Assembly: GCA_017484205.1 (NCBI GenBank)
Contig: JAFUTO010000016.1
Span: 1-54,107 of the forward strand
Origin: Bacilli bacterium
GTDB taxonomy: Bacteria; Bacillota_I; Bacilli_A; RF39; UBA660
Length of the DNA: 54,107 bases
Direction of reading: 5' to 3'
Shown: positions 1 to 54,107 of the stretch, piece by piece
How the letters are laid out: the number at the start of each line of letters is the position of its first letter
Position numbering within the stretch: the first letter of the stretch is position 1
Program-made: the position numbers and the translations under genes
The notes under the pieces: model-generated
Seen by the model: the letters and a program-made list of their open reading frames with translations, nothing else
The model's database searches: none
What the model was told of the DNA's origin: nothing

Positions 1-1024
1 ACATGCAGCAAATCAATATGGAATGTTATCATTAACAGGAGTAAGTGGTACAGAATTTAATGTGGATGGTTCACTAGAATCAGGAGTTAATGATACAGAA
101 TTAAATAAGATACAATATAGTGGAACTAAATTTGACTATATATTTATGCATTTTGATGATTCAAATAATGTTACATATGGTAATTTTTGTATAAACAATT
201 ATAGTATTGATTATAATAATAATGAAGTGTCAAAAAGTACTAATAATTATTGTAATGGAAGTGGTCATGTAAGTAATACACTAGCGGATGGTACAGCATT
301 ATATTTTAATGTAACAACAGGTCAAAAATGTAGTGAGTCAGATTTAAATTATGGAACAGATCCTGTTGGTATAAAAACAGGTTGCATGAGATTCTATGTG
401 TTTTTAGATGATGAATATAGTGATACATATAATTTGTTACTAGATCATAATACATCAAATGGAATTGCATGGTCTGATGACTATACTAATGGACCAACTA
501 CTGCTTCAGCACAACTTAAAAGTGATACAGATAGTTGGTTAGGAACAAAAACACCAAGAAGTTATACTCGTAATTATACTTTAATGGACGGAACTACTGG
601 ATCTTATACTATAGATTATAGTGATTATAAAGCAAGATTTTTGACGATACATGAAGTTGTTGATATAGTAGGTTATGATGATTTTCCTGATTATACTACA
701 TCGTATGATGACTATTTCTTCTTGTATGGTGCTGATACTGAACCTAAATGGAAAACTAGAAAAACAATTCCAAGTGGCGAAATTGTTGAATACCACTGGC
801 TATACGAGTGGTTATGTTCGAGTAACCTTTTTGGTGGATACAGTAGTAGTTGTACTAATGGAAATAATAATTACTGGTTGAGTGATATTCAAAATGGTGT
901 ATCACCTAATAATGCAAATATATGGACTATATATTACCAAAGTGAAGCGCAATATAGTGTTTATTGGAATGATTATGTTGGCATTCGTCCAGTAATTGAA
1001 GTATCAAAAAGTGTATTTAAATAA
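1..1024 (+). CDS. Secreted/pseudopilin-type protein, 3' part only
   Basis: The reading frame is open from base 2 with no stop before the window edge, so the start lies upstream; about 340 residues are visible. The sequence is rich in Tyr, Asp, Asn, Ser and Thr, with few Cys and no membrane segment, as in an extracellular domain. The last 60 residues (NANIWTIYYQSE... then GIRPVIEVSKS) have the style of the C-terminal domain found in surface proteins of uncultured gut Firmicutes (DUF6273-like), many of which start with a type IV pilin-like signal. The window ends with just such a pilin-type N-terminus (54001). The visible part has no catalytic motif. It is followed directly by a strong terminator. 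The family assignment is from memory of sequence style; the N-terminus would settle it. Confidence 0.6.
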   Translation, partial: HAANQYGMLSLTGVSGTEFNVDGSLESGVNDTELNKIQYSGTKFDYIFMHFDDSNNVTYGNFCINNYSIDYNNNEVSKSTNNYCNGSGHVSNTLADGTALYFNVTTGQKCSESDLNYGTDPVGIKTGCMRFYVFLDDEYSDTYNLLLDHNTSNGIAWSDDYTNGPTTASAQLKSDTDSWLGTKTPRSYTRNYTLMDGTTGSYTIDYSDYKARFLTIHEVVDIVGYDDFPDYTTSYDDYFFLYGADTEPKWKTRKTIPSGEIVEYHWLYEWLCSSNLFGGYSSSCTNGNNNYWLSDIQNGVSPNNANIWTIYYQSEAQYSVYWNDYVGIRPVIEVSKSVFK

Positions 1025-1045
1025 GAACTGTAAAGTTCTTTTTTC
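1023..1045 (+). terminator. Rho-independent terminator after the first gene
   Basis: AAGAACT at 1023-1029 pairs perfectly with AGTTCTT at 1034-1040 around a 4-nt loop and runs into a T tract. It overlaps the stop codon of the upstream gene. Confidence 0.85.
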
Positions 1046-1106
1046 TTATATAATAAAGTTATTTAAACAATCATATAATTATGGTATAATGATTATAGGT
1101 GATAAT

Positions 1107-2186
1107 ATGAGAGTGATTATCAGTGCTGGTGGTACAGGAGGACATATATATCCTGCCTTAGCGATTATTAATAAAATAAAAGAAATGGAACCTAATAGTG
1201 AATTTTTATATATAGGAACACACAATAGAATGGAAAAAGATATTGTACCTAAATATAATATTCCTTTTAAAACTATAGAAATATATGGTTTTAGTAAGAA
1301 CATATTTAAAAATGTAAGAACAGTTAATGCATTTATTAAAAGTTATGGAAAATGTAAAAAGATAATCAAAGATTTTAATCCTGATATAGTAGTAGGTGTA
1401 GGTGGATATGTAACAGGACCTGTTATCTATGCCGCACATAAATTAGGTTATAAGACATTTATACATGAACAAAATAGTGTTGCAGGGAAAGCTAATATAT
1501 TTTTAAGCAAATATGTAGATAAAATAGGTATATCTTTTGATGAGGCAAAAGAATATTTTCCTTTTGAAAAAGTGGTTGTTACAGGTAATCCATGTTCTGA
1601 AAATGCTTTGAAAATGGAAAAAATACCTAAAAGTACATATGGGTTAAGTGAAAACAAAAAAACAGTATTATTTGTTATGGGTTCATTGGGTGCATCTAAA
1701 GTAAATGATATATTAATGGATGCAATGCCTAAATTTGCAAATAAAAACTATGAAGTTTTATTTGTAACTGGTAAAGATTATTTTGATAAAGTAAATAGAG
1801 AATTATTCCCAGTGAACGTTAAAACAGTACCTTATATAGATAATTTGGCTGGGCTTATGAAAAGTATAGATGTTATGGTGTCAAGAGCAGGTGCATCTAC
1901 ATTATCAGAAATACTTGCTTTAAATATACCAAGTATTTTAATACCAAGTCCTTACGTTCCAAATGATCATCAATATAAGAATGCTGTTGCGTTAGTGGAT
2001 AAAATGGCAGCTGTTATGATTGAAGAAAGATTTTTAAATCCTGATATTTTGATTAATACAGTAGATGATTTGATAAATGATGATAAAAGACAAGAAATGA
2101 TGAAAATAGAACTAGATAAACTTGCTATTACAGATAGTTCTACAATTATTTATAACGAAATAGAAAAACTAATAAAGAAGGGATAA
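1107..2186 (+). CDS. murG: MurG, UDP-GlcNAc:lipid I N-acetylglucosaminyltransferase
   Basis: Transfers GlcNAc from UDP-GlcNAc to lipid I to make lipid II on the inner face of the membrane (GT28 family). The protein is 359 aa, the usual length. It has the N-terminal glycine-rich loop GGTGGH at residues 8-13, the HEQN motif at about 120-123, and a C-terminal UDP-sugar-binding region with SRAGASTLSE. The frame is open further upstream, but the ATG at 1107 is the right start: it sits 3 nt after an AGGTGAT Shine-Dalgarno match and gives the conserved N-terminus MRVIISAGGTGGH. An extended -10 (TGG-TATAAT, 1082-1090) ends 16 nt before the start codon, so the predicted leader is only about 10 nt. murB follows 2 nt after the stop, as in many division/wall clusters. 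Confidence 0.96.
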   Translation: MRVIISAGGTGGHIYPALAIINKIKEMEPNSEFLYIGTHNRMEKDIVPKYNIPFKTIEIYGFSKNIFKNVRTVNAFIKSYGKCKKIIKDFNPDIVVGVGGYVTGPVIYAAHKLGYKTFIHEQNSVAGKANIFLSKYVDKIGISFDEAKEYFPFEKVVVTGNPCSENALKMEKIPKSTYGLSENKKTVLFVMGSLGASKVNDILMDAMPKFANKNYEVLFVTGKDYFDKVNRELFPVNVKTVPYIDNLAGLMKSIDVMVSRAGASTLSEILALNIPSILIPSPYVPNDHQYKNAVALVDKMAAVMIEERFLNPDILINTVDDLINDDKRQEMMKIELDKLAITDSSTIIYNEIEKLIKKG

Positions 2187-2188
2187 TT

Positions 2189-3085
2189 ATGGATATAATT
2201 AAAGACATTAAAGGCTTAAAAGTTGGTAAGGTAATAGAATCTCCAATTATGAGAAATTATACAACTTATAAAGTTGGTGGTAAAGCAATATGTATTGTTA
2301 TACCTAATAGCGTACCCGATTTAATTAAACTTATGAATTACATATATACAAAAAAACTCAAATATAAGATATTAGGTAATGGTTCTAATTTAATATTTAA
2401 TGATTCTGGATATGAAGGAGTATTAATTAAACTATCTAAATTTGATAAGTTTGAACAATTTGGTAATGAGTTTGATATCGGAGCTGGAGTATCTACTATT
2501 AAAGCTGCGATGAAGGTATCTAAAGAAGGATATACGGGTTTTGAATTCGCGACTGGTATTCCTGGTACTATTGGTGGAGCTATATATATGAATGCTGGTG
2601 CTTATAATTCAGATATGGGTTATATTACAAAATCAATTAAAGTATTAACACCTGATTTAAAAGTTAAAACAATGTATAACCACGAACTAGAATTTCATTA
2701 TCGAACTAGTTTTTTAAAAACACACCCTAATTACATATGTTTAGAGGCTAAAATAGCTTTAAAAAAAGGAAACAAGAATGTAATAATGGAACTTATTAAT
2801 GAAAGAAGAACTAGAAGAATAGCAAGTCAACCATTAGAGTTTCCATCTGCAGGATCTGTATTTAGAAACCCAACTGGAGATTATGCAGGTAGACTTATTG
2901 AAAGTTTAGGATATAAAGGAAAAGGAATTGGTGGAGCTATTGTATCTGATAAACACGCTAATTTTATTATAAATAGCGGTAATGCCAAAGGTGAGGATAT
3001 AAAAGAATTAATAACAAAAATCCAAAAAGAAGTAAAGGAAAAATATAATATTGAATTAAAGGTTGAGCAAGAATTTGTAGAATAG
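2189..3085 (+). CDS. murB: MurB, UDP-N-acetylenolpyruvoylglucosamine reductase
   Basis: FAD/NADPH enzyme that reduces UDP-GlcNAc-enolpyruvate to UDP-MurNAc, the second committed step of peptidoglycan precursor synthesis, in the cytoplasm. The protein is 298 aa. Visible motifs are NYTTYKVGGKA (about 23-33), the FAD-binding ILGNGSNLIF (61-70), GIPGTIGGAIYMNAGAY (123-139), and PSAGSVFRNP (219-228) containing the catalytic Ser223. HANFIINSGNA (about 257-267) and a C-terminal Glu-rich end complete the fold. It lies 2 nt after murG and 8 nt before divIB, so it is clearly co-transcribed. Its stop codon is TAG, which matters for judging the ftsK anomaly further on. Confidence 0.96.
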   Translation: MDIIKDIKGLKVGKVIESPIMRNYTTYKVGGKAICIVIPNSVPDLIKLMNYIYTKKLKYKILGNGSNLIFNDSGYEGVLIKLSKFDKFEQFGNEFDIGAGVSTIKAAMKVSKEGYTGFEFATGIPGTIGGAIYMNAGAYNSDMGYITKSIKVLTPDLKVKTMYNHELEFHYRTSFLKTHPNYICLEAKIALKKGNKNVIMELINERRTRRIASQPLEFPSAGSVFRNPTGDYAGRLIESLGYKGKGIGGAIVSDKHANFIINSGNAKGEDIKELITKIQKEVKEKYNIELKVEQEFVE

Positions 3086-3093
3086 GTGATATT

Positions 3094-3771
3094 ATGTCAA
3101 AGAAAAATTATAAACATAAAAAAAGAAAAATTAAATATAAAAATGTATTTAAATTCTTTCTTTTTGTTGCGATTTTATTTATAGTTTTTAAAATAATAAT
3201 TGATATGCCTATTACTAATATATATATTGAAGGAAATAGTATATATAAAGATCAAGAAATAATTGAATTAGCTAAGTTAGAAGATTATCCTTCAAGTATT
3301 AAAAATAATAGTTTTATAGTTAAAAAAAGACTTAAAGATAGTGGAAATTTCACTTCTGTTAAAGTAACTAAAGTTTTTGGAAAAGTATATATAAGTGTAA
3401 CTGAGAACAGACCTGTATTTTATAACAGTAATACATCAAAAGTAGTTATGCTTGATAAGTCTGAAAGAGATGGAGATGTTGTTACACCTTATTTATTGAA
3501 TTATGTTCCTGATACAGTGTATCCAAAATTTGTTGATGCTATGTGTAAGGTAAATCCTGAAATATTAACTAGAATATCTGATATAGAATATAGTCCAAAT
3601 ACTGTGGATACAGAAAGATTTTATTTAACAATGACAGATGGTAATTATGTGTATTTAACAATAAATAATTTCACAAGAATTAATAATTACATAGAAATGA
3701 TAAAACAATTTCAAAATAAAAAAGGTATACTATATTTAGATTCTGGTGAATATTTTGAAATAAAAAATTAA
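3094..3771 (+). CDS. divIB: DivIB/FtsQ-type cell division protein
   Basis: Bitopic division protein that links FtsL/DivIC to the divisome. The 225-aa product has a very basic cytoplasmic N-terminus (about residues 1-18, mostly Lys/Arg/Asn/Tyr), one membrane segment (about 20-38) and then a POTRA-like domain starting at DMPITNIYIEGNSIYKDQEI, the usual FtsQ/DivIB signature. The rest is a beta-rich extracellular domain. Its place between murB and ftsA-ftsZ matches the classical dcw order. Start ATG 3094 has an AGGTGAT SD that overlaps the end of murB. Confidence 0.9.
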   Translation: MSKKNYKHKKRKIKYKNVFKFFLFVAILFIVFKIIIDMPITNIYIEGNSIYKDQEIIELAKLEDYPSSIKNNSFIVKKRLKDSGNFTSVKVTKVFGKVYISVTENRPVFYNSNTSKVVMLDKSERDGDVVTPYLLNYVPDTVYPKFVDAMCKVNPEILTRISDIEYSPNTVDTERFYLTMTDGNYVYLTINNFTRINNYIEMIKQFQNKKGILYLDSGEYFEIKN

Positions 3772-3781
3772 GGAGGAATTT

Positions 3782-4132
3782 ATGGGAATAAAAAATTATA
3801 TATCAAATTTAGCAAATGGAATAAAGAAAAATATAGAACAAGATGTAGCGCTTACTAAAACGCATACTGCAGCTACTGTGTATCGTGATTCAAAAGGGAA
3901 CATAGTTAGTAATGATTTTGACCATACACCTAAATTAGATCTTGGTAATCGTTATTTAAGTGAACTTGAATATGAACCAGCTGTTGCTGAGTATAAACCG
4001 GATTTTAAAATAGAACCTAAAAGTACTGGTAATACAAATACTAATGTTTCAAAGGGTAATAATACTTCTCAAAATCAAACAAGTATTTATAGTGATGTTG
4101 AATTTGATGAAAATGGTCAAATAAAAGAATAA
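3782..4132 (+). CDS. Small hypothetical protein between divIB and ftsA
   Basis: A 116-aa protein that I do not recognise. It has a strong SD (AAGGAGG, overlapping the divIB stop) and starts 10 nt after divIB, so it is part of the division operon. Residues 1-25 could form an amphipathic helix (GIKNYISNLANGIKKNIEQD). Residues 25-75 carry YRDSKGNIVSNDFDHTPKLDLGNRYLSELEY, and the C-terminal third is a low-complexity Asn/Thr/Ser linker ending in an acidic tail. There is no signal peptide or membrane segment. A membrane-associating or divisome-binding role is possible from position alone; nothing in the sequence proves it. Confidence 0.75.
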   Translation: MGIKNYISNLANGIKKNIEQDVALTKTHTAATVYRDSKGNIVSNDFDHTPKLDLGNRYLSELEYEPAVAEYKPDFKIEPKSTGNTNTNVSKGNNTSQNQTSIYSDVEFDENGQIKE

Positions 4133-4172
4133 TTTCTAATATATAATTAATTATAATCTTTATATTAATTGT

Positions 4173-4197
4173 AAAAAGAAAATATTCTTTTTTCTTT
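4173..4197 (+). terminator. Possible weak A/T terminator before ftsA
   Basis: AAAAAGAA (4173-4180) pairs with TTCTTTTT (4185-4192) around AATA, followed by a pyrimidine tract. The stem is almost entirely A-T, so termination may be partial. ftsA has its own promoter just downstream. Confidence 0.45.
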
Positions 4198-4219
4198 TAC
4201 TAAAAATGACCAAATATAT

Positions 4220-4248
4220 TTTACTTTTATCTAAAAATATAGTATAAT
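4220..4248 (+). promoter_or_regulatory. SigA-type promoter for ftsA-ftsZ
   Basis: TTTACT (4220-4225), a 17-nt spacer, and TATAAT (4243-4248). It stands 27 nt before the ftsA start, in the only sizeable gap (143 nt) of the division cluster, and would drive ftsA-ftsZ independently of murG-divIB. Confidence 0.7.
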
Positions 4249-4275
4249 TGTACTTAGATTATAGGGGATGATAAT

Positions 4276-5514
4276 TTGAGAAATATTTATACAAGTATAG
4301 ATATAGGTACAGATACTATCAAAATTATTGTTTGTGAATTGTTTCATGGGAAAATTAATTTATTAGCGTCATCTTCTATTAAATCTAGAGGAATAAAAAA
4401 GGGGCTAGTTTCAGACGTTGATGAAGCTGCAGTGTCTTTGAAACTTGCTATTGAAGAGATTGAAACAAAGTTAGGTATTACCATTCATGATGTAATCACA
4501 ACAATACCAAGTTATAGTTCGATGTTTACTCTAATAAAGGGCGAGGTTAATATTGAAAATGAGGATGGTATTATCACTGGTGATGATGTTGTAAGAGTAT
4601 TACAACAAGGTATGAATATTGAAGAAGTTAATATGGAAATGGTAACAATAATGCCTATTAGTTTTATTCTTGATGGTAGGGAACATGTTAAAGATCCTAA
4701 AGGTAAAGTTGCTAAAACATTAGAATCAAGATCTATTTTAGTAACAACACCAAGTAGAAATATTTATTCTATTATGAAACTTTTAGATAAATGTGGATTA
4801 GAGGCAATTGATATATCAATTGGTGGTATTTGTGATATGTTTACTTTAAGAAATAGAGAAATTGATGATAAAGTAGGCGTAATTATAAATATGGGTAGTG
4901 ATACTACAACTATATCTTTATATAATAAGGGCATTATTATTAAAGATAAATTATTAGAAATAGGTGGTAAGTCTATTGATAATGATATAGCCTATATTTA
5001 TAAAACTAGTATGATAGAAGCTAAAAAACTTAAAGAAAAATTTGCAATAGCTTCTGTAAAACATGCTAGTGTAAGTGATATATATGATTTAATAGCAGAA
5101 GATGGTAAAGTAGTTAAAGTAAATCAACATGAAATATCTGAAATAGTAGTTGCTAGATTAGAAGAAATCTTCGCTATGATAAAAAAAGAATTATTTGGTA
5201 TTACCAGTAAAGAATTAGATTATATAATAATTACTGGTGGTGCAAGTAATATGCCATATTTAGATGTGTTTTTAGACAGTGTATTTAAAAATGCTAAAAT
5301 AGCTAGAACTAATTTAGTAGGAGTAAGAAATAACAAGTATTCATCAAGTTTAGGTAATGTTGTTTATTATATAAGTAAGCAAAAACTTAAAGGTGAAATA
5401 AATGGTATGCTAGATGACGAAGAAATAGATAAAATGTCATCATTGAAAGGTAATGTATTAATATCAAACGAATCAATGTTAGGGAAAGTAGCTCAATACT
5501 TTTTCGGTGAATAG
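4276..5514 (+). CDS. ftsA: FtsA, actin-like membrane tether of FtsZ
   Basis: Actin-family ATPase that anchors FtsZ filaments to the membrane. The 412-aa protein has the phosphate-1 motif SIDIGTDTIK (7-16), the SHS2/1C region, a second phosphate-binding segment around VGVIINMGSDTTTISLY, and the adenosine motif ITGGASNMPYLD. The C-terminus ends in a short hydrophobic/basic amphipathic helix (SMLGKVAQYFFGE), the usual membrane-targeting sequence. The start is TTG at 4276, preceded by AGGGGATGAT; no ATG gives the conserved N-terminus. The stop is TAG. ftsZ follows after 12 nt. Confidence 0.95.
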   Translation: MRNIYTSIDIGTDTIKIIVCELFHGKINLLASSSIKSRGIKKGLVSDVDEAAVSLKLAIEEIETKLGITIHDVITTIPSYSSMFTLIKGEVNIENEDGIITGDDVVRVLQQGMNIEEVNMEMVTIMPISFILDGREHVKDPKGKVAKTLESRSILVTTPSRNIYSIMKLLDKCGLEAIDISIGGICDMFTLRNREIDDKVGVIINMGSDTTTISLYNKGIIIKDKLLEIGGKSIDNDIAYIYKTSMIEAKKLKEKFAIASVKHASVSDIYDLIAEDGKVVKVNQHEISEIVVARLEEIFAMIKKELFGITSKELDYIIITGGASNMPYLDVFLDSVFKNAKIARTNLVGVRNNKYSSSLGNVVYYISKQKLKGEINGMLDDEEIDKMSSLKGNVLISNESMLGKVAQYFFGE

Positions 5515-5526
5515 AGGAGGCAATTT

Positions 5527-6585
5527 ATGTTTGGATTAGAAATGGATCAATTAGCAAAAATAAAAGTAATTGGAGTTGGTGGTGGCGGTAATAATGCCGT
5601 TAATAGAATGATTGAATCAGGTGTAAAAGGTGTAGACTTTATAGTTGCCAATACAGATTTACAAGTTTTAAATAATTCTAAAGCTCCTGTAAAAATACAA
5701 ATTGGTACAGATTTAACTAATGGACTAGGTGCTGGTGCTAACCCACAAATTGGTAAAGAAGCTGCATTAGAATCAAAAGATGAAATACAAGCTGCTTTAG
5801 AAGGTGCAGATATGGTATTCATCACATGTGGTATGGGTGGTGGAACTGGTACAGGTGCTGCTCCAGTTATAGCAGAAATCGCACAAAGTATTGGGGCTTT
5901 AACTGTTGGTATTGTAACTAAACCATTCTCATTTGAAGGAAAAAGAAGAATGCAACAAGCATTTGATGGTATTGCTGAATTAAGAGGTCATGTAGATACT
6001 TTAATCGTTATACCTAATGATAGATTAAGAGAATTAATTGATAAGTCAACACCATTATTAGAATCATTCAAAGAAGTAGATAATGTATTAAGAAGAGGTG
6101 TTCAATCTATATCTGATTTAATTGCTGTAGCAGGTTTAATCAACTTGGATTTTGCAGATGTTAAAACTGTTATGGAAAAAAGAGGAGATGCCTTAATTGG
6201 TATAGGTATGGGTACAGGTGAAGGTAGAGCTACTGAAGCTGCTCGTCAAGCTGTATCTAGTCCGTTATTAGAAACATCAATTGATGGAGCTACTGATGCC
6301 ATTATTAATGTTACAGGTGGTAATAATTTAACATTATTTGAAGTTGAAGAAGCTGTTGAAGTTATTAGATCAAGTGCTAATACAGATATTAATACTATCT
6401 TCGGTGCTGTTATTAATGAAAATTTAAATGACGAGTTAATTGTTACTGTTATTGCAACAGGATTCAATGATAAGAAAACTGAATCTACAATTGAAGATGA
6501 AGACGAATTTACTATTCCTGATGATGATGACGATGATGATGGAGATACAATTATTCCTAGCATTTTAAAAAGAAGAGGATTTTAA
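5527..6585 (+). CDS. ftsZ: FtsZ, tubulin-like division GTPase
   Basis: GTP-driven polymer that forms the Z-ring. The 352-aa protein has the N-terminal nucleotide loop GGGGNNAVN (18-26), the tubulin signature [10 protein letters not shown] (104-113) and the T7 synergy loop [11 protein letters not shown] that completes the GTPase site of the next subunit. The body is compact. The variable linker is short and extremely acidic, with a run of seven Asp, and leads to the conserved C-terminal peptide ([12 protein letters not shown]) that binds FtsA/SepF-type partners. The ATG at 5527 follows a strong GAGGAGG SD; Met6 would be a poorer choice. Co-transcribed with ftsA and closed by a good terminator. 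Confidence 0.98.
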
Positions 6586-6587
6586 TT

Positions 6588-6613
6588 AGAAGTACAAAAG
6601 TACTTCTTTTATT
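6588..6613 (+). terminator. Terminator after ftsZ
   Basis: AGAAGTAC (6588-6595) pairs perfectly with GTACTTCT (6600-6607) around AAAA, then a T-rich tail. Confidence 0.88.
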
Positions 6614-6681
6614 TTATAAAATAAATACAGTAAATGACATTATTCGTAATGTCATTTTATTATAATGATAATGGTGATAAT

Positions 6682-7464
6682 ATGACGATATATTTAGACC
6701 TAGTATTTTTTTTAAATTTGTTTTTTGATTTTATACTACTTTTAAGTGTATCTTTGTTACTTAAAAGAAATATAAAACTATATAATGTGCTTTTTGGTTC
6801 ATTAATAGGTAGTTTATCTATATTTCTATTATTTATCGACTTGAATAATATAGAGTTATTCATCTTTAAATTTATTATTAGTATATTAATGACTGTAACA
6901 ACATTTGGATATAAAGATATTTTATATACGATTAAAAATATAATATATTTATATTTCGTAAGTATATTTTTAGGAGGATTTTTATATTTAATTAATGATA
7001 GTTTTGATTATCATAATGGATTAGTCTTTTATAATAATGGATTATCAATAAATATAATAATTATTCTTGTATTGACACCAATACTTGTCTATGTTTATTT
7101 AAAAGGTTTCAAACATATTAAAAATAATTATCATAATTATTACAATATATCATTATATATAAAGGATAAAATTATAAATGTAACTTCATATTTAGATACA
7201 GGTAATAAATTAGAATCACCTTACACTCATACACCAGTAATATTATTACATAATAAAGATCCAATATTTAATAATTTAAAATATACTTTAATTCCATATA
7301 ATACAGTTTCTAGTAATGGTCTTATAAAATGTTATAAAGTAGATAAAATACATATAGAAGGGGTGGGTGATAGATATAAAGTAATAGTAGGTATTATGGA
7401 AAATGAGATAAATATAGATGGTGTAGATTGTATATTAAATACTAAATTATTGGAGGGAAAATGA
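6682..7464 (+). CDS. spoIIGA: SpoIIGA, membrane aspartic protease that activates pro-SigE
   Basis: Sporulation-specific protease that cleaves the pro-sequence of SigE at the septum after a SpoIIR signal. The 260-aa protein has about five hydrophobic segments in its first 145 residues and then a soluble domain with the aspartic-protease motif SYLDTGNKLESP (Asp172-Thr-Gly). The start at 6682 follows GGTGAT and gives the usual MTIYLDLVFFLN beginning; the upstream in-frame Met lies in the promoter region. TATAAT at 6661-6666 ends 15 nt before the ATG. The stop overlaps the sigE start by 4 nt (ATGA), which signals translational coupling. It is somewhat shorter than the Bacillus protein (about 300 aa). 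Confidence 0.9.
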   Translation: MTIYLDLVFFLNLFFDFILLLSVSLLLKRNIKLYNVLFGSLIGSLSIFLLFIDLNNIELFIFKFIISILMTVTTFGYKDILYTIKNIIYLYFVSIFLGGFLYLINDSFDYHNGLVFYNNGLSINIIIILVLTPILVYVYLKGFKHIKNNYHNYYNISLYIKDKIINVTSYLDTGNKLESPYTHTPVILLHNKDPIFNNLKYTLIPYNTVSSNGLIKCYKVDKIHIEGVGDRYKVIVGIMENEINIDGVDCILNTKLLEGK

Positions 7465-8141
7465 AACTATTAAAATTAATATTAAGGATTTTTGTTAAGG
7501 ATATTTTTTATGTAGGAAGTGTAGATAAACTTCCAGGACCTTTATCTAGTGAAGAAGAAGCAAAATATATTGAATTATCTTTAAATGGCGATGAAGAAGC
7601 GCGAAATAAACTTATTGAACATAATTTAAGATTAGTTGTCTTCTTAGCTAAAAAATATGATAATACAGGTGTAGATTTAGAAGATTTAGTAAGTATTGGT
7701 ACCATTGGACTTATAAAAGGAGTTAACACATATAAGAATGATAAAAACATTAAGTTAGCTACTTATGCATCTAGGTGTATTGATAATGAAATATTAATGT
7801 TTTTAAGAAAAAATAAAAAAAGAAAAGGTGAAGTATCTTTTGAAGATAGCCTATCGTTTGATGCAGAAGGGAATGAACTACACTTAGAAGATGTACTAGG
7901 TACTGAACCTGATATTGTAAGTAAAGGTATTGAAGATGAAACAGATAGAAAATTACTATATGATGAATTATCTAAGTTAAATGATAGAGATAAAGAAATA
8001 ATATGTTTAAGATATGGACTTTTAGGTAAAAAAGCAATGACTCAAAAGGATGTAGCGACATTACTTGGAATATCACAATCATATATTTCTAGAATTGAAA
8101 AAAAGGTTATTAATAGATTAAAAAATATTACTAAAATATAA
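7461..8141 (+). CDS. sigE: Pro-sigma-E, mother-cell sporulation sigma factor
   Basis: Sigma-70 family factor that directs early mother-cell transcription in sporulation. The 226-aa sequence follows Bacillus SigE along its length: region 2 (RNKLIEHNLRLVVFLAKKYD, DLVSIGTIGLIKGVNTY, IKLATYASRCIDNEILMFLR) and region 4 with its helix-turn-helix (TQKDVATLLGISQSYISRIEKK). The N-terminus is a short basic amphipathic pro-sequence ending near IFYVGSVDKLPGPLS. The cleavage site by analogy lies around residues 14-18, so the pro-region is about ten residues shorter than in B. subtilis. It overlaps spoIIGA by 4 nt. The normal partner sigG is not next to it but 28.5 kb away. Confidence 0.93.
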   Translation: MKLLKLILRIFVKDIFYVGSVDKLPGPLSSEEEAKYIELSLNGDEEARNKLIEHNLRLVVFLAKKYDNTGVDLEDLVSIGTIGLIKGVNTYKNDKNIKLATYASRCIDNEILMFLRKNKKRKGEVSFEDSLSFDAEGNELHLEDVLGTEPDIVSKGIEDETDRKLLYDELSKLNDRDKEIICLRYGLLGKKAMTQKDVATLLGISQSYISRIEKKVINRLKNITKI

Positions 8142-8187
8142 GTATATTTTGTTTTATATTATTAATAATAATACTGGAGGTAATAAT

Positions 8188-8625
8188 ATGGATCAAAATA
8201 TGGAATTTATAAATTATGTGTATGAAGTGTCATGTATGGGAGTCAGTAGTATGACAACACTACTTAATACTTTAAAAGATAAGGATAATAAAATTAAAAA
8301 AGCATGTGAGGATATAATTAAAGGACATGAACATTTTGTTAAAGAAACTAAGTCAATATTAAAGAAAAACAATGCTGAAATAAAAGAAGTAGGTATGATG
8401 GCAAAAATGGGTTCATGGATGGGAATTAAAACTGAAATGCTTAAAGATAATAGTGATTCACGTGTAGCAGATATGATTATTAGAGGACTTACTATGGGCC
8501 TTTTAGAACTAGATAAAAAAATAGAATCATTTGATGAAAATACTGATTCTAAAAATAAGAAGTTAGCAAAGGAACTTAGAAAATTTGAAAGTGATAGTAT
8601 TGAACTTTTAAAACCATATTTGTAA
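8188..8625 (+). CDS. Small all-helical protein of unknown function
   Basis: A 145-aa protein with a predicted four-helix pattern: four stretches of 20-35 residues with heptad-like hydrophobic spacing, Lys/Glu/Asp-rich surfaces, and a central Met/Gly segment (GMMAKMGSWMG). There is no signal peptide. The start at 8188 follows an exact GGAGG SD; upstream in-frame codons are rejected. It resembles the DUF2383/ferritin-like four-helix bundles in length and pattern, but I see no clear metal-binding EXXH pair, so this is only a suggestion. It lies 46 nt after sigE, and its stop codon is 2 nt before the -35 of the first antitoxin RNA. Confidence 0.7.
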   Translation: MDQNMEFINYVYEVSCMGVSSMTTLLNTLKDKDNKIKKACEDIIKGHEHFVKETKSILKKNNAEIKEVGMMAKMGSWMGIKTEMLKDNSDSRVADMIIRGLTMGLLELDKKIESFDENTDSKNKKLAKELRKFESDSIELLKPYL

Positions 8626-8627
8626 TA

Positions 8628-8656
8628 TTGACTTTAATATAAAAATATAGTATATT
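8628..8656 (+). promoter_or_regulatory. Promoter of type III TA locus 1
   Basis: TTGACT (8628-8633), an exact 17-nt spacer and TATATT (8651-8656). Bases 8624-8677 recur at 9431-9484 with a single mismatch, so promoter and leader were copied together with the second locus. Predicted start of RNA near 8663. Confidence 0.9.
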
Positions 8657-8686
8657 ATAAGTGCACAAGCGATTGTGTAATAAAGA

Positions 8687-8720
8687 TGGCGTTTCCGGCT
8701 GAAACAGGAATTTAAAAAAG
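8687..8720 (+). repeat. Divergent first antitoxin unit, related to the array of locus 2
   Basis: 34 nt that begin TGGCGTTTCCGGC, the same 13 bases as the units of locus 2, and go on with AACAGGAAT. It ends in the A-rich tail of locus 1. It keeps the pseudoknot: TGGC with GCTG (two G-U pairs) and TTCC with GGAA. Confidence 0.85.
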
Positions 8721-8860
8721 TGGTGAACCCAGCCATAAATCGGGAACTAAAAAAGTGGTGAACCCAGCCATAAATCGGGAACTAAAAAAGTGGTGAACCC
8801 AGCCATAAATCGGGAACTAAAAAAGCGGTGAACCCAGCCATAAATCGGGAACTAAAAAAG
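8721..8860 (+). repeat. Four tandem 35-nt antitoxin repeats (locus 1)
   Basis: Perfect head-to-tail repeats of 35 nt with a single substitution at 8826. There is no spacer sequence between units, which excludes a CRISPR array. Confidence 0.97.
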
Positions 8861-8863
8861 AGA

Positions 8864-8897
8864 AGTTAGATGTATAAAATTACATCTAACTTTTTTT
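8864..8897 (+). terminator. Attenuating terminator between antitoxin 1 and toxin 1
   Basis: AGTTAGATGTA (8864-8874) pairs perfectly with TACATCTAACT (8881-8891) around a 6-nt loop, followed by seven T. In ToxIN systems this terminator sets the excess of antitoxin RNA over toxin mRNA. The stem sequence is the same as at locus 2. Confidence 0.93.
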
Positions 8898-8917
8898 GTT
8901 TAGAAAGGAGGCGAAAA

Positions 8918-9418
8918 ATGTCGGATAATTTTAAATTAGTTAGAATTAATTCTGATTATTGCGATTATTTAAGAAAATATGATTATAGAGTACCATTTAA
9001 TAATAAAGATAAGAAAACGAGACCATTTGTAGGAATACTTTTTAAAATTAATGATTTTGATTATTTTGCTCCGTTATCTAGTCCTAAGGTAAAACATAGG
9101 AATATGAGATCATCGCTAGATTATATTAAATTGGATAATGGTAATTTAGAAATTGTTAATTTTAATAATATGTTACCAGTAACAAAAAATGTATACAAAA
9201 TTATTTTAATTAATTATAATGAACATAATTATAGTGTTTTATTACAAAAACAATTAGATTGGTTGAATGAAAATAAAAATGAAGTTAGAAATAAGGCAAC
9301 TAAATTATATAAATATTATAATAATAATCATTTAAATGGTAATATAATGGGTAGATGTTGCGATTTCAAATTATTAGAAGAAAAATGTGTTGAATATAAT
9401 AAAGTATTATCTTCTTAA
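8918..9418 (+). CDS. ToxN/AbiQ-family endoribonuclease toxin 1
   Basis: Toxin of a type III toxin-antitoxin/abortive-infection system: a sequence-specific endoribonuclease held inactive by the repeat RNA encoded upstream. The 166-aa protein shows the family pattern: DYCDYLRKYDYRVP near the N-terminus, RPFVGILFKIN (35-45), the active-site segment YFAPLSSPK (49-57) followed by KH, and the C-terminal RCCDFKLLEEKC (146-157). The start is ATG 8918, 5 nt after an AAAGGAGG SD; the longer frame from 8870 would begin inside the terminator hairpin and is rejected. Over the first 60 residues it matches toxin 2 at 40 positions by my count, so the pair arose by duplication. Confidence 0.93.
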   Translation: MSDNFKLVRINSDYCDYLRKYDYRVPFNNKDKKTRPFVGILFKINDFDYFAPLSSPKVKHRNMRSSLDYIKLDNGNLEIVNFNNMLPVTKNVYKIILINYNEHNYSVLLQKQLDWLNENKNEVRNKATKLYKYYNNNHLNGNIMGRCCDFKLLEEKCVEYNKVLSS

Positions 9419-9434
9419 TATCATACTTATAATA

Positions 9435-9463
9435 TTGACTTTAATATAAAAATATAGTATATT
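9435..9463 (+). promoter_or_regulatory. Promoter of type III TA locus 2
   Basis: TTGACT (9435-9440), 17-nt spacer, TATATT (9458-9463). It is a near-exact copy of the locus 1 promoter. RNA start predicted near 9470. Confidence 0.9.
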
Positions 9464-9492
9464 ATAAGTGCACAAGCAATTGTGTGTGAAAG

Positions 9493-9615
9493 CTGGCGTT
9501 TCCGGCCATAACAATAACAGGAATCTAAGAAAGCTGGCGTTTCCGGCCATAACAATAACAGGAATCTAAGAAAGCTGGCGTTTCCGGCCATAACAATAAC
9601 AGGAATCTAAGAAAG
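9493..9615 (+). repeat. Three tandem 41-nt antitoxin repeats (locus 2)
   Basis: Three identical head-to-tail 41-nt units without spacers. Confidence 0.97.
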
Positions 9616-9618
9616 TGA

Positions 9619-9649
9619 AGTTAGATGTAAATTACATCTAACTTTTTTT
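9619..9649 (+). terminator. Attenuating terminator between antitoxin 2 and toxin 2
   Basis: AGTTAGATGTA (9619-9629) pairs with TACATCTAACT (9633-9643) around a 3-nt loop, followed by a run of seven T. The stem is identical to that of locus 1; only the loop differs. Confidence 0.92.
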
Positions 9650-9667
9650 GTAGAAAGGAGGCGAATT

Positions 9668-10183
9668 ATGTCGGGGAATATGAATTTAGTTATAATAGAT
9701 ACTGAATATTGTGATTATTTAAGAAAATTTGATTGTAGAGTACCATATAACAAAGAAAATAAAGATTTTAGACCATTTGTAGGTGTATTATTTAGAATAA
9801 ATGATATTGAATACTTTGCTCCGTTATCTAGTCCAAAGCCTAAGCATTTAAAAATGAAAGAATTTATAGACTTTATTAAAATTGATGATGGTAATTTAGG
9901 GATTATAAATTTGAATAATATGATTCCAGTAACTAAAAATAATTATAAAGTTATTAATTATAAAGAGTATGATTCTAATGTCTTTCATGATATGAATTAC
10001 TATAGAATGCAACAAAAGGAATTGCTTTGGCTAAATAGAAATAAAAATATAATAATTAGTAGGGCATATAAACTATATACAAAATATATGAATAACAAAC
10101 TGCCTGAAGCTATTAGAAAAAGATGTTGTGATTTCAAATTATTAGAAGAAAAATGTGATGAATATAATAAAGTGTTAAACTAG
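9668..10183 (+). CDS. ToxN/AbiQ-family endoribonuclease toxin 2
   Basis: Second type III toxin, 171 aa, paralogous to the gene at 8918. The same landmarks are present: EYCDYLRKFDCRVP, RPFVGVLFRIN (35-45), YFAPLSSPK (49-57) and the C-terminal RCCDFKLLEEKC. It differs mainly in the central region (about 60-140), where antitoxin contacts and specificity would be expected to diverge along with the different repeat RNA. ATG 9668 has a GAAAGGAGG SD identical in context to that of toxin 1. Its TAG stop lies inside a short hairpin (10177-10198) that may end the transcript. Both toxins look intact. Confidence 0.93.
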   Translation: MSGNMNLVIIDTEYCDYLRKFDCRVPYNKENKDFRPFVGVLFRINDIEYFAPLSSPKPKHLKMKEFIDFIKIDDGNLGIINLNNMIPVTKNNYKVINYKEYDSNVFHDMNYYRMQQKELLWLNRNKNIIISRAYKLYTKYMNNKLPEAIRKRCCDFKLLEEKCDEYNKVLN

Positions 10184-10209
10184 ATATAACTCTAGTTTTA
10201 TTTTATAAT
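10177..10209 (+). terminator. Likely terminator after toxin 2
   Basis: AAACTAGA (10177-10184) pairs with TCTAGTTT (10191-10198) around TATAAC, followed by a T-rich but interrupted tail. Confidence 0.6.
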
Positions 10210-10237
10210 TTATTATATAATGAATGTAGGTGATATA

Positions 10238-11404
10238 ATGAAGAAATTAACTATACTTTGTTTACATATGGGATATGGAGGAGCTGAAAACGCAATCGCG
10301 TCTTTAGCTAATAATTTATGTAATAAATATGATATAGAAATAGTATCGGTATATAAATTATATGATAAAGAAGCATATACGCTAGATAAAAAAATAAATG
10401 TTACATATCTTATGGAAACTGATATTGCTTTAAGGACGGATACATATAAAAAATTACTTAGATCACATAAAATATTTAAACTATTTAAAGTACTACTTAG
10501 AGATTATAAGATTAATATATTTAGATTAGCTAAAGATACTATTGATAGCTATATAAATGTAAAAAATAAAAAGAGATTAATGATTAATTATATCAAAAAT
10601 ATGAATACGGATATTGTATTATCAACTAGATTAGAATATAACTATTATTTAAGTGAGTATCAGCCAAAGGCTTATAAGGTGGCTTGGGAACATAATCATG
10701 GAGATATTAAATATATAAGAGAAGTCATAAAAAGTTGCAATGGTGTAGATAGATTAGTAGTTGTATCTAAAGGATTATATGATATTTATACTAGTGAAAC
10801 TAATGATTTAAAAATATCTTATATACCTAATGTATTAGATGAATTGCCTGATAAAAAATCTAAATTAGATAATAAAAGTCTTGTATCAGTTGGTAGACTT
10901 GTAACAGTTAAAGGCTATAATGATATGATTGATGTAATGAAAATAATTAATGAAAAAGATCCATCAATTACATTAGAAATAATAGGTGATGGAGATTTAA
11001 AATATGATTTAAAAAACAAAGTGAAAGATTTAAAACTTGATAAAAATATTAAATTAGTCGGTTTAAAAGATAAGAAATATATTAATGATAAATTAGCAAA
11101 ATCATCACTATTTATATCAACATCCCATTCTGAGTCGTTTGGATTAGCGGTTATAGAAGCTATGTCAGCTGGTGTACCTGTTATTGCCTTTGATTCAGCA
11201 GAAGGATTAACTGAACTTATCGATAATAAAAATGGTATATTAATTCAAAATAGAAATATAGAAGAAATGGCAAATGAAATAATAGAATTATTAGATGATA
11301 AAGTAAGAATAAAAGAAATGGGTAAGAATGCATATAATACATCATTAAATTATACAAAAGATAAAGTATATGATAAATGGTTAAAGGTTATGGAGGATAA
11401 ATGA
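10238..11404 (+). CDS. Glycosyltransferase, GT4 family
   Basis: Retaining nucleotide-sugar glycosyltransferase of GT-B fold, probably working on a surface glycan. The 388-aa protein begins KKLTILCLHMGYGGAENAI, an acceptor-side Rossmann start of GT4 type. It has VSVGRLVTVKGYNDMIDVMK (C-domain start, about 216-235), IIGDGDLKYDL and the donor-binding ESFGLAVIEAMSAGVPVIAF segment with its E-x7-E pattern. The start is ATG 10238 after AGGTGAT; TATAAT (10216-10221) ends 16 nt before it. It stands alone between the TA loci and the ATPase gene, so sugar and acceptor cannot be inferred. Confidence 0.88.
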   Translation: MKKLTILCLHMGYGGAENAIASLANNLCNKYDIEIVSVYKLYDKEAYTLDKKINVTYLMETDIALRTDTYKKLLRSHKIFKLFKVLLRDYKINIFRLAKDTIDSYINVKNKKRLMINYIKNMNTDIVLSTRLEYNYYLSEYQPKAYKVAWEHNHGDIKYIREVIKSCNGVDRLVVVSKGLYDIYTSETNDLKISYIPNVLDELPDKKSKLDNKSLVSVGRLVTVKGYNDMIDVMKIINEKDPSITLEIIGDGDLKYDLKNKVKDLKLDKNIKLVGLKDKKYINDKLAKSSLFISTSHSESFGLAVIEAMSAGVPVIAFDSAEGLTELIDNKNGILIQNRNIEEMANEIIELLDDKVRIKEMGKNAYNTSLNYTKDKVYDKWLKVMEDK

Positions 11405-11453
11405 TTTCCAAAACTATGGTATTTTAGATAGTTTTGGAAAAATATTTCCAAAA
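11405..11453 (+). promoter_or_regulatory. Inverted repeat plus third half-site upstream of the ATPase promoter
   Basis: TTTCCAAAACTAT (11405-11417) is a perfect 13-bp inverted repeat of 11428-11440 with a 10-nt loop. A third TTTCCAAAA (11445-11453) follows and abuts the -35 box (11455). There is no T tract after the hairpin, so a terminator is unlikely. An operator, or a paused hairpin at the end of the glycosyltransferase gene, fits better. Confidence 0.55.
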
Positions 11454-11454
11454 A

Positions 11455-11483
11455 TTGACTTAATATAAAAAAAGGTATATACT
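11455..11483 (+). promoter_or_regulatory. Promoter of the AAA/DUF4143 gene
   Basis: TTGACT (11455-11460), 17-nt spacer, TATACT (11478-11483). The downstream start codon is at 11502, so the leader is about 12 nt. Confidence 0.75.
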
Positions 11484-11501
11484 TAAATAGAGGTGATAAC
11501 T

Positions 11502-12710
11502 ATGATAGAAAGAACTCAATATCTTGAAGAATTAAAAAGATGGAAAGATAAAGACTTAATTAAAGTAGTTACAGGAATAAGACGATGCGGTAAATCTACT
11601 TTATTTGAATTATTTATAAATTATTTAAAAGATAGTGGAGTTGATGAAAAACAAATCATACACATAAATTTGGAAGATGCTGATTATAATTTTACTGATT
11701 ATAAGCAATTATATGATTATATAAATTCTAAGATAAATGTTAAGGAACAATATTATGTATTTCTAGACGAAGTTCAAAATGTAGTTGAATTTCAAAAAGC
11801 AGTTGATAGCTTATATATTAAAAAAAATGTAGATGTATATATAACGGGATCTAATGCTTATCTATTATCAGGTGAACTTGCTACGTTACTATCAGGAAGA
11901 TATATTGAAATAAAAATGTTACCATTATCATTTAAAGAATATAAATCAGTATTTGAAACTGACAATTACCAACAATTATTTCTTGAATATATGAAAAATG
12001 GTGGAATGCCTGGAAATATAACAATATTAAAGTCGAATCCGAATGATTTAGACAAATATTTAGATGGTATATTTTCTACTATTGTATATAAAGATATAAT
12101 GGCGAGAAATAATATAACAGATAAATTATTATTAGAAAGCGTGTTAAAGTTTATATTTGATAGTGTTGGTAGTCCTGTATCTATAAAGAAAATAAGTGAT
12201 ACTTTAACGAGCAAGGGAGTATCTACAAGTAACCATACTGTAGAAAACTATATTAATGCGTTTATAGAAAGTTTCTTAATATATAAAGCTGAAAGGTTTG
12301 ATATTAAAGGTAAAAATATATTGGCAAGAGATTATAAATATTACCCCGTTGATACAGGATTGAGGAGTTATTTGTTAGGTAAAAAGTCAGATAGTGACAT
12401 GGGCCATATACTAGAAAATATTGTTTATTTAGAATTGTTAAGACGGGGGTATAAGGTTTATGTTGGAAAAATTGATGAATTAGAGGTCGATTTTGTTGCA
12501 GAGAATAGAGACGGATTGAAATATTATCAAGTTGCACTAACTGTTCGAGATGAAAAAGTATTAGAAAGAGAATTAAGAGGATTACAAAAAACAGGAGATT
12601 TTTATCCAAAGTTTTTATTAACACTAGATATGGATTTAGAATCCGATTATGATGGTATAACTAAGATTAATGTAGTAGATTGGCTATTAAACGATGAAAA
12701 ATATCATTAA
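11502..12710 (+). CDS. AAA-family ATPase with DUF4143 domain
   Basis: ATP-binding protein of the AAA_14/DUF4143 group, common in gut bacteria and archaea, role unknown. The 402-aa protein has Walker A GIRRCGKST (25-33), Walker B YYVFLDEVQN (about 85-94), sensor-type TGSNAYLLSGELATLLSGRY (about 113-132), and a C-terminal DUF4143 domain with a restriction-endonuclease-like pattern: LENIVYLELLRRGYKVYVG, then DELEVDFV and YYQVALTV (E, then D/E-V-D, then Q). The start is ATG 11502 after AGGTGATAACT; the GTG 9 nt earlier overlaps the SD. It overlaps the next gene by 17 nt. Confidence 0.9.
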   Translation: MIERTQYLEELKRWKDKDLIKVVTGIRRCGKSTLFELFINYLKDSGVDEKQIIHINLEDADYNFTDYKQLYDYINSKINVKEQYYVFLDEVQNVVEFQKAVDSLYIKKNVDVYITGSNAYLLSGELATLLSGRYIEIKMLPLSFKEYKSVFETDNYQQLFLEYMKNGGMPGNITILKSNPNDLDKYLDGIFSTIVYKDIMARNNITDKLLLESVLKFIFDSVGSPVSIKKISDTLTSKGVSTSNHTVENYINAFIESFLIYKAERFDIKGKNILARDYKYYPVDTGLRSYLLGKKSDSDMGHILENIVYLELLRRGYKVYVGKIDELEVDFVAENRDGLKYYQVALTVRDEKVLERELRGLQKTGDFYPKFLLTLDMDLESDYDGITKINVVDWLLNDEKYH

Positions 12711-13428
12711 AACCATATTACAATTTCTATTACTTATAATAATATTAATCATCATATATCCTTTCTTATGCATTATTATGGAGATAATAGATGAATATAT
12801 TATGACAAGTACCTTTTTAGAAAATATAAGTAAGGATGCTTGGCTAACTTTTATAGGTTCTATAATTGGTGGACTTATTACTATGATAGGTGTTATTTTA
12901 ACAATACAATATGAAAAGAGAGTTAATAAGATTAATCAGTTAAAGGATGTAAGACCATTTATTGTGTGTAAACCTGATTTACCTGATGTATTATATAGTG
13001 CAAAAGACGAAGAAGAGTTTCGAACTTATAATTTAAATGTTAAGAATGTATCTGATAATCTAGTTAAAGATTTAAGAGTGTTAAGTGATGAAGTTTATAT
13101 TTATGTAGGAAATGATAAATATGAGAAAGTAGATGACAGTAAAGATTCCCGTTATTCTATTTTTACAGTGCTTATGGATACTACCGAAATGATAGAAGCA
13201 CATAATGTATTTTCATATCAAACAAATATACTAATTCATAATTATAAAGAAACATCTAAGTCACCTGCGGATACATTTAAAGTAAAAATGTTATTTGAAT
13301 ATACCGATATACTTGATTTAAAAAAATATAGGCATTATTTAGAATATAATTTAACAATTAATTATACAAGAGAGAAGGGTAAATATATTTTATTTGCTAA
13401 TGATATAAAAAATGAAACTATAAATTAG
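12694..13428 (+). CDS. Membrane protein of unknown function, coupled to the ATPase
   Basis: A 244-aa protein that I do not recognise. Two membrane segments lie near the N-terminus (about 5-30 and 50-70), followed by a short basic stretch (QYEKRVNKINQLKDVRPFIVCKP) and a soluble, probably beta-sandwich domain (about 85-240) with alternating hydrophobic residues. The start overlaps the end of the ATPase gene by 17 nt and lacks a good SD, so translation probably depends on coupling. A later Met at about residue 29 is an alternative. Because of the coupling, the two products may act together at the membrane. No catalytic motif is visible. Confidence 0.7.
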   Translation: MKNIIKTILQFLLLIIILIIIYPFLCIIMEIIDEYIMTSTFLENISKDAWLTFIGSIIGGLITMIGVILTIQYEKRVNKINQLKDVRPFIVCKPDLPDVLYSAKDEEEFRTYNLNVKNVSDNLVKDLRVLSDEVYIYVGNDKYEKVDDSKDSRYSIFTVLMDTTEMIEAHNVFSYQTNILIHNYKETSKSPADTFKVKMLFEYTDILDLKKYRHYLEYNLTINYTREKGKYILFANDIKNETIN

Positions 13429-13440
13429 AAATAAACAAGT

Positions 13441-13473
13441 AAAATAAAGCCAAAATGACTTTATTTTTTCTTT
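13441..13473 (+). terminator. Terminator before the polysaccharide locus
   Basis: AAAATAAAG (13441-13449) pairs with CTTTATTTT (13459-13467) around a 9-nt loop, followed by more T. Confidence 0.78.
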
Positions 13474-13494
13474 ACATATTAATGTTATAATAAA

Positions 13495-13523
13495 TTTACA
13501 AATTGTCGTATATTTGGTATAAT
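13495..13523 (+). promoter_or_regulatory. Promoter of the surface-polysaccharide locus
   Basis: TTTACA (13495-13500), 17-nt spacer, TATAAT (13518-13523) with an extended TGG before the -10. The start codon is 90 nt further on, giving an unusually long leader for this region. The leader contains a TTTAGC/GCTAAA inverted repeat (13562-13567 and 13588-13593), a possible regulatory hairpin. No other good promoter is seen before about 32.4 kb, so some 19 kb may form one operon. Confidence 0.7.
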
Positions 13524-13613
13524 TATAATGTATTAATAAAAGATTAAGTAAATTTGCATTATTTAGCCTTTTGTGTTAGTATAGTGTGCTAAACAGGGGT
13601 GAGAGGTGATAAA

Positions 13614-14291
13614 ATGAACGAAAGTATTGTTATAGTTGAAAGCGCTAAGGATGCTGTAGTTAAAACAAATAGTAAAACTTTATATTTTGTTATTAAAAGA
13701 TTTTTTGATATATTAGTAGGGTTAATTGGACTAGTTATTTTAATACCGTTAACAGTAATAATAAAAGTGGCATATATGTTAACAGGAGATTTTAGTTCAA
13801 TATTCTTTAAGCATAAAAGAATTGGTAAACATGGTGAAACTATTTATATATATAAATATAGATCTATGGTTCCTAATGCTGAAGCTAAATTAAAAACTAT
13901 GTTAAAAGATAAAAAGTTTAAAAAGGAATTTGAAAAAAATTATAAATTAGATAATGATCCTAGAATTACTAAAATAGGCAAGATTATTAGAACTACTTCT
14001 ATTGATGAATTACCACAATTTATAAACCTTTTAAAAGGTGATATGTCATTAATTGGTCCAAGACCATTAGTTGAAGGTGAATTAGATGCACAAAATGGTA
14101 ATCATGAAATATATGAATCTGTAAGACCAGGAATTACTGGTTGGTGGGCATGTAATGGTAGAAGTGCTACTAATTATGATGAGAGACTAAAACTAGAATA
14201 TTATTATGTAAGAAATTGTTCTATCAAATTAGATATTAAATGTATTTATAGAACTATAATAGCTGTTTTGAAAAGACAGGGAGCTAAATAA
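13614..14291 (+). CDS. Undecaprenyl-phosphate sugar-1-phosphate transferase (priming enzyme)
   Basis: Membrane enzyme that starts each polysaccharide repeat by moving a sugar-1-phosphate onto undecaprenyl phosphate (bacterial sugar transferase family). The 225-aa protein has a membrane segment (about 27-52), then FKHKRIGKHGETIYIYKYRSM, the catalytic DPRITKIGKIIR...SIDELPQF block, LKGDMSLIGPRPL, and the C-terminal RPGITGWW...LEYYYVRN. This is the short form without the extra N-terminal membrane domain of WbaP/WcaJ. The start is ATG 13614 with an AGAGGTGAT SD. First gene of the locus, as expected for the priming step. The sugar (often a hexosamine or glucose/galactose) cannot be read from the sequence. 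Confidence 0.92.
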   Translation: MNESIVIVESAKDAVVKTNSKTLYFVIKRFFDILVGLIGLVILIPLTVIIKVAYMLTGDFSSIFFKHKRIGKHGETIYIYKYRSMVPNAEAKLKTMLKDKKFKKEFEKNYKLDNDPRITKIGKIIRTTSIDELPQFINLLKGDMSLIGPRPLVEGELDAQNGNHEIYESVRPGITGWWACNGRSATNYDERLKLEYYYVRNCSIKLDIKCIYRTIIAVLKRQGAK

Positions 14292-14313
14292 AAGGGGAAT
14301 TAATAAATATTAT

Positions 14314-14342
14314 AATGGACTATACCCTTGGTGTAGTCCATT
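14314..14342 (+). other. Intercistronic hairpin before gmd
   Basis: AATGGACTA (14314-14322) pairs perfectly with TAGTCCATT (14334-14342) around an 11-nt loop. There is no T tract, so it may be an RNA processing or partial attenuation site between the priming transferase and gmd. Confidence 0.5.
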
Positions 14343-14363
14343 TATTATGTTTAGGAGGAAAAT

Positions 14364-15398
14364 ATGAAAAAAGCCTTAATAACTGGAATTACTGGACAAG
14401 ATGGGTCATATTTGGCAGAATTTCTATTAAATAAAGGGTATGAAGTTCATGGCATTGTAAGGAGAATATCTATTTCTAATACTCAAAGAATAGATCATAT
14501 TATTGACAAACTTATATTACATGAAGGTGATTTGTCTGACTCATCAAGTATTGTTAAAATCATTAAGAATGTAGAACCTGATGAAATATATAATTTGGCT
14601 GCTCAAAGTCATGTTGGTGTTTCTTTTGATGCCGCTGAATACACAGGCGATGTTGATGCATTAGGAGTTCTTAGAATATTAGAAGCAGTACATATATTAA
14701 AATTGGAAAACAAATGCCGCATATATCAAGCTTCAACTTCAGAACTTTATGGTAAAGTAGAAGAATGTCCACAAAATGAATCTACACCATTTCATCCGTA
14801 TAGTCCTTATGCAGTTGCTAAACAATATGGTTATTGGATTGTAAAAGAATATCGTGAAGCGTATAATATGTTTGCATGCAATGGAATTTTATTTAATCAC
14901 GAAAGTGAAAGACGTGGTGAAAATTTTGTTACTAGAAAAATAACATTAGCAGCAGGCAGAATTGCAGAAGGATTACAAGACCATTTAGAATTAGGAAATC
15001 TAGACTCATTAAGAGATTGGGGATATGCAAAAGACTATGTTGAATGCATGTGGCTGATATTACAAAATGAAAAACCAGATGATTTTGTAATTGCTACAGG
15101 AATTCAACATACAGTTAGAGATTTTGTAGAAAAAACATTTAAAGAAAATGGAATTGATATTAGGTGGGAAGGAACTGGTATAGAAGAAAAAGGTTATGAC
15201 AGCAAGAGTGGAAAAATGTTGGTATGTGTAAATCCAAAATGGTTTAGACCTACTGATGTCGTCAATTTATTAGGTGATCCATCAAAAGCAAAAAAAGAAT
15301 TAGGATGGAATCCTCAAAAAACTAGTTATGAAGAATTGATACATATTATGGCAATACATGATAGAAATTTAGCTAAAAAAGAAAAGGTGAATAAATAA
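14364..15398 (+). CDS. gmd: GDP-mannose 4,6-dehydratase
   Basis: NADP-dependent short-chain dehydrogenase-type enzyme that converts GDP-D-mannose to GDP-4-keto-6-deoxy-D-mannose in the cytoplasm. The 344-aa protein has the Rossmann motif GITGQDGSY (8-16), the catalytic set T125-S126-E127 with Y149 and K153 ([10 protein letters not shown]), and the family segments [17 protein letters not shown] and [19 protein letters not shown]. Length and motifs are complete. In colanic-acid-type clusters the next gene is fcl (GDP-L-fucose synthase). Here only the first 57 codons of fcl survive, fused to a glycosyltransferase, so the dehydratase product may go elsewhere. Confidence 0.95.
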
Positions 15399-15399
15399 T

Positions 15400-16809
15400 A
15401 TGAATAAAAATAGCAAAATATTTGTTGCGGGTCACAAAGGAATGGTTGGTTCTGCAATTGTTAGAGAATTAAAAAAACAAGGTTACTCGAATATTATTAC
15501 AAGAACACATGCTGAATTGGATTTGTGTAATCAAGAAGAAGTTGAAAAGTTTTTTGAAGAGGAAAAACCAAAATTGTTGGTATGCTGTAATTATTTTTAT
15601 CCTGAATTAGCATCAACAGGACAATTATTAACTGAAACTTGCGAAGGACTAATAAGCGACTTTGATATAACTGTAATTTGCTCAGTTCCATGTTATACTG
15701 GCAAGATTGATAAAAAATATAAGGATAAAAAAGTTTATCATGAAGAATATAATGGCATAAATATAATAAAAGTTTGGGTTCCTGAATTTGATAAACAAAA
15801 CAAAATTAGTAGAATTAAAAATATATTATCGTATTATTTGAATTCCAAAAAGGTTATTCGAAAATTAAAAAAATATGATATTGTTATGACGATATCTCAA
15901 CCACCAATTTTAGGCGGTTTATTAGGAAAATATGCGAAGAAGAAAACAAAAAGTAAATTAGTTTATTTAGTGGAAGATTTTAACCCTGAACAAACTGAAA
16001 CAGTTAAATATTCTAAAAACAAAGTTTTATTAAGAATTTTGAAAAAAATAGACATAAACACTTGTAAAAAATCTGATTTAGTAATTACTGTTGGTGAAGA
16101 TATGCAGGAAACTTTGAAAAAAAGATTTAATAACAAAAATGTTCCTAATAATATAGTAATAAATAATTGGATTGATGAAAACGAGATTTATCCATTAGAT
16201 AAAAGTGATAAAGGTGTTACTAAATTCTTAAAAAAATATAATTTGCAAAACAAATTTATTATAATGTATTCTGGTAATATAGGATTATATTATGATTTAG
16301 AAAAAATAATGGAAATTATTCTAAAATTTAAAAATAATGATGATATTAGATTTGTATTTATAGGTGAGGGAAGCGTAAAACAAAAACTAATTAATATGGT
16401 TGATTTGAGTGAAGCTAAAAATGTTATATTTATACCATATCAAAAGAAAGAAGATCTAATTTATAGTTTAAATGCAGCTGATGTACATATTGTTACGAAT
16501 GCAAAAGGAATAAAAGGTATATCAGTTCCAAGTAAAATTTATGGTGTATTAGCTACTAATAAACCTGTATTTGGAATATTGGAAGATGGTTCTACTGCTT
16601 CTAATATAATAAAGGATGCTAAATGTGGTGTTGCTATCGAACCTACAATATATGATAAAATTGAATTAGAATTATCTAAAATTATTGATACTAAGGAAGC
16701 ATTTGTAAAAAAATATTCTAATGGTAGAAAATTTTTGGAAAATAATTTAAAAAAGGAAATATCAATAAATAAATATAGAAAGGCATTAAAAGATTTAATA
16801 AATAGGTGA
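15400..16809 (+). CDS. Chimera: N-terminal remnant of GDP-L-fucose synthase fused to a GT4 glycosyltransferase
   Basis: The single 469-aa frame has two origins. Residues 1-57 ([23 protein letters not shown], then [19 protein letters not shown]) are the start of Fcl/WcaG with its NADP Rossmann loop. From about residue 58 ([22 protein letters not shown]) the protein is a full GT4 enzyme of the WbuB/WcaI type, whose own start normally reads MKILV..YFYPE. Downstream landmarks are [18 protein letters not shown] and [17 protein letters not shown]. The Fcl Ser-Tyr-Lys catalytic residues are gone, so only the transferase can work. The order gmd-fcl-GT suggests a deletion that joined the start of fcl in frame to the GT. 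No independent start codon is visible at the junction. Confidence 0.85.
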
Positions 16810-16812
16810 GTT

Positions 16813-18069
16813 ATGAAAAAAAGTTTAAAAATTAATACAAATATCTTTTTCTATATTGCTGTTTTTCTAGTTCCTTTTGAAAATTTATTCTTCGCTCCTA
16901 CTGCAGGATGGGCAACAATTGCTCCAATATTATTTGGTATATATTTTATTTTAAATATAAATAAAATTATTAAATTAGTTAAAATAAAAAACATATGGAT
17001 TGCTATATTAATTGCGTTTGCACTTAATATATATAATTTTATATTAACTGATTTTAGTGTTTATAGAACAGGAAATACACTGATTACTCTAGGATTAGGT
17101 GTAATGGAATATTATACTTTTGTATACTATTATGAAAGAAACAAATTGCTAGATAAAGTAATAAAAATCTTACTTGTTGCATATGCTATATCTATTGCTA
17201 TTGGTATAGTACAGTGGATAGCTATAAAATTTAATATATCTTTTATTATAAATCTTTTTCATATACTTTTAAAACGTAGTAATTATTTGAATGTTGGAAG
17301 AGTACAATTTTCATTTACAGAACCATCATTTATTAGCATGCATTTATATGGTGTATTATTACCTTTATATTATGCAACTAAAAATAAGAAAGTATTAATA
17401 ACTATAGTTATGTTTGTCTTACTATCTTTCTTGTTTAATAGTGGTGTAAGAGTAATATTAGATACTTTAATTGTTATAATTATTATGATTATTTATCATG
17501 CTATTGCAAACAAAAGAAATAGGAAGTATTTATTAATAGTTATATTATTAATACCATTATTTATTTTTATGTTGTTTAGCAACAATAACCGTTTTGAAAA
17601 TATTGTTACCAATGGTGTTTATGCTGATGCTTCTTTAGCGTCTAGATTCTTTAGAATTGAATCAAGTATTTATGGTTATGCCAAAAAGCCAATAAATTTT
17701 ATAACTGGATATGGGCTTGGGAATTCAACTATTCCTATTGCTGAAGGTTTTGATAAAGCATATTTAAATTATAAAAATGAATATACATACGAAATTATTG
17801 GATATCAAACATATAATGAACATAGTAACGATAATGCATCTTTCTGTTTATATATAAGAATTATTTCTGAATTTGGTATATTAATTTTTGCTTTCTTAAT
17901 TTATCAAGTTTATAAAATATATAAAAATAGTACATTTGCATATAAACTACCATTATTATTAATTGTTGGTTATTTATATTTACAATTTGATTCTTACGCA
18001 TTTTATTCAATATGGTTAGTTTTTGCTATATTAAATATTACAAAAAAGTTAGAAGTTAAAGAAAAATAA
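16813..18069 (+). CDS. O-antigen/EPS polymerase-like membrane protein (Wzy type)
   Basis: A 418-aa protein with about 10-11 membrane segments and a long extracellular loop (about residues 255-340), the usual topology of Wzy/O-antigen-ligase-family polymerases, which join lipid-linked repeat units outside the membrane. Family-like features are the segments around VQFSFTEPSFISM (about 170-182) and the loop motif ITGYGLGNS (about 297-305). Wzy proteins are too variable for substrate prediction. The position among GTs and Wzx supports the call. It lies 3 nt after the chimera, with AGGTGAG as SD. Confidence 0.82.
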   Translation: MKKSLKINTNIFFYIAVFLVPFENLFFAPTAGWATIAPILFGIYFILNINKIIKLVKIKNIWIAILIAFALNIYNFILTDFSVYRTGNTLITLGLGVMEYYTFVYYYERNKLLDKVIKILLVAYAISIAIGIVQWIAIKFNISFIINLFHILLKRSNYLNVGRVQFSFTEPSFISMHLYGVLLPLYYATKNKKVLITIVMFVLLSFLFNSGVRVILDTLIVIIIMIIYHAIANKRNRKYLLIVILLIPLFIFMLFSNNNRFENIVTNGVYADASLASRFFRIESSIYGYAKKPINFITGYGLGNSTIPIAEGFDKAYLNYKNEYTYEIIGYQTYNEHSNDNASFCLYIRIISEFGILIFAFLIYQVYKIYKNSTFAYKLPLLLIVGYLYLQFDSYAFYSIWLVFAILNITKKLEVKEK

Positions 18070-18079
18070 AGGTGATAGT

Positions 18080-18628
18080 ATGGATATAGGTTTTATTAGA
18101 ATGCTAAATAAAATAAATGGTGTTAAATTTGGAAAAAAAGTAAAATATAATGGAATACCATTTATATATAAAGTTAAGGACTCATCTATTAAAATAGGTA
18201 ATAATGTTACTATAAAAAGTAGTTTTTTATCTAACTTAGTTGGATTATATCAAAAAACTATAATTGTCACTAGATGTGAAGGTGCCTATATAAGAATAGG
18301 TAATAATGTTGGTATGAGTGGGGCAACTATATATGCTAGAAAAGGCATTGAAATAGGTGATAATACATTAATAGGTGGTAATGTAAAAATTATTGATAAT
18401 GATTTTCATCCTTTGGACATTGAAGATAGAAATAATGATGATAAATCTAAAATTGCATCCAAACCTATTAAAATTGGTGAAAATTGTTTTATAGGCGTTA
18501 ATAGCATTATACTAAAAGGTACTGAATTAGGTGATGGTTGTATAGTTGGCGCTGGTGCAGTAGTATCAGGCAAATTTCCACCTAATTCTAAAATAGTTGG
18601 AAATCCAGGGAAAGTAATAAATAAATAA
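18080..18628 (+). CDS. Hexapeptide-repeat acyltransferase
   Basis: Left-handed beta-helix acyltransferase, probably acetyl-CoA-dependent O-acetylation of a sugar of the repeat unit. The 182-aa protein shows many hexapeptide turns of the [LIV]-G-x4 type: IKIGNNVTI, IRIGNNVGMSGATIYA, IEIGDNTLIGGNVKI, IKIGENCFIGVNSIIL, TELGDGCIVGAGAVV. It ends in NSKIVGNPGKVI. The catalytic-type His lies in IDNDFHPLD (about residues 108-116), as in the WcaF/CatB group. Starts 10 nt after the polymerase gene. Confidence 0.88.
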   Translation: MDIGFIRMLNKINGVKFGKKVKYNGIPFIYKVKDSSIKIGNNVTIKSSFLSNLVGLYQKTIIVTRCEGAYIRIGNNVGMSGATIYARKGIEIGDNTLIGGNVKIIDNDFHPLDIEDRNNDDKSKIASKPIKIGENCFIGVNSIILKGTELGDGCIVGAGAVVSGKFPPNSKIVGNPGKVINK

Positions 18629-18639
18629 GGAGGAATCCT

Positions 18640-19806
18640 ATGAAAGTGGTGCAAATAAACATATTTCCTAATCTATCTACAGGTAGTATTATGATGAATA
18701 TTCATAATTATCTAAAAGATAATGGTGTAGATTCATATGTAGTATGGGGTAGAGGAAGAAATACTAATGATGAGTCTGAGATATATATGAATGATAAAAT
18801 AGGTGTATATAGTCACATTTTATATACTAGATTTACTGATAAAACTGGTTTTGCATCAAAAAATGCAACAAAAAAGTTAATTAAAAAATTAGAAGAAATA
18901 AAACCAGATATAGTACATTTGCACAATATTCATGGATATTATATAAATATCGAAATATTGTTTGAATATTTAAAAAATAAAAATATTAAAACAGTATTTA
19001 CATTGCATGACTGTTGGACATTTACAGGTCATTGTGCTTATTTTGATTATATAGGATGTAATAAGTGGAAAAGTAGATGTCATAATTGCCCTTTGATACA
19101 TGATTATCCAAAATCATTTGTAGATAATTCTAAATGGAATTTTAAACATAAAAAGCAAATATTTAGTGATACTGATATGTATATAGTTACACCATCTGTT
19201 TGGTTAGCTAATTTAGTTAAAAAATCTTATTTAAAAGGTAAAAAGTTAACCGTAATTAATAATGGAATTAATACTGATATATTTAAACCTACTATATCTA
19301 ATTTTAGAAAAAACCATGATTTAGAAAATAAGAAAATAATTTTAGGTGTGGCAAGTACTTGGGATAAAAGAAAAGGATTAAATGATTTTATTGAATTATC
19401 TAAGGTAATTGATAATGATACTAAAATTGTTTTGGTTGGCCTTAACCAAAAGGAAATAGATAGTATTCCTGATAATATTCTAGGGTTACCACGAACAAAA
19501 AGTGTAAATGAGTTAGTAGAAATATATTCTGCTGCTGATGTTTTGTTTAATCCAACACATGAGGAAAACTATCCAACTGTTAATTTAGAAGCGCAAGCTT
19601 GTGGTACCCCAGTTATAACTTATAATACTGGTGGATCACCAGAAACTATATTAACTGGAAATGGTTTAGTTGTAACTTATGATGATATGGTTAAAAATTA
19701 TAAAAAGTATGTAAATCTTAAAATAAATAGTAATAATAAGATAGATAATATAGAAAATATGAGTGAAAAGTATTACAATTTATACAAAGATATTTTAAAT
19801 AAATGA
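18640..19806 (+). CDS. Glycosyltransferase GT4 (colanic-acid WcaC/WcaL-like)
   Basis: A 388-aa GT-B enzyme. Its N-terminus, VVQINIFPNLSTGSIMMNIH, and the Cys/His/Trp-rich stretch HDCWTFTGHCAYFDYIGC, followed by HNCP, are typical of a GT4 subgroup found in colanic-acid and capsule loci. C-domain landmarks are ILGVASTWDKRKGLNDFIEL, PTHEENYPTVNLEAQACGTP and NTGGSPETI, with the donor-site E-x7-E pattern. The cytoplasmic transferase would extend the lipid-linked unit. SD AAGGAGG lies before ATG 18640. Confidence 0.9.
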   Translation: MKVVQINIFPNLSTGSIMMNIHNYLKDNGVDSYVVWGRGRNTNDESEIYMNDKIGVYSHILYTRFTDKTGFASKNATKKLIKKLEEIKPDIVHLHNIHGYYINIEILFEYLKNKNIKTVFTLHDCWTFTGHCAYFDYIGCNKWKSRCHNCPLIHDYPKSFVDNSKWNFKHKKQIFSDTDMYIVTPSVWLANLVKKSYLKGKKLTVINNGINTDIFKPTISNFRKNHDLENKKIILGVASTWDKRKGLNDFIELSKVIDNDTKIVLVGLNQKEIDSIPDNILGLPRTKSVNELVEIYSAADVLFNPTHEENYPTVNLEAQACGTPVITYNTGGSPETILTGNGLVVTYDDMVKNYKKYVNLKINSNNKIDNIENMSEKYYNLYKDILNK

Positions 19807-19818
19807 TAGGTGAATATT

Positions 19819-20877
19819 ATGATTATTAAAAAAATATGGAAAAGAATTGCTAGGTATCCAAGTATTATTAAACACAGTAAGAATGTATTAAAATCAATTA
19901 AAAATGAAAAATATATTTTTTACTTTGGTGTTCCTATGCATCCTAATCTTGGTGACTTAGCACAATGTGTGTGTATTAGAAAATTTTTAAAAGAAAATTA
20001 TAGTGATTATGATGTTATTGAAATAGATACTAATGCATTTTTGTCTAGATTCACTACTTTAAGAAAAAAATTAAAATCAAAAATAAAAGATACAGATTTA
20101 ATATTTTTTCAAAGTGGATATTGTACACACGATTTAGGTGGTAGAGAAGATTTGATGCACCAAGCAGTTATTAAAGATTATCCAAATAATAGAATTATTG
20201 TTTTACCACAAACTGTATTTTTTAAATCTGATTGTCGTAAAAAACAAGCAAGTGAAGTATATAATTCTCATAAACACATTTTGTTTTTAGCACGAGATAA
20301 TGTTTCTTATAAACTTGCTAAAGAAATGTTTCCTGATATTGAAATAAAAGCATTTCCTGATATAGTTACAACTATGATAGGAAATTATAGTTTTAATAAT
20401 GATAGAAATGGTGTTTTAATATGTGTTAGGAATGATATAGAAAAATATTATACGGATTCTGATATAGAAAACTTGAAAAATATTATTGAAAGAAATACAT
20501 CTGTTACTGTTACAGATACAACTATTACAAAAAAAATTGATGCAAATTATAATGGATTAGAAAAATATATATTAGACTATATAAATGATTTTTCTAAATA
20601 TAAAGTTATTATTACAGATAGATATCATGGAACTATTTTTTCATTAATAGCTAATACTCCTGTTATTGTAATAAAATCAACTGATCATAAAGTTAAGACA
20701 GGCGTGGATTGGTTTGAAGGTGTTTATGATGATAACATTTTTTATATTGATGATATAAATGATGTACCTAACAAGGTAAATGAATTATTAAAAAGAAAAA
20801 AAATAGAAAAAAATAAACCGTATTTTAAAGAAAAATATTATGATAAATTACCTGAATTTATAAATAAATTAAAATAA
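19819..20877 (+). CDS. Polysaccharide pyruvyl transferase family protein
   Basis: Likely adds a pyruvate ketal, or acts as a related GT-B-like transferase, on the polysaccharide. The 352-aa protein begins with a basic helix, then KYIFYFGVPMHPNLGDLAQCVCI, which is the family opening F-G-x-x-x-H-x-N-L-G-D. Later segments are IVLPQTVFF, LFLARDNVSYKLAKEMFP and VIITDRYHGTIFSLIANTPVIVI, whose DRYHG motif is highly conserved. The start is ATG 19819 after AGGTGAATATT; the GTG 9 nt earlier belongs to the SD region. Confidence 0.88.
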   Translation: MIIKKIWKRIARYPSIIKHSKNVLKSIKNEKYIFYFGVPMHPNLGDLAQCVCIRKFLKENYSDYDVIEIDTNAFLSRFTTLRKKLKSKIKDTDLIFFQSGYCTHDLGGREDLMHQAVIKDYPNNRIIVLPQTVFFKSDCRKKQASEVYNSHKHILFLARDNVSYKLAKEMFPDIEIKAFPDIVTTMIGNYSFNNDRNGVLICVRNDIEKYYTDSDIENLKNIIERNTSVTVTDTTITKKIDANYNGLEKYILDYINDFSKYKVIITDRYHGTIFSLIANTPVIVIKSTDHKVKTGVDWFEGVYDDNIFYIDDINDVPNKVNELLKRKKIEKNKPYFKEKYYDKLPEFINKLK

Positions 20878-20897
20878 AATAGGAAGAAGGTGTATAT

Positions 20898-22442
20898 ATG
20901 CAAAGAACTAAAAATGCAGTACGAAACGCTAAAAGTGGAATGTTTTTAAAATTTTATCAAATGTTTGGACAATTCATATTAAGAACTGTAATGATATATA
21001 CACTTGGTATGGAATATTTAGGCTTAAGCAGTTTATTTACGTCAATATTGCAGGTTTTGAATTTAGCTGAATTAGGTGTAGGTTCTGCAATGGTTTATAG
21101 TATGTATAAACCTATTGTTGATAATGATTCAAAAACAATATGTGCGCTATTAAATCTTTATAAGAAATACTATAGAATAATAGGATTTGTAATTTTATTC
21201 TTAGGTTTAATTGTTATGCCATTTTTACCTAAATTAATTTCTGGTGATATACCAGAAAGTATGAATTTATATGTATTATACTTTTTGAATTTAATTACTA
21301 TTGTTTTATCATATTGGTTATTTGCTTATAAAAATAGTATTTTAAATGCTCATCAAAGGTTAGATATAATTAATAAAATTAGTATTGCTAGTATAACAAT
21401 ACAATATATATTACAAATTATAGTATTGTTTGTATTTAAAAATTATTATTTATTTTTGTTAATTGCTTTAGTAGCCCAAATATTACTAAATATTTTTACT
21501 TCAATTGTAGTTAATAGGTATTATCCAAAGTATAAGGCGAAAGGTGAATTATCATCTAAAGAAAAAAATAAGATAAATATAAGAATAAAAGGATTGGTCA
21601 CATCGAAAATTGGTGAAGTTACAATTAATTCAGCTGACTCAATAGTAATATCTATATTTTTAGGTTTAAATATGTTAGCGATATATAATAATTATTATTA
21701 TATTATATCTGCTATAATGGGTTTGACAAATATAATATTTACCTCAACTATAGCAGGTATCGGTAATAGTTTAATTGTAGATGGCAAAGAAAAAAATTAT
21801 AATGATTTACTGAAATTTACTTTTATGGTTTCTTGGATTGCATGTTTTTGTTCAACGGCTATATTATGTTTAATTCAACCATTTATGATTGCTTGGGTAG
21901 GAGAGGGAAATCTTTTATCACTTGAGTGTGTTATTTGCTTTGTTATATTTTTCTATATGCGAGTAATGAATCAATTATGGGTATCATATAAAGATGCTGC
22001 TGGAATATGGGATAAAGATAAATATCGACCATTATTAACTGCTATATTTAATCTTATTTTAAATCTAATATTAGTACATTATATTGGAATATATGGAATT
22101 ATTTTATCTACTGTTATAAGTTTGCTATTAATGGGAAGCCCATGGTTACTAATAAACTTATTTAAATATGTTTTAGAAAGAAAACTTAATAATTATTTAT
22201 TAATAATATTAAAATATGTACTTGTAACGATAATTTCATGCGCTATTTCATTTGCTGTATGTCATTATGCAACTGCAAATATCAATATATATTTATCAAT
22301 AATTTTGAGTGGAATTATATGTCTTATAATACCAAATGTAATATATATTTTAATATTTAATAAGAGTAAAGAATATGCATATGTAAAAGATTTGATTAAT
22401 TCAATATTGAAAAGGAGAATTCAAGATGAAAAAAGCAATTAA
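20898..22442 (+). CDS. Wzx-type lipid-linked oligosaccharide flippase
   Basis: A 514-aa polytopic protein with about 12-14 membrane segments. It belongs to the MOP/polysaccharide-transport superfamily that moves undecaprenyl-linked repeat units to the outer face. The N-terminus MQRTKNAVRNAKSGMFLKFYQM, then LGMEYLGLSSLFTSILQVLNLAELGVG, is characteristic of Gram-positive EPS flippases. With the Wzy-like gene it completes a Wzx/Wzy-dependent pathway. It overlaps the next gene by 17 nt. Confidence 0.9.
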   Translation: MQRTKNAVRNAKSGMFLKFYQMFGQFILRTVMIYTLGMEYLGLSSLFTSILQVLNLAELGVGSAMVYSMYKPIVDNDSKTICALLNLYKKYYRIIGFVILFLGLIVMPFLPKLISGDIPESMNLYVLYFLNLITIVLSYWLFAYKNSILNAHQRLDIINKISIASITIQYILQIIVLFVFKNYYLFLLIALVAQILLNIFTSIVVNRYYPKYKAKGELSSKEKNKINIRIKGLVTSKIGEVTINSADSIVISIFLGLNMLAIYNNYYYIISAIMGLTNIIFTSTIAGIGNSLIVDGKEKNYNDLLKFTFMVSWIACFCSTAILCLIQPFMIAWVGEGNLLSLECVICFVIFFYMRVMNQLWVSYKDAAGIWDKDKYRPLLTAIFNLILNLILVHYIGIYGIILSTVISLLLMGSPWLLINLFKYVLERKLNNYLLIILKYVLVTIISCAISFAVCHYATANINIYLSIILSGIICLIIPNVIYILIFNKSKEYAYVKDLINSILKRRIQDEKSN

Positions 22443-23274
22443 AAAAATCATTAATAAAATTGCAATAAAAAAAGTGCCTATATATGTGCCTGTATATGAA
22501 GGTGAAATTTTAAAAGGTAAGACTATTTTAGTAACTGGTGGTACTTCAGGAATTGGATATTCAATTGCTGAAGCATCTTTAAAAAATGGAGCTAATGTTA
22601 TTATTACGGAAAGAAATAAGGAAAAGCTTGATAATGCTTTAAAGACATTAAAAAAGTCAACTAAAGATGCTAAGATATATGGCATTGATTTTGATATAAG
22701 TAATATAGAAATGATTGAATCTAAAGTTAGCGAAATTGTAAACATGATAGGCAATTTAAAAATAGATATATTGGTTAATAATGCGGGCGTAAATACCAAA
22801 GAAAAGTTTTTAAACACCACGATAGATGATTTCAATAATGTTATCAATACAAATTTAGAAGGTACATATTTTTTATCTCAAACTATTGCAAATTATATGA
22901 TAAAAAATAAAATTGAAGGAAATATTTTGTTTATAGCTTCTTCTAGTTCAATAAGACCTGTTTTCAATACATATTCTTTATCAAAATGGGGAATTAAAGG
23001 TCTAGTAGTTGGTATGGCTAAAAAATTAGTAAAATATGGAATTACAGTAAATGGTATAGCACCTGGTCCTACAGCAACACCGATGTTAAATATGTCAAAT
23101 AAAACTGATGATATAAATCATAATAATAATCCAATTGGAAGATATGTGTTACCTGAAGAAATTGCTAATATGGCAGTATTTATGATGAGTGATATGGGTA
23201 AATCTATTATTGGAGATATAGTTTATATGACTGGTGGTGCCGGTACTATAACTTATGATGATATAGAATATTAG
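22426..23274 (+). CDS. Short-chain dehydrogenase/reductase
   Basis: NAD(P)-dependent oxidoreductase of classical SDR type, 282 aa. It has the cofactor loop TGGTSGIGYS (about 39-48), NNAG (about 119-122), and the catalytic Ser...Tyr-x3-Lys set in FIASSSSIRPVFNTYSLSKWG. The stretch GITVNGIAPGPTATPM follows. The 25-residue N-terminal extension is basic and precedes the core. It is translationally coupled to wzx (17-nt overlap) and followed by a TPP enzyme. The pair may make or modify a sugar or other building block for the polymer; a fatty-acid FabG role is unlikely here. Confidence 0.88.
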   Translation: MKKAIKKIINKIAIKKVPIYVPVYEGEILKGKTILVTGGTSGIGYSIAEASLKNGANVIITERNKEKLDNALKTLKKSTKDAKIYGIDFDISNIEMIESKVSEIVNMIGNLKIDILVNNAGVNTKEKFLNTTIDDFNNVINTNLEGTYFLSQTIANYMIKNKIEGNILFIASSSSIRPVFNTYSLSKWGIKGLVVGMAKKLVKYGITVNGIAPGPTATPMLNMSNKTDDINHNNNPIGRYVLPEEIANMAVFMMSDMGKSIIGDIVYMTGGAGTITYDDIEY

Positions 23275-23293
23275 AATGTAAGGAGTTGAAAAA

Positions 23294-25048
23294 ATGGAAA
23301 TACATTATACTGATGAAAAAAATACATTAATTTTAATATCTTTGTTAAAATCACATAACATAAAAAGGATTATTGTAAGTCCTGGTAGTACGAATATTAG
23401 ATTTGCAATGAGTGTTCAAAATGATAAATTTTTTGAAGTATACTCAGCACCAGATGAAAGAAGTGCAGCGTATATGGCATGTGGTTTGGCTGCAGAAACT
23501 AATGAACCTGTAGTAATTTCATGTACTGGAGCAACTGCATCTAGAAACTATGTGCCTGGTCTTACAGAAGCATTTTATAGAAAGTTGCCAGTGCTTGCTG
23601 TAACATCTACACAACATATAGGACGCGTAGGACATCATGTAGCACAAGTAATAGATAGATCTGTTCAAATGAAAGACTTAGTAAAATTAAGTATCGATGT
23701 TCCGACAATTCATGATTTAGATGATGAATGGTCTTGTGTTACAAATGTTAATAAAGCTATTTTGGAACTAACTAAAGATGGCGGAGGCCCTGTACATATA
23801 AATTTAGCTACTACATATAGTATGGATTTTACAACAAAAGAACTACCAAAATATAGGGTTATAAATAGATATACTTATGGTGATACATTACCAGAAATGC
23901 CAAAGGGTAGAATTGGAATTTTTGTCGGTTCACATAGTGTTTGGAACAAAGAACTTATAGATACTGTTGAAAAATTTTGTAAAAAATATAATTCAGTTGT
24001 TTTTGTTGATCAAACAAGTGGATACAAAGGCAAATATCATGCTATGGTAAGTTTATTATGTGCTCAAAAAAAATATAGACCTGATTGTGTACATCTTGAC
24101 TTAATGATCAATATTGGTGAAATAACTGGATCTTATCACAGTCTTTCTACAAAAGAAGTTTGGAGAATAAGCCCAGATGGTGAAGTTAAAGATTCGTATA
24201 AATGTTTAACAAAAGTATTTGAAATGAATGAAGAAGACTTCTTCAAAACATATTTGTTAAAAGAATATAATAGTAGTATTAAGAAATCGTTTATCGATGA
24301 ATGGAATAAGGAAACTGAAAATATTTATAATAAGATTCCAGAAAATTTACCATTTTCTAATCCTTGGGTTGCAAAAGTAACAGCTCCTAAAATACCAAAA
24401 GATGCAGTAGTACATTTAGGAATACTTAGTAGTTTAAGATCATGGAATTTTTTTGAAACTGATCCAACTGTACATTGTTATAGTAATGTGGGTGGATTTG
24501 GAATTGATGGTGGTCTTTCAAGCTTGATAGGAGCCTCACTTGCTAATAAAAATAAATTATATTTTGGCGTATTTGGAGATCTAGCATTCTTTTATGATAT
24601 GAATGTATTAGGCAATAGGCATGTTGGAAACAATGTTAGAATAATTTTAATTAATAATGGTAAAGGAACTGAATTCAGAAATTATAATCATTTAGGTGCT
24701 GGCTTTGGCGATGATGCTGATGTATTAATAGCTGCTGGTGGTCATTATGGTAATAAATCTAATAAATTAGTAAAACATTATGCAGAGGACCTTGGATATG
24801 AATATTATGCAGCATCAACGAAGGAAGAATATATGGCTGTATTAGATAAAATAATAAATCCTAAGTTATCTGATAAGTCAATTATAGTTGAAGTTTTTAC
24901 AAATAATGTTGATGAAAGTAATTCATTAAAAGTAATAGATAATCTTGAAACTGATTCAAGAGGTGCAATTAAACAAGCGGCTAAGAAAGTATTAGGACAA
25001 AAGGGTATTGCAGCAGCTAAGAAAATCAAAAATTCATTAAGAAAGTGA
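23294..25048 (+). CDS. Thiamine-pyrophosphate-dependent enzyme, MenD/acetolactate-synthase-like
   Basis: A 584-aa TPP enzyme with the three-domain layout of this superfamily. The N-terminal Pyr domain has IVSPGSTNIRFAMS and DERSAAYMACGLA with the catalytic-type Glu. The C-terminal PP domain has the diphosphate motif GDLAFFYDMN...NNVRIILINN, with GDL in place of GDG as is common in MenD proteins. A short extra tail of about 45 basic residues follows. No other menaquinone genes are near, and the neighbours are SDR and envelope genes, so a pathway-specific carboligase or decarboxylase for a polymer building block is more likely than menaquinone synthesis. The substrate cannot be told from sequence. 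Confidence 0.8.
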   Translation: MEIHYTDEKNTLILISLLKSHNIKRIIVSPGSTNIRFAMSVQNDKFFEVYSAPDERSAAYMACGLAAETNEPVVISCTGATASRNYVPGLTEAFYRKLPVLAVTSTQHIGRVGHHVAQVIDRSVQMKDLVKLSIDVPTIHDLDDEWSCVTNVNKAILELTKDGGGPVHINLATTYSMDFTTKELPKYRVINRYTYGDTLPEMPKGRIGIFVGSHSVWNKELIDTVEKFCKKYNSVVFVDQTSGYKGKYHAMVSLLCAQKKYRPDCVHLDLMINIGEITGSYHSLSTKEVWRISPDGEVKDSYKCLTKVFEMNEEDFFKTYLLKEYNSSIKKSFIDEWNKETENIYNKIPENLPFSNPWVAKVTAPKIPKDAVVHLGILSSLRSWNFFETDPTVHCYSNVGGFGIDGGLSSLIGASLANKNKLYFGVFGDLAFFYDMNVLGNRHVGNNVRIILINNGKGTEFRNYNHLGAGFGDDADVLIAAGGHYGNKSNKLVKHYAEDLGYEYYAASTKEEYMAVLDKIINPKLSDKSIIVEVFTNNVDESNSLKVIDNLETDSRGAIKQAAKKVLGQKGIAAAKKIKNSLRK

Positions 25049-25052
25049 TAAT

Positions 25053-26084
25053 ATGAAAAGATTAACAAAAGATGATACACTAATTTGTAAAGGACTAGGT
25101 CTTATGATAATGCTCTTTCATCATCTATTCTATAGAATGGAATTTATAGATATGTATTGGTGGCATTTTCAAATATCTGGGCATCCTATTATTCAAATTT
25201 TGGCATATCATATGAAAATATGTGTGGCAATATTTGTATTTTTGTCTGCATATGGGCTTACCTTTTCTTACACCAAGAGTAATCCAAAAAATACTAAATA
25301 TATATTAAAATATATATTTAATAAAATTATTAAACTATATGAATTATATTGGCCATGTGTAGCAGTATGTATTGCTATAGGATGGATTACGAAAACTAGA
25401 ATACCTACAGAAATTTATAGTTCTATAGGACAATTTATTAGGGATTTATTTGGTATTGCTTATATCACTGATGGAGTGACACCTTATGTTGGTGCATGGT
25501 GGTATATAAGTTTAACCATTTTGATTTATATAGTATTTCCTATTTTATATAAAATTATGAAAAAATATCCAATTCCTATTTTAATAATTTCATTTTGTTT
25601 AGGAATAGTTAATTTTACTGATATTCCTATATTTATAGAAATTCAAAGATACACATTTATAGTAATGTTAGGAATTTATTTTGCAAATAATAATATATTT
25701 AATAAACTATTTGAATGGTCATTTAAAAAGAGAATTTTAGTATTTACATCATTATCGTTATTATTATTATTATTAATTAGATTTGTAAAATCATTCACAT
25801 TTGATGGATTCTTAGTCGTTTCAATTATAATGTTATTACTTACATTAATTGATAGAATGCCAATTACAAATAAAATATTCAAATATATAGGAATACATTC
25901 TGGAAATATTTTCTTAATTCATGGTATTATTTATAGATACTCATTTATTGATTTTATATATAGTTTTAAATATCCGATATTAATATTTGCTGTATTATTA
26001 ATTATATCATTAGTTATAAGTATAATTTTAGAACTATTAAAAAAAGTAATAGTTAAAACAAAATATAAAGAAAAAAATGCTTAA
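25053..26084 (+). CDS. Acyltransferase-3 family membrane protein
   Basis: Integral-membrane O-acyltransferase (acyltransferase_3/OatA-like family) that moves acyl groups, usually acetyl, to extracytoplasmic glycans. The 343-aa protein has about ten membrane segments. It opens with LICKGLGLMIMLFHHLFYRM, in which the His-His pair stands where the family has its catalytic-region His, and then FVFLSAYGLTFSY (F-x-x-S-G/A-Y-x-x). It starts 4 nt after the TPP gene. With the following MBOAT and SGNH genes it suggests dense O-acylation of the surface polymer. Confidence 0.85.
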   Translation: MKRLTKDDTLICKGLGLMIMLFHHLFYRMEFIDMYWWHFQISGHPIIQILAYHMKICVAIFVFLSAYGLTFSYTKSNPKNTKYILKYIFNKIIKLYELYWPCVAVCIAIGWITKTRIPTEIYSSIGQFIRDLFGIAYITDGVTPYVGAWWYISLTILIYIVFPILYKIMKKYPIPILIISFCLGIVNFTDIPIFIEIQRYTFIVMLGIYFANNNIFNKLFEWSFKKRILVFTSLSLLLLLLIRFVKSFTFDGFLVVSIIMLLLTLIDRMPITNKIFKYIGIHSGNIFLIHGIIYRYSFIDFIYSFKYPILIFAVLLIISLVISIILELLKKVIVKTKYKEKNA

Positions 26085-26102
26085 ATTTAGGATGTGATTA
26101 GT

Positions 26103-27515
26103 ATGCTTTTTAATTCAATAAAATATATGATATTTTTACCAATAGTATTTTTTATATATTGGTTATTGCCTCATAAGTATCGTAAATATTTACTATTAAT
26201 TTCTAGTTATTATTTTTACATGAGTTGGAATCCTATATATATTCTATTAATACTAAGCACGACTTTAATATCGTATATATCAGGTATTTTATTAGAAAGT
26301 CGTAGAAATAAAAAAATAATAGCATTTGTTGGAATATTTATGAGTTTAAGCATACTAATTTATTTTAAATATTTTAACTTTTTGAGTTCTAATATTACAA
26401 AAATATTAGAATTATTTACAATAAAAATTGACCCTGTAATGATAAATGTGTTATTGCCTGTAGGAATATCATTTTATACATTTCAAACAATTGGCTATTT
26501 AATTGATGTTTACTATGGTGAAGCGGCGGAACGTGATTTTATTTCTTATGCAACATTCGTTTCTTTCTTCCCACAGTTAGTGGCAGGGCCTATAGAAAGA
26601 ACGAAAAATTTACTTCCACAACTAAAGCAAAAACATATTTTCAACTACAATCAAGCAACATATGGAATTAAGTTAATGCTTTTAGGTTTTTTTAAAAAAT
26701 TAGTAATTGCTGACACACTTGCAATATACGTGAATCAAGCTTTTGGTAATGTAATCAACTATTCAGGATTTTCTTTAGTGCTTGCCGTTTTATTCTTTAC
26801 TATTGAAATATATTGTGATTTCTCTGGATATTCTGATATCGCAGTTGGTACTGCAAAATTATTTGGAATAAATTTAATGACAAATTTTAAATCACCTTAT
26901 TTTTCATCAAGTTTGAAAGAATTTTGGAATAATTGGCATATTTCTTTATCTACTTGGTTTAAAGATTATGTATATATCCCATTAGGTGGAAGTCGTAAAG
27001 GCAAATTTAAAACTAATGTTAATTTAATGATTGTATTTCTGTTGAGTGGATTGTGGCATGGCGCATCTTGGACATATATAATATGGGGATTTATACATGG
27101 AACTGCGAGAATATTTGAAAATATTTTTTTACAAAAAATTAAAAAGATTAAATGGGTAAACATAATTTTTGTATTTACATTTTGCTCGTTTGCTTGGATA
27201 TTTTTTAGAGTAGAAACTTTATCTGATGCAATTATTGTAATTAAAAATATGTTTATTGATATAATTCATCCTTTTACTTATATAAAAGCTGGTTTTAGTG
27301 ATCTTAATATTTCTAGTAATGAATTGATTAAAATTATTATGCCAATAATTTCTTTATTTATATACGACTATGTCTCTTTAAAAATAGATATTATCAGTTG
27401 GATTTCTACAAGGAAAACTTTTGTTAGATGGTTAATATATGTGTTTGTTGTATTTTTAATTTTATATTTAATTCCATCATCAAATACTTCTGAATTTATT
27501 TATTTTCAATTTTAA
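26103..27515 (+). CDS. MBOAT-family O-acyltransferase (AlgI/DltB type)
   Basis: Membrane-bound O-acyltransferase of 470 aa that passes acyl groups across the membrane for transfer to a glycan or teichoic acid. Landmarks: the N-terminal MLFNSIKYMIFLPIVFFIYW typical of AlgI/PatA-like proteins; PVGISFYTFQTIGYLIDVY; FFPQLVAGPIER; CDFSGYSDIAVG; and the catalytic-His blocks KEFWNNWHISLSTWF and LSGLWHGASWTYIIWG (invariant His of WHG). ATG 26103 is chosen over the GTG 9 nt earlier because AGGATGTGAT lies at SD distance. The next gene encodes an SGNH protein, the usual partner. Confidence 0.94.
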   Translation: MLFNSIKYMIFLPIVFFIYWLLPHKYRKYLLLISSYYFYMSWNPIYILLILSTTLISYISGILLESRRNKKIIAFVGIFMSLSILIYFKYFNFLSSNITKILELFTIKIDPVMINVLLPVGISFYTFQTIGYLIDVYYGEAAERDFISYATFVSFFPQLVAGPIERTKNLLPQLKQKHIFNYNQATYGIKLMLLGFFKKLVIADTLAIYVNQAFGNVINYSGFSLVLAVLFFTIEIYCDFSGYSDIAVGTAKLFGINLMTNFKSPYFSSSLKEFWNNWHISLSTWFKDYVYIPLGGSRKGKFKTNVNLMIVFLLSGLWHGASWTYIIWGFIHGTARIFENIFLQKIKKIKWVNIIFVFTFCSFAWIFFRVETLSDAIIVIKNMFIDIIHPFTYIKAGFSDLNISSNELIKIIMPIISLFIYDYVSLKIDIISWISTRKTFVRWLIYVFVVFLILYLIPSSNTSEFIYFQF

Positions 27516-27526
27516 GAGGTGGTTAA

Positions 27527-28483
27527 ATGAAAAAGTTTATATTCAAATTTATTATATTTATATTATTGTTTGCTTCATTATATAGCTTAATAATTATATT
27601 TAACATATATATAGTTGGGAATCAATATACAAAGAGTTATAATGCCGCGATATTGGATAAAATTAACTTGTTAAATTCGATAAGTGAACCTAAGATTATA
27701 TTAGTAGGAAATTCTAATTTGTCATTTGGAATTGACTCAAAGTTGATGGAAGAAGAGTTAAATATGCCTGTGGTAAATTTAGGATTGCATGGTGGATTAG
27801 GTAATATATTTCTTGAAAATATGGCGAAAGAAAATATTTCCTCTAATGATATTGTTGTATTAGTCCATACTGAATATGATAGTACTGGTCTAATAGGGGA
27901 TTATGATTTAGCATGGATTACTATTGAAAAAAATATAAATCTTTATAAATTTATTGATAAGAACGACTATATTAATATGGCAAAAAGTTATACTAAATAT
28001 AACGTTAATTCTTTTAAAAAATTTATAACACATACTGGAAATAAAGATTCTAACGACCAATATAGTAGATCAGCCTTTAATGAGTATGGGGATATAGTAA
28101 AACGAACATTGTTTTTGAAAAGTAATGATATTTTTTACTCAGGATGCTTAATGGTATCAACACTTAGTGATGATACAATAGATAGATTAAATAGTTATAA
28201 TGATTTTATTACTTCTAAGGGCGCACATTTAGTTATCGCAGCTCCACCTATTCCTGATGGTGAATATACTCCAAATAGGAGTGAGTGGAAAAAACTAGAA
28301 TCAAGTTTAAATGATAAATTAAATATTGATATTATTTCTAATTTTGAAGATTATTTTATGACTTATGATTATTTTTTAGATACAAAATATCATTTGACAG
28401 ATGAAGGTGTGAAAAAAAGAACAAAATTATTAATAGATGATTTAAAAAAATGGAAAGAGAGTACATATAAAAAGGAAGTGTGA
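27527..28483 (+). CDS. SGNH/GDSL-like membrane-anchored protein, probable acyl-transfer partner
   Basis: A 318-aa protein with one N-terminal membrane anchor (about 5-28) and an extracellular domain of SGNH type, like AlgJ/AlgX, DltD-like or PatB proteins that work with MBOAT enzymes. Block I reads IILVGNSNLSFGIDS (Ser in the G-N-S context), block II VVNLGLHGGLG, and the C-terminal block DTKYHLTDEGVKKRT supplies the Asp-x2-His type pair. It follows the MBOAT gene by 11 nt. Likely transfers the exported acyl group to the polymer; the substrate is unknown. Confidence 0.8.
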   Translation: MKKFIFKFIIFILLFASLYSLIIIFNIYIVGNQYTKSYNAAILDKINLLNSISEPKIILVGNSNLSFGIDSKLMEEELNMPVVNLGLHGGLGNIFLENMAKENISSNDIVVLVHTEYDSTGLIGDYDLAWITIEKNINLYKFIDKNDYINMAKSYTKYNVNSFKKFITHTGNKDSNDQYSRSAFNEYGDIVKRTLFLKSNDIFYSGCLMVSTLSDDTIDRLNSYNDFITSKGAHLVIAAPPIPDGEYTPNRSEWKKLESSLNDKLNIDIISNFEDYFMTYDYFLDTKYHLTDEGVKKRTKLLIDDLKKWKESTYKKEV

Positions 28484-28485
28484 TT

Positions 28486-30105
28486 ATGAAAAAAATGATA
28501 CCTACAATTATATTATTATTTGTATTATGTTTTATGCTACTTATTTATGAGCCTATTATAATGTATGCAACTAATATAAATGATTTTTGGTTTGATATTT
28601 ATACTATGATTAAACCAATTACTTTAATTTTTATAATAACATTTTTGGTATTAATTGCTATATCAATAATAATATATTATGTTAGTGTAAAATTATTAAA
28701 AAAAGATATAATTTATGATATATATCAAATTATATTATTTGTTGGATTTATATATTTATATATACAAGGTAATTTTCTAGCAAGTAGTTTACCATCTTTA
28801 GATGGTACATCTATAAATTGGAATAGTTATACTACTCAAAATGTTATTTCTATTGTTATTATGATGGTAATTATTGTTAGTACTATTTATAGTTGTATAA
28901 AATTTAAAATTGAGAAGGTTATTAATATAAGTAAATATATTTCATTAGCAATATTTGCTATGTTATTTGTATCACTAGTTACTACGACATTAACTCATGA
29001 TACATTTATGAAGAAGACAACTTATTCAGCAACTACAAAAAATTATAATGTTGCATCAAAAGATAAAAATTTCTTTATATTTTTATTAGATGCTATTGAT
29101 TCAGTTACATTCGAAGAGGTTATAAATAGTAATTCTAATTATTCAACAGTATTTGATGATTTTACATATTATAAGGATACTATGAGCACATATCCTTTTA
29201 CTCGTGATTCAATACCATTTATACTTAGTGGAGTATGGAATAAAAATAAAACAAGTTTTAATGAATATTCAACTAATGCTTTGGATAATTCTATTTTATT
29301 AAATAAATTAATGGAAGATAAATATGATGTAAATATTTATGATACTGACTTAACATGGAATAGTGATAATGTTTTAAAAATTTCTAATATGATTAAATTG
29401 GAAACGGTTGATAATATTGTTTTCTTTAAACAGGAAGCAAAATATGTTCTTTTTAAATACTTACCTTTTTATTTGAAAAAATATTCTGAGATAGAAACTT
29501 TGGATTTTAACGAAGCAAAAGAAAAACGCAAAAGTGGTTATTTTAATTGGTATGATGGAACTAATTATAAAAATATGGTTAATAATTCATTAGAACTTAC
29601 GGATAATAAGTATTTTCATTTTCTACATATTGAAGGTGGACATGTCCCATTTAATTTAAATGAAAATGCAGAAGTTATAAATGATGGTACATATGAGCAA
29701 AAATTAGCTGGTTGTATTAAAATAATAGATACATATTTGAAAAGAATTAAGGATGCAGGTATTTATGATAATTCTGTTATCATTATATTGGCGGATCATG
29801 GCTTCAATTATAATGAGGTTATGGGTCGACAAAATCCTATATTATTTATTAAAGGTATAAATGAATCACACTCTATGATTACATCAAAAATTCCTGTTTC
29901 ATTTACAGATTTGAATGATGCATATATAGATTTACTAGATGGAAAAACAAGCATTGATTTATTTAAAGATATTGATTATAATAGAAAACGTAGATTCATG
30001 TTTTATGCCTTTTCCAAAGAAGATAATATGGTTGAATATGAACAAACTGGTAAAGCATGGGATGAAAGTACTATGATTAAAACTGGTAGAGAGTTTAAAA
30101 GATAG
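28486..30105 (+). CDS. Sulfatase/LtaS-like membrane phosphotransferase
   Basis: Alkaline-phosphatase superfamily protein of 539 aa with about four membrane segments (residues 1-165) and an extracellular catalytic domain, the layout of lipoteichoic acid synthase and phosphoethanolamine transferases. Visible sites: FFIFLLDAIDS (metal Asp), TYPFTRDSIPFILSG (candidate nucleophile Thr, in the T-x-x-S context), HFLHIEGGHVPF, and IIILADHGFN (metal Asp-His). It would transfer phospho-groups such as glycerol phosphate or ethanolamine phosphate outside the cell. The next gene carries a TagB/TagF domain, which fits a glycerophosphate theme. ATG 28486 is preferred to the overlapping GTG upstream. Confidence 0.82.
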   Translation: MKKMIPTIILLFVLCFMLLIYEPIIMYATNINDFWFDIYTMIKPITLIFIITFLVLIAISIIIYYVSVKLLKKDIIYDIYQIILFVGFIYLYIQGNFLASSLPSLDGTSINWNSYTTQNVISIVIMMVIIVSTIYSCIKFKIEKVINISKYISLAIFAMLFVSLVTTTLTHDTFMKKTTYSATTKNYNVASKDKNFFIFLLDAIDSVTFEEVINSNSNYSTVFDDFTYYKDTMSTYPFTRDSIPFILSGVWNKNKTSFNEYSTNALDNSILLNKLMEDKYDVNIYDTDLTWNSDNVLKISNMIKLETVDNIVFFKQEAKYVLFKYLPFYLKKYSEIETLDFNEAKEKRKSGYFNWYDGTNYKNMVNNSLELTDNKYFHFLHIEGGHVPFNLNENAEVINDGTYEQKLAGCIKIIDTYLKRIKDAGIYDNSVIIILADHGFNYNEVMGRQNPILFIKGINESHSMITSKIPVSFTDLNDAYIDLLDGKTSIDLFKDIDYNRKRRFMFYAFSKEDNMVEYEQTGKAWDESTMIKTGREFKR

Positions 30106-30115
30106 GTGGGATGTT

Positions 30116-32167
30116 ATGTTTACTAATTTATTAGGAGTTATTATGAAATTTTTGTATAACTTATTTATGAATTATGGTGTTGCAATAATTTTATTTACTT
30201 TGATTAGTAAAATTATATTATTACCAATATCAATATGGGTACAAAAAAATTCAATAAAAATGGTGAAAATGCAACCTGATATAAACAAGATAAAGATAAA
30301 ATATTTTGGTGATAAAGATAGCATTGCTGATGAAGAGTCTAAGTTATATAAAAAATATAATTATAATCCGTTTGTATCAATAATACCATTAGTCGTACAA
30401 ATAGTATTGTTATTAGGATTAGTTGCAGTTATCAATAAACCTATGACATATATTTTGGATATTGATAATGATACAACAAGTAAATTTGTTGAAATTGTGC
30501 TAGAAAATAATAGTAACTTAGAGTCAGATTCTTCATCATTAGAAATTGAAGTAGTAAAAGACATTAAAAATGAAAATGTAGAAAAGTATAATTTAGTTAA
30601 TTCTGAAATTACAAATAAAATTAAAAATGTTAATTTAAATTTCTTGGGTTTTGATTTAAGTTGGGTTGCATCAGAAGAAAAAGGCATTGCATTTTTAATA
30701 CCTTTAATTGCAGGTTTAAGTGCGTTATTATTATGCATAGGGCAAAATAAAATGAATGTATTACAGGCTGAGCAATCTAATTTAAATAAATATGGTATGC
30801 TTGTACTTTCAGTAGGATTATCGTTATATTTGGGTACATTTGTACCAGCAGGTGTTGCTTTATATTGGACATTTAGTAATTTATTTGCAATACTCCAACA
30901 ATGGTTACTTAATATATTTATTAATCCTAAAAAATATGTTGATTACGCCGAACTAAATAAAACTAATGACGAATTGAAACAACTTCAAAATATGGGAAAT
31001 AAAAAGAGAACTAAAGAACAAAAACGAAAAGAAAAAGCTGATTATAAAAGATTCTTTAAGGTTGTTAATAAACATTTAGTATTTTATTCGGAAAGTAATG
31101 GATTTTATAAATATTATAAAGGAATTATCGAATATATACTTGCAAATACAAATATAACAATTCATTACATAACAAGTGACTATAATGATGAAATTTTTGA
31201 AAAAGAAAAAAAGAATTCTCAAATAAAAGCATATTATATTGATGATGTAAAATTAACTACTTTAATGATGAAAATAGATGCTGATGTTGTTGTTATGACT
31301 ATGCCAGATTTAGAAAATTTTCATATAAAAAGAAGTTATTTGCGTAAAGATATTGAATACATATATATTCCACATGCGATGGATAGTTTGAATATGACTA
31401 TGCGTTATGCTTCTATGAACCATTATGATACTGTATATGTGACAGATAAATTCCAAAAAGCGGAATTTGATGAAACAAATAAGGTATATAATTTAGATAG
31501 AAAATGTTTTGAATGGGGTTATACATTATTAGATGATATGATTGCTAATTATGAAAAGAATAAGAAAGTTAATACTAAAAAGACAGTTTTAATTGCACCA
31601 TCATGGCAAAAAGATAATATTGTTGATTTATGTTTAGATGAAATGTTAAATAAATTAAAAGGTCATGATTATAATATTATTGTTAGACCTCATCCTCAGC
31701 ATGTAAAACATATGAAAGATAAATTTGATTTATTAAAAGAAAAATACAAAAATGATAAAGATATTGAAATACAAACAGATTTTTCTTCCAACGATACTGT
31801 ATTTAATGCAGACTTACTTATAACAGATTGGTCTGGAATATCATTAGAATATGCATATACAACAAAAAAACCTGTTTTATTTATAGATTCGCCAATGAAA
31901 ATTATGAATCCAAATTATAAAGAAGTAAATGTTGAACCTATAAATATATGGAGTCGTAATGTTATTGGAAAGTCTATTAAACTGGATGAATTGGGTGAAT
32001 TAGATAAAAATGTAAATGAACTATTGAAATCTCACAAAAAATATAAAGATACTATTACAAAATTAGTTAAAGACAACGTATATAATCTTGGTAATAGTGA
32101 TGAGTGTGGTGCTAAGTATATAATTGATTGTATACAGCAAAAAATAAAGGAGAGAAAAAATAAATGA
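30116..32167 (+). CDS. Fusion of a YidC/Oxa1 insertase domain with a TagB/TagF-type glycerophosphotransferase
   Basis: A 683-aa protein with two recognisable halves. Residues 1-275 follow YidC/Oxa1 (60KD_IMP): an N-terminal helix, NYGVAIILFTLISKIILLPIS, a basic cytoplasmic hairpin (KMVKMQPDINKIKIKY), FLGFDLSW, and the final PAGVALYWTFSNLFAILQQW helix. A charged linker (about 276-325) leads to residues 330-683, a CDP-glycerol:poly(glycerophosphate) glycerophosphotransferase-like domain with YIPHAMDSLNMT, VLIAPSWQKDN, IIVRPHPQH and LITDWSGISLEYAYTTKKP. The TagB/TagF active-site style is intact. The frame is continuous, with no sign of a frameshift. The insertase half may serve as a membrane anchor or glycolipid-handling unit rather than a true insertase. 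Confidence 0.88.
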   Translation: MFTNLLGVIMKFLYNLFMNYGVAIILFTLISKIILLPISIWVQKNSIKMVKMQPDINKIKIKYFGDKDSIADEESKLYKKYNYNPFVSIIPLVVQIVLLLGLVAVINKPMTYILDIDNDTTSKFVEIVLENNSNLESDSSSLEIEVVKDIKNENVEKYNLVNSEITNKIKNVNLNFLGFDLSWVASEEKGIAFLIPLIAGLSALLLCIGQNKMNVLQAEQSNLNKYGMLVLSVGLSLYLGTFVPAGVALYWTFSNLFAILQQWLLNIFINPKKYVDYAELNKTNDELKQLQNMGNKKRTKEQKRKEKADYKRFFKVVNKHLVFYSESNGFYKYYKGIIEYILANTNITIHYITSDYNDEIFEKEKKNSQIKAYYIDDVKLTTLMMKIDADVVVMTMPDLENFHIKRSYLRKDIEYIYIPHAMDSLNMTMRYASMNHYDTVYVTDKFQKAEFDETNKVYNLDRKCFEWGYTLLDDMIANYEKNKKVNTKKTVLIAPSWQKDNIVDLCLDEMLNKLKGHDYNIIVRPHPQHVKHMKDKFDLLKEKYKNDKDIEIQTDFSSNDTVFNADLLITDWSGISLEYAYTTKKPVLFIDSPMKIMNPNYKEVNVEPINIWSRNVIGKSIKLDELGELDKNVNELLKSHKKYKDTITKLVKDNVYNLGNSDECGAKYIIDCIQQKIKERKNK

Positions 32168-32436
32168 AAAGAAATTTAAAAAAAATATTTATTATAACTT
32201 ATTTTATAATTACTATTAATATTGCTACTATGCGTAATGTGCGTGCGTACATTGATCCTTCAGTTATGACATATGCTGTACAAGCTATTGCCGGCATTGC
32301 AATTGCTATTGGAGCTGCATTTGGAATATATTTTAGAAAAGCTAAGAAAAAAATAAATAGTAAATTAGGAATAGATGAAAACAAAAATAAAGAAGTTGAA
32401 TCTGATGAAATAGTAGTAAAAAAGGATGATAAATAA
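32164..32436 (+). CDS. Small membrane protein with YIDP motif
   Basis: A 90-aa protein with a signal-like N-terminal hydrophobic segment (about 8-25), then AYIDPSVMTYAVQAIAGIA leading into a second membrane helix (about 33-58), and a charged Lys/Glu/Asp tail. The Y-I-D-P-x5-7-Q pattern recurs in small proteins next to polysaccharide and TagB/LtaS-like genes in Firmicutes, which fits its place. It overlaps the fusion gene by 4 nt (ATGA), so it is coupled to it. Function unknown; an accessory subunit of the phosphotransfer step is a reasonable guess. Confidence 0.8.
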   Translation: MKRNLKKIFIITYFIITINIATMRNVRAYIDPSVMTYAVQAIAGIAIAIGAAFGIYFRKAKKKINSKLGIDENKNKEVESDEIVVKKDDK

Positions 32437-32447
32437 TCATCTTTTTT
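32421..32447 (+). terminator. Terminator of the polysaccharide operon
   Basis: AAAGGATGAT (32421-32430) pairs with ATCATCTTTT (32436-32445) around AAATA with one G-U pair, then T. It overlaps the end of the small membrane-protein gene. Confidence 0.85.
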
Positions 32448-32491
32448 GTTTAGGTATTGCAATTGTGATATAATTTAAATGTGGTGATGAT

Positions 32492-33001
32492 ATGAAAAAA
32501 TCTAGATTAATAATTATTTTCATAATATTAATGTTAATTATATTATGGGGAACTATAATATATAAATTATCTGATATGAATACTACTAATTCTAATGGCC
32601 ATTCAACTGATATAATAAGTATATTATTAGAAAAGGGATTAGAATTTACTAATGATTTAGGTATTACTGATTCACATCCATCGGAAACTAAAATTGATCA
32701 TGCTGCGTCACTTTTAAATTCTCCTATGCGTAAAGTTATGCATGCATCAGTATATTTTGTATTAGCGTTCTTAATTATTATAGTAATAAATATGTTATTA
32801 AAAAATAAAAAATATATCATTTCATTAATTATAACTATAATATTATGTTTTTTCTTCGCGTTAGGAGATGAGTATCATCAAACCTTTGTATCAGGTAGAA
32901 CTGGACAATTTAAAGATGTAATAATTGATACTACTGGAGCGCTAGCAGGAACATTATTCTATGGTACATATTATTTAGCTTATCGAATAGGAAAGAAATA
33001 A
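32492..33001 (+). CDS. VanZ-family membrane protein
   Basis: A 169-aa VanZ-like protein. Members of this family occur beside envelope genes and in some cases affect glycopeptide sensitivity; the biochemical role is unclear. Landmarks: an N-terminal helix with IILWGTIIYKLSDMN (the usual F/L-S-x-Q/M-x-G region), RKVMHASVYFVLAFL, and the C-terminal GDEYHQTFVSGRTGQFKDV followed by DTTGALAGTLFY. There are about four membrane segments. It has its own extended -10 (TGA-TATAAT, 32469-32474) ending 17 nt before the ATG and an SD of GGTGATGAT, so it is outside the large operon. Confidence 0.9.
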   Translation: MKKSRLIIIFIILMLIILWGTIIYKLSDMNTTNSNGHSTDIISILLEKGLEFTNDLGITDSHPSETKIDHAASLLNSPMRKVMHASVYFVLAFLIIIVINMLLKNKKYIISLIITIILCFFFALGDEYHQTFVSGRTGQFKDVIIDTTGALAGTLFYGTYYLAYRIGKK

Positions 33002-33055
33002 TGTATTCCAATTTTTAATAATATATGATATATTTAATGTGTAAGAAATATGTCG

Positions 33056-33087
33056 AAGGAAGTAGTATAAAAACTACTTCCTTTTTG
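33056..33087 (+). terminator. Strong terminator just before the ORF6N gene
   Basis: AAGGAAGTAGT (33056-33066) pairs perfectly with ACTACTTCCTT (33073-33083) around ATAAAA, then T. It lies only 17 nt before the ORF6N start codon, so a transcript begun between 33001 and 33055 would meet it first; attenuation of the ORF6N gene is possible. Confidence 0.85.
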
Positions 33088-33103
33088 TTTAAGGAGGGAT
33101 AAG

Positions 33104-34456
33104 ATGAATGACATAGTAGTTAAAGAAAATATAAGTAGTATGATATATGAAGTAAGAGACAAGTATGTAATATTAGATAGTGATTTAGCTAAGTTGTTTG
33201 GAGTGGAGACTAAAAGAATAAATGAAACAGTTCGAAATAATAAGTTTAAATTTGATGGTTTTACTTTCAAATTAACAGATGAAGAGAGTGAAGAACTTTT
33301 GATATTAAAAATAAATCAAAATAAAACTTCGCATAACAAGTATTTTGACCAAAAAGTTAATTATATAGTTCCAATCAATGATCAAAAAGGTAATTTTTTA
33401 GTCGATGAAATCGACCAAAAAAATGTTGATAAGAGAGGTGGTAAATATAAAAATCCTAGAGTATTCACTCGTGAAGGAGTATCTATATTAAGTAGTATAA
33501 TGAGAAGTGCTAGAGTAAAAGAAGTAGCTAAAGAAATACTATCTGAATTTGATAAATTAGAAAGTGAAAATAACATTATAATTAAAGGACAAAATATTGA
33601 AAGTATGATATATTTTATTAGAGGAAAACAAGTGATGTTAGACTCGGATTTGGCATATTTATATCAAGTAGAAACTAAGAGAATAAATGAGTCAGTTAAA
33701 AATAATTTGATAAAATTTCCTGAAAGATTTTGTTTCAAAATAACTAAAGAAGAACTTGAAGAAGTATTTTTGAGGTCGAAAATTTCGACCTCAAAAATTG
33801 GCAGAGGTGGAAGAAGAAATTTACCATATGTTTTTACTGAACAAGGAGTAGCTATGCTTGCAACAGTATTAAAAAGTAATATAGCAGCAGAAGTAAGTAT
33901 AAATATAATGGATGCCTTTGTAACAATGAAAAAATATATATCATATGTAGATATATCACAACAGAATATAACTAACTTAGTTTTAGATGATCATATTAGA
34001 ATAGATAAGTTAGAAGAAGCCTTTGATAGTTTTAAAGAAAAAGAAGTTAATACATCTATATATTTTGATGGACAAATATATGACGCTTATTCTAAAATAT
34101 TACAAATATTTAAACAAGCTAAAAAGGAGTTAATAGTAATAGATAGTTATGCAGATAATGAATTACTTAATATTATAAGTAAGATAGATGTAGATGTAAT
34201 ACTAATAACAACAAATAAATATATAAATAAACAAATAATAGATAAATATAATAAGCAATATCATAATTTAAAAGTAATATATGATAATACATTTCATGAT
34301 AGATTTTTTATATTAGATAAAGATATAATATATCATTGTGGATCATCGATAAATAGAATAGGTTATAAAGCATTTGGTATAACTAAAATATCAGATAAAA
34401 TTACCAATGATGCTATTTTAAATAAAATTAATGAAATAATTCAAGATGATAAGTAA
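33104..34456 (+). CDS. ORF6N-ORF6N DNA-binding protein with C-terminal phospholipase-D-like domain
   Basis: A 450-aa phage-type regulatory or nuclease-like protein. Residues 8-150 and 165-290 are two copies of the ORF6N domain: SSMIYEVRDKYVILDSDLAKLFGVETKRINE versus ESMIYFIRGKQVMLDSDLAYLYQVETKRINE in their openings, then VFTREGVSILSSIM versus VFTEQGVAMLATVL. Residues 325-450 form a domain with YDAYSKILQIFKQAKKELIVIDSY, FHDRFFILD (H-x-x-F-x-x-x-D, a degenerate HKD) and YHCGSSIN, as in other ORF6N proteins with a PLD-like end. The usual family member has one ORF6N domain and about 300 aa, so this one carries an extra copy. SD AAGGAGGG. Confidence 0.86.
   Translation: MNDIVVKENISSMIYEVRDKYVILDSDLAKLFGVETKRINETVRNNKFKFDGFTFKLTDEESEELLILKINQNKTSHNKYFDQKVNYIVPINDQKGNFLVDEIDQKNVDKRGGKYKNPRVFTREGVSILSSIMRSARVKEVAKEILSEFDKLESENNIIIKGQNIESMIYFIRGKQVMLDSDLAYLYQVETKRINESVKNNLIKFPERFCFKITKEELEEVFLRSKISTSKIGRGGRRNLPYVFTEQGVAMLATVLKSNIAAEVSINIMDAFVTMKKYISYVDISQQNITNLVLDDHIRIDKLEEAFDSFKEKEVNTSIYFDGQIYDAYSKILQIFKQAKKELIVIDSYADNELLNIISKIDVDVILITTNKYINKQIIDKYNKQYHNLKVIYDNTFHDRFFILDKDIIYHCGSSINRIGYKAFGITKISDKITNDAILNKINEIIQDDK
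33394..33422 (+). repeat. Inverted repeat in the first ORF6N copy
   Basis: 13-nt arms (33394-33406 and 33410-33422) with one mismatch and a 3-nt loop, inside the coding region. Confidence 0.75.
33767..33797 (+). repeat. Perfect inverted repeat in the second ORF6N copy
   Basis: 15-nt arms (33767-33781 and 33783-33797) perfectly complementary around a single A. The core is GAGGTCGAAA. It lies inside the coding sequence and encodes FLRSKISTSK. Confidence 0.95.
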
Positions 34457-34467
34457 TCATCTTTTTT
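34443..34467 (+). terminator. Terminator after the ORF6N gene
   Basis: AAGATGAT (34443-34450) pairs with ATCATCTT (34456-34463) around AAGTA, then T. It spans the stop codon. Confidence 0.85.
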
Positions 34468-34596
34468 AGAAATTATATTAAATAAGATAAAAGAAAAACT
34501 GCTATAGTTAACCTGTTAAGTTAACACATTACATTTTTCTTTTAATTATAATTAAAGTATGTTATAATTAAATGGTAGTGAAAATGGAGTGATAAT

Positions 34597-36633
34597 ATGG
34601 CAAATAATACAAACAAAAAGAAAAGTACAACCATTAATAAAACAACAAGTAAAAATACAAATCATACTACATCAAAGACAACTAATAAAAGTGCAAATAC
34701 AGCTAAAAAAGTAAATTCAACTTCTACTATGTCAAAATCTACTAACAAAAATAGTTCTAATATACATAGTACAGTGAATAAAAATACAAATCGTACTACA
34801 TCAAAGACAACTAATAAAAGTACAAATACAGCTAAAAAAGTAAATTCAACTTCTACTATGTCAAAATCTACTAACAAAAATAGTTCTAATATACATAAAG
34901 AAGTAAATGAAAGTACAACTACAACTTTAAATACACCAAAATTGAATATAAATAATAATGTATCTAAAAATAAGCATATAGAAAATGCTGTAGGTAGACA
35001 TGAAAAAGAATATATTAAAAATAATATTGATAAATATGAAGAAAATCATAGGGAAAATAATATTTCTACAAATAAGTATGTAGATGATGATATAGATACT
35101 ACCGAACTTAAAATAGCAGAAATTCAAAAAGAAATTTCTTCTATGGATGATAGTAAGAAAGAAACTAGAGAAGAAAAAGTAAATAAAGAAGAATCAAATA
35201 AAGTAGAAAAAACAACTACAATTAAGAAAACAAAAAGAAGGGTAAGAATAGTACCGATAATATTATTGATTATTACATTAGTATTATTAATAGTATTAAA
35301 TAAAAATGTTAATAGAATAGATATAATACCATTTAAATATGCGATTATTATATATATATTTATGTATTTTATGTATTTTATATTTGGACTTTTAATATTA
35401 CTTAAAAATAAAGTCTGTAGAGTAATAGGATATATATTTTTAACTATTATATTAATTATATCTAGTATAGGTATATATTATACTAATACTACTATTAAAT
35501 TTTTTGAAAATTCATTTAATAATATAAGTAGTACTTATACTAATAAATATGTAATCATAAGTACCGAAGAACATAGTGATGTATTAGATTATATTAATAA
35601 GAATTTAAGTTATTATAGTTCTATACCACATATCGATAAAGCGATAGATAAATTAAAAGAGACTATAGATTTTGATACTACTGAATATACTAATATATTA
35701 GATCTATTTAATAATGCCGATGATATATTAATTGAAAAAACTTTATATGAAAGTTTAAAAGAAAATATTAAAACTATAGATTATAGTAAATATAAAATAG
35801 TATATGAATATGAAGTAACTATTGATGAGGAAATTAATCCTATTGAACTAGGCGATGTCATTAATATTTATATAGGTGGTGTTGATTTTACTGAAACATT
35901 TAATGACTTTAATATGATAGTAACTATTAATAGAAAGACAAAAAAGATATTATTAACTAGTATTCCTAGAGATTATTATATGGATTTACCTAGTTTAGGT
36001 GCGAAGGATATATTAGATTATACTTTGCTTTGGGGTGTTAATGTTCCGATTGAAGCTTTAGAGAATATGTTTGATACTAAAATTGATTATTATGTAACTG
36101 TTAATACTAAGAGTTTAGTTGGATTAGTTGACGCTTTAGGTGGTGTAGAGTTCTGTGCAGATTTTGCTTTTAGAACTACACATGCAACTATCCTAGAAAC
36201 TTACGATGATAGACAAGGACAAAGACTATATGTTCAAAAAGGTTGTAAGGAATATAATGGTATTGAAATATTAACGATTGCTAGAGAAAGATTAGTATTT
36301 GAAGGTGGAGATAGACAAAGACAAAAGAATTGCCAACAAATTATGATTAATATAGCTAATAAGATGGCAAGTTTTGATAGTATTGCTAATTACAAAGATT
36401 TATTAGATAAATTGAGCGATTTATATGCTACAAATATTCCTGATAAATTAGTTACATCTATTGTAAAAGATACTGTAGATGGTAGTAAGTGGAGTATTGA
36501 AACACAATCTGCTGATGGAAGAAGTGGAGCAGGATGGGTACATATTGGTACATATTATGGATCAGTTATGATACCATATGATGATAGTGTAGCTTCAGTT
36601 ACAAATAAATTAAAATCATTTGCTAATGAATAA
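34597..36633 (+). CDS. LytR-CpsA-Psr (LCP) family glycopolymer ligase with repetitive N-terminal tail
   Basis: LCP enzymes move undecaprenyl-linked teichoic acid or capsule to peptidoglycan outside the membrane. The 678-aa protein has a cytoplasmic N-terminal region of about 205 residues, very rich in Lys/Asn/Thr/Ser and containing a 43-residue tandem repeat, three membrane segments (about 208-285), an extracellular accessory region (about 290-410) and the LCP domain from about 410 (NIYIGGVDFTETFNDFNMIVTINRKTKK, TSIPRDYYMDLP, VNTKSLVGLVDALGGVEF, ARERLVFEGGDRQRQKN). The R/D/K-rich active-site pattern is kept. An extended -10 (TGT-TATAAT, 34563-34568) and an SD AGTGATAAT precede ATG 34597. It is well placed to attach the polymer made upstream. 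Confidence 0.92.
   Translation: MANNTNKKKSTTINKTTSKNTNHTTSKTTNKSANTAKKVNSTSTMSKSTNKNSSNIHSTVNKNTNRTTSKTTNKSTNTAKKVNSTSTMSKSTNKNSSNIHKEVNESTTTTLNTPKLNINNNVSKNKHIENAVGRHEKEYIKNNIDKYEENHRENNISTNKYVDDDIDTTELKIAEIQKEISSMDDSKKETREEKVNKEESNKVEKTTTIKKTKRRVRIVPIILLIITLVLLIVLNKNVNRIDIIPFKYAIIIYIFMYFMYFIFGLLILLKNKVCRVIGYIFLTIILIISSIGIYYTNTTIKFFENSFNNISSTYTNKYVIISTEEHSDVLDYINKNLSYYSSIPHIDKAIDKLKETIDFDTTEYTNILDLFNNADDILIEKTLYESLKENIKTIDYSKYKIVYEYEVTIDEEINPIELGDVINIYIGGVDFTETFNDFNMIVTINRKTKKILLTSIPRDYYMDLPSLGAKDILDYTLLWGVNVPIEALENMFDTKIDYYVTVNTKSLVGLVDALGGVEFCADFAFRTTHATILETYDDRQGQRLYVQKGCKEYNGIEILTIARERLVFEGGDRQRQKNCQQIMINIANKMASFDSIANYKDLLDKLSDLYATNIPDKLVTSIVKDTVDGSKWSIETQSADGRSGAGWVHIGTYYGSVMIPYDDSVASVTNKLKSFANE
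34651..34908 (+). repeat. Tandem duplication (2 x 129 nt) in the LCP gene
   Basis: 34651-34779 and 34780-34908 differ at 7 of 129 positions by my count, clustered at the 3' end. The unit is 43 codons, so the frame is kept; it lengthens the cytoplasmic Lys/Asn/Thr/Ser tail. Confidence 0.93.
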
Positions 36634-36656
36634 AAGTTCCTTTTTGGAACTTTTTT
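36632..36656 (+). terminator. Terminator after the LCP gene
   Basis: AAAAGTTCC (36632-36640) pairs with GGAACTTTT (36646-36654) around TTTTT, then T. Confidence 0.9.
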
Positions 36657-36703
36657 GTTTAAAAAATAATTATTGAAACCATTATATATTTAGGAGGGAT
36701 ATA

Positions 36704-37480
36704 ATGGCACGTCACAAAGTGGAAATTGTGAACGTGAATACTGCGGAAATAAAAGTTTTAAGTAATGAAGAAATGATTAAATTGTTCAAAGAATATCAAA
36801 GTGGTAATTTAAAAGCGAAGGATGAACTAATTAATGGTAATCTAAAACTAGTATTGTCAATATTAAGAAAATATAATAATAGAGTTGATAATATGGACGA
36901 TTTATTTCAAGTAGGTACTATTGGTCTTATAAAAGCTATTGATAATTTTGACTTATCACATGAAGTTAGATTTAGTACATATGCTGTTCCTATGATATTA
37001 GGAGAAGTAAAAAGATACTTGAGGGATAATAGTAGTTTAAGAGTGGCTAGGTCTATTAAAGATACTGCTTATAAAGCGTTAAAAATTAAAGAAGAGCTTA
37101 CTAATAAATATGGTAAAGAAGCAACTATTGCAGAGGTTGCAACTATTATGGGACTTAAAGAATATGAAGTTTCTGATGCTTTAGATTCGATGAAAGATAC
37201 TATTAGTATGTTTGAACCGATATACAATGATGGTGGAGATACTATTTATTTAGAAGATCAATTAAAAGATAACAAAGGTAGTATGTATAGTCTTGATACT
37301 AGAATATCACTTAGGGAAGCGTTAAATAAAATTAAAGATAAGGAAAGATATATATTGGAAGAAAGATATATAATAGGTAAAACGCAAATGGAATTATCAG
37401 CTGAATTAGGAATAAGTCAAGCTCAAATATCTAGACTAGAAAAAAGTGGTATAGATAGTCTTAGAAAACTAATAAATTAA
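36704..37480 (+). CDS. sigG: Sigma-G, forespore sporulation sigma factor
   Basis: Late forespore sigma factor. The 258-aa protein aligns by eye with Bacillus SigG throughout: the conserved ARHKVEIVNVNTAEIKVL start, NGNLKLVLSILRKYNN, DLFQVGTIGLIKAIDNFDLSHEVRFSTYAVPMILGE (read here as successive region 2 motifs), FEPIYNDGGDTIYLEDQ, and the region 4 helix-turn-helix GKTQMELSAELGISQAQISRLEK. SigF is the main alternative, but the M-x-R-x-K-V-E-I start and the FEPIYNDGGD box favour SigG. In Bacillus and Clostridium it directly follows sigE; here 28.5 kb intervene. ylmC, its usual downstream neighbour, is still close by. Confidence 0.93.
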   Translation: MARHKVEIVNVNTAEIKVLSNEEMIKLFKEYQSGNLKAKDELINGNLKLVLSILRKYNNRVDNMDDLFQVGTIGLIKAIDNFDLSHEVRFSTYAVPMILGEVKRYLRDNSSLRVARSIKDTAYKALKIKEELTNKYGKEATIAEVATIMGLKEYEVSDALDSMKDTISMFEPIYNDGGDTIYLEDQLKDNKGSMYSLDTRISLREALNKIKDKERYILEERYIIGKTQMELSAELGISQAQISRLEKSGIDSLRKLIN

Positions 37481-37495
37481 TTTTAATAACATTTA

Positions 37496-37522
37496 TTGAC
37501 ATTTTTATTTATTTGTTATAGT
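37496..37522 (+). promoter_or_regulatory. Promoter of the orphan structured RNA
   Basis: Consensus TTGACA (37496-37501), a short 15-nt spacer, and TATAGT (37517-37522) with an extended TGT. Predicted start near 37529. Confidence 0.7.
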
Positions 37523-37528
37523 ATTATT

Positions 37529-37616
37529 AGTAGAAAGAACTGATAACCCATTCATTTTGGATGTTGTGTTTGAGGAATTTGATTCATCAAACATTGGGGA
37601 TAAGTTCTTTTTTCTT
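37529..37616 (+). ncRNA. Orphan small structured RNA, about 88 nt
   Basis: Between a good promoter and a T tract lies a sequence with no open reading frame of note. AAAGAACT (37534-37541) closes with AGTTCTTT (37603-37610). Inside, CCC and GGG can pair, and two hairpins follow: CATTC with GGATG (one G-U pair), and TGTTTGA with TCAAACA extended inward by GAAT/ATTC. The result is a three-way-junction fold that also serves as its own terminator. I recognise no 6S, SRP, tmRNA or riboswitch consensus. The nearest downstream gene is on the other strand, so it is not a leader. Its 3' end overlaps the end of the minus-strand gene. Confidence 0.6.
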
Positions 37617-38160
37617 TTTGAAATCAACTTTGTCTAAAAAAAGTGTTTGTGTCCTTAAAGTATGTTTTTTATTTGATATCACTTCTAATGCAATATGAGT
37701 ACCATCATCCATATTTTTTTTAAATCTTAAAGCGTTTTGTTTTTTTATATATAGTATAACTAACACTATCAAATTGAGTAACTAATTTATCAAGAGACTT
37801 AATAAATTCTATAATATCTTCTTGTGTTAGGCTTGGTTTCTTTATATGTCTAATTTCTTCTTGATTTATTGCTAATGCATAATTAATATTATCTTTAAAT
37901 AAATCGTTTATTTTGTCTTTTCGAATATTATTTATTTCGTTTTTGATTTTTACAATTGATTCTTTAGGAATTATTCCTAAATGTAAATTTTTATGTGAAT
38001 TTGGGTCGTTAATTGCTTCTTTAACATACCTTATTAATTTCTGTTTACTATCAATAATTACATTATTTTCTTTTCGCAATATTGAATGTATTTCTTCTAA
38101 TGCATATGGTTTTAATTTACTACTTATTGGACTTATTTCATAATAATTATCGTTTTTCAT
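37587..38160 (-). pseudogene. Frameshifted phage-type BECR-like nuclease gene
   Basis: Two overlapping minus-strand frames read as one protein of about 190 aa if one base is removed from a run of seven A (plus-strand T run near 37740-37748). The first frame (start 38160, 140 useful residues) contains KNLHLGIIPKESIVKIKNEI, INYALAINQEEIRHIKKPSL and DIIEFIKSLDKLV. The second continues after ...TIYKK with QNALRFKKNMDDGTHIALEV and HTLRTQTLFLDKV. This arrangement (conserved His in EEIRHI, later a two-stranded beta segment) recalls the PBECR/MuF-C toxin-like nucleases of phages; that is my memory of the family, not a search result. It starts after AGGATG. It may be inactive, or the extra A may be a sequencing or slippage matter. 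Confidence 0.55.
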
Positions 38161-38278
38161 TTTTTTACATCCTATTTATAACATACATAAAAACTTTTTG
38201 ATTTCCTTTTTTTGAGATAAAAAAAATACAAATAAGTATATAATTTATTTAATTAAATATGATTAAATAGGTGGTTTT

Positions 38279-38506
38279 ATGCGTCTATCTGATTTACAAA
38301 ATAAGGATGTCTTAAATATAGAAGATGGGAAGGTAATAGGTAAAATAATAGATGTAATTATTGATGATAAAGGAATAATACAAAAATTTGTTGTAGAAAA
38401 ATATAAATTTTTAATTTCTATGTTTACTTCACATGCTGAAATAGAAGTATCATGGAAAAACATTCTTAAAATAGGTGAAGATGTTATATTAGTTTCATTT
38501 AATTAA
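38279..38506 (+). CDS. ylmC: YlmC/YmxH-family PRC-barrel sporulation protein
   Basis: A 75-aa protein, full length for the family. It begins MRLSDLQNKDVLNIEDGKVIGKI, a PRC-barrel start, and goes on with IIDDKGIIQKFVVE and IEVSWKNILKIGEDVILV, all typical of the YlmC/YmxH proteins that follow sigG in Bacillus. Its presence 0.8 kb from sigG shows that this side of the old sporulation cluster is intact. SD AGGTGG. TATAAT at 38239-38244. The exact function in sporulation is not established. Confidence 0.88.
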   Translation: MRLSDLQNKDVLNIEDGKVIGKIIDVIIDDKGIIQKFVVEKYKFLISMFTSHAEIEVSWKNILKIGEDVILVSFN

Positions 38507-38549
38507 TGACATAATTTTTATTTTTTGGTATACTTATAATGGTGATAGT

Positions 38550-39581
38550 ATGAAAGATAAGTATAGTAAAATAGTAATTAGTATTATCGGGATATTGATA
38601 CTTATTATTATTAGCTTATTAATATATAAAAATAATGAAGTACAAGAATATAGCAAGACATTTTTCTATATGGATACATATATTAGTGTAAAAGTATATG
38701 TACCAAATGAGAAAAAGGCAAATGATGCTTTTGAAGAAATAGATAGAATATATCGCGACTACCATAATTTAACAAATAAATATGAAGAAACTGATTATGG
38801 GCTTTATGAACTTAATAAAGAAGGAAATACTACTATTGATTATAGATTGTATGAAATGATTAAATATGGGTATTCATGGTATGAAAAAAGTGATGGATTA
38901 CTTAACATAGCGATAGGTAATGTTACTGATATATGGAAAAAATATCGTGAAGACGAAACTGGGGTTCCAACATTATCTGAACTTAACAAAGTAAATATTG
39001 ATATTAATAATGTTTTAATAAATGAAATAAATAGTAAAGATAAGGTATCTGATGGGGTCATTCTATCTGATGGTGTTACTATAGATTTAGGCGCAATATC
39101 TAAAGGATATACAACTCAAATAGTTGGTGATTATTTAAAAAGTATTGGTATAAAGAAATATATAATTAATGCCGGTGGTAATGTATTAGTTGGTGATTAC
39201 TATAAAGGAAATAGTAAATATAAAATTGGTATACAAAATCCTTATTCTGATACCAATCCAAATGCGCCTAGTATATTTAAGGTAATTAGAGGTAATAATA
39301 TAGCTGTCGTAACTAGTGGTGGTTATAATCGTAATTATGTATATGAAGGTAATATATATGGTCATATAATAGATCCTAATACAAGATATCCAGCTGATAA
39401 TATGGCTAGTGTAACAGTTATATCAAAATCATCTAAGGATGCTGATGCATTATCTACAATATTATACTTGATGGACGTAGATACAGGTATGGAATTTGTA
39501 AAAGATTATGACGTAGAAGTAATATGGTATTTAAAAGATGGAACTATTAAAACAACAGATGGTATAAGTAAATATGAATAA
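38550..39581 (+). CDS. apbE: ApbE-type FAD:protein FMN transferase
   Basis: Extracytoplasmic flavin transferase that attaches FMN covalently to a Thr/Ser of partner proteins. The 343-aa protein has an N-terminal membrane anchor (about 8-27, no lipobox Cys) and the ApbE domain with FFYMDTYISVKVYV, DGLLNIAIGNVTDIW, VTIDLGAISKGYTTQIV (the conserved D-x-G-(A/G)-I-(A/S)-K-G-Y), NAGGNVLVGD, AVVTSGGYNRNYV, HIIDPNTRYPADN and SSKDADALST. The next three genes form an operon with it (overlap of 8 nt with the first) and include its likely substrate, the FMN-binding lipoprotein at 40458. Confidence 0.94.
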   Translation: MKDKYSKIVISIIGILILIIISLLIYKNNEVQEYSKTFFYMDTYISVKVYVPNEKKANDAFEEIDRIYRDYHNLTNKYEETDYGLYELNKEGNTTIDYRLYEMIKYGYSWYEKSDGLLNIAIGNVTDIWKKYREDETGVPTLSELNKVNIDINNVLINEINSKDKVSDGVILSDGVTIDLGAISKGYTTQIVGDYLKSIGIKKYIINAGGNVLVGDYYKGNSKYKIGIQNPYSDTNPNAPSIFKVIRGNNIAVVTSGGYNRNYVYEGNIYGHIIDPNTRYPADNMASVTVISKSSKDADALSTILYLMDVDTGMEFVKDYDVEVIWYLKDGTIKTTDGISKYE

Positions 39582-39936
39582 ATATGATATAATCTTAACA
39601 TTGATAATATTAATTATTGGAATAACTATATTTTGTTTATTTAAAATTGGTAATAATAATCCTAAAGAGGCTATTGTATATTATGATGGTGATATAGTAC
39701 TTAAAATTGATTTAAGTGATCATGAATTAAGAACATATACTATAGAAGGGTTTAATGGAGATGTAGTTATTGAAACTATTGATGGTAAAATAAGAGTAGT
39801 AGAGGAAGAGAGTCCTAAACATTTATGTAGTATTCAAGGCTATATAAGTACAAGTTATGAATCTATTATTTGTTTACCTAATAAAGTGGTTGTTGAGATT
39901 AATGATAGTATAGATGTGGATACTATTGTGAGGTAG
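39574..39936 (+). CDS. NusG-domain-II membrane-anchored protein (EetA-like)
   Basis: A 120-aa protein with one N-terminal membrane helix (about 6-24) and an extracellular NusG_II-type domain: EAIVYYDGDIVLKIDLSD, GDVVIETIDGKIRVVEEESPKHLCSIQGYI, and ICLPNKVVVEI. This form is known next to EetB and ApbE in flavin-based extracellular electron-transfer loci of Gram-positive bacteria. It overlaps apbE by 8 nt and ends 1 nt before the EetB-like gene. Role: probably part of the membrane electron-transfer unit. Confidence 0.85.
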   Translation: MNKYDIILTLIILIIGITIFCLFKIGNNNPKEAIVYYDGDIVLKIDLSDHELRTYTIEGFNGDVVIETIDGKIRVVEEESPKHLCSIQGYISTSYESIICLPNKVVVEINDSIDVDTIVR

Positions 39937-39937
39937 T

Positions 39938-40429
39938 ATGGAAACGAGAAAGTTTACAAGATTATCAATGCTTTTAGCATTGTCTGTTGTTTTAAATATA
40001 GTAGAAAATATGGTTCCATTGTTTAATGGGACAGTACCTGGCGTTAAATTAGGTTTAGCCAATATTGTTATATTATTTGTGCTATACCAGTATGGATTTA
40101 AAGAATCTTTATTTATATCTTTAACACGCGTATTTTTAGTAGGAATATTGCATAGTGGATTGTTTAGTATTGCGTTTTTCTTAAGTTTAAGTGGTGCTAT
40201 ACTAAGTATAATATCTATGGGCTTAATTAAGAGGTTTACTAAATTATCAATAGTTGGTGTTAGTATAATTGGATCTTTATTTCATAGTTTAGGTCAAATA
40301 ATAGTAGTTGCAATACTATTAAATAGTATGAGCGCATTCAATTATTTGCCTATTATTATTTTATTTGCAATACCTACTGGAATCCTTACAGGTATAATGA
40401 GTAAAGAGTTATTGAAATATTTTGACTAA
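39938..40429 (+). CDS. Gx transporter/heptaprenyl-diphosphate-synthase component I family membrane protein (EetB-like)
   Basis: A 163-aa protein with five or six membrane segments. The start RKFTRLSMLLALSVVLNIVENMVP and the stretch PGVKLGLANIVILFVLYQYG are family signatures (N-x-x-P...G-x-K-L-G-L-A-N). It ends with IPTGILTGIMSKELLKY. The family is often annotated as heptaprenyl synthase subunit, but beside ApbE, EetA-like and an FMN lipoprotein it fits EetB, the membrane part of flavin-based electron transfer. Confidence 0.87.
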   Translation: METRKFTRLSMLLALSVVLNIVENMVPLFNGTVPGVKLGLANIVILFVLYQYGFKESLFISLTRVFLVGILHSGLFSIAFFLSLSGAILSIISMGLIKRFTKLSIVGVSIIGSLFHSLGQIIVVAILLNSMSAFNYLPIIILFAIPTGILTGIMSKELLKYFD

Positions 40430-40457
40430 TAAGATATAATTATTATAGGAGGAGTAT

Positions 40458-40901
40458 ATGAAGAAAGTATTTTATTTATTGGTGGCTTTAGTAGTTATTA
40501 TTGGTGTTAGCGGATGTGAGAAGGTAGAAAAAGGCAATTATAAGGAAGGTACTTATAAAGGTGAAGCTATTGATACATATAATAATGGTAATAATCTAGC
40601 TACTGCAACTATTGAAGTAGATAAAGATGGTAAAATTTCATCTGTATACCTAGATACTGAATATGATGGATCAACTAAGAAAAAATTGGGTAGTGATTAT
40701 AATATGAAGAAATTTAATCCAGGAGCAGCTGGTGAATGGTATGAACAAGTTGAAAAATTAGAGGCTGCTATCATTGAACATCAAGGTATAGATTTTCTTA
40801 ATTTAGATACTGATGGATATACTGAAGCTGTATCAGGATGCACTATTAAAGTTGATGCTTTAATTAAGGCAGTATCTAATGCTTTAGAACAAGCTAAATA
40901 A
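40458..40901 (+). CDS. FMN-binding-domain lipoprotein (PplA-like electron carrier)
   Basis: A 147-aa secreted lipoprotein. The signal peptide ends in the lipobox VSGC with Cys20. The mature part has the FMN-binding fold with GTYKGEAIDTYNN, ATATIEVDKDGKISSVYLDTEYD, and near the C-terminus AVSGCTIKVDAL, where Thr129 stands at the flavinylation position of the S-G-A-T-type motif (Cys in place of Ala). FMN would be attached by the ApbE protein encoded two kb upstream. It likely carries electrons at the outer face of the membrane. SD AGGAGG lies before ATG 40458. Confidence 0.9.
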   Translation: MKKVFYLLVALVVIIGVSGCEKVEKGNYKEGTYKGEAIDTYNNGNNLATATIEVDKDGKISSVYLDTEYDGSTKKKLGSDYNMKKFNPGAAGEWYEQVEKLEAAIIEHQGIDFLNLDTDGYTEAVSGCTIKVDALIKAVSNALEQAK

Positions 40902-40902
40902 A

Positions 40903-40927
40903 GGATATAGAAATATATTCTTTTTTT
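40903..40927 (+). terminator. Terminator of the electron-transfer operon
   Basis: GGATATA (40903-40909) pairs with TATATTC (40914-40920, one G-U) around GAAA, followed by seven T. Confidence 0.8.
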
Positions 40928-40984
40928 GTAAAAAAGGAATTTGAAAAAATTTCACGTATGTTATAAATAGGAGGTGAATTTATA

Positions 40985-41038
40985 ATTAAATATGATTCTG
41001 ATGATAGAATTTTATCTAGAGAATATATTATGAAATAG
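40985..41038 (+). CDS. Possible 17-aa micro-ORF with ATT start
   Basis: A near-perfect SD (AGGAGGTGA, 40969-40977) stands 7 nt before an ATT that opens 17 codons ending in TAG (residues IKYDSDD, then RILSREYIMK). No ATG/GTG/TTG lies at SD distance. A T-rich tract follows. The strength of the SD in an otherwise empty 200-nt gap is the whole case for it; a decayed gene start is equally possible. Confidence 0.3.
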   Translation: MKYDSDDRILSREYIMK

Positions 41039-41098
41039 TCTTTTTTTGCTTTTTTGTAAAAAAGTGATATAATAGGTCTTACTTAAGGGGATGATACT

Positions 41099-41965
41099 AT
41101 GAGAAAAGATGAATTAAAGAAAAAGATTAGCGCATTAAATGATGAAGAAAAAATGGAAATTATTAGGAATTATGTGGAACCAGAAGTTAGTGATGAAGAA
41201 ATTATGCAAATATATAATTCTGCTAGTAATGATCAAATCAATAGATTTCATAGACTTGCTGTAGAAAGAAGAATGACTGACGAAGAAGTAGTCGCTGCTT
41301 TTGATACATTAAATTTAAAGACAAAAGCTACTATTGTTAGACAAGCAATAGAACCTAGAATGACTGATTTACAAGTAGAAGAAGCATTTATGAGATTATC
41401 AGTAGATGAAAAAAATGATAGACTAAGAAAAGTAATATATCCACCAATGAGTGAAGAAGAACTAGAAGATATTTATTCTAATATGTCAAAAGAAGAAAAA
41501 CTTGATATGTACAGTAAAGCATTATCAAGTAAAAAAGAAGAACTAGAAGATTTATCTAAATTTGTTAATCTTGGCTTAAAATATAGTAAGAATTTAACTG
41601 GAGATCCATATAATAATATTCCTTTATATAATGTATATGTTGCTTTCTTTGAAGAAGGGGATTTTACTATTTGTATGGATTATATAGATAAAAATAATAA
41701 TTATTTATTAAGAGATTTATATAGTGACAATATATCTCCAAAATATATAGATGCATTAGAAAATGGTAAAACTAATTTATTTGGTAGTGAAGCATGTCTA
41801 ATAAGATTATGGGATATAATAGATAAAAATATGCTTGGTAAACCATATATTGGTAATGAAACTATCAATAGAATTAAAGATATAATTACAGATTATTTAG
41901 TAGTTAATCCAACATTTTATAGTTCTATAGTTAAAAGTGATGAAAAGAAGGCCTATGTAAGATAG
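41099..41965 (+). CDS. Helical-repeat protein of unknown function
   Basis: A 288-aa cytoplasmic protein that I do not recognise. Residues 10-130 consist of four copies of a 29-residue helical repeat with the core E-K-x5-R-x-x-(V/I)-E-P-x-M-(T/S)-D-E-E-(V/L)-x-x-A-(F/Y). Examples are RNYVEPEVSDEEIMQIY, RLAVERRMTDEEVVAAF, RQAIEPRMTDLQVEEAF and RKVIYPPMSEEELEDIY. The C-terminal half (about 145-288) is a mixed domain with YNNIPLYNVYVAFFEEGDFTI. It has an extended -10 (TGA-TATAAT, 41068-41073) and SD AAGGGGATGAT. The repeats suggest a protein-binding scaffold. Confidence 0.8.
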   Translation: MRKDELKKKISALNDEEKMEIIRNYVEPEVSDEEIMQIYNSASNDQINRFHRLAVERRMTDEEVVAAFDTLNLKTKATIVRQAIEPRMTDLQVEEAFMRLSVDEKNDRLRKVIYPPMSEEELEDIYSNMSKEEKLDMYSKALSSKKEELEDLSKFVNLGLKYSKNLTGDPYNNIPLYNVYVAFFEEGDFTICMDYIDKNNNYLLRDLYSDNISPKYIDALENGKTNLFGSEACLIRLWDIIDKNMLGKPYIGNETINRIKDIITDYLVVNPTFYSSIVKSDEKKAYVR

Positions 41966-41980
41966 TCTTCTTTTTCTTTT
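41943..41980 (+). terminator. Terminator after the helical-repeat gene
   Basis: AAAAGAAG (41943-41950) pairs with CTTCTTTT (41967-41974), extended inside by CTAT/ATAG, then T/C. It spans the stop codon. Confidence 0.75.
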
Positions 41981-42011
41981 TAGTTTATGGTATAATTAAT
42001 TAGGTGATATT

Positions 42012-42467
42012 ATGAAAAAATTAAGTATTGTATCATTAATATCTATAATATTAGATAGAATAATAAAAATATTAGTAGTATCACTTATTACTAGTCCTAT
42101 TGTAATAATTAATGATTTTTTTAATATTACTCCAGCTTATAATTATGGTGCAGCATGGAGCGTATTTAATGGACAAAGATTATTTTTGATATTAATTTCT
42201 ATAATAGTATTAGTATTAATATATTTTATCTTTATAAAGGGTAAAAAACTTAAAAAAATGGAAAGTATAACTTTAGGATTGCTTACTGGTGGTATTATAG
42301 GTAATTTAATAGATAGAGTTATATATGGATATGTAATAGATTATTTGGATTTTAAAATATTTGGATATGACTATCCTATATTTAATCTAGCTGATACATT
42401 TATTGTTATATCAGTAATATTACTAATATTTATTGTATATAAAGGTGATTTAGATGGTAGCGGATAA
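42012..42467 (+). CDS. lspA: Lipoprotein signal peptidase (signal peptidase II)
   Basis: Membrane aspartic protease that removes signal peptides from diacylglyceryl-modified prolipoproteins, such as the FMN lipoprotein above. The 151-aa protein has four membrane segments and the catalytic Asp pair in GNLIDR (Asp101) and FNLADTF (Asp128). NYGAAWSVFNGQ is a slightly divergent form of the family N-x-G-A-A-F/W-S block. TGG-TATAAT (41988-41996) ends 15 nt before the ATG, with SD AGGTGAT. It overlaps the pseudouridine synthase gene by 14 nt, the common lspA-rluD arrangement. Confidence 0.95.
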   Translation: MKKLSIVSLISIILDRIIKILVVSLITSPIVIINDFFNITPAYNYGAAWSVFNGQRLFLILISIIVLVLIYFIFIKGKKLKKMESITLGLLTGGIIGNLIDRVIYGYVIDYLDFKIFGYDYPIFNLADTFIVISVILLIFIVYKGDLDGSG

Positions 42468-43338
42468 TGATTATAAGAGAATAGATGTCTATTTAATGAA
42501 TGAACTTGATATGAGTAGAAGTAAGGTTGAAAAGTTAATTAAAGATGGACATGTTACTGTTAATGGTAAAAGTATAAAACCAAGTTATAGTGTTAAAAAA
42601 AATGATAATATTGAGTATGAAATAGTAGAAGAGGATATGGATGTTGAACCTGAAAATATACCACTTGATATTGTATATGAAGATGATGATGTCATAGTTA
42701 TAAATAAAGCAAATGGTATGGTAGTTCATCCCGCACCTGGTAATTATCATGGTACTTTGGTAAATGCTTTAATGTATCATTTTAAAAATTTAAGTAATAT
42801 AAATGGACCATTAAGACCTGGTATTGTACATAGAATAGATGCGGATACAACTGGACTCTTAATGGTTGCTAAAAATGATAAAGCTCATGAGATATTAGCT
42901 AAGGAATTAGAAGAAAAGAAGACTAAAAGAAAATATGTTGCACTTGTATGGGGTGTTATAGAAGAAGATACAGCTACAATTGACGCGCCTATAGGTAGAG
43001 ATGAAAAAGATAGAAAAAAAATGGCAGTTATTGGTAGTGGTAAGAAGGCTATCACACATATAAATGTTTTAAAGAGGTATAAAGATGCTACTTTGATAGA
43101 ATGTATACTAGAAACAGGTAGAACACATCAAATAAGAGTACATTTAAATTATATAGGTCATCCTTTAGTGAATGATCCTGTATATGGAAGAAGAAAAATA
43201 ATAGATGATAGTGGACAATGTTTACACGCGAAAGAATTAGGTTTTGTTCATCCAACTACTAAAAAAGAGATGTATTTTACATCTAAATTACCTGAGTGTT
43301 TTACTAATATATTAAGTATTTTTGAAAAGGAGGATTAA
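42454..43338 (+). CDS. RluA/RluD-family pseudouridine synthase
   Basis: Isomerises uridine to pseudouridine in RNA, most likely 23S rRNA. The 294-aa protein has an N-terminal S4 RNA-binding domain (DVYLMNELDMSRSKVEKLIKDGHVTVNG, residues 11-38, in two consecutive stretches), NKANGMVVHPAPG, the catalytic block HRIDADTTGLL (Asp129) and ETGRTHQIRVHLNYIGHPLVND. Start ATG 42454 lies inside lspA with SD AAAGGTGAT. RluD is the nearest functional name, but the exact target uridines cannot be told. Confidence 0.93.
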   Translation: MVADNDYKRIDVYLMNELDMSRSKVEKLIKDGHVTVNGKSIKPSYSVKKNDNIEYEIVEEDMDVEPENIPLDIVYEDDDVIVINKANGMVVHPAPGNYHGTLVNALMYHFKNLSNINGPLRPGIVHRIDADTTGLLMVAKNDKAHEILAKELEEKKTKRKYVALVWGVIEEDTATIDAPIGRDEKDRKKMAVIGSGKKAITHINVLKRYKDATLIECILETGRTHQIRVHLNYIGHPLVNDPVYGRRKIIDDSGQCLHAKELGFVHPTTKKEMYFTSKLPECFTNILSIFEKED

Positions 43339-43339
43339 A

Positions 43340-44476
43340 ATGGTTGATCAAGATGAATTAATTATGACAATGTTACATTATTTTATAACTAAAAAAGATT
43401 ATAATCCTATTATCTTGCATGGTGCCAAAAACGAAATATGGTTAGAAAATTTAGAAGAGGAATATCGTATTGTTCGTATCATATCTAATTATATTCATAA
43501 TAATGATCAATTAGATTTTGATTTATTTAAAACAAAGAAAATAGGTAAACAAATAAAAGGAAAAACATTAACACTTAATTTGAATATATTAAATATATAT
43601 ACTAATTTAGGTGATAATGTGGATTTAGAAAAAGTAGAAACTAATAAAATGAAATGCTTAAATATTAAAAAAATAGGCGATTTTAAAAAATATAGTGATG
43701 TTTTAGAAATATATCCTAAATTAGATAAGAAACCTGAGACATTAAAAGGTATGGATTTATTTATGAAATTAACTACTGAAATTAGTGAGAAAACGGAGAA
43801 GGATGCTATGGATAGTGAAAAGATATTTAGTATGAAAAAACCAATAATAACATATAGCTTAATTGCTATTAATATTATTGTGTTCGCACTTATGTATATA
43901 TTAGGAAATGGTTCAACTGATACATTAACATTAATAAAATTTGGTGCTAATAATGCTGAAATGGTTAGACTAGGTGAGTATTATAGATTATTTACATCTA
44001 CATTCCTACATATAGGATTAATTCATTTAGTTTTTAATATGTATGCTTTATATATAATAGGACCACAAATAGAAAGTTTCTTTGGGAAAACAAAATATTT
44101 ACTAATCTATATCTTAGGTGGCATCATAGGCAATTTATTTGCTAATATATTTGAAGTAAATACTATAGGTGCTGGTGCATCAGGTGCGATATTTGCTTTA
44201 TTTGGTGCATTATTATACTTTGGATATCATTATAGAGTTTATTTAGGTTCGGTTATACGAACTCAAATAGTTCCTGTAATATTAATTAATTTAGCGGTTA
44301 GTTTTATGTCTTCAGGTATAAGTGCTGCCGCACATATTGGGGGACTTATAGGTGGTATTTTAGTATCTATGGCTGTTGGTGTACCTAAAAAGTCAAGTAA
44401 GGCTGAAAGAGTTAATGGTACGATAGTTACAATACTATTAATTGGATTTCTAGTATATATGGGAATATTTAGATAA
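43340..44476 (+). CDS. Rhomboid-family intramembrane serine protease (GluP-like)
   Basis: A 378-aa protein with a soluble N-terminal domain of about 165 residues and seven membrane segments, the layout of Bacillus GluP (YqgP). Catalytic dyad: GASGAIFALFG with Ser281, and AAHIGGLIGG with His332. HIGLIHLVFNMYALYIIG carries the conserved His/Asn of helix 2. It cleaves membrane proteins within the bilayer; GluP also helps in membrane-protein quality control. The start is ATG 43340, just after the rluD-like stop and an AAAGGAGG SD; the frame is open a little further upstream but lacks an SD. Confidence 0.92.
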   Translation: MVDQDELIMTMLHYFITKKDYNPIILHGAKNEIWLENLEEEYRIVRIISNYIHNNDQLDFDLFKTKKIGKQIKGKTLTLNLNILNIYTNLGDNVDLEKVETNKMKCLNIKKIGDFKKYSDVLEIYPKLDKKPETLKGMDLFMKLTTEISEKTEKDAMDSEKIFSMKKPIITYSLIAINIIVFALMYILGNGSTDTLTLIKFGANNAEMVRLGEYYRLFTSTFLHIGLIHLVFNMYALYIIGPQIESFFGKTKYLLIYILGGIIGNLFANIFEVNTIGAGASGAIFALFGALLYFGYHYRVYLGSVIRTQIVPVILINLAVSFMSSGISAAAHIGGLIGGILVSMAVGVPKKSSKAERVNGTIVTILLIGFLVYMGIFR

Positions 44477-44499
44477 GAAACTATTTAGTTTCTTTTTTT
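44475..44499 (+). terminator. Terminator after the rhomboid gene
   Basis: AAGAAACTA (44475-44483) and TAGTTTCTT (44486-44494) form a stem with a very short loop, followed by T. Confidence 0.82.
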
Positions 44500-44505
44500 G
44501 TCAAT

Positions 44506-44550
44506 AAAAAACAGCAACCGCGGCGAATAATGGTCACCTCGACTGCTGTT
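44506..44550 (-). terminator. GC-rich hairpin, terminator of the minus-strand membrane-protein gene
   Basis: AACAGCA (44510-44516) and TGCTGTT (44544-44550) close a hairpin. On the minus strand the stem can extend by G-C and G-U pairs to about 14 bp with one A-G mismatch, and is followed by six T. The inner part (CCGCGG and TGGTCACCTCG) is far richer in G+C than anything nearby. Confidence 0.7.
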
Positions 44551-44589
44551 ATAAGTAAATTATATATTATTATTTATAATATGTCAATT

Positions 44590-44958
44590 TTATTTTTCTT
44601 TCCTCTTATTTATACCAAAAATACTACCTAGTATTGATATGCCTAAAACAATACCATAATATAAAATAGCTTTAATAGTAAATGGCATATTAAATACTAA
44701 ATAATTAAATAGTAATAGAATAACTACAATAATACCACCAAATTTTAGACCTTCTAACCATCCATTGCTTTTACTATTATTACCAAAATTATAACTACCA
44801 ATTAATATAGATATTATAAGAGTAATATATTTTAAGATATTTAATACTTTATAACTTATAATACCAAAATAGTTAAGTATAGTAAGTAATAATATCACTA
44901 CAAGTATAGGTACTAAAACATAAAGTAAAGATTTTAAAGTTTTTTTTAGATATTCCAT
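44590..44958 (-). CDS. TIGR04086-like four-helix membrane protein
   Basis: A 122-aa integral membrane protein with four hydrophobic segments (about 9-28, 40-58, 70-88, 95-113). Gly-rich helix ends (GSYNFGNNSKSNGWLEGLKFGG) and a basic C-terminus (FGINKRKEK) match the TIGR04086/YrzE family of Firmicutes, whose function is unknown. SD GGTGATAAT precedes its ATG at 44958. It diverges from the DUF421 gene across a 72-nt gap. Confidence 0.78.
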   Translation of the reverse strand: MEYLKKTLKSLLYVLVPILVVILLLTILNYFGIISYKVLNILKYITLIISILIGSYNFGNNSKSNGWLEGLKFGGIIVVILLLFNYLVFNMPFTIKAILYYGIVLGISILGSIFGINKRKEK

Positions 44959-45030
44959 ATTATCACCAATTAATTATATTTATTTTGTATAAGAAATATA
45001 ACTATGTACAAAATAAAAATGGTGATATTT

Positions 45031-45660
45031 ATGTATTTTACAATCGCGTATCGTACAGTATTTTTATATATTCTAATAGTTATATATTATAGAATAATGG
45101 GTAAGAAAGAAGTAGGGGAATTAGGAATAATAGATTTAATTGTATCTTTTTCAATAGCTGAACTTGCATCTATTTGTATAGAAGAACCTGATAAATCTAT
45201 ATTTACTTCTATATTACCAATAACTTTATTAGTAATATTAGAAATAACATTAAGTTATATTGGTATGAAAAGTGATAAGTTTAGAAAAATGACTGATGGA
45301 AGTCCATCTGTCATTATAGATAAGGGCAAAATAAATTTAAAGGTAATGTCTAAATTAAGATATACTTTAGATGATCTATTAACTCAAATAAGAGAAAAAG
45401 ATGTTAAAAATCTAGAAGAAGTAAAATATGCGGTACTAGAAACAGATGGTGAATTATCTGTATTTACTGATAATTATGATTATCCACTACCATTAATTGT
45501 AGATGGTGTTGTTGATACTGAAACTTTAAAAAATATTAAGAAAAATGATATTTGGTTAAATGAAATGTTAAAGAAAAATAATGTTGAATTAGAAAATGTA
45601 TATTATGCCTTTTATCGCAACAATAGTACATTTATTATTAAAAAAGATGAATTACTTTAG
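45031..45660 (+). CDS. DUF421-family membrane protein
   Basis: A 209-aa protein of the YdfS/YrbG/YetF (DUF421) family: three N-terminal membrane segments, then a cytoplasmic/peripheral domain. Family blocks are YRIMGKKEVGELGIIDLIVSFSIAELA, GSPSVIIDKGKINLKVMSK and LRYTLDDLLTQIREKDVKNLEEVKYAVLET (given as successive motifs). Function unknown; some members are sporulation-controlled. The start is ATG 45031 with SD GGTGAT; the upstream in-frame Met lacks an SD. Its 3' end overlaps the convergent spoVB-like gene by 9 nt. Confidence 0.88.
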   Translation: MYFTIAYRTVFLYILIVIYYRIMGKKEVGELGIIDLIVSFSIAELASICIEEPDKSIFTSILPITLLVILEITLSYIGMKSDKFRKMTDGSPSVIIDKGKINLKVMSKLRYTLDDLLTQIREKDVKNLEEVKYAVLETDGELSVFTDNYDYPLPLIVDGVVDTETLKNIKKNDIWLNEMLKKNNVELENVYYAFYRNNSTFIIKKDELL

Positions 45661-46941
45661 ATATCTTCTAACTCTAATAATATGATGTATAGTTACATAA
45701 ATGATATTTAATGAAGTTGATATTAAAAGTCCATATAAACCGATGCGAAAGTGACAAAGTATAAATAATGATATTGTTCTAATAATTGTTCCTACTAAGG
45801 TGCCGTGTAAGGCATCTTTTGCTTTATCCATGGCTTGTAAACTTGATGTTAAAGGTGCTTGTATATAATGTAGTAAACATACAGGTGCTAAAAAACGCAT
45901 ATAAGATATACCTTCATTAGTATGGTATAAAAGATTAAGTGGAATTTTAGGAAAAATCATGATTAATATAGTAAATGGTATTCCTATTAATAATGAATAA
46001 AATATTGCTTGTTTAATCTTTTTGGATGTATATTTATAATCTCTTTTAGTGTAACTTTTACTAATAATAGGAAGCAGGGCACTAGAAATAGCTAATGTAA
46101 AAAATGAAGGTAATAATAAAATCGGCATGATATAACCATTAATAATACCATATTCTGTTACTATATAATCATTTTGGTATCCAATGCTTAATAATGAATA
46201 AGTCATGATAATAGGCTCTAAGAAATAACCAATAGTACCTATTAATCTAGAAGCAGTTGAAGGTATACCAATGCTAAATATATCATGTATATCTTTAATA
46301 TTCATTTTAAAATCTCTTTTGTTTATAGAAAAATTCTTAGGTAAAAACAAAAATAAGATAAATATTGATGATAATTCACTTATTATATTAATTAAAATAA
46401 CAAACATCACTGCGTAGATAATTCCTTTTGATAAAAAATAAGGTATTCCTATAATCATGATAATAAGTCGTACTAAATCTTCACATATATTTGATACAAC
46501 ATGTGGTATCATTTTTTGCTTGCCAAAGAAGTAACCTCTTAATACACTGGATATATCTATGAATGGTAATACTAACCCCATACATATAATTGGATATTTA
46601 TAATCTGGATTATGTAGTAGATTAGAAGCTATAAAACTACTTAATAAAGTAACTACTAAAATAACAATAAAATCAAATATTACTGTGATTGGTATGATGG
46701 AAAAAACTAAATTTTTATTATTTCTTGTATCCTCTGCAACTAATTTTGAAATCGCGTTAGGTAATCCTAAACTAGCTAAGGCCATTAGAAAATTAAAAGT
46801 TGGCATTAGCATCATATAAGTTCCTACACCTTCAGTGCCTAACATTCTAGAAAGGACAACTCTAATAATCATACTAAGTATTTTAGTAATAATTCCTCCA
46901 ATTATTAGAATGATTGTAGATTTAACTAAAGTATTTTTCAT
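45652..46941 (-). CDS. SpoVB/MurJ-like MOP-family flippase
   Basis: A 429-aa polytopic protein with about 12-14 membrane segments, of the polysaccharide-transport/MOP superfamily. The N-terminus KNTLVKSTIILIIGGIITKI and RVVLSRMLGTEGVGTYMML is typical of SpoVB/YkvU-type proteins. In spore formers SpoVB acts in cortex formation, and related proteins flip lipid II. With spoIIGA, sigE and sigG nearby, SpoVB is the best reading. The start at 46941 follows ATGGTGATATC on the minus strand; the 25 upstream in-frame codons are unlikely. It ends tail-to-tail within the DUF421 gene. Confidence 0.87.
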   Translation of the reverse strand: MKNTLVKSTIILIIGGIITKILSMIIRVVLSRMLGTEGVGTYMMLMPTFNFLMALASLGLPNAISKLVAEDTRNNKNLVFSIIPITVIFDFIVILVVTLLSSFIASNLLHNPDYKYPIICMGLVLPFIDISSVLRGYFFGKQKMIPHVVSNICEDLVRLIIMIIGIPYFLSKGIIYAVMFVILINIISELSSIFILFLFLPKNFSINKRDFKMNIKDIHDIFSIGIPSTASRLIGTIGYFLEPIIMTYSLLSIGYQNDYIVTEYGIINGYIMPILLLPSFFTLAISSALLPIISKSYTKRDYKYTSKKIKQAIFYSLLIGIPFTILIMIFPKIPLNLLYHTNEGISYMRFLAPVCLLHYIQAPLTSSLQAMDKAKDALHGTLVGTIIRTISLFILCHFRIGLYGLLISTSLNIIYVTIHHIIRVRRYLK

Positions 46942-47045
46942 GATATCACCATAAAAATATATTAAGAAATTGGACAAAATATACACGATAATCTTACTTC
47001 TTGTAATATTTGACAAAAATTGTTATAATTTAAATAGGTGATAAT

Positions 47046-47921
47046 ATGAAAAAGGGATTTACTTTAGTAGAATTATTAGCAGTTATAGTATTATTAGGAA
47101 TATTAGCTGCGATTACTTATCCAATTGTTGGTGATATTATATCAAGAGCAAATGAACAGGCATATTCAGATAATGTTGATACTATTAGAAGAGCAGCAAG
47201 TGATTGGGTTTTATCAAATTCTAGATTATTACCTAAGAATGAAAATGAATCTATTATTGTATATTTAGGTGAACTTAAGTTAAATAGTGACCTTGATAAA
47301 AATATTAAAAATCCAAAAACTGGGAATTTATTATCCAATAACACTTCAGTTGTTATAACTAAAATAGGTCAGAAATATAATTTTGAAGTTAATATAGTTG
47401 ATGTTGATACAACAGAAAATGATAATGCTCCATTAATTGTTATTGAAGGTGATATTATCGATTATGTAGAAGTTAATCAAGATGGTATTGCTTATAATAT
47501 TCCAAGTGTTTTAAAAGTAATGACATCAAATGGTTCAATTATAACAGGTGGACACATTAGTACACAAATACTTCAAGATGATGAAGAAGTAAGTTCAGTT
47601 GATACTAGTAAATTAGGAACTTATAGAATAATTTATAGTGTTACTTATGAAGGTGTTACTGGTAATTATGATAAATTAGTTATTGTTAGAGATACAACAA
47701 GACCAGAACTTAATGTAGGGGAAAATATAAGTTGTACATTAGATAGTATTCCAGAAAATTTATTAGAAGGTGTTACTGTAACTGATAACAGTGGTGAGAC
47801 TATTACTCCAGAAGTTAGATCTGAACTTCAAAGCCTTAAAGGTACTTATGATGTTTATTACACTGCTACTGATTCAAGTGGCAATAGTATAACAAAGAAA
47901 AAAAGAGTATCTATTAATTAG
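47046..47921 (+). CDS. Type IV pilin-like protein with Ig-like domain
   Basis: A 291-aa secreted protein. The N-terminus KKGFTLVELLAVIVLLGILAA is a class III (pilin-type) signal, with cleavage expected between Gly4 and Phe5, and Glu9 is at the +5 position needed for assembly. A pilin-like helix continues to about residue 55. Residues 120-291 look like a DUF5011-type immunoglobulin-like fold, with NAPLIVIEGDIIDYVEVNQD, LGTYRIIYSVTYEG, VRDTTRPELNVGEN and LKGTYDVYYTATDSSGNS. TGT-TATAAT (47021-47029) ends 16 nt before the ATG; SD AGGTGATAAT. No pilus assembly genes are in the window. Confidence 0.88.
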   Translation: MKKGFTLVELLAVIVLLGILAAITYPIVGDIISRANEQAYSDNVDTIRRAASDWVLSNSRLLPKNENESIIVYLGELKLNSDLDKNIKNPKTGNLLSNNTSVVITKIGQKYNFEVNIVDVDTTENDNAPLIVIEGDIIDYVEVNQDGIAYNIPSVLKVMTSNGSIITGGHISTQILQDDEEVSSVDTSKLGTYRIIYSVTYEGVTGNYDKLVIVRDTTRPELNVGENISCTLDSIPENLLEGVTVTDNSGETITPEVRSELQSLKGTYDVYYTATDSSGNSITKKKRVSIN

Positions 47922-47951
47922 AAAGGTAGTTTTACTATTTTTCTTTTTTTT
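47921..47951 (+). terminator. Terminator after the pilin-like gene
   Basis: GAAAGGTAGT (47921-47930) pairs with ACTATTTTTC (47934-47943) with two G-U pairs, followed by eight T. Confidence 0.8.
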
Positions 47952-47981
47952 AGTATAATAAATGTGAATTGAGGTGATTAT

Positions 47982-49253
47982 ATGTTTGTAGATGAAGTAA
48001 CTGCTGAATTATATGCTGGTAACGGTGGAGACGGTTGCATGGCTTTTAGAAGAGAAAAATATATTGAAATGGGTGGACCATTCGGTGGTAATGGCGGACA
48101 TGGTGCTAATATTGTTTTTAAAGTCGATGAAGGATTGAATACATTGCTTGATTTAAAGTATAAACGTATTATTAAAGGTGACAAAGGTGAAAATGGTAAA
48201 GGCTCTGGTAAACATGGTAAAAATGCAGAAGATATAGTTATCAAAGTACCTCCTGGTACAGTTGTAACAGATCTATCTACAAATGAAGTAATCGCTGATC
48301 TAACACAAAATGGAAGTGAATCTATTATTGCTCATGGTGGACGTGGTGGACGTGGTAATATTGCTTTAGCGACACGTAGTAATTTATGTCCATCATATGC
48401 TGAAGGTGGAGAACCAGGTGAAGCTAAAAAAATTAAAATTGAATTAAAATTACTTGCTGATGTAGGTTTAGTTGGACTACCTTCTGTAGGTAAAAGTACA
48501 ATTATATCAATGATTTCAGCATCTAAGCCTAAAATAGCAGCATATCATTTTACAACATTAGTACCTAATTTAGGTGTTGTAAGAGCAAGTAAAAATAGAA
48601 GTTTTGTTGTAGCTGATTTACCCGGATTAATTGAAGGAGCAAGTCTTGGTGAAGGATTAGGAGATAAATTCTTAAGACATATTGAAAGAACTAGAGTAAT
48701 CGCGCATATCATTGATATGTCTGGTTATGAAGGAAGAGATCCTTATAAAGATTATTTAACAATTAGAAAAGAATTAGGAGATTTTAATAAAAAAATCTTA
48801 GATAAACCAGAAATAATAGTAGCTAATAAAATGGATATGCCAGGTGCTGATAAAAATTTAGAAGCATTTAAAAAACAAGTTAATGTTCCTGTATATCCAG
48901 TAGAGGCTATTTCTAATAAAGGACTTAATGAAGTTATAAATAAACTTGCAGATATGCTAGATACAATAAAAAAAGAACCTTTATATGATATTAAGGATAT
49001 TAAAACACATGTATTATATAAATATGAAGAAGAAGTTCCTTTTATAATAACTAAAGAAAATGATGGCTTTAGAGTATCTGGTGAGAAGGTAGAAAAACTA
49101 CTTAAAATGACTAGATTTAGAACTGATGAATCTGCTCTTCGTTTTGCAAGACAACTTAAAAATATGGGCGTTGATGATAAACTTAAAGAAATGGGTGCAG
49201 TTGAAGGCGACACAATAAAGATATTAGACTTTGAATTTGAATATAAAGACTAA
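47982..49253 (+). CDS. obgE: Obg GTPase
   Basis: Essential ribosome-associated GTPase, also linked to the stress response and sporulation entry. The 423-aa protein has the glycine-rich Obg fold (AELYAGNGGDGCMAFRREKY, GGPFGGNGGHGANI), the G domain with G1 GLPSVGKST (165-173), G3 DLPGLIEGAS and G4 NKMD, and the C-terminal OCT domain present in Gram-positive Obg (FRVSGEKVEKLLKMTRF). ATG 47982 with SD GAGGTGAT; TATAAT near 47954-47959. Confidence 0.97.
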   Translation: MFVDEVTAELYAGNGGDGCMAFRREKYIEMGGPFGGNGGHGANIVFKVDEGLNTLLDLKYKRIIKGDKGENGKGSGKHGKNAEDIVIKVPPGTVVTDLSTNEVIADLTQNGSESIIAHGGRGGRGNIALATRSNLCPSYAEGGEPGEAKKIKIELKLLADVGLVGLPSVGKSTIISMISASKPKIAAYHFTTLVPNLGVVRASKNRSFVVADLPGLIEGASLGEGLGDKFLRHIERTRVIAHIIDMSGYEGRDPYKDYLTIRKELGDFNKKILDKPEIIVANKMDMPGADKNLEAFKKQVNVPVYPVEAISNKGLNEVINKLADMLDTIKKEPLYDIKDIKTHVLYKYEEEVPFIITKENDGFRVSGEKVEKLLKMTRFRTDESALRFARQLKNMGVDDKLKEMGAVEGDTIKILDFEFEYKD

Positions 49254-49264
49254 TGTCTTTTTTT
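49245..49264 (+). terminator. Terminator after obgE
   Basis: AAAGAC (49245-49250) pairs with GTCTTT (49255-49260) around TAAT, then T. It spans the stop codon. Confidence 0.78.
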
Positions 49265-49318
49265 GTTTGACAAATTATATATTTTTGGTAGAATATGTAT
49301 TTGTGAAGAAGGGGTATT

Positions 49319-50263
49319 ATGAGTAAAATTACTGATAAGGTATGGGGAAATATTAATTATAATACATATTTAATTATTAAGAATAGTTGTTCAATTATAT
49401 TTCCTATTTCTGCCTTGGGATCTTGTGTTAGTAAAAATGATGTATGTTTTTTATTCAATAATTTATTTTTTTGCTTATATAGTTATCTTATGGTTGGTAA
49501 AATTGAAAATAAGACAAAAGATGTTAATGAAGTTAAAAGATTATATGATATTTTTATTGAAAACTATAATGAATTAAATAAAATGTTTGAATTAGAAAAC
49601 CCTTTAGAAATATTTAATTTATTTAATAATTTACTATATAATGGTTATCTATCTAAGAACAAGGTATTTAATTCAAGTGGAGAAGATGTAAGAGATATTA
49701 ATATTATATCAGGTGCTAATATAAATATGGGTATTGGTGTATGTAGACATATATCAGCTATGTTAACTGATATTTTAAATAATTATGGAATAGAATCTGA
49801 TAATTTAATAGGTATTTTAAAACTGCTTCCTGCTGATATTATATTTAAGAATTTTATTAAAAGTATGAGTGATATATATAATCCTAGTATTGATTATAAC
49901 TTAAGTGATAACATACCAACTCCAAAAGGACATGCAAATCATATGATTACATGTGCTAAACAAGGTGATTATTATTATTTTTTAGATGGAATGCAAAAGA
50001 TGACATATCATATATCAGATAGTGATAACAAAATACTAATTAATGATTATGTTGTTATGAAGATGAAAGATAGAAAATATAAGATTAATAAGTATACTGA
50101 AGGATTAATTGCATTATCAATTGATGAAGAAGAAAAAATATTTAATAAAACGGATATGATATTTGAACAAAATAAGGATGTTTTTGAAAAGTTTTATGAT
50201 AATAATAAAGAAATATATGAAGATATAACTGATAAAATGTTAAGAATGAGTAAGAGGAATTAA
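49319..50263 (+). CDS. Transglutaminase-like cysteine enzyme, function unknown
   Basis: A 314-aa protein without a signal peptide. A Cys-His-Asp arrangement of transglutaminase/papain-like type is visible: MGIGVCRHISAMLTDIL with Cys142 at the start of a helix, GHANHMITC with His208, and YYYFLDGM with Asp223, in the spacing common to this superfamily. The N-terminal 130 residues are helical, and the C-terminus is charged and helical. No close family comes to mind. It is a single-gene unit with SD GAAGGGG and a good terminator. Protease, peptide-modifying or inactive binding roles are all open. Confidence 0.72.
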   Translation: MSKITDKVWGNINYNTYLIIKNSCSIIFPISALGSCVSKNDVCFLFNNLFFCLYSYLMVGKIENKTKDVNEVKRLYDIFIENYNELNKMFELENPLEIFNLFNNLLYNGYLSKNKVFNSSGEDVRDINIISGANINMGIGVCRHISAMLTDILNNYGIESDNLIGILKLLPADIIFKNFIKSMSDIYNPSIDYNLSDNIPTPKGHANHMITCAKQGDYYYFLDGMQKMTYHISDSDNKILINDYVVMKMKDRKYKINKYTEGLIALSIDEEEKIFNKTDMIFEQNKDVFEKFYDNNKEIYEDITDKMLRMSKRN

Positions 50264-50295
50264 AGTAACATTAATAGTGTTACTTTTTCTTTTTA
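50262..50295 (+). terminator. Terminator before ftsK
   Basis: AAAGTAACA (50262-50270) pairs perfectly with TGTTACTTT (50278-50286) around a 7-nt loop, then T/C/T. Confidence 0.88.
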
Positions 50296-50343
50296 TTTAT
50301 CACAAAAGTATGTTATAATGTTTATATACTAGGAAGTGATAAT

Positions 50344-52641
50344 ATGGCAAAAAGAAAATAGAGAAAAGAAAAAAAGATAAGTGAATCTTTTGTAACAGAA
50401 TTAAAAGGAATATTATTAGTATTAATCGCGATTATAGGATTTTTAGGTATAGATAATGGTTTTGGTATAGCAGGTAAAGTTGTATCTGGATTTGCAACAT
50501 TTTTAACAGGTTCACTTTATTTAATTCCAATTGTTTTATGTTTTATAATTGGTGGATATATTATTATTAAAAGGGAAGAACCTAATTATTTTACATCAAG
50601 AATGATTGGATTAACGGTACTTGTAATTGGTATATTAGTATTATGCCACTTACCATATATTCAAGATATTAAAGAAGTAGGATTTTTTGAAGTTGTAGAA
50701 AGAACTATAGAAGAAATTATGGCATCTATCAATAATTTAAAAGATGTTACTGGTGGTGGAATAATAGGTGCAATATTTGCAGGTTTATTTGCTTTATTGT
50801 TTGATTTTAATGGTACTAAAATAGTAGCGGTTGTATTTATTGTATGTGGTACTATTATGTTTACAGGTATAACTATATTTGATATAGTTCAAAGTATTAA
50901 AGAAGGTGCTCATAAAGGATTAGAAGAATTATCTAAAATGGGTAAAAGAGAAAGAGAAAAAATAGAAAAAGCTAGAGCAGTAGCTGACAAGTATGAGGAA
51001 GTTACTACTGTTCCTATAACTAATAGTCATGATGAGATAGAAGATGTGGAAGAAAAAGAAGAACCTAGTGATAAGATAGTAATTACTAGTTTAAATGATT
51101 TAACTAAAATTGATAGTAAAGAAGATATAAAAGCAAAAGATGATATCGATATAGATGTATTTGATTCTGAGGCTGAAGAAGGTGAATATGTTCTTCCTCC
51201 AATGAATTTATTAAATAAACCTAAATCATCTAAAGTTAATCAAGATAAAGATGTTCAAGAAACAGCTAAACTATTGATTGCTGCTTTAAACGATTTTGGT
51301 GTACCAGGGTGTCATATTGTAGCTGCACATATAGGTCCGGCTGTTACACAATATGAATTAGAAATTAAATCAGGAACAAAATTAACAGCTGTAACAAGCT
51401 TGAACAAAGAATTAGCCTTAGCTCTAGCTGCTAAAGATATACGTATAGAAGCACCGATTCCTGGTAAAAGAACAATAGGTATAGAAGTTCCAAATAAAGA
51501 AGCTACTTCTGTTTGTGTAAGAGAAGTATTAGATAGAGTACCTGCAAATATGAATGGTAGTAAGCTACTTACTGTTTTAGGTAAAGATATAATGGGTGAA
51601 CCTAAATGGATGGAAATTAATAAAACACCTCACTTATTAGTTGCGGGTTCTACTGGTTCTGGTAAGTCTGTATGCATTAATAGTATTATTGTATCTATAC
51701 TTATGAGAAGTAAACCAGATGAAGTTAAATTAGTTATGGTTGATCCTAAAAAAGTAGAACTTTCTATGTATAATGGTGTACCACATCTATTATGCCCGGT
51801 TGTTACAAACGCGAAAAAGGCAAATGATACTTTAAAGAAAATTGTTCAAGAAATGGAAAATAGATATGATGAGTTTGAAAGAACTGGTACAAAAAATATA
51901 GCTGGTTATAATGATTTAGTTGAATCTAAAAATAATGACGGAATGCCTGGCGAAAAGATGAGAAAGATGCCATTTATTGTAGTTATTATAGATGAATTAG
52001 CTGATTTAATGTTAGTTGCAGCTAAAGAAGTAGAAGATTCTATTATGCGTATAACTCAAATGGCAAGAGCTGCAGGTATTCACTTAATAGTTGCAACTCA
52101 AAGACCTTCTACAGATGTAATTACTGGTGTAGTTAAAGCGAATATTCCATCAAGAATATCATTTGCAGTATCATCCGGAATTGATTCAAGAACAATATTA
52201 GATACAGTAGGTGCTGAAAAATTACTAGGTAAAGGTGATATGTTATATTTACCACAAGGAGAGAATGCTCCTACTAGAATTCAAGGTACATTTATAACTG
52301 ATAATGAGATAAAAGCTGTTGTTGATTATGTATGCAAGCAACAAAAAGCTAGATATGATGCTAGATTTGAACATGCAGGTGAAGAAGATGCTACAACAAT
52401 GGTTGATGGAGATGTCAGCGCTGATACACAAGATCCAATGTATAAACAAATTGTTGAATTTGTAGTAACTAGTGGTAAAGCATCCGCATCGTTACTTCAA
52501 AGAAGATTCCATATTGGTTATAATAGAGCTGCATCTTATATTGATTTATTGGAAGAAAGAGGTATAATTGGACCACAAAATGGTTCTAAACCTCGTGAGG
52601 TAATTTATAAATTAGATTCGAATGTTGATGAAGAAGAGTAA
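50344..52641 (+). CDS. ftsK: FtsK/SpoIIIE DNA translocase with an in-frame amber codon at codon 6
   Basis: Hexameric DNA pump at the septum. From ATG 50344 the frame reads MAKRK, then TAG (50359-50361), then continues open to 52641 (766 codons). The part after the stop gives a normal FtsK: four membrane segments (about 25-45, 55-75, 85-105, 130-160), a Lys/Glu-rich linker, and the motor with LLVAGSTGSGKSVCIN (Walker A), FIVVIIDELADLMLVA (Walker B) and ATQRPSTDVITG. The C-terminal gamma winged helix has SASLLQRRFHIGYNRAASYID. SD GGAAGTGAT and TGT-TATAAT (50311-50319) fit the ATG at 50344. Without read-through, the first usual start would be ATG 50602, which removes the first two membrane helices. 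A CAG-to-TAG change or a sequencing error is the simplest cause. Confidence 0.85.
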
Positions 52642-52653
52642 TTTACTCTTTTT
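52634..52653 (+). terminator. Terminator after ftsK
   Basis: AAGAGTA (52634-52640) pairs with TACTCTT (52644-52650) around ATT, then T. It spans the stop codon. Confidence 0.75.
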
Positions 52654-52699
52654 CTTTATCAAAAAATAATGTATAATATTAATATAGGTGGTAGGTAGT

Positions 52700-53467
52700 A
52701 TGAAGAAGAAAAATGTGGTTTTATGTGTTTGTGTGATATTATTAATATTCTTTATAGTTACTTTAGTTTTTTCGAAAAAATATAAAGTAAGAAATTTTGA
52801 TGATTACAGTATTATTGATTTAAATAGAGGTATTAAAAGTACATATTTGTTATTCGAAGATAAAGATTACTATTACTATATAAAAGGTAATCCTTTTAAC
52901 ATGTATTATGTTACTGGGGCCACTGATTTAATTGATGATGAAACATATAATGATATAAAAAATGGTAAGTATAATGATAAGGATTCTAAATGTGTGACTA
53001 TAAATAGTAATTTCAGATGCTATTATATTACTAATTTAGTTAAGCATGTTTATATGAATTTATCTTTGCCTGAAAATATTGAAAATATATATAAAATTAC
53101 TAAAAAAGAAAGAAAAGATGTTTCACTTAATATGACTGATTATGAATTAGGTGAAACATATAATGGTAGATATGAATATTATAAAGATTATAATGGAAGA
53201 AAATTATTTATTAAAGGATATAATGATTATAAGGTTATGAACATTAATAAGTATTATAAACTTAGTATATTATTAGAAAATAATAATATATCGTTAGATG
53301 ATTTATACACTTCTATGAGATATGGAGAATATAGTGTTACTCCTTATTACGAAGTGTATAATGATACAAATATAGACTGTTTACTTTATAAAAATGCTGA
53401 AATGAAAATATGTAGATATTTTGATAATAATGAATTATATTATGAAATAGAAAAGTATCGCGATTGA
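52700..53467 (+). CDS. Membrane-anchored protein of unknown function
   Basis: A 255-aa protein with one N-terminal hydrophobic segment (about 7-26; Cys residues are present but no clear lipobox follows) and an extracellular domain very rich in Tyr, Asn, Asp and Lys. Two Cys pairs in the domain (around DSKCVTINSNFRCYY and NIDCLLYKNAEMKICRYF) could form disulfides. I do not recognise the fold. ATG 52700 is chosen; the GTG 12 nt earlier overlaps the AGGTGGTAGG SD region. Confidence 0.72.
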   Translation: MKKKNVVLCVCVILLIFFIVTLVFSKKYKVRNFDDYSIIDLNRGIKSTYLLFEDKDYYYYIKGNPFNMYYVTGATDLIDDETYNDIKNGKYNDKDSKCVTINSNFRCYYITNLVKHVYMNLSLPENIENIYKITKKERKDVSLNMTDYELGETYNGRYEYYKDYNGRKLFIKGYNDYKVMNINKYYKLSILLENNNISLDDLYTSMRYGEYSVTPYYEVYNDTNIDCLLYKNAEMKICRYFDNNELYYEIEKYRD

Positions 53468-53492
53468 TTTTTAAAAATAAATATTATATAAT
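53464..53492 (+). promoter_or_regulatory. Promoter of the plus-strand antisense RNA
   Basis: TTGATT (53464-53469), 17-nt spacer, TATAAT (53487-53492). Predicted start near 53499. The -35 overlaps the stop codon region of the upstream gene. Confidence 0.75.
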
Positions 53493-53515
53493 GTATGTAG
53501 ATGCAAGAAATTGCA

Positions 53516-53558
53516 TAAAATAAAAAGGAGTTACTTGACTTGCTTACGTTAGGTAACT
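53516..53558 (-). terminator. Terminator of the minus-strand peptide mRNA
   Basis: On the minus strand AGTTAC and GTAACT (plus coordinates 53553-53558 and 53529-53534) close a hairpin that is followed by TCCTTTTTATTTT. Confidence 0.5.
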
Positions 53559-53574
53559 GCCTTAGTTAAGATAT

Positions 53575-53611
53575 GCCTAACCGTTTATGTTAAATGATTA
53601 GGCCTTTTCTT
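53575..53611 (+). terminator. Terminator of the plus-strand antisense RNA
   Basis: GCCTAACC (53575-53582) pairs with GATTAGGC (53596-53603, one G-U), followed by CTTTTCTT. Confidence 0.75.
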
Positions 53612-53684
53612 ATACGATTAACAATATAATTATTATTAAAAGTAAAGTGATAATTAATTTTAGAAAGTAATTTTCTCTCTTCAT
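53610..53684 (-). CDS. 24-aa hydrophobic peptide, candidate type I toxin
   Basis: Too short for ordinary gene calling. On the minus strand an AAAGGGGG SD stands 9 nt before an ATG (53684) that opens 24 codons ending in TAA. The peptide starts MKRENYF and continues with an unbroken hydrophobic helix of Leu, Ile, Thr and Val, interrupted by a single Lys near its start. This is the size and form of the membrane-damaging toxins of the Fst/Ldr superfamily. A TTGACA box lies upstream on the minus strand (plus 53780-53785) with TATA-rich -10 candidates. The convergent plus-strand RNA overlaps its 3' end. Function is inferred from arrangement, not from a named family match. Confidence 0.62.
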   Translation of the reverse strand: MKRENYFLKLIITLLLIIIILLIV

Positions 53685-53699
53685 AATATCAAGCCCCCT

Positions 53700-53944
53700 T
53701 TCATCTAAGAAAAGTAGGCAAGTACCTAACAGTCTTTCACTCCAAAAATATTATATAGATATATATGTAATAAAACAAATGTCAAATATTTAAAATTGGA
53801 TATAGAAATATATTCAATTTTTTATTTATATAGCTAATTTAATAAAATTGGCTATCAAAATTAATCCATTTTTGTAAAATTGAGGTTTAAATATATATCA
53901 GTTTAGAAAAATGTCATAATTTGTAAAAAAAGTTTTAAAATATC
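53700..53944. other. Intergenic stretch upstream of the final pilin gene
   Basis: From about 53700 to 53790 it holds the leader and promoter of the minus-strand peptide gene. From 53790 to 53944 it is A/T-rich sequence with no ORF, repeat or clear hairpin that I can support. Confidence 0.6.
53780..53785 (-). promoter_or_regulatory. -35 box of the minus-strand peptide gene
   Basis: Exact TTGACA on the minus strand. A TATATC or TATATA follows at 14-16 nt; the -10 cannot be fixed because the region is a run of TA repeats. Confidence 0.5.
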
Positions 53945-53974
53945 TTGATTAATATGCTCGGATAGTGGTATAAT
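53945..53974 (+). promoter_or_regulatory. Promoter of the final pilin-like gene
   Basis: TTGATT (53945-53950), 18-nt spacer, TATAAT (53969-53974) with extended TGG. Confidence 0.75.
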
Positions 53975-54000
53975 AAATATATAGAATAGAGGAGTGTAAT

Positions 54001-54107
54001 ATGAAGAAAAAAGGATTTACATTAATTGAATTATTAGCCGTAATAGTAATATTAGCAATAATAGCATTAATAATAGTACCAGTAGTAGCAAACATAATAG
54101 AAAGTGC
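54001..54107 (+). CDS. Type IV pilin-like protein, 5' part only
   Basis: The first 35 codons before the window edge. The class III signal KKKGFTLIELLAVIVILAII is clear, with cleavage after Gly5 and Glu at mature position 5. It is a close relative of the signal in the protein at 47046. SD GAGGAGTG. The function of the mature part is out of sight. Confidence 0.85.
   Translation, partial: MKKKGFTLIELLAVIVILAIIALIIVPVVANIIES

What the first reader, a model, noticed from the sequence alone, without database searches (positions are those of the whole stretch)
8624..10209. Two tandem, complete type III toxin-antitoxin loci with different repeat RNAs
Seen: two head-to-tail units, each with the same promoter (54 nt with one mismatch), a repeat array (4 x 35 nt and 3 x 41 nt), the same terminator stem, the same SD and a ToxN/AbiQ-like gene (40 of the first 60 residues identical by my count). 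Known: ToxIN/AbiQ loci have exactly this order and give phage abortive infection. Inference: a recent whole-locus duplication in which toxin core and promoter stayed alike while the RNA repeats, and presumably toxin specificity, diverged. A side-by-side pair is a natural test of how cognate recognition evolves.
Basis: partly seen in the sequence, partly recalled or inferred. Interest (0 to 1): 0.85.

Follow-up and report, generated by a model that had tools for sequence, protein, structure and literature searches.

The report
Paired RNA-neutralised toxins, one hybrid antitoxin
Two neighbouring copies of a known bacterial self-poisoning module, in which an RNA made of repeats restrains an RNA-cutting protein, have different repeats, and one repeat array starts with a unit of the other's type, so the pair may show how such RNA locks change.

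Summary
Two head-to-tail ToxIN (type III toxin-antitoxin, AbiQ-like) loci lie at 8624-10183. Both proteins match ToxN_toxin (E 3.5e-47, 4.7e-48). The promoter/leader stretches agree in 54 of 55 bases, the toxins in 59-60% of residues.

It is B-like (UUCC:GGAA second stem), while A1-A4 have CCC:GGG stems like units of other genera. Array A looks like a hybrid.

"Recent duplication" fits poorly: in three other tandem pairs (at most two independent) the toxins are 82-85% identical and the promoters 39-43 of 50; here the promoters are closer and the toxins further apart. A and B can still be sisters. I favour an older duplication, a change of array type in A, and promoters kept alike by copying. 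A related genus shows such a swap in place, breaking after the first repeat.

Tandem pairs recur (five genomes seen), array type follows the toxin tree, and many leaders carry a GNRA hairpin. The modules are a known kind; expression, toxicity and cross-neutralisation are untested.

The parts
8628..8656 (+). Promoter A: TTGACT - 17 nt - TATATT
   Evidence: scan not above chance as a whole; stretch 54 of 55 bases as in B
8662..8679 (+). 5' leader hairpin A with GCGA (GNRA) loop
   Evidence: fold -6.7 kcal/mol, z -3.2; GNRA leader hairpins in 39 of 103 loci against 1.1 in shuffles
8679..8713 (+). Unit A0: 35 nt, UUCC:GGAA second stem, B-like, before array A
   Evidence: same register (family D2); best matches are a unit of L130, L004 unit 2 and B1
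8714..8853 (+). Antitoxin array A: units A1-A4, 4 x 35 nt, CCC:GGG second stem
   Evidence: nearest unit outside the window in L081, one base shorter than A4
8858..8897 (+). Terminator between array A and toxin A
   Evidence: fold -19.7 kcal/mol, z -8.6
8918..9418 (+). Toxin A, ToxN/AbiQ family, 166 aa
   Evidence: PF13958 E 3.5e-47, PADLOC AbiQ, PDB 4ato E 3.6e-28
9435..9463 (+). Promoter B
   Evidence: scan not above chance as a whole
9470..9485 (+). 5' leader hairpin B with GCAA (GNRA) loop
   Evidence: fold -5.7 kcal/mol, z only -1.2 on its own
9488..9610 (+). Antitoxin array B: 3 x 41 nt, UUCC:GGAA second stem, linker UAAGAAAG
9617..9645 (+). Terminator between array B and toxin B
9668..10183 (+). 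Toxin B, ToxN/AbiQ family, 171 aa; E118 where 111 of 119 aligned toxins have Gln
   Evidence: PF13958 E 4.7e-48, PDB 4ato E 1.6e-26, residue count
10177..10198 (+). Terminator-like stem overlapping the stop codon of toxin B
   Evidence: fold -6.8 kcal/mol, z -2.6; sequence

Best explanation
Two complete ToxIN modules stand in tandem. In each, a promoter makes an RNA of pseudoknot repeats; a leaky terminator lets some transcripts run into the ToxN gene; ToxN, an endoribonuclease, cuts the precursor at the A-rich linkers and is held inactive by the resulting units; phage attack or another stress frees it (these steps are taken from known ToxIN and inferred here). The two modules read different RNA units and are probably mostly insulated from each other (inferred). 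Locus A probably began as a UUCC-type locus like B, and most of its array was replaced by CCC-type units, leaving A0 as a relic, while promoter and leader stayed nearly identical by copying between the two. Confidence: about 0.95 that these are two ToxIN modules, 0.75 that array A is a true hybrid of two unit types, 0.45 for this history (0.5 before my recheck of the controls).
For: Family matches. Positions given as catalytic in E. coli ToxN (Lys33, Thr52, Ser53, Lys55; passages of PMC8860590), carried over by me through the alignments, are Arg35, Ser54, Ser55, Lys57 in both A and B; that paper reports Arg at 33 in some E. coli clusters. Pseudoknot: on 81 units (78 found by linker spacing), 84.1% of cells pair against 24.7-49.4% when slid; covariation score 0.385 against 0.188 shuffled, 0 of 500. 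Array type tracks the toxin tree: 8 changes against 46.2 shuffled, 97 typed loci. A0 is nearest to UUCC-type units, A1 and A4 to CCC-type units. Promoter/toxin mismatch. In-place swap in another genus with a break after the first unit. Glu for Gln at a position that holds RNA in E. coli ToxN, together with a changed linker in B.
Against: Nothing is expressed or tested. The quick tree is weak where it matters: a tree with A and B held together was 53 log-units better than the free search had found, so counts made on the free tree are rough. A residue profile calls toxin A CCC-like (+35.6) but toxin B undecided (-1.5) and calls L004, which has UUCC-type units, CCC-like (+14.7); its accuracy is 0.86. 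Arrays with both U and C units occur in 4 other loci by my typing (L037, L054, L089, L114), so A0 could be ordinary turnover. By eye A0 and B1 differ at 6 aligned bases plus 6 missing ones, so A0 is no recent copy of B1. Two of the eight pseudoknot pairs fail in 36 of 81 units each, and the number of pairs with changes on both sides (4) was reached by 71 of 500 shuffles. At Trp57 and Asn79, whose mutation abolished toxicity in E. coli, both toxins have Lys and Gly, as nearly all of the family does. Selection could keep the promoters alike. Repeat numbers may be collapsed in this draft assembly. The Gln/linker link is 94 of 110 against 0 of 7 (p 5e-6, relatedness ignored), but only 1 independent pair on supported branches.
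Confidence: 0.7

Rival explanations
1. Plain tandem duplication, then ordinary drift: the arrays diverged unit by unit with compensatory changes, A0 is simply an old unit that was not amplified, and the promoters are alike through selection.
For: A and B as sister toxins are not rejected, p 0.923. CCC and UCC units with matching partner strands stand side by side in L037 and L114.
Against: Other tandem pairs keep less of the promoter than of the toxin or about as much (at most two independent cases plus G273). A1-A4 match units of other genera almost letter for letter.
Confidence: 0.32
2. Two independently acquired loci that share a genus-type promoter, leader and terminator because these were copied from one to the other.
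For: G273 carries a tandem pair of distant toxins (52%) with different terminators. In the free quick tree toxin B pairs with the same-genus toxin L004 (support 91), not with A; toxin A scores CCC-like.
Against: The tree with A and B together was better than that free tree. Codon agreement A-B, 72 of 95, is matched by 5 of 117 other pairs with A and 0 of 117 with B.
Confidence: 0.2
3. Remnants: one or both modules are decaying and no longer act.
For: Broken relatives exist nearby: the own genome has a 69-aa remnant (L003) and G001 a broken copy (L005/L006).
Against: Both frames, the catalytic positions, promoters, terminators and repeats look intact.
Confidence: 0.08

Closest known systems
ToxIN of Bacillus thuringiensis (PDB 4ATO; organism recalled)
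   Same: Closest solved relative of both toxins (E 3.6e-28 and 1.6e-26); same Arg and Asn-Asn stretches in the alignment; A-rich cleavage site as quoted in PMC8860590
   Different: Its array was not compared; toxin B has Glu where 4ATO has Gln, and a UAAGAAAG linker
AbiQ (PDB 4GLK; Lactococcus, recalled)
   Same: Same family (PADLOC AbiQ E 1.5e-38 and 2.2e-36); order promoter-array-terminator-toxin (recalled)
   Different: The four listed Lactococcus plasmid records with a relative hold one place each; here two loci stand side by side
ToxIN of E. coli and Pectobacterium (PDB 7D8O, 2XD0; organisms recalled)
   Same: Array, terminator and toxin order, catalytic positions (PMC8860590, passages)
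   Different: Two loci side by side and a hybrid array here; several RNA-contact positions differ
CptIN
   Same: Works alike; all six non-cognate RNA-toxin combinations failed to neutralise at 35-44% toxin identity (PMC4627078, passages)
   Different: Another toxin family; Pfam listed only the ToxN model for the window proteins

Membership tests
ToxIN (type III toxin-antitoxin, ToxN/AbiQ family) | Toxin homologous to ToxN/AbiQ | tested here: met
   PF13958 161 and 163.8 bits, cut-off 25; PADLOC AbiQ; PDB ToxN and AbiQ
ToxIN (type III toxin-antitoxin, ToxN/AbiQ family) | Tandem repeat array upstream of the toxin, below a promoter | tested here: met
   arrays; promoter by consensus and position only, the scan is not above chance
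ToxIN (type III toxin-antitoxin, ToxN/AbiQ family) | Terminator hairpin between array and toxin | tested here: met
   folds of both; + strand scan hit for B only
ToxIN (type III toxin-antitoxin, ToxN/AbiQ family) | Repeats fold as H-type pseudoknots | tested here: met
   Covariation in 81 related units including A0, A1 and B1; no experiment
ToxIN (type III toxin-antitoxin, ToxN/AbiQ family) | Catalytic residues | tested here: met
   Arg35, Ser54, Ser55, Lys57 in both; but Lys and Gly at the Trp57 and Asn79 positions in both, and Gln112 in A against Glu118 in B at the Gln117 position
ToxIN (type III toxin-antitoxin, ToxN/AbiQ family) | Toxin is a toxic endoribonuclease neutralised by its RNA | not testable with these tools
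   needs expression
ToxIN (type III toxin-antitoxin, ToxN/AbiQ family) | Triangular heterohexamer of three proteins and three RNAs | not testable with these tools
   needs structure or mass measurement
Phage abortive infection system | Blocks phage by suicide of the infected cell | not testable with these tools
   needs phage tests; known for some ToxIN (PMC5086642, passages)

The most novel reading that the evidence does not exclude
Tandem type III loci exchange array-plus-toxin cassettes behind a fixed promoter, leader and first repeat, and the first repeat that stays behind makes a bilingual antitoxin RNA: A0 in transcript A neutralises toxin B while A1-A4 neutralise toxin A, which bridges the moment at which a toxin changes its RNA partner.
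Probability: 0.2. Interest if true: 0.75.

Novelty: new member of a known kind. Interest (0 to 1): 0.5.

Why it matters
Type III antitoxin RNAs were found to be specific for their own toxin (PMC5086642, PMC4627078, passages), so it is unclear how a pair can change partner without killing its host. A side-by-side pair whose array still carries a unit of the other type, together with 119 aligned toxins and the arrays before most of them, makes that question testable in a small kill-and-rescue experiment. It also names a candidate residue (Gln to Glu at the RNA-holding site) and a candidate recombination point (after the first repeat).

Tried and rejected
Simple mosaic toxin A (N-terminus from B, rest from a CCC-type toxin): windowed identity showed no clean switch. 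Codon identity as a sign of recent conversion: A-B agrees in 72 of 95 codons overall and 16 of 18 at the 3' end, but 5 of 117 other toxins do as well or better with A in each case, and 10 of 117 with B at the 3' end. Rfam: 0 matches over the gathering score in the window. Empty-site test in the same-genus genome G001: the sigma-factor homologue there is split and only 40-47% identical, and the glycosyltransferase homologue has other genes upstream, so no empty site could be read. Residue-to-RNA-type association is confounded by relatedness and is not used as proof. No structure was predicted.

Papers: the 2012 classification paper (gks231) is not held. In the listings of searches no title or abstract start pointed to tandem ToxIN loci, hybrid ToxI arrays or a GNRA leader; in the 2016 review 'duplicat' occurs 0 times. 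Searches were poor, because 'toxi' and 'ToxIN' match 'toxin'; one search was about the organisms. This is no proof that none exists. Read: section 17 of PMC5086642 and passages of PMC5086642, PMC8860590 and PMC4627078; no paper in full.

Full report
WHAT IS THERE. The window is the whole contig C16 of a 1.27-Mb draft genome (34 contigs, completeness 92.5). The four named relatives found with toxin B are MAGs called uncultured Bacilli bacterium, isolates 'Lapin-...' (perhaps rabbit gut). Around the finding lie an FtsZ-like gene (5527-6585; recognised by eye), a sigma factor with Sigma70 regions 2 and 4 (7461-8141), a small protein without a Pfam match (8188-8625) and, downstream, a glycosyltransferase (10220-11404). 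Between them are two units in the same order: promoter TTGACT-17-TATATT, leader, repeats, terminator, SD, ToxN gene. The promoter scan as a whole is not above chance (22 sites against 19.0 in shuffles); the promoters rest on place and repetition.

THE PROTEINS. Both match Pfam ToxN_toxin (E 3.5e-47 and 4.7e-48), PADLOC AbiQ and the solved ToxN and AbiQ chains, best 4ATO. They share 102 of 172 positions (59%), 40 of the first 60. The positions called catalytic in E. coli ToxN (PMC8860590, passages) are kept in both or changed alike (Arg for Lys33, Ser for Thr52). At Trp57 and Asn79, whose mutation abolished toxicity there, both have Lys and Gly, as 117 and 112 of 119 family toxins do. The 117 position, whose change to Ala also abolished toxicity, is Gln112 in A and Glu118 in B; among 119 toxins (A and B included) it is Gln in 111, Glu in 6, Asp in 2. 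Arrays with A-run linkers (two A5G runs at repeat spacing) go with 94 of 110 Gln toxins and 0 of 7 Glu/Asp toxins (Fisher p 5e-6). Relatedness weakens this: 6 changes of the residue on the tree, one independent pair on supported branches.

THE RNAs. Array A is 4 x 35 nt (8714-8853), array B 3 x 41 nt (9488-9610). One further 35-nt unit, A0, precedes array A (8679-8713). Units can be drawn as H-type pseudoknots. I tested this on 81 units, 78 of them found by linker spacing: 84.1% of cells pair, sliding the partner gives at most 49.4%, and the covariation score 0.385 was reached by none of 500 shuffles; but the two outer pairs fail in 36 of 81 units each, and 71 of 500 shuffles reach the number of pairs with changes on both sides. 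Type follows the toxin tree: 8 changes for 97 typed loci, against 46.2 in shuffles, on a tree that a later test showed not to be the best. Five of 119 arrays, window A among them, hold both U and C units by this typing.

THE HYBRID. A0 is of U type. Its best matches among 385 parsed stretches (some false), two units of L004 and the window's own other units are a unit of L130, unit 2 of the same-genus locus L004, and B1; A1 and A4 match C-type units of other genera, the nearest one base shorter than A4. L004 shares the leader stem CACAA/UUGUG and a GTTAGATGT terminator arm. So array A seems to have a genus-type front and terminator around foreign-looking units; the genus is known here from two genomes only.

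RECENT DUPLICATION? In three tandem pairs of genus g55 (those of G476 and G515 share ancestry on the tree) the toxins are 82-85% identical and the best 50-base promoter match is 39-43; in G273 the toxins are 52% identical and the match is 30 of 50. The window pair has 60% and 54 of 55. One recent copying of the whole locus does not give this. Toxins A and B may still be sisters: holding them together gave a better tree than the free quick search, p-AU 0.923. I conclude that promoter and leader were copied or kept alike more recently than array and toxin parted. A residue profile for U or C type puts A with C (+35.6), leaves B undecided (-1.5) and misplaces L004 (+14.7), so it decides little.

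A SWAP SEEN IN PLACE. In genus g55 three genomes share one site (neighbours seen for two, alignment for all three). G458 and G476 carry an orphan array with terminator, then promoter, three D units, terminator, D-type toxin. Against G458, G055 is 95.6% identical over L154 1-1671 and 96.8% over 1650-1870, which ends with the first D unit; then come three units of another type, their terminator and a different toxin (44% identical); identity returns (94.7%) from 2499, in the last 25 codons of the toxin gene. The new array and terminator (1864-2013) are 95.4% identical to the orphan array of G458 at that site. This is the geometry of window array A: own front, own first unit, other rest. It supports, but does not prove, a like event here; in the window the terminator was kept, and all these are draft genomes.

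HOW COMMON. Tandem pairs (two toxins less than 1 kb apart, same strand), counted by eye in the match lists: 2 genomes (386 searched) and 5 (385 searched, overlapping; list cut short), the window's included: G000, G273, G476, G500, G515. Genomes with a toxin match at all: 24 of 145, 80 of 386, 99 of 385. In plasmids toxin B finds 137 places in 135 records, in phages toxin A finds 2 in 2.

LEADER HAIRPIN. Before the first unit, 39 of 103 loci have a hairpin of at least 5 Watson-Crick pairs with a GNRA loop; shuffles give 1.1 (maximum 4 in 200 rounds), segments further upstream 0 of 107. Of 37 with a TAnnnT box above it, 26 begin 4-7 bases after the box, near the expected RNA start. A 5' hairpin could shield the antitoxin precursor; that is inference.

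VERDICT. Two ToxIN modules of a known kind, confirmed. What my searches did not show in print are the hybrid array, the mismatch between promoter and toxin, the in-place swap in a related genus and the leader hairpin; the main 2012 survey could not be read. Non-cognate CptI RNAs failed to rescue at 35-44% toxin identity (PMC4627078); what happens at 60% is not known to me. Functional claims remain untested.

Noticed in passing
Leaders of the ToxIN loci; window 8662-8679 and 9470-9485: 5' GNRA-tetraloop hairpin before the antitoxin repeats: 39 of 103 loci against 1.1 in shuffles.
   Followed up: partly
L155 2086-2220, L156 2071-2216: Orphan antitoxin array with its own terminator and no toxin, directly upstream of a complete ToxIN locus of another type.
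   Followed up: partly
L004 1200-1310 and 2020-2121: About 100 bp are repeated directly on both sides of the same-genus ToxIN locus, as if it had been inserted with a copy of its target (seen by eye).
   Followed up: no
L004 1489-2007: This same-genus toxin has Phe at the Thr52 position, the only one of 119 with Phe, and may be inactive.
   Followed up: no
G001:C17:148043-148405 and 163357-163692 (L160, L159): A sigma factor gene seems split into two halves 15 kb apart on one strand, like the skin element in sigK of Bacillus (recalled).
   Followed up: no
L003 (G000:C19:1654-1809): Remnant of a third ToxN gene in the window's own genome, with one C-type repeat-like unit upstream.
   Followed up: partly
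L118, L130, L133: Arrays in which two unit types alternate, both able to form the pseudoknot.
   Followed up: no
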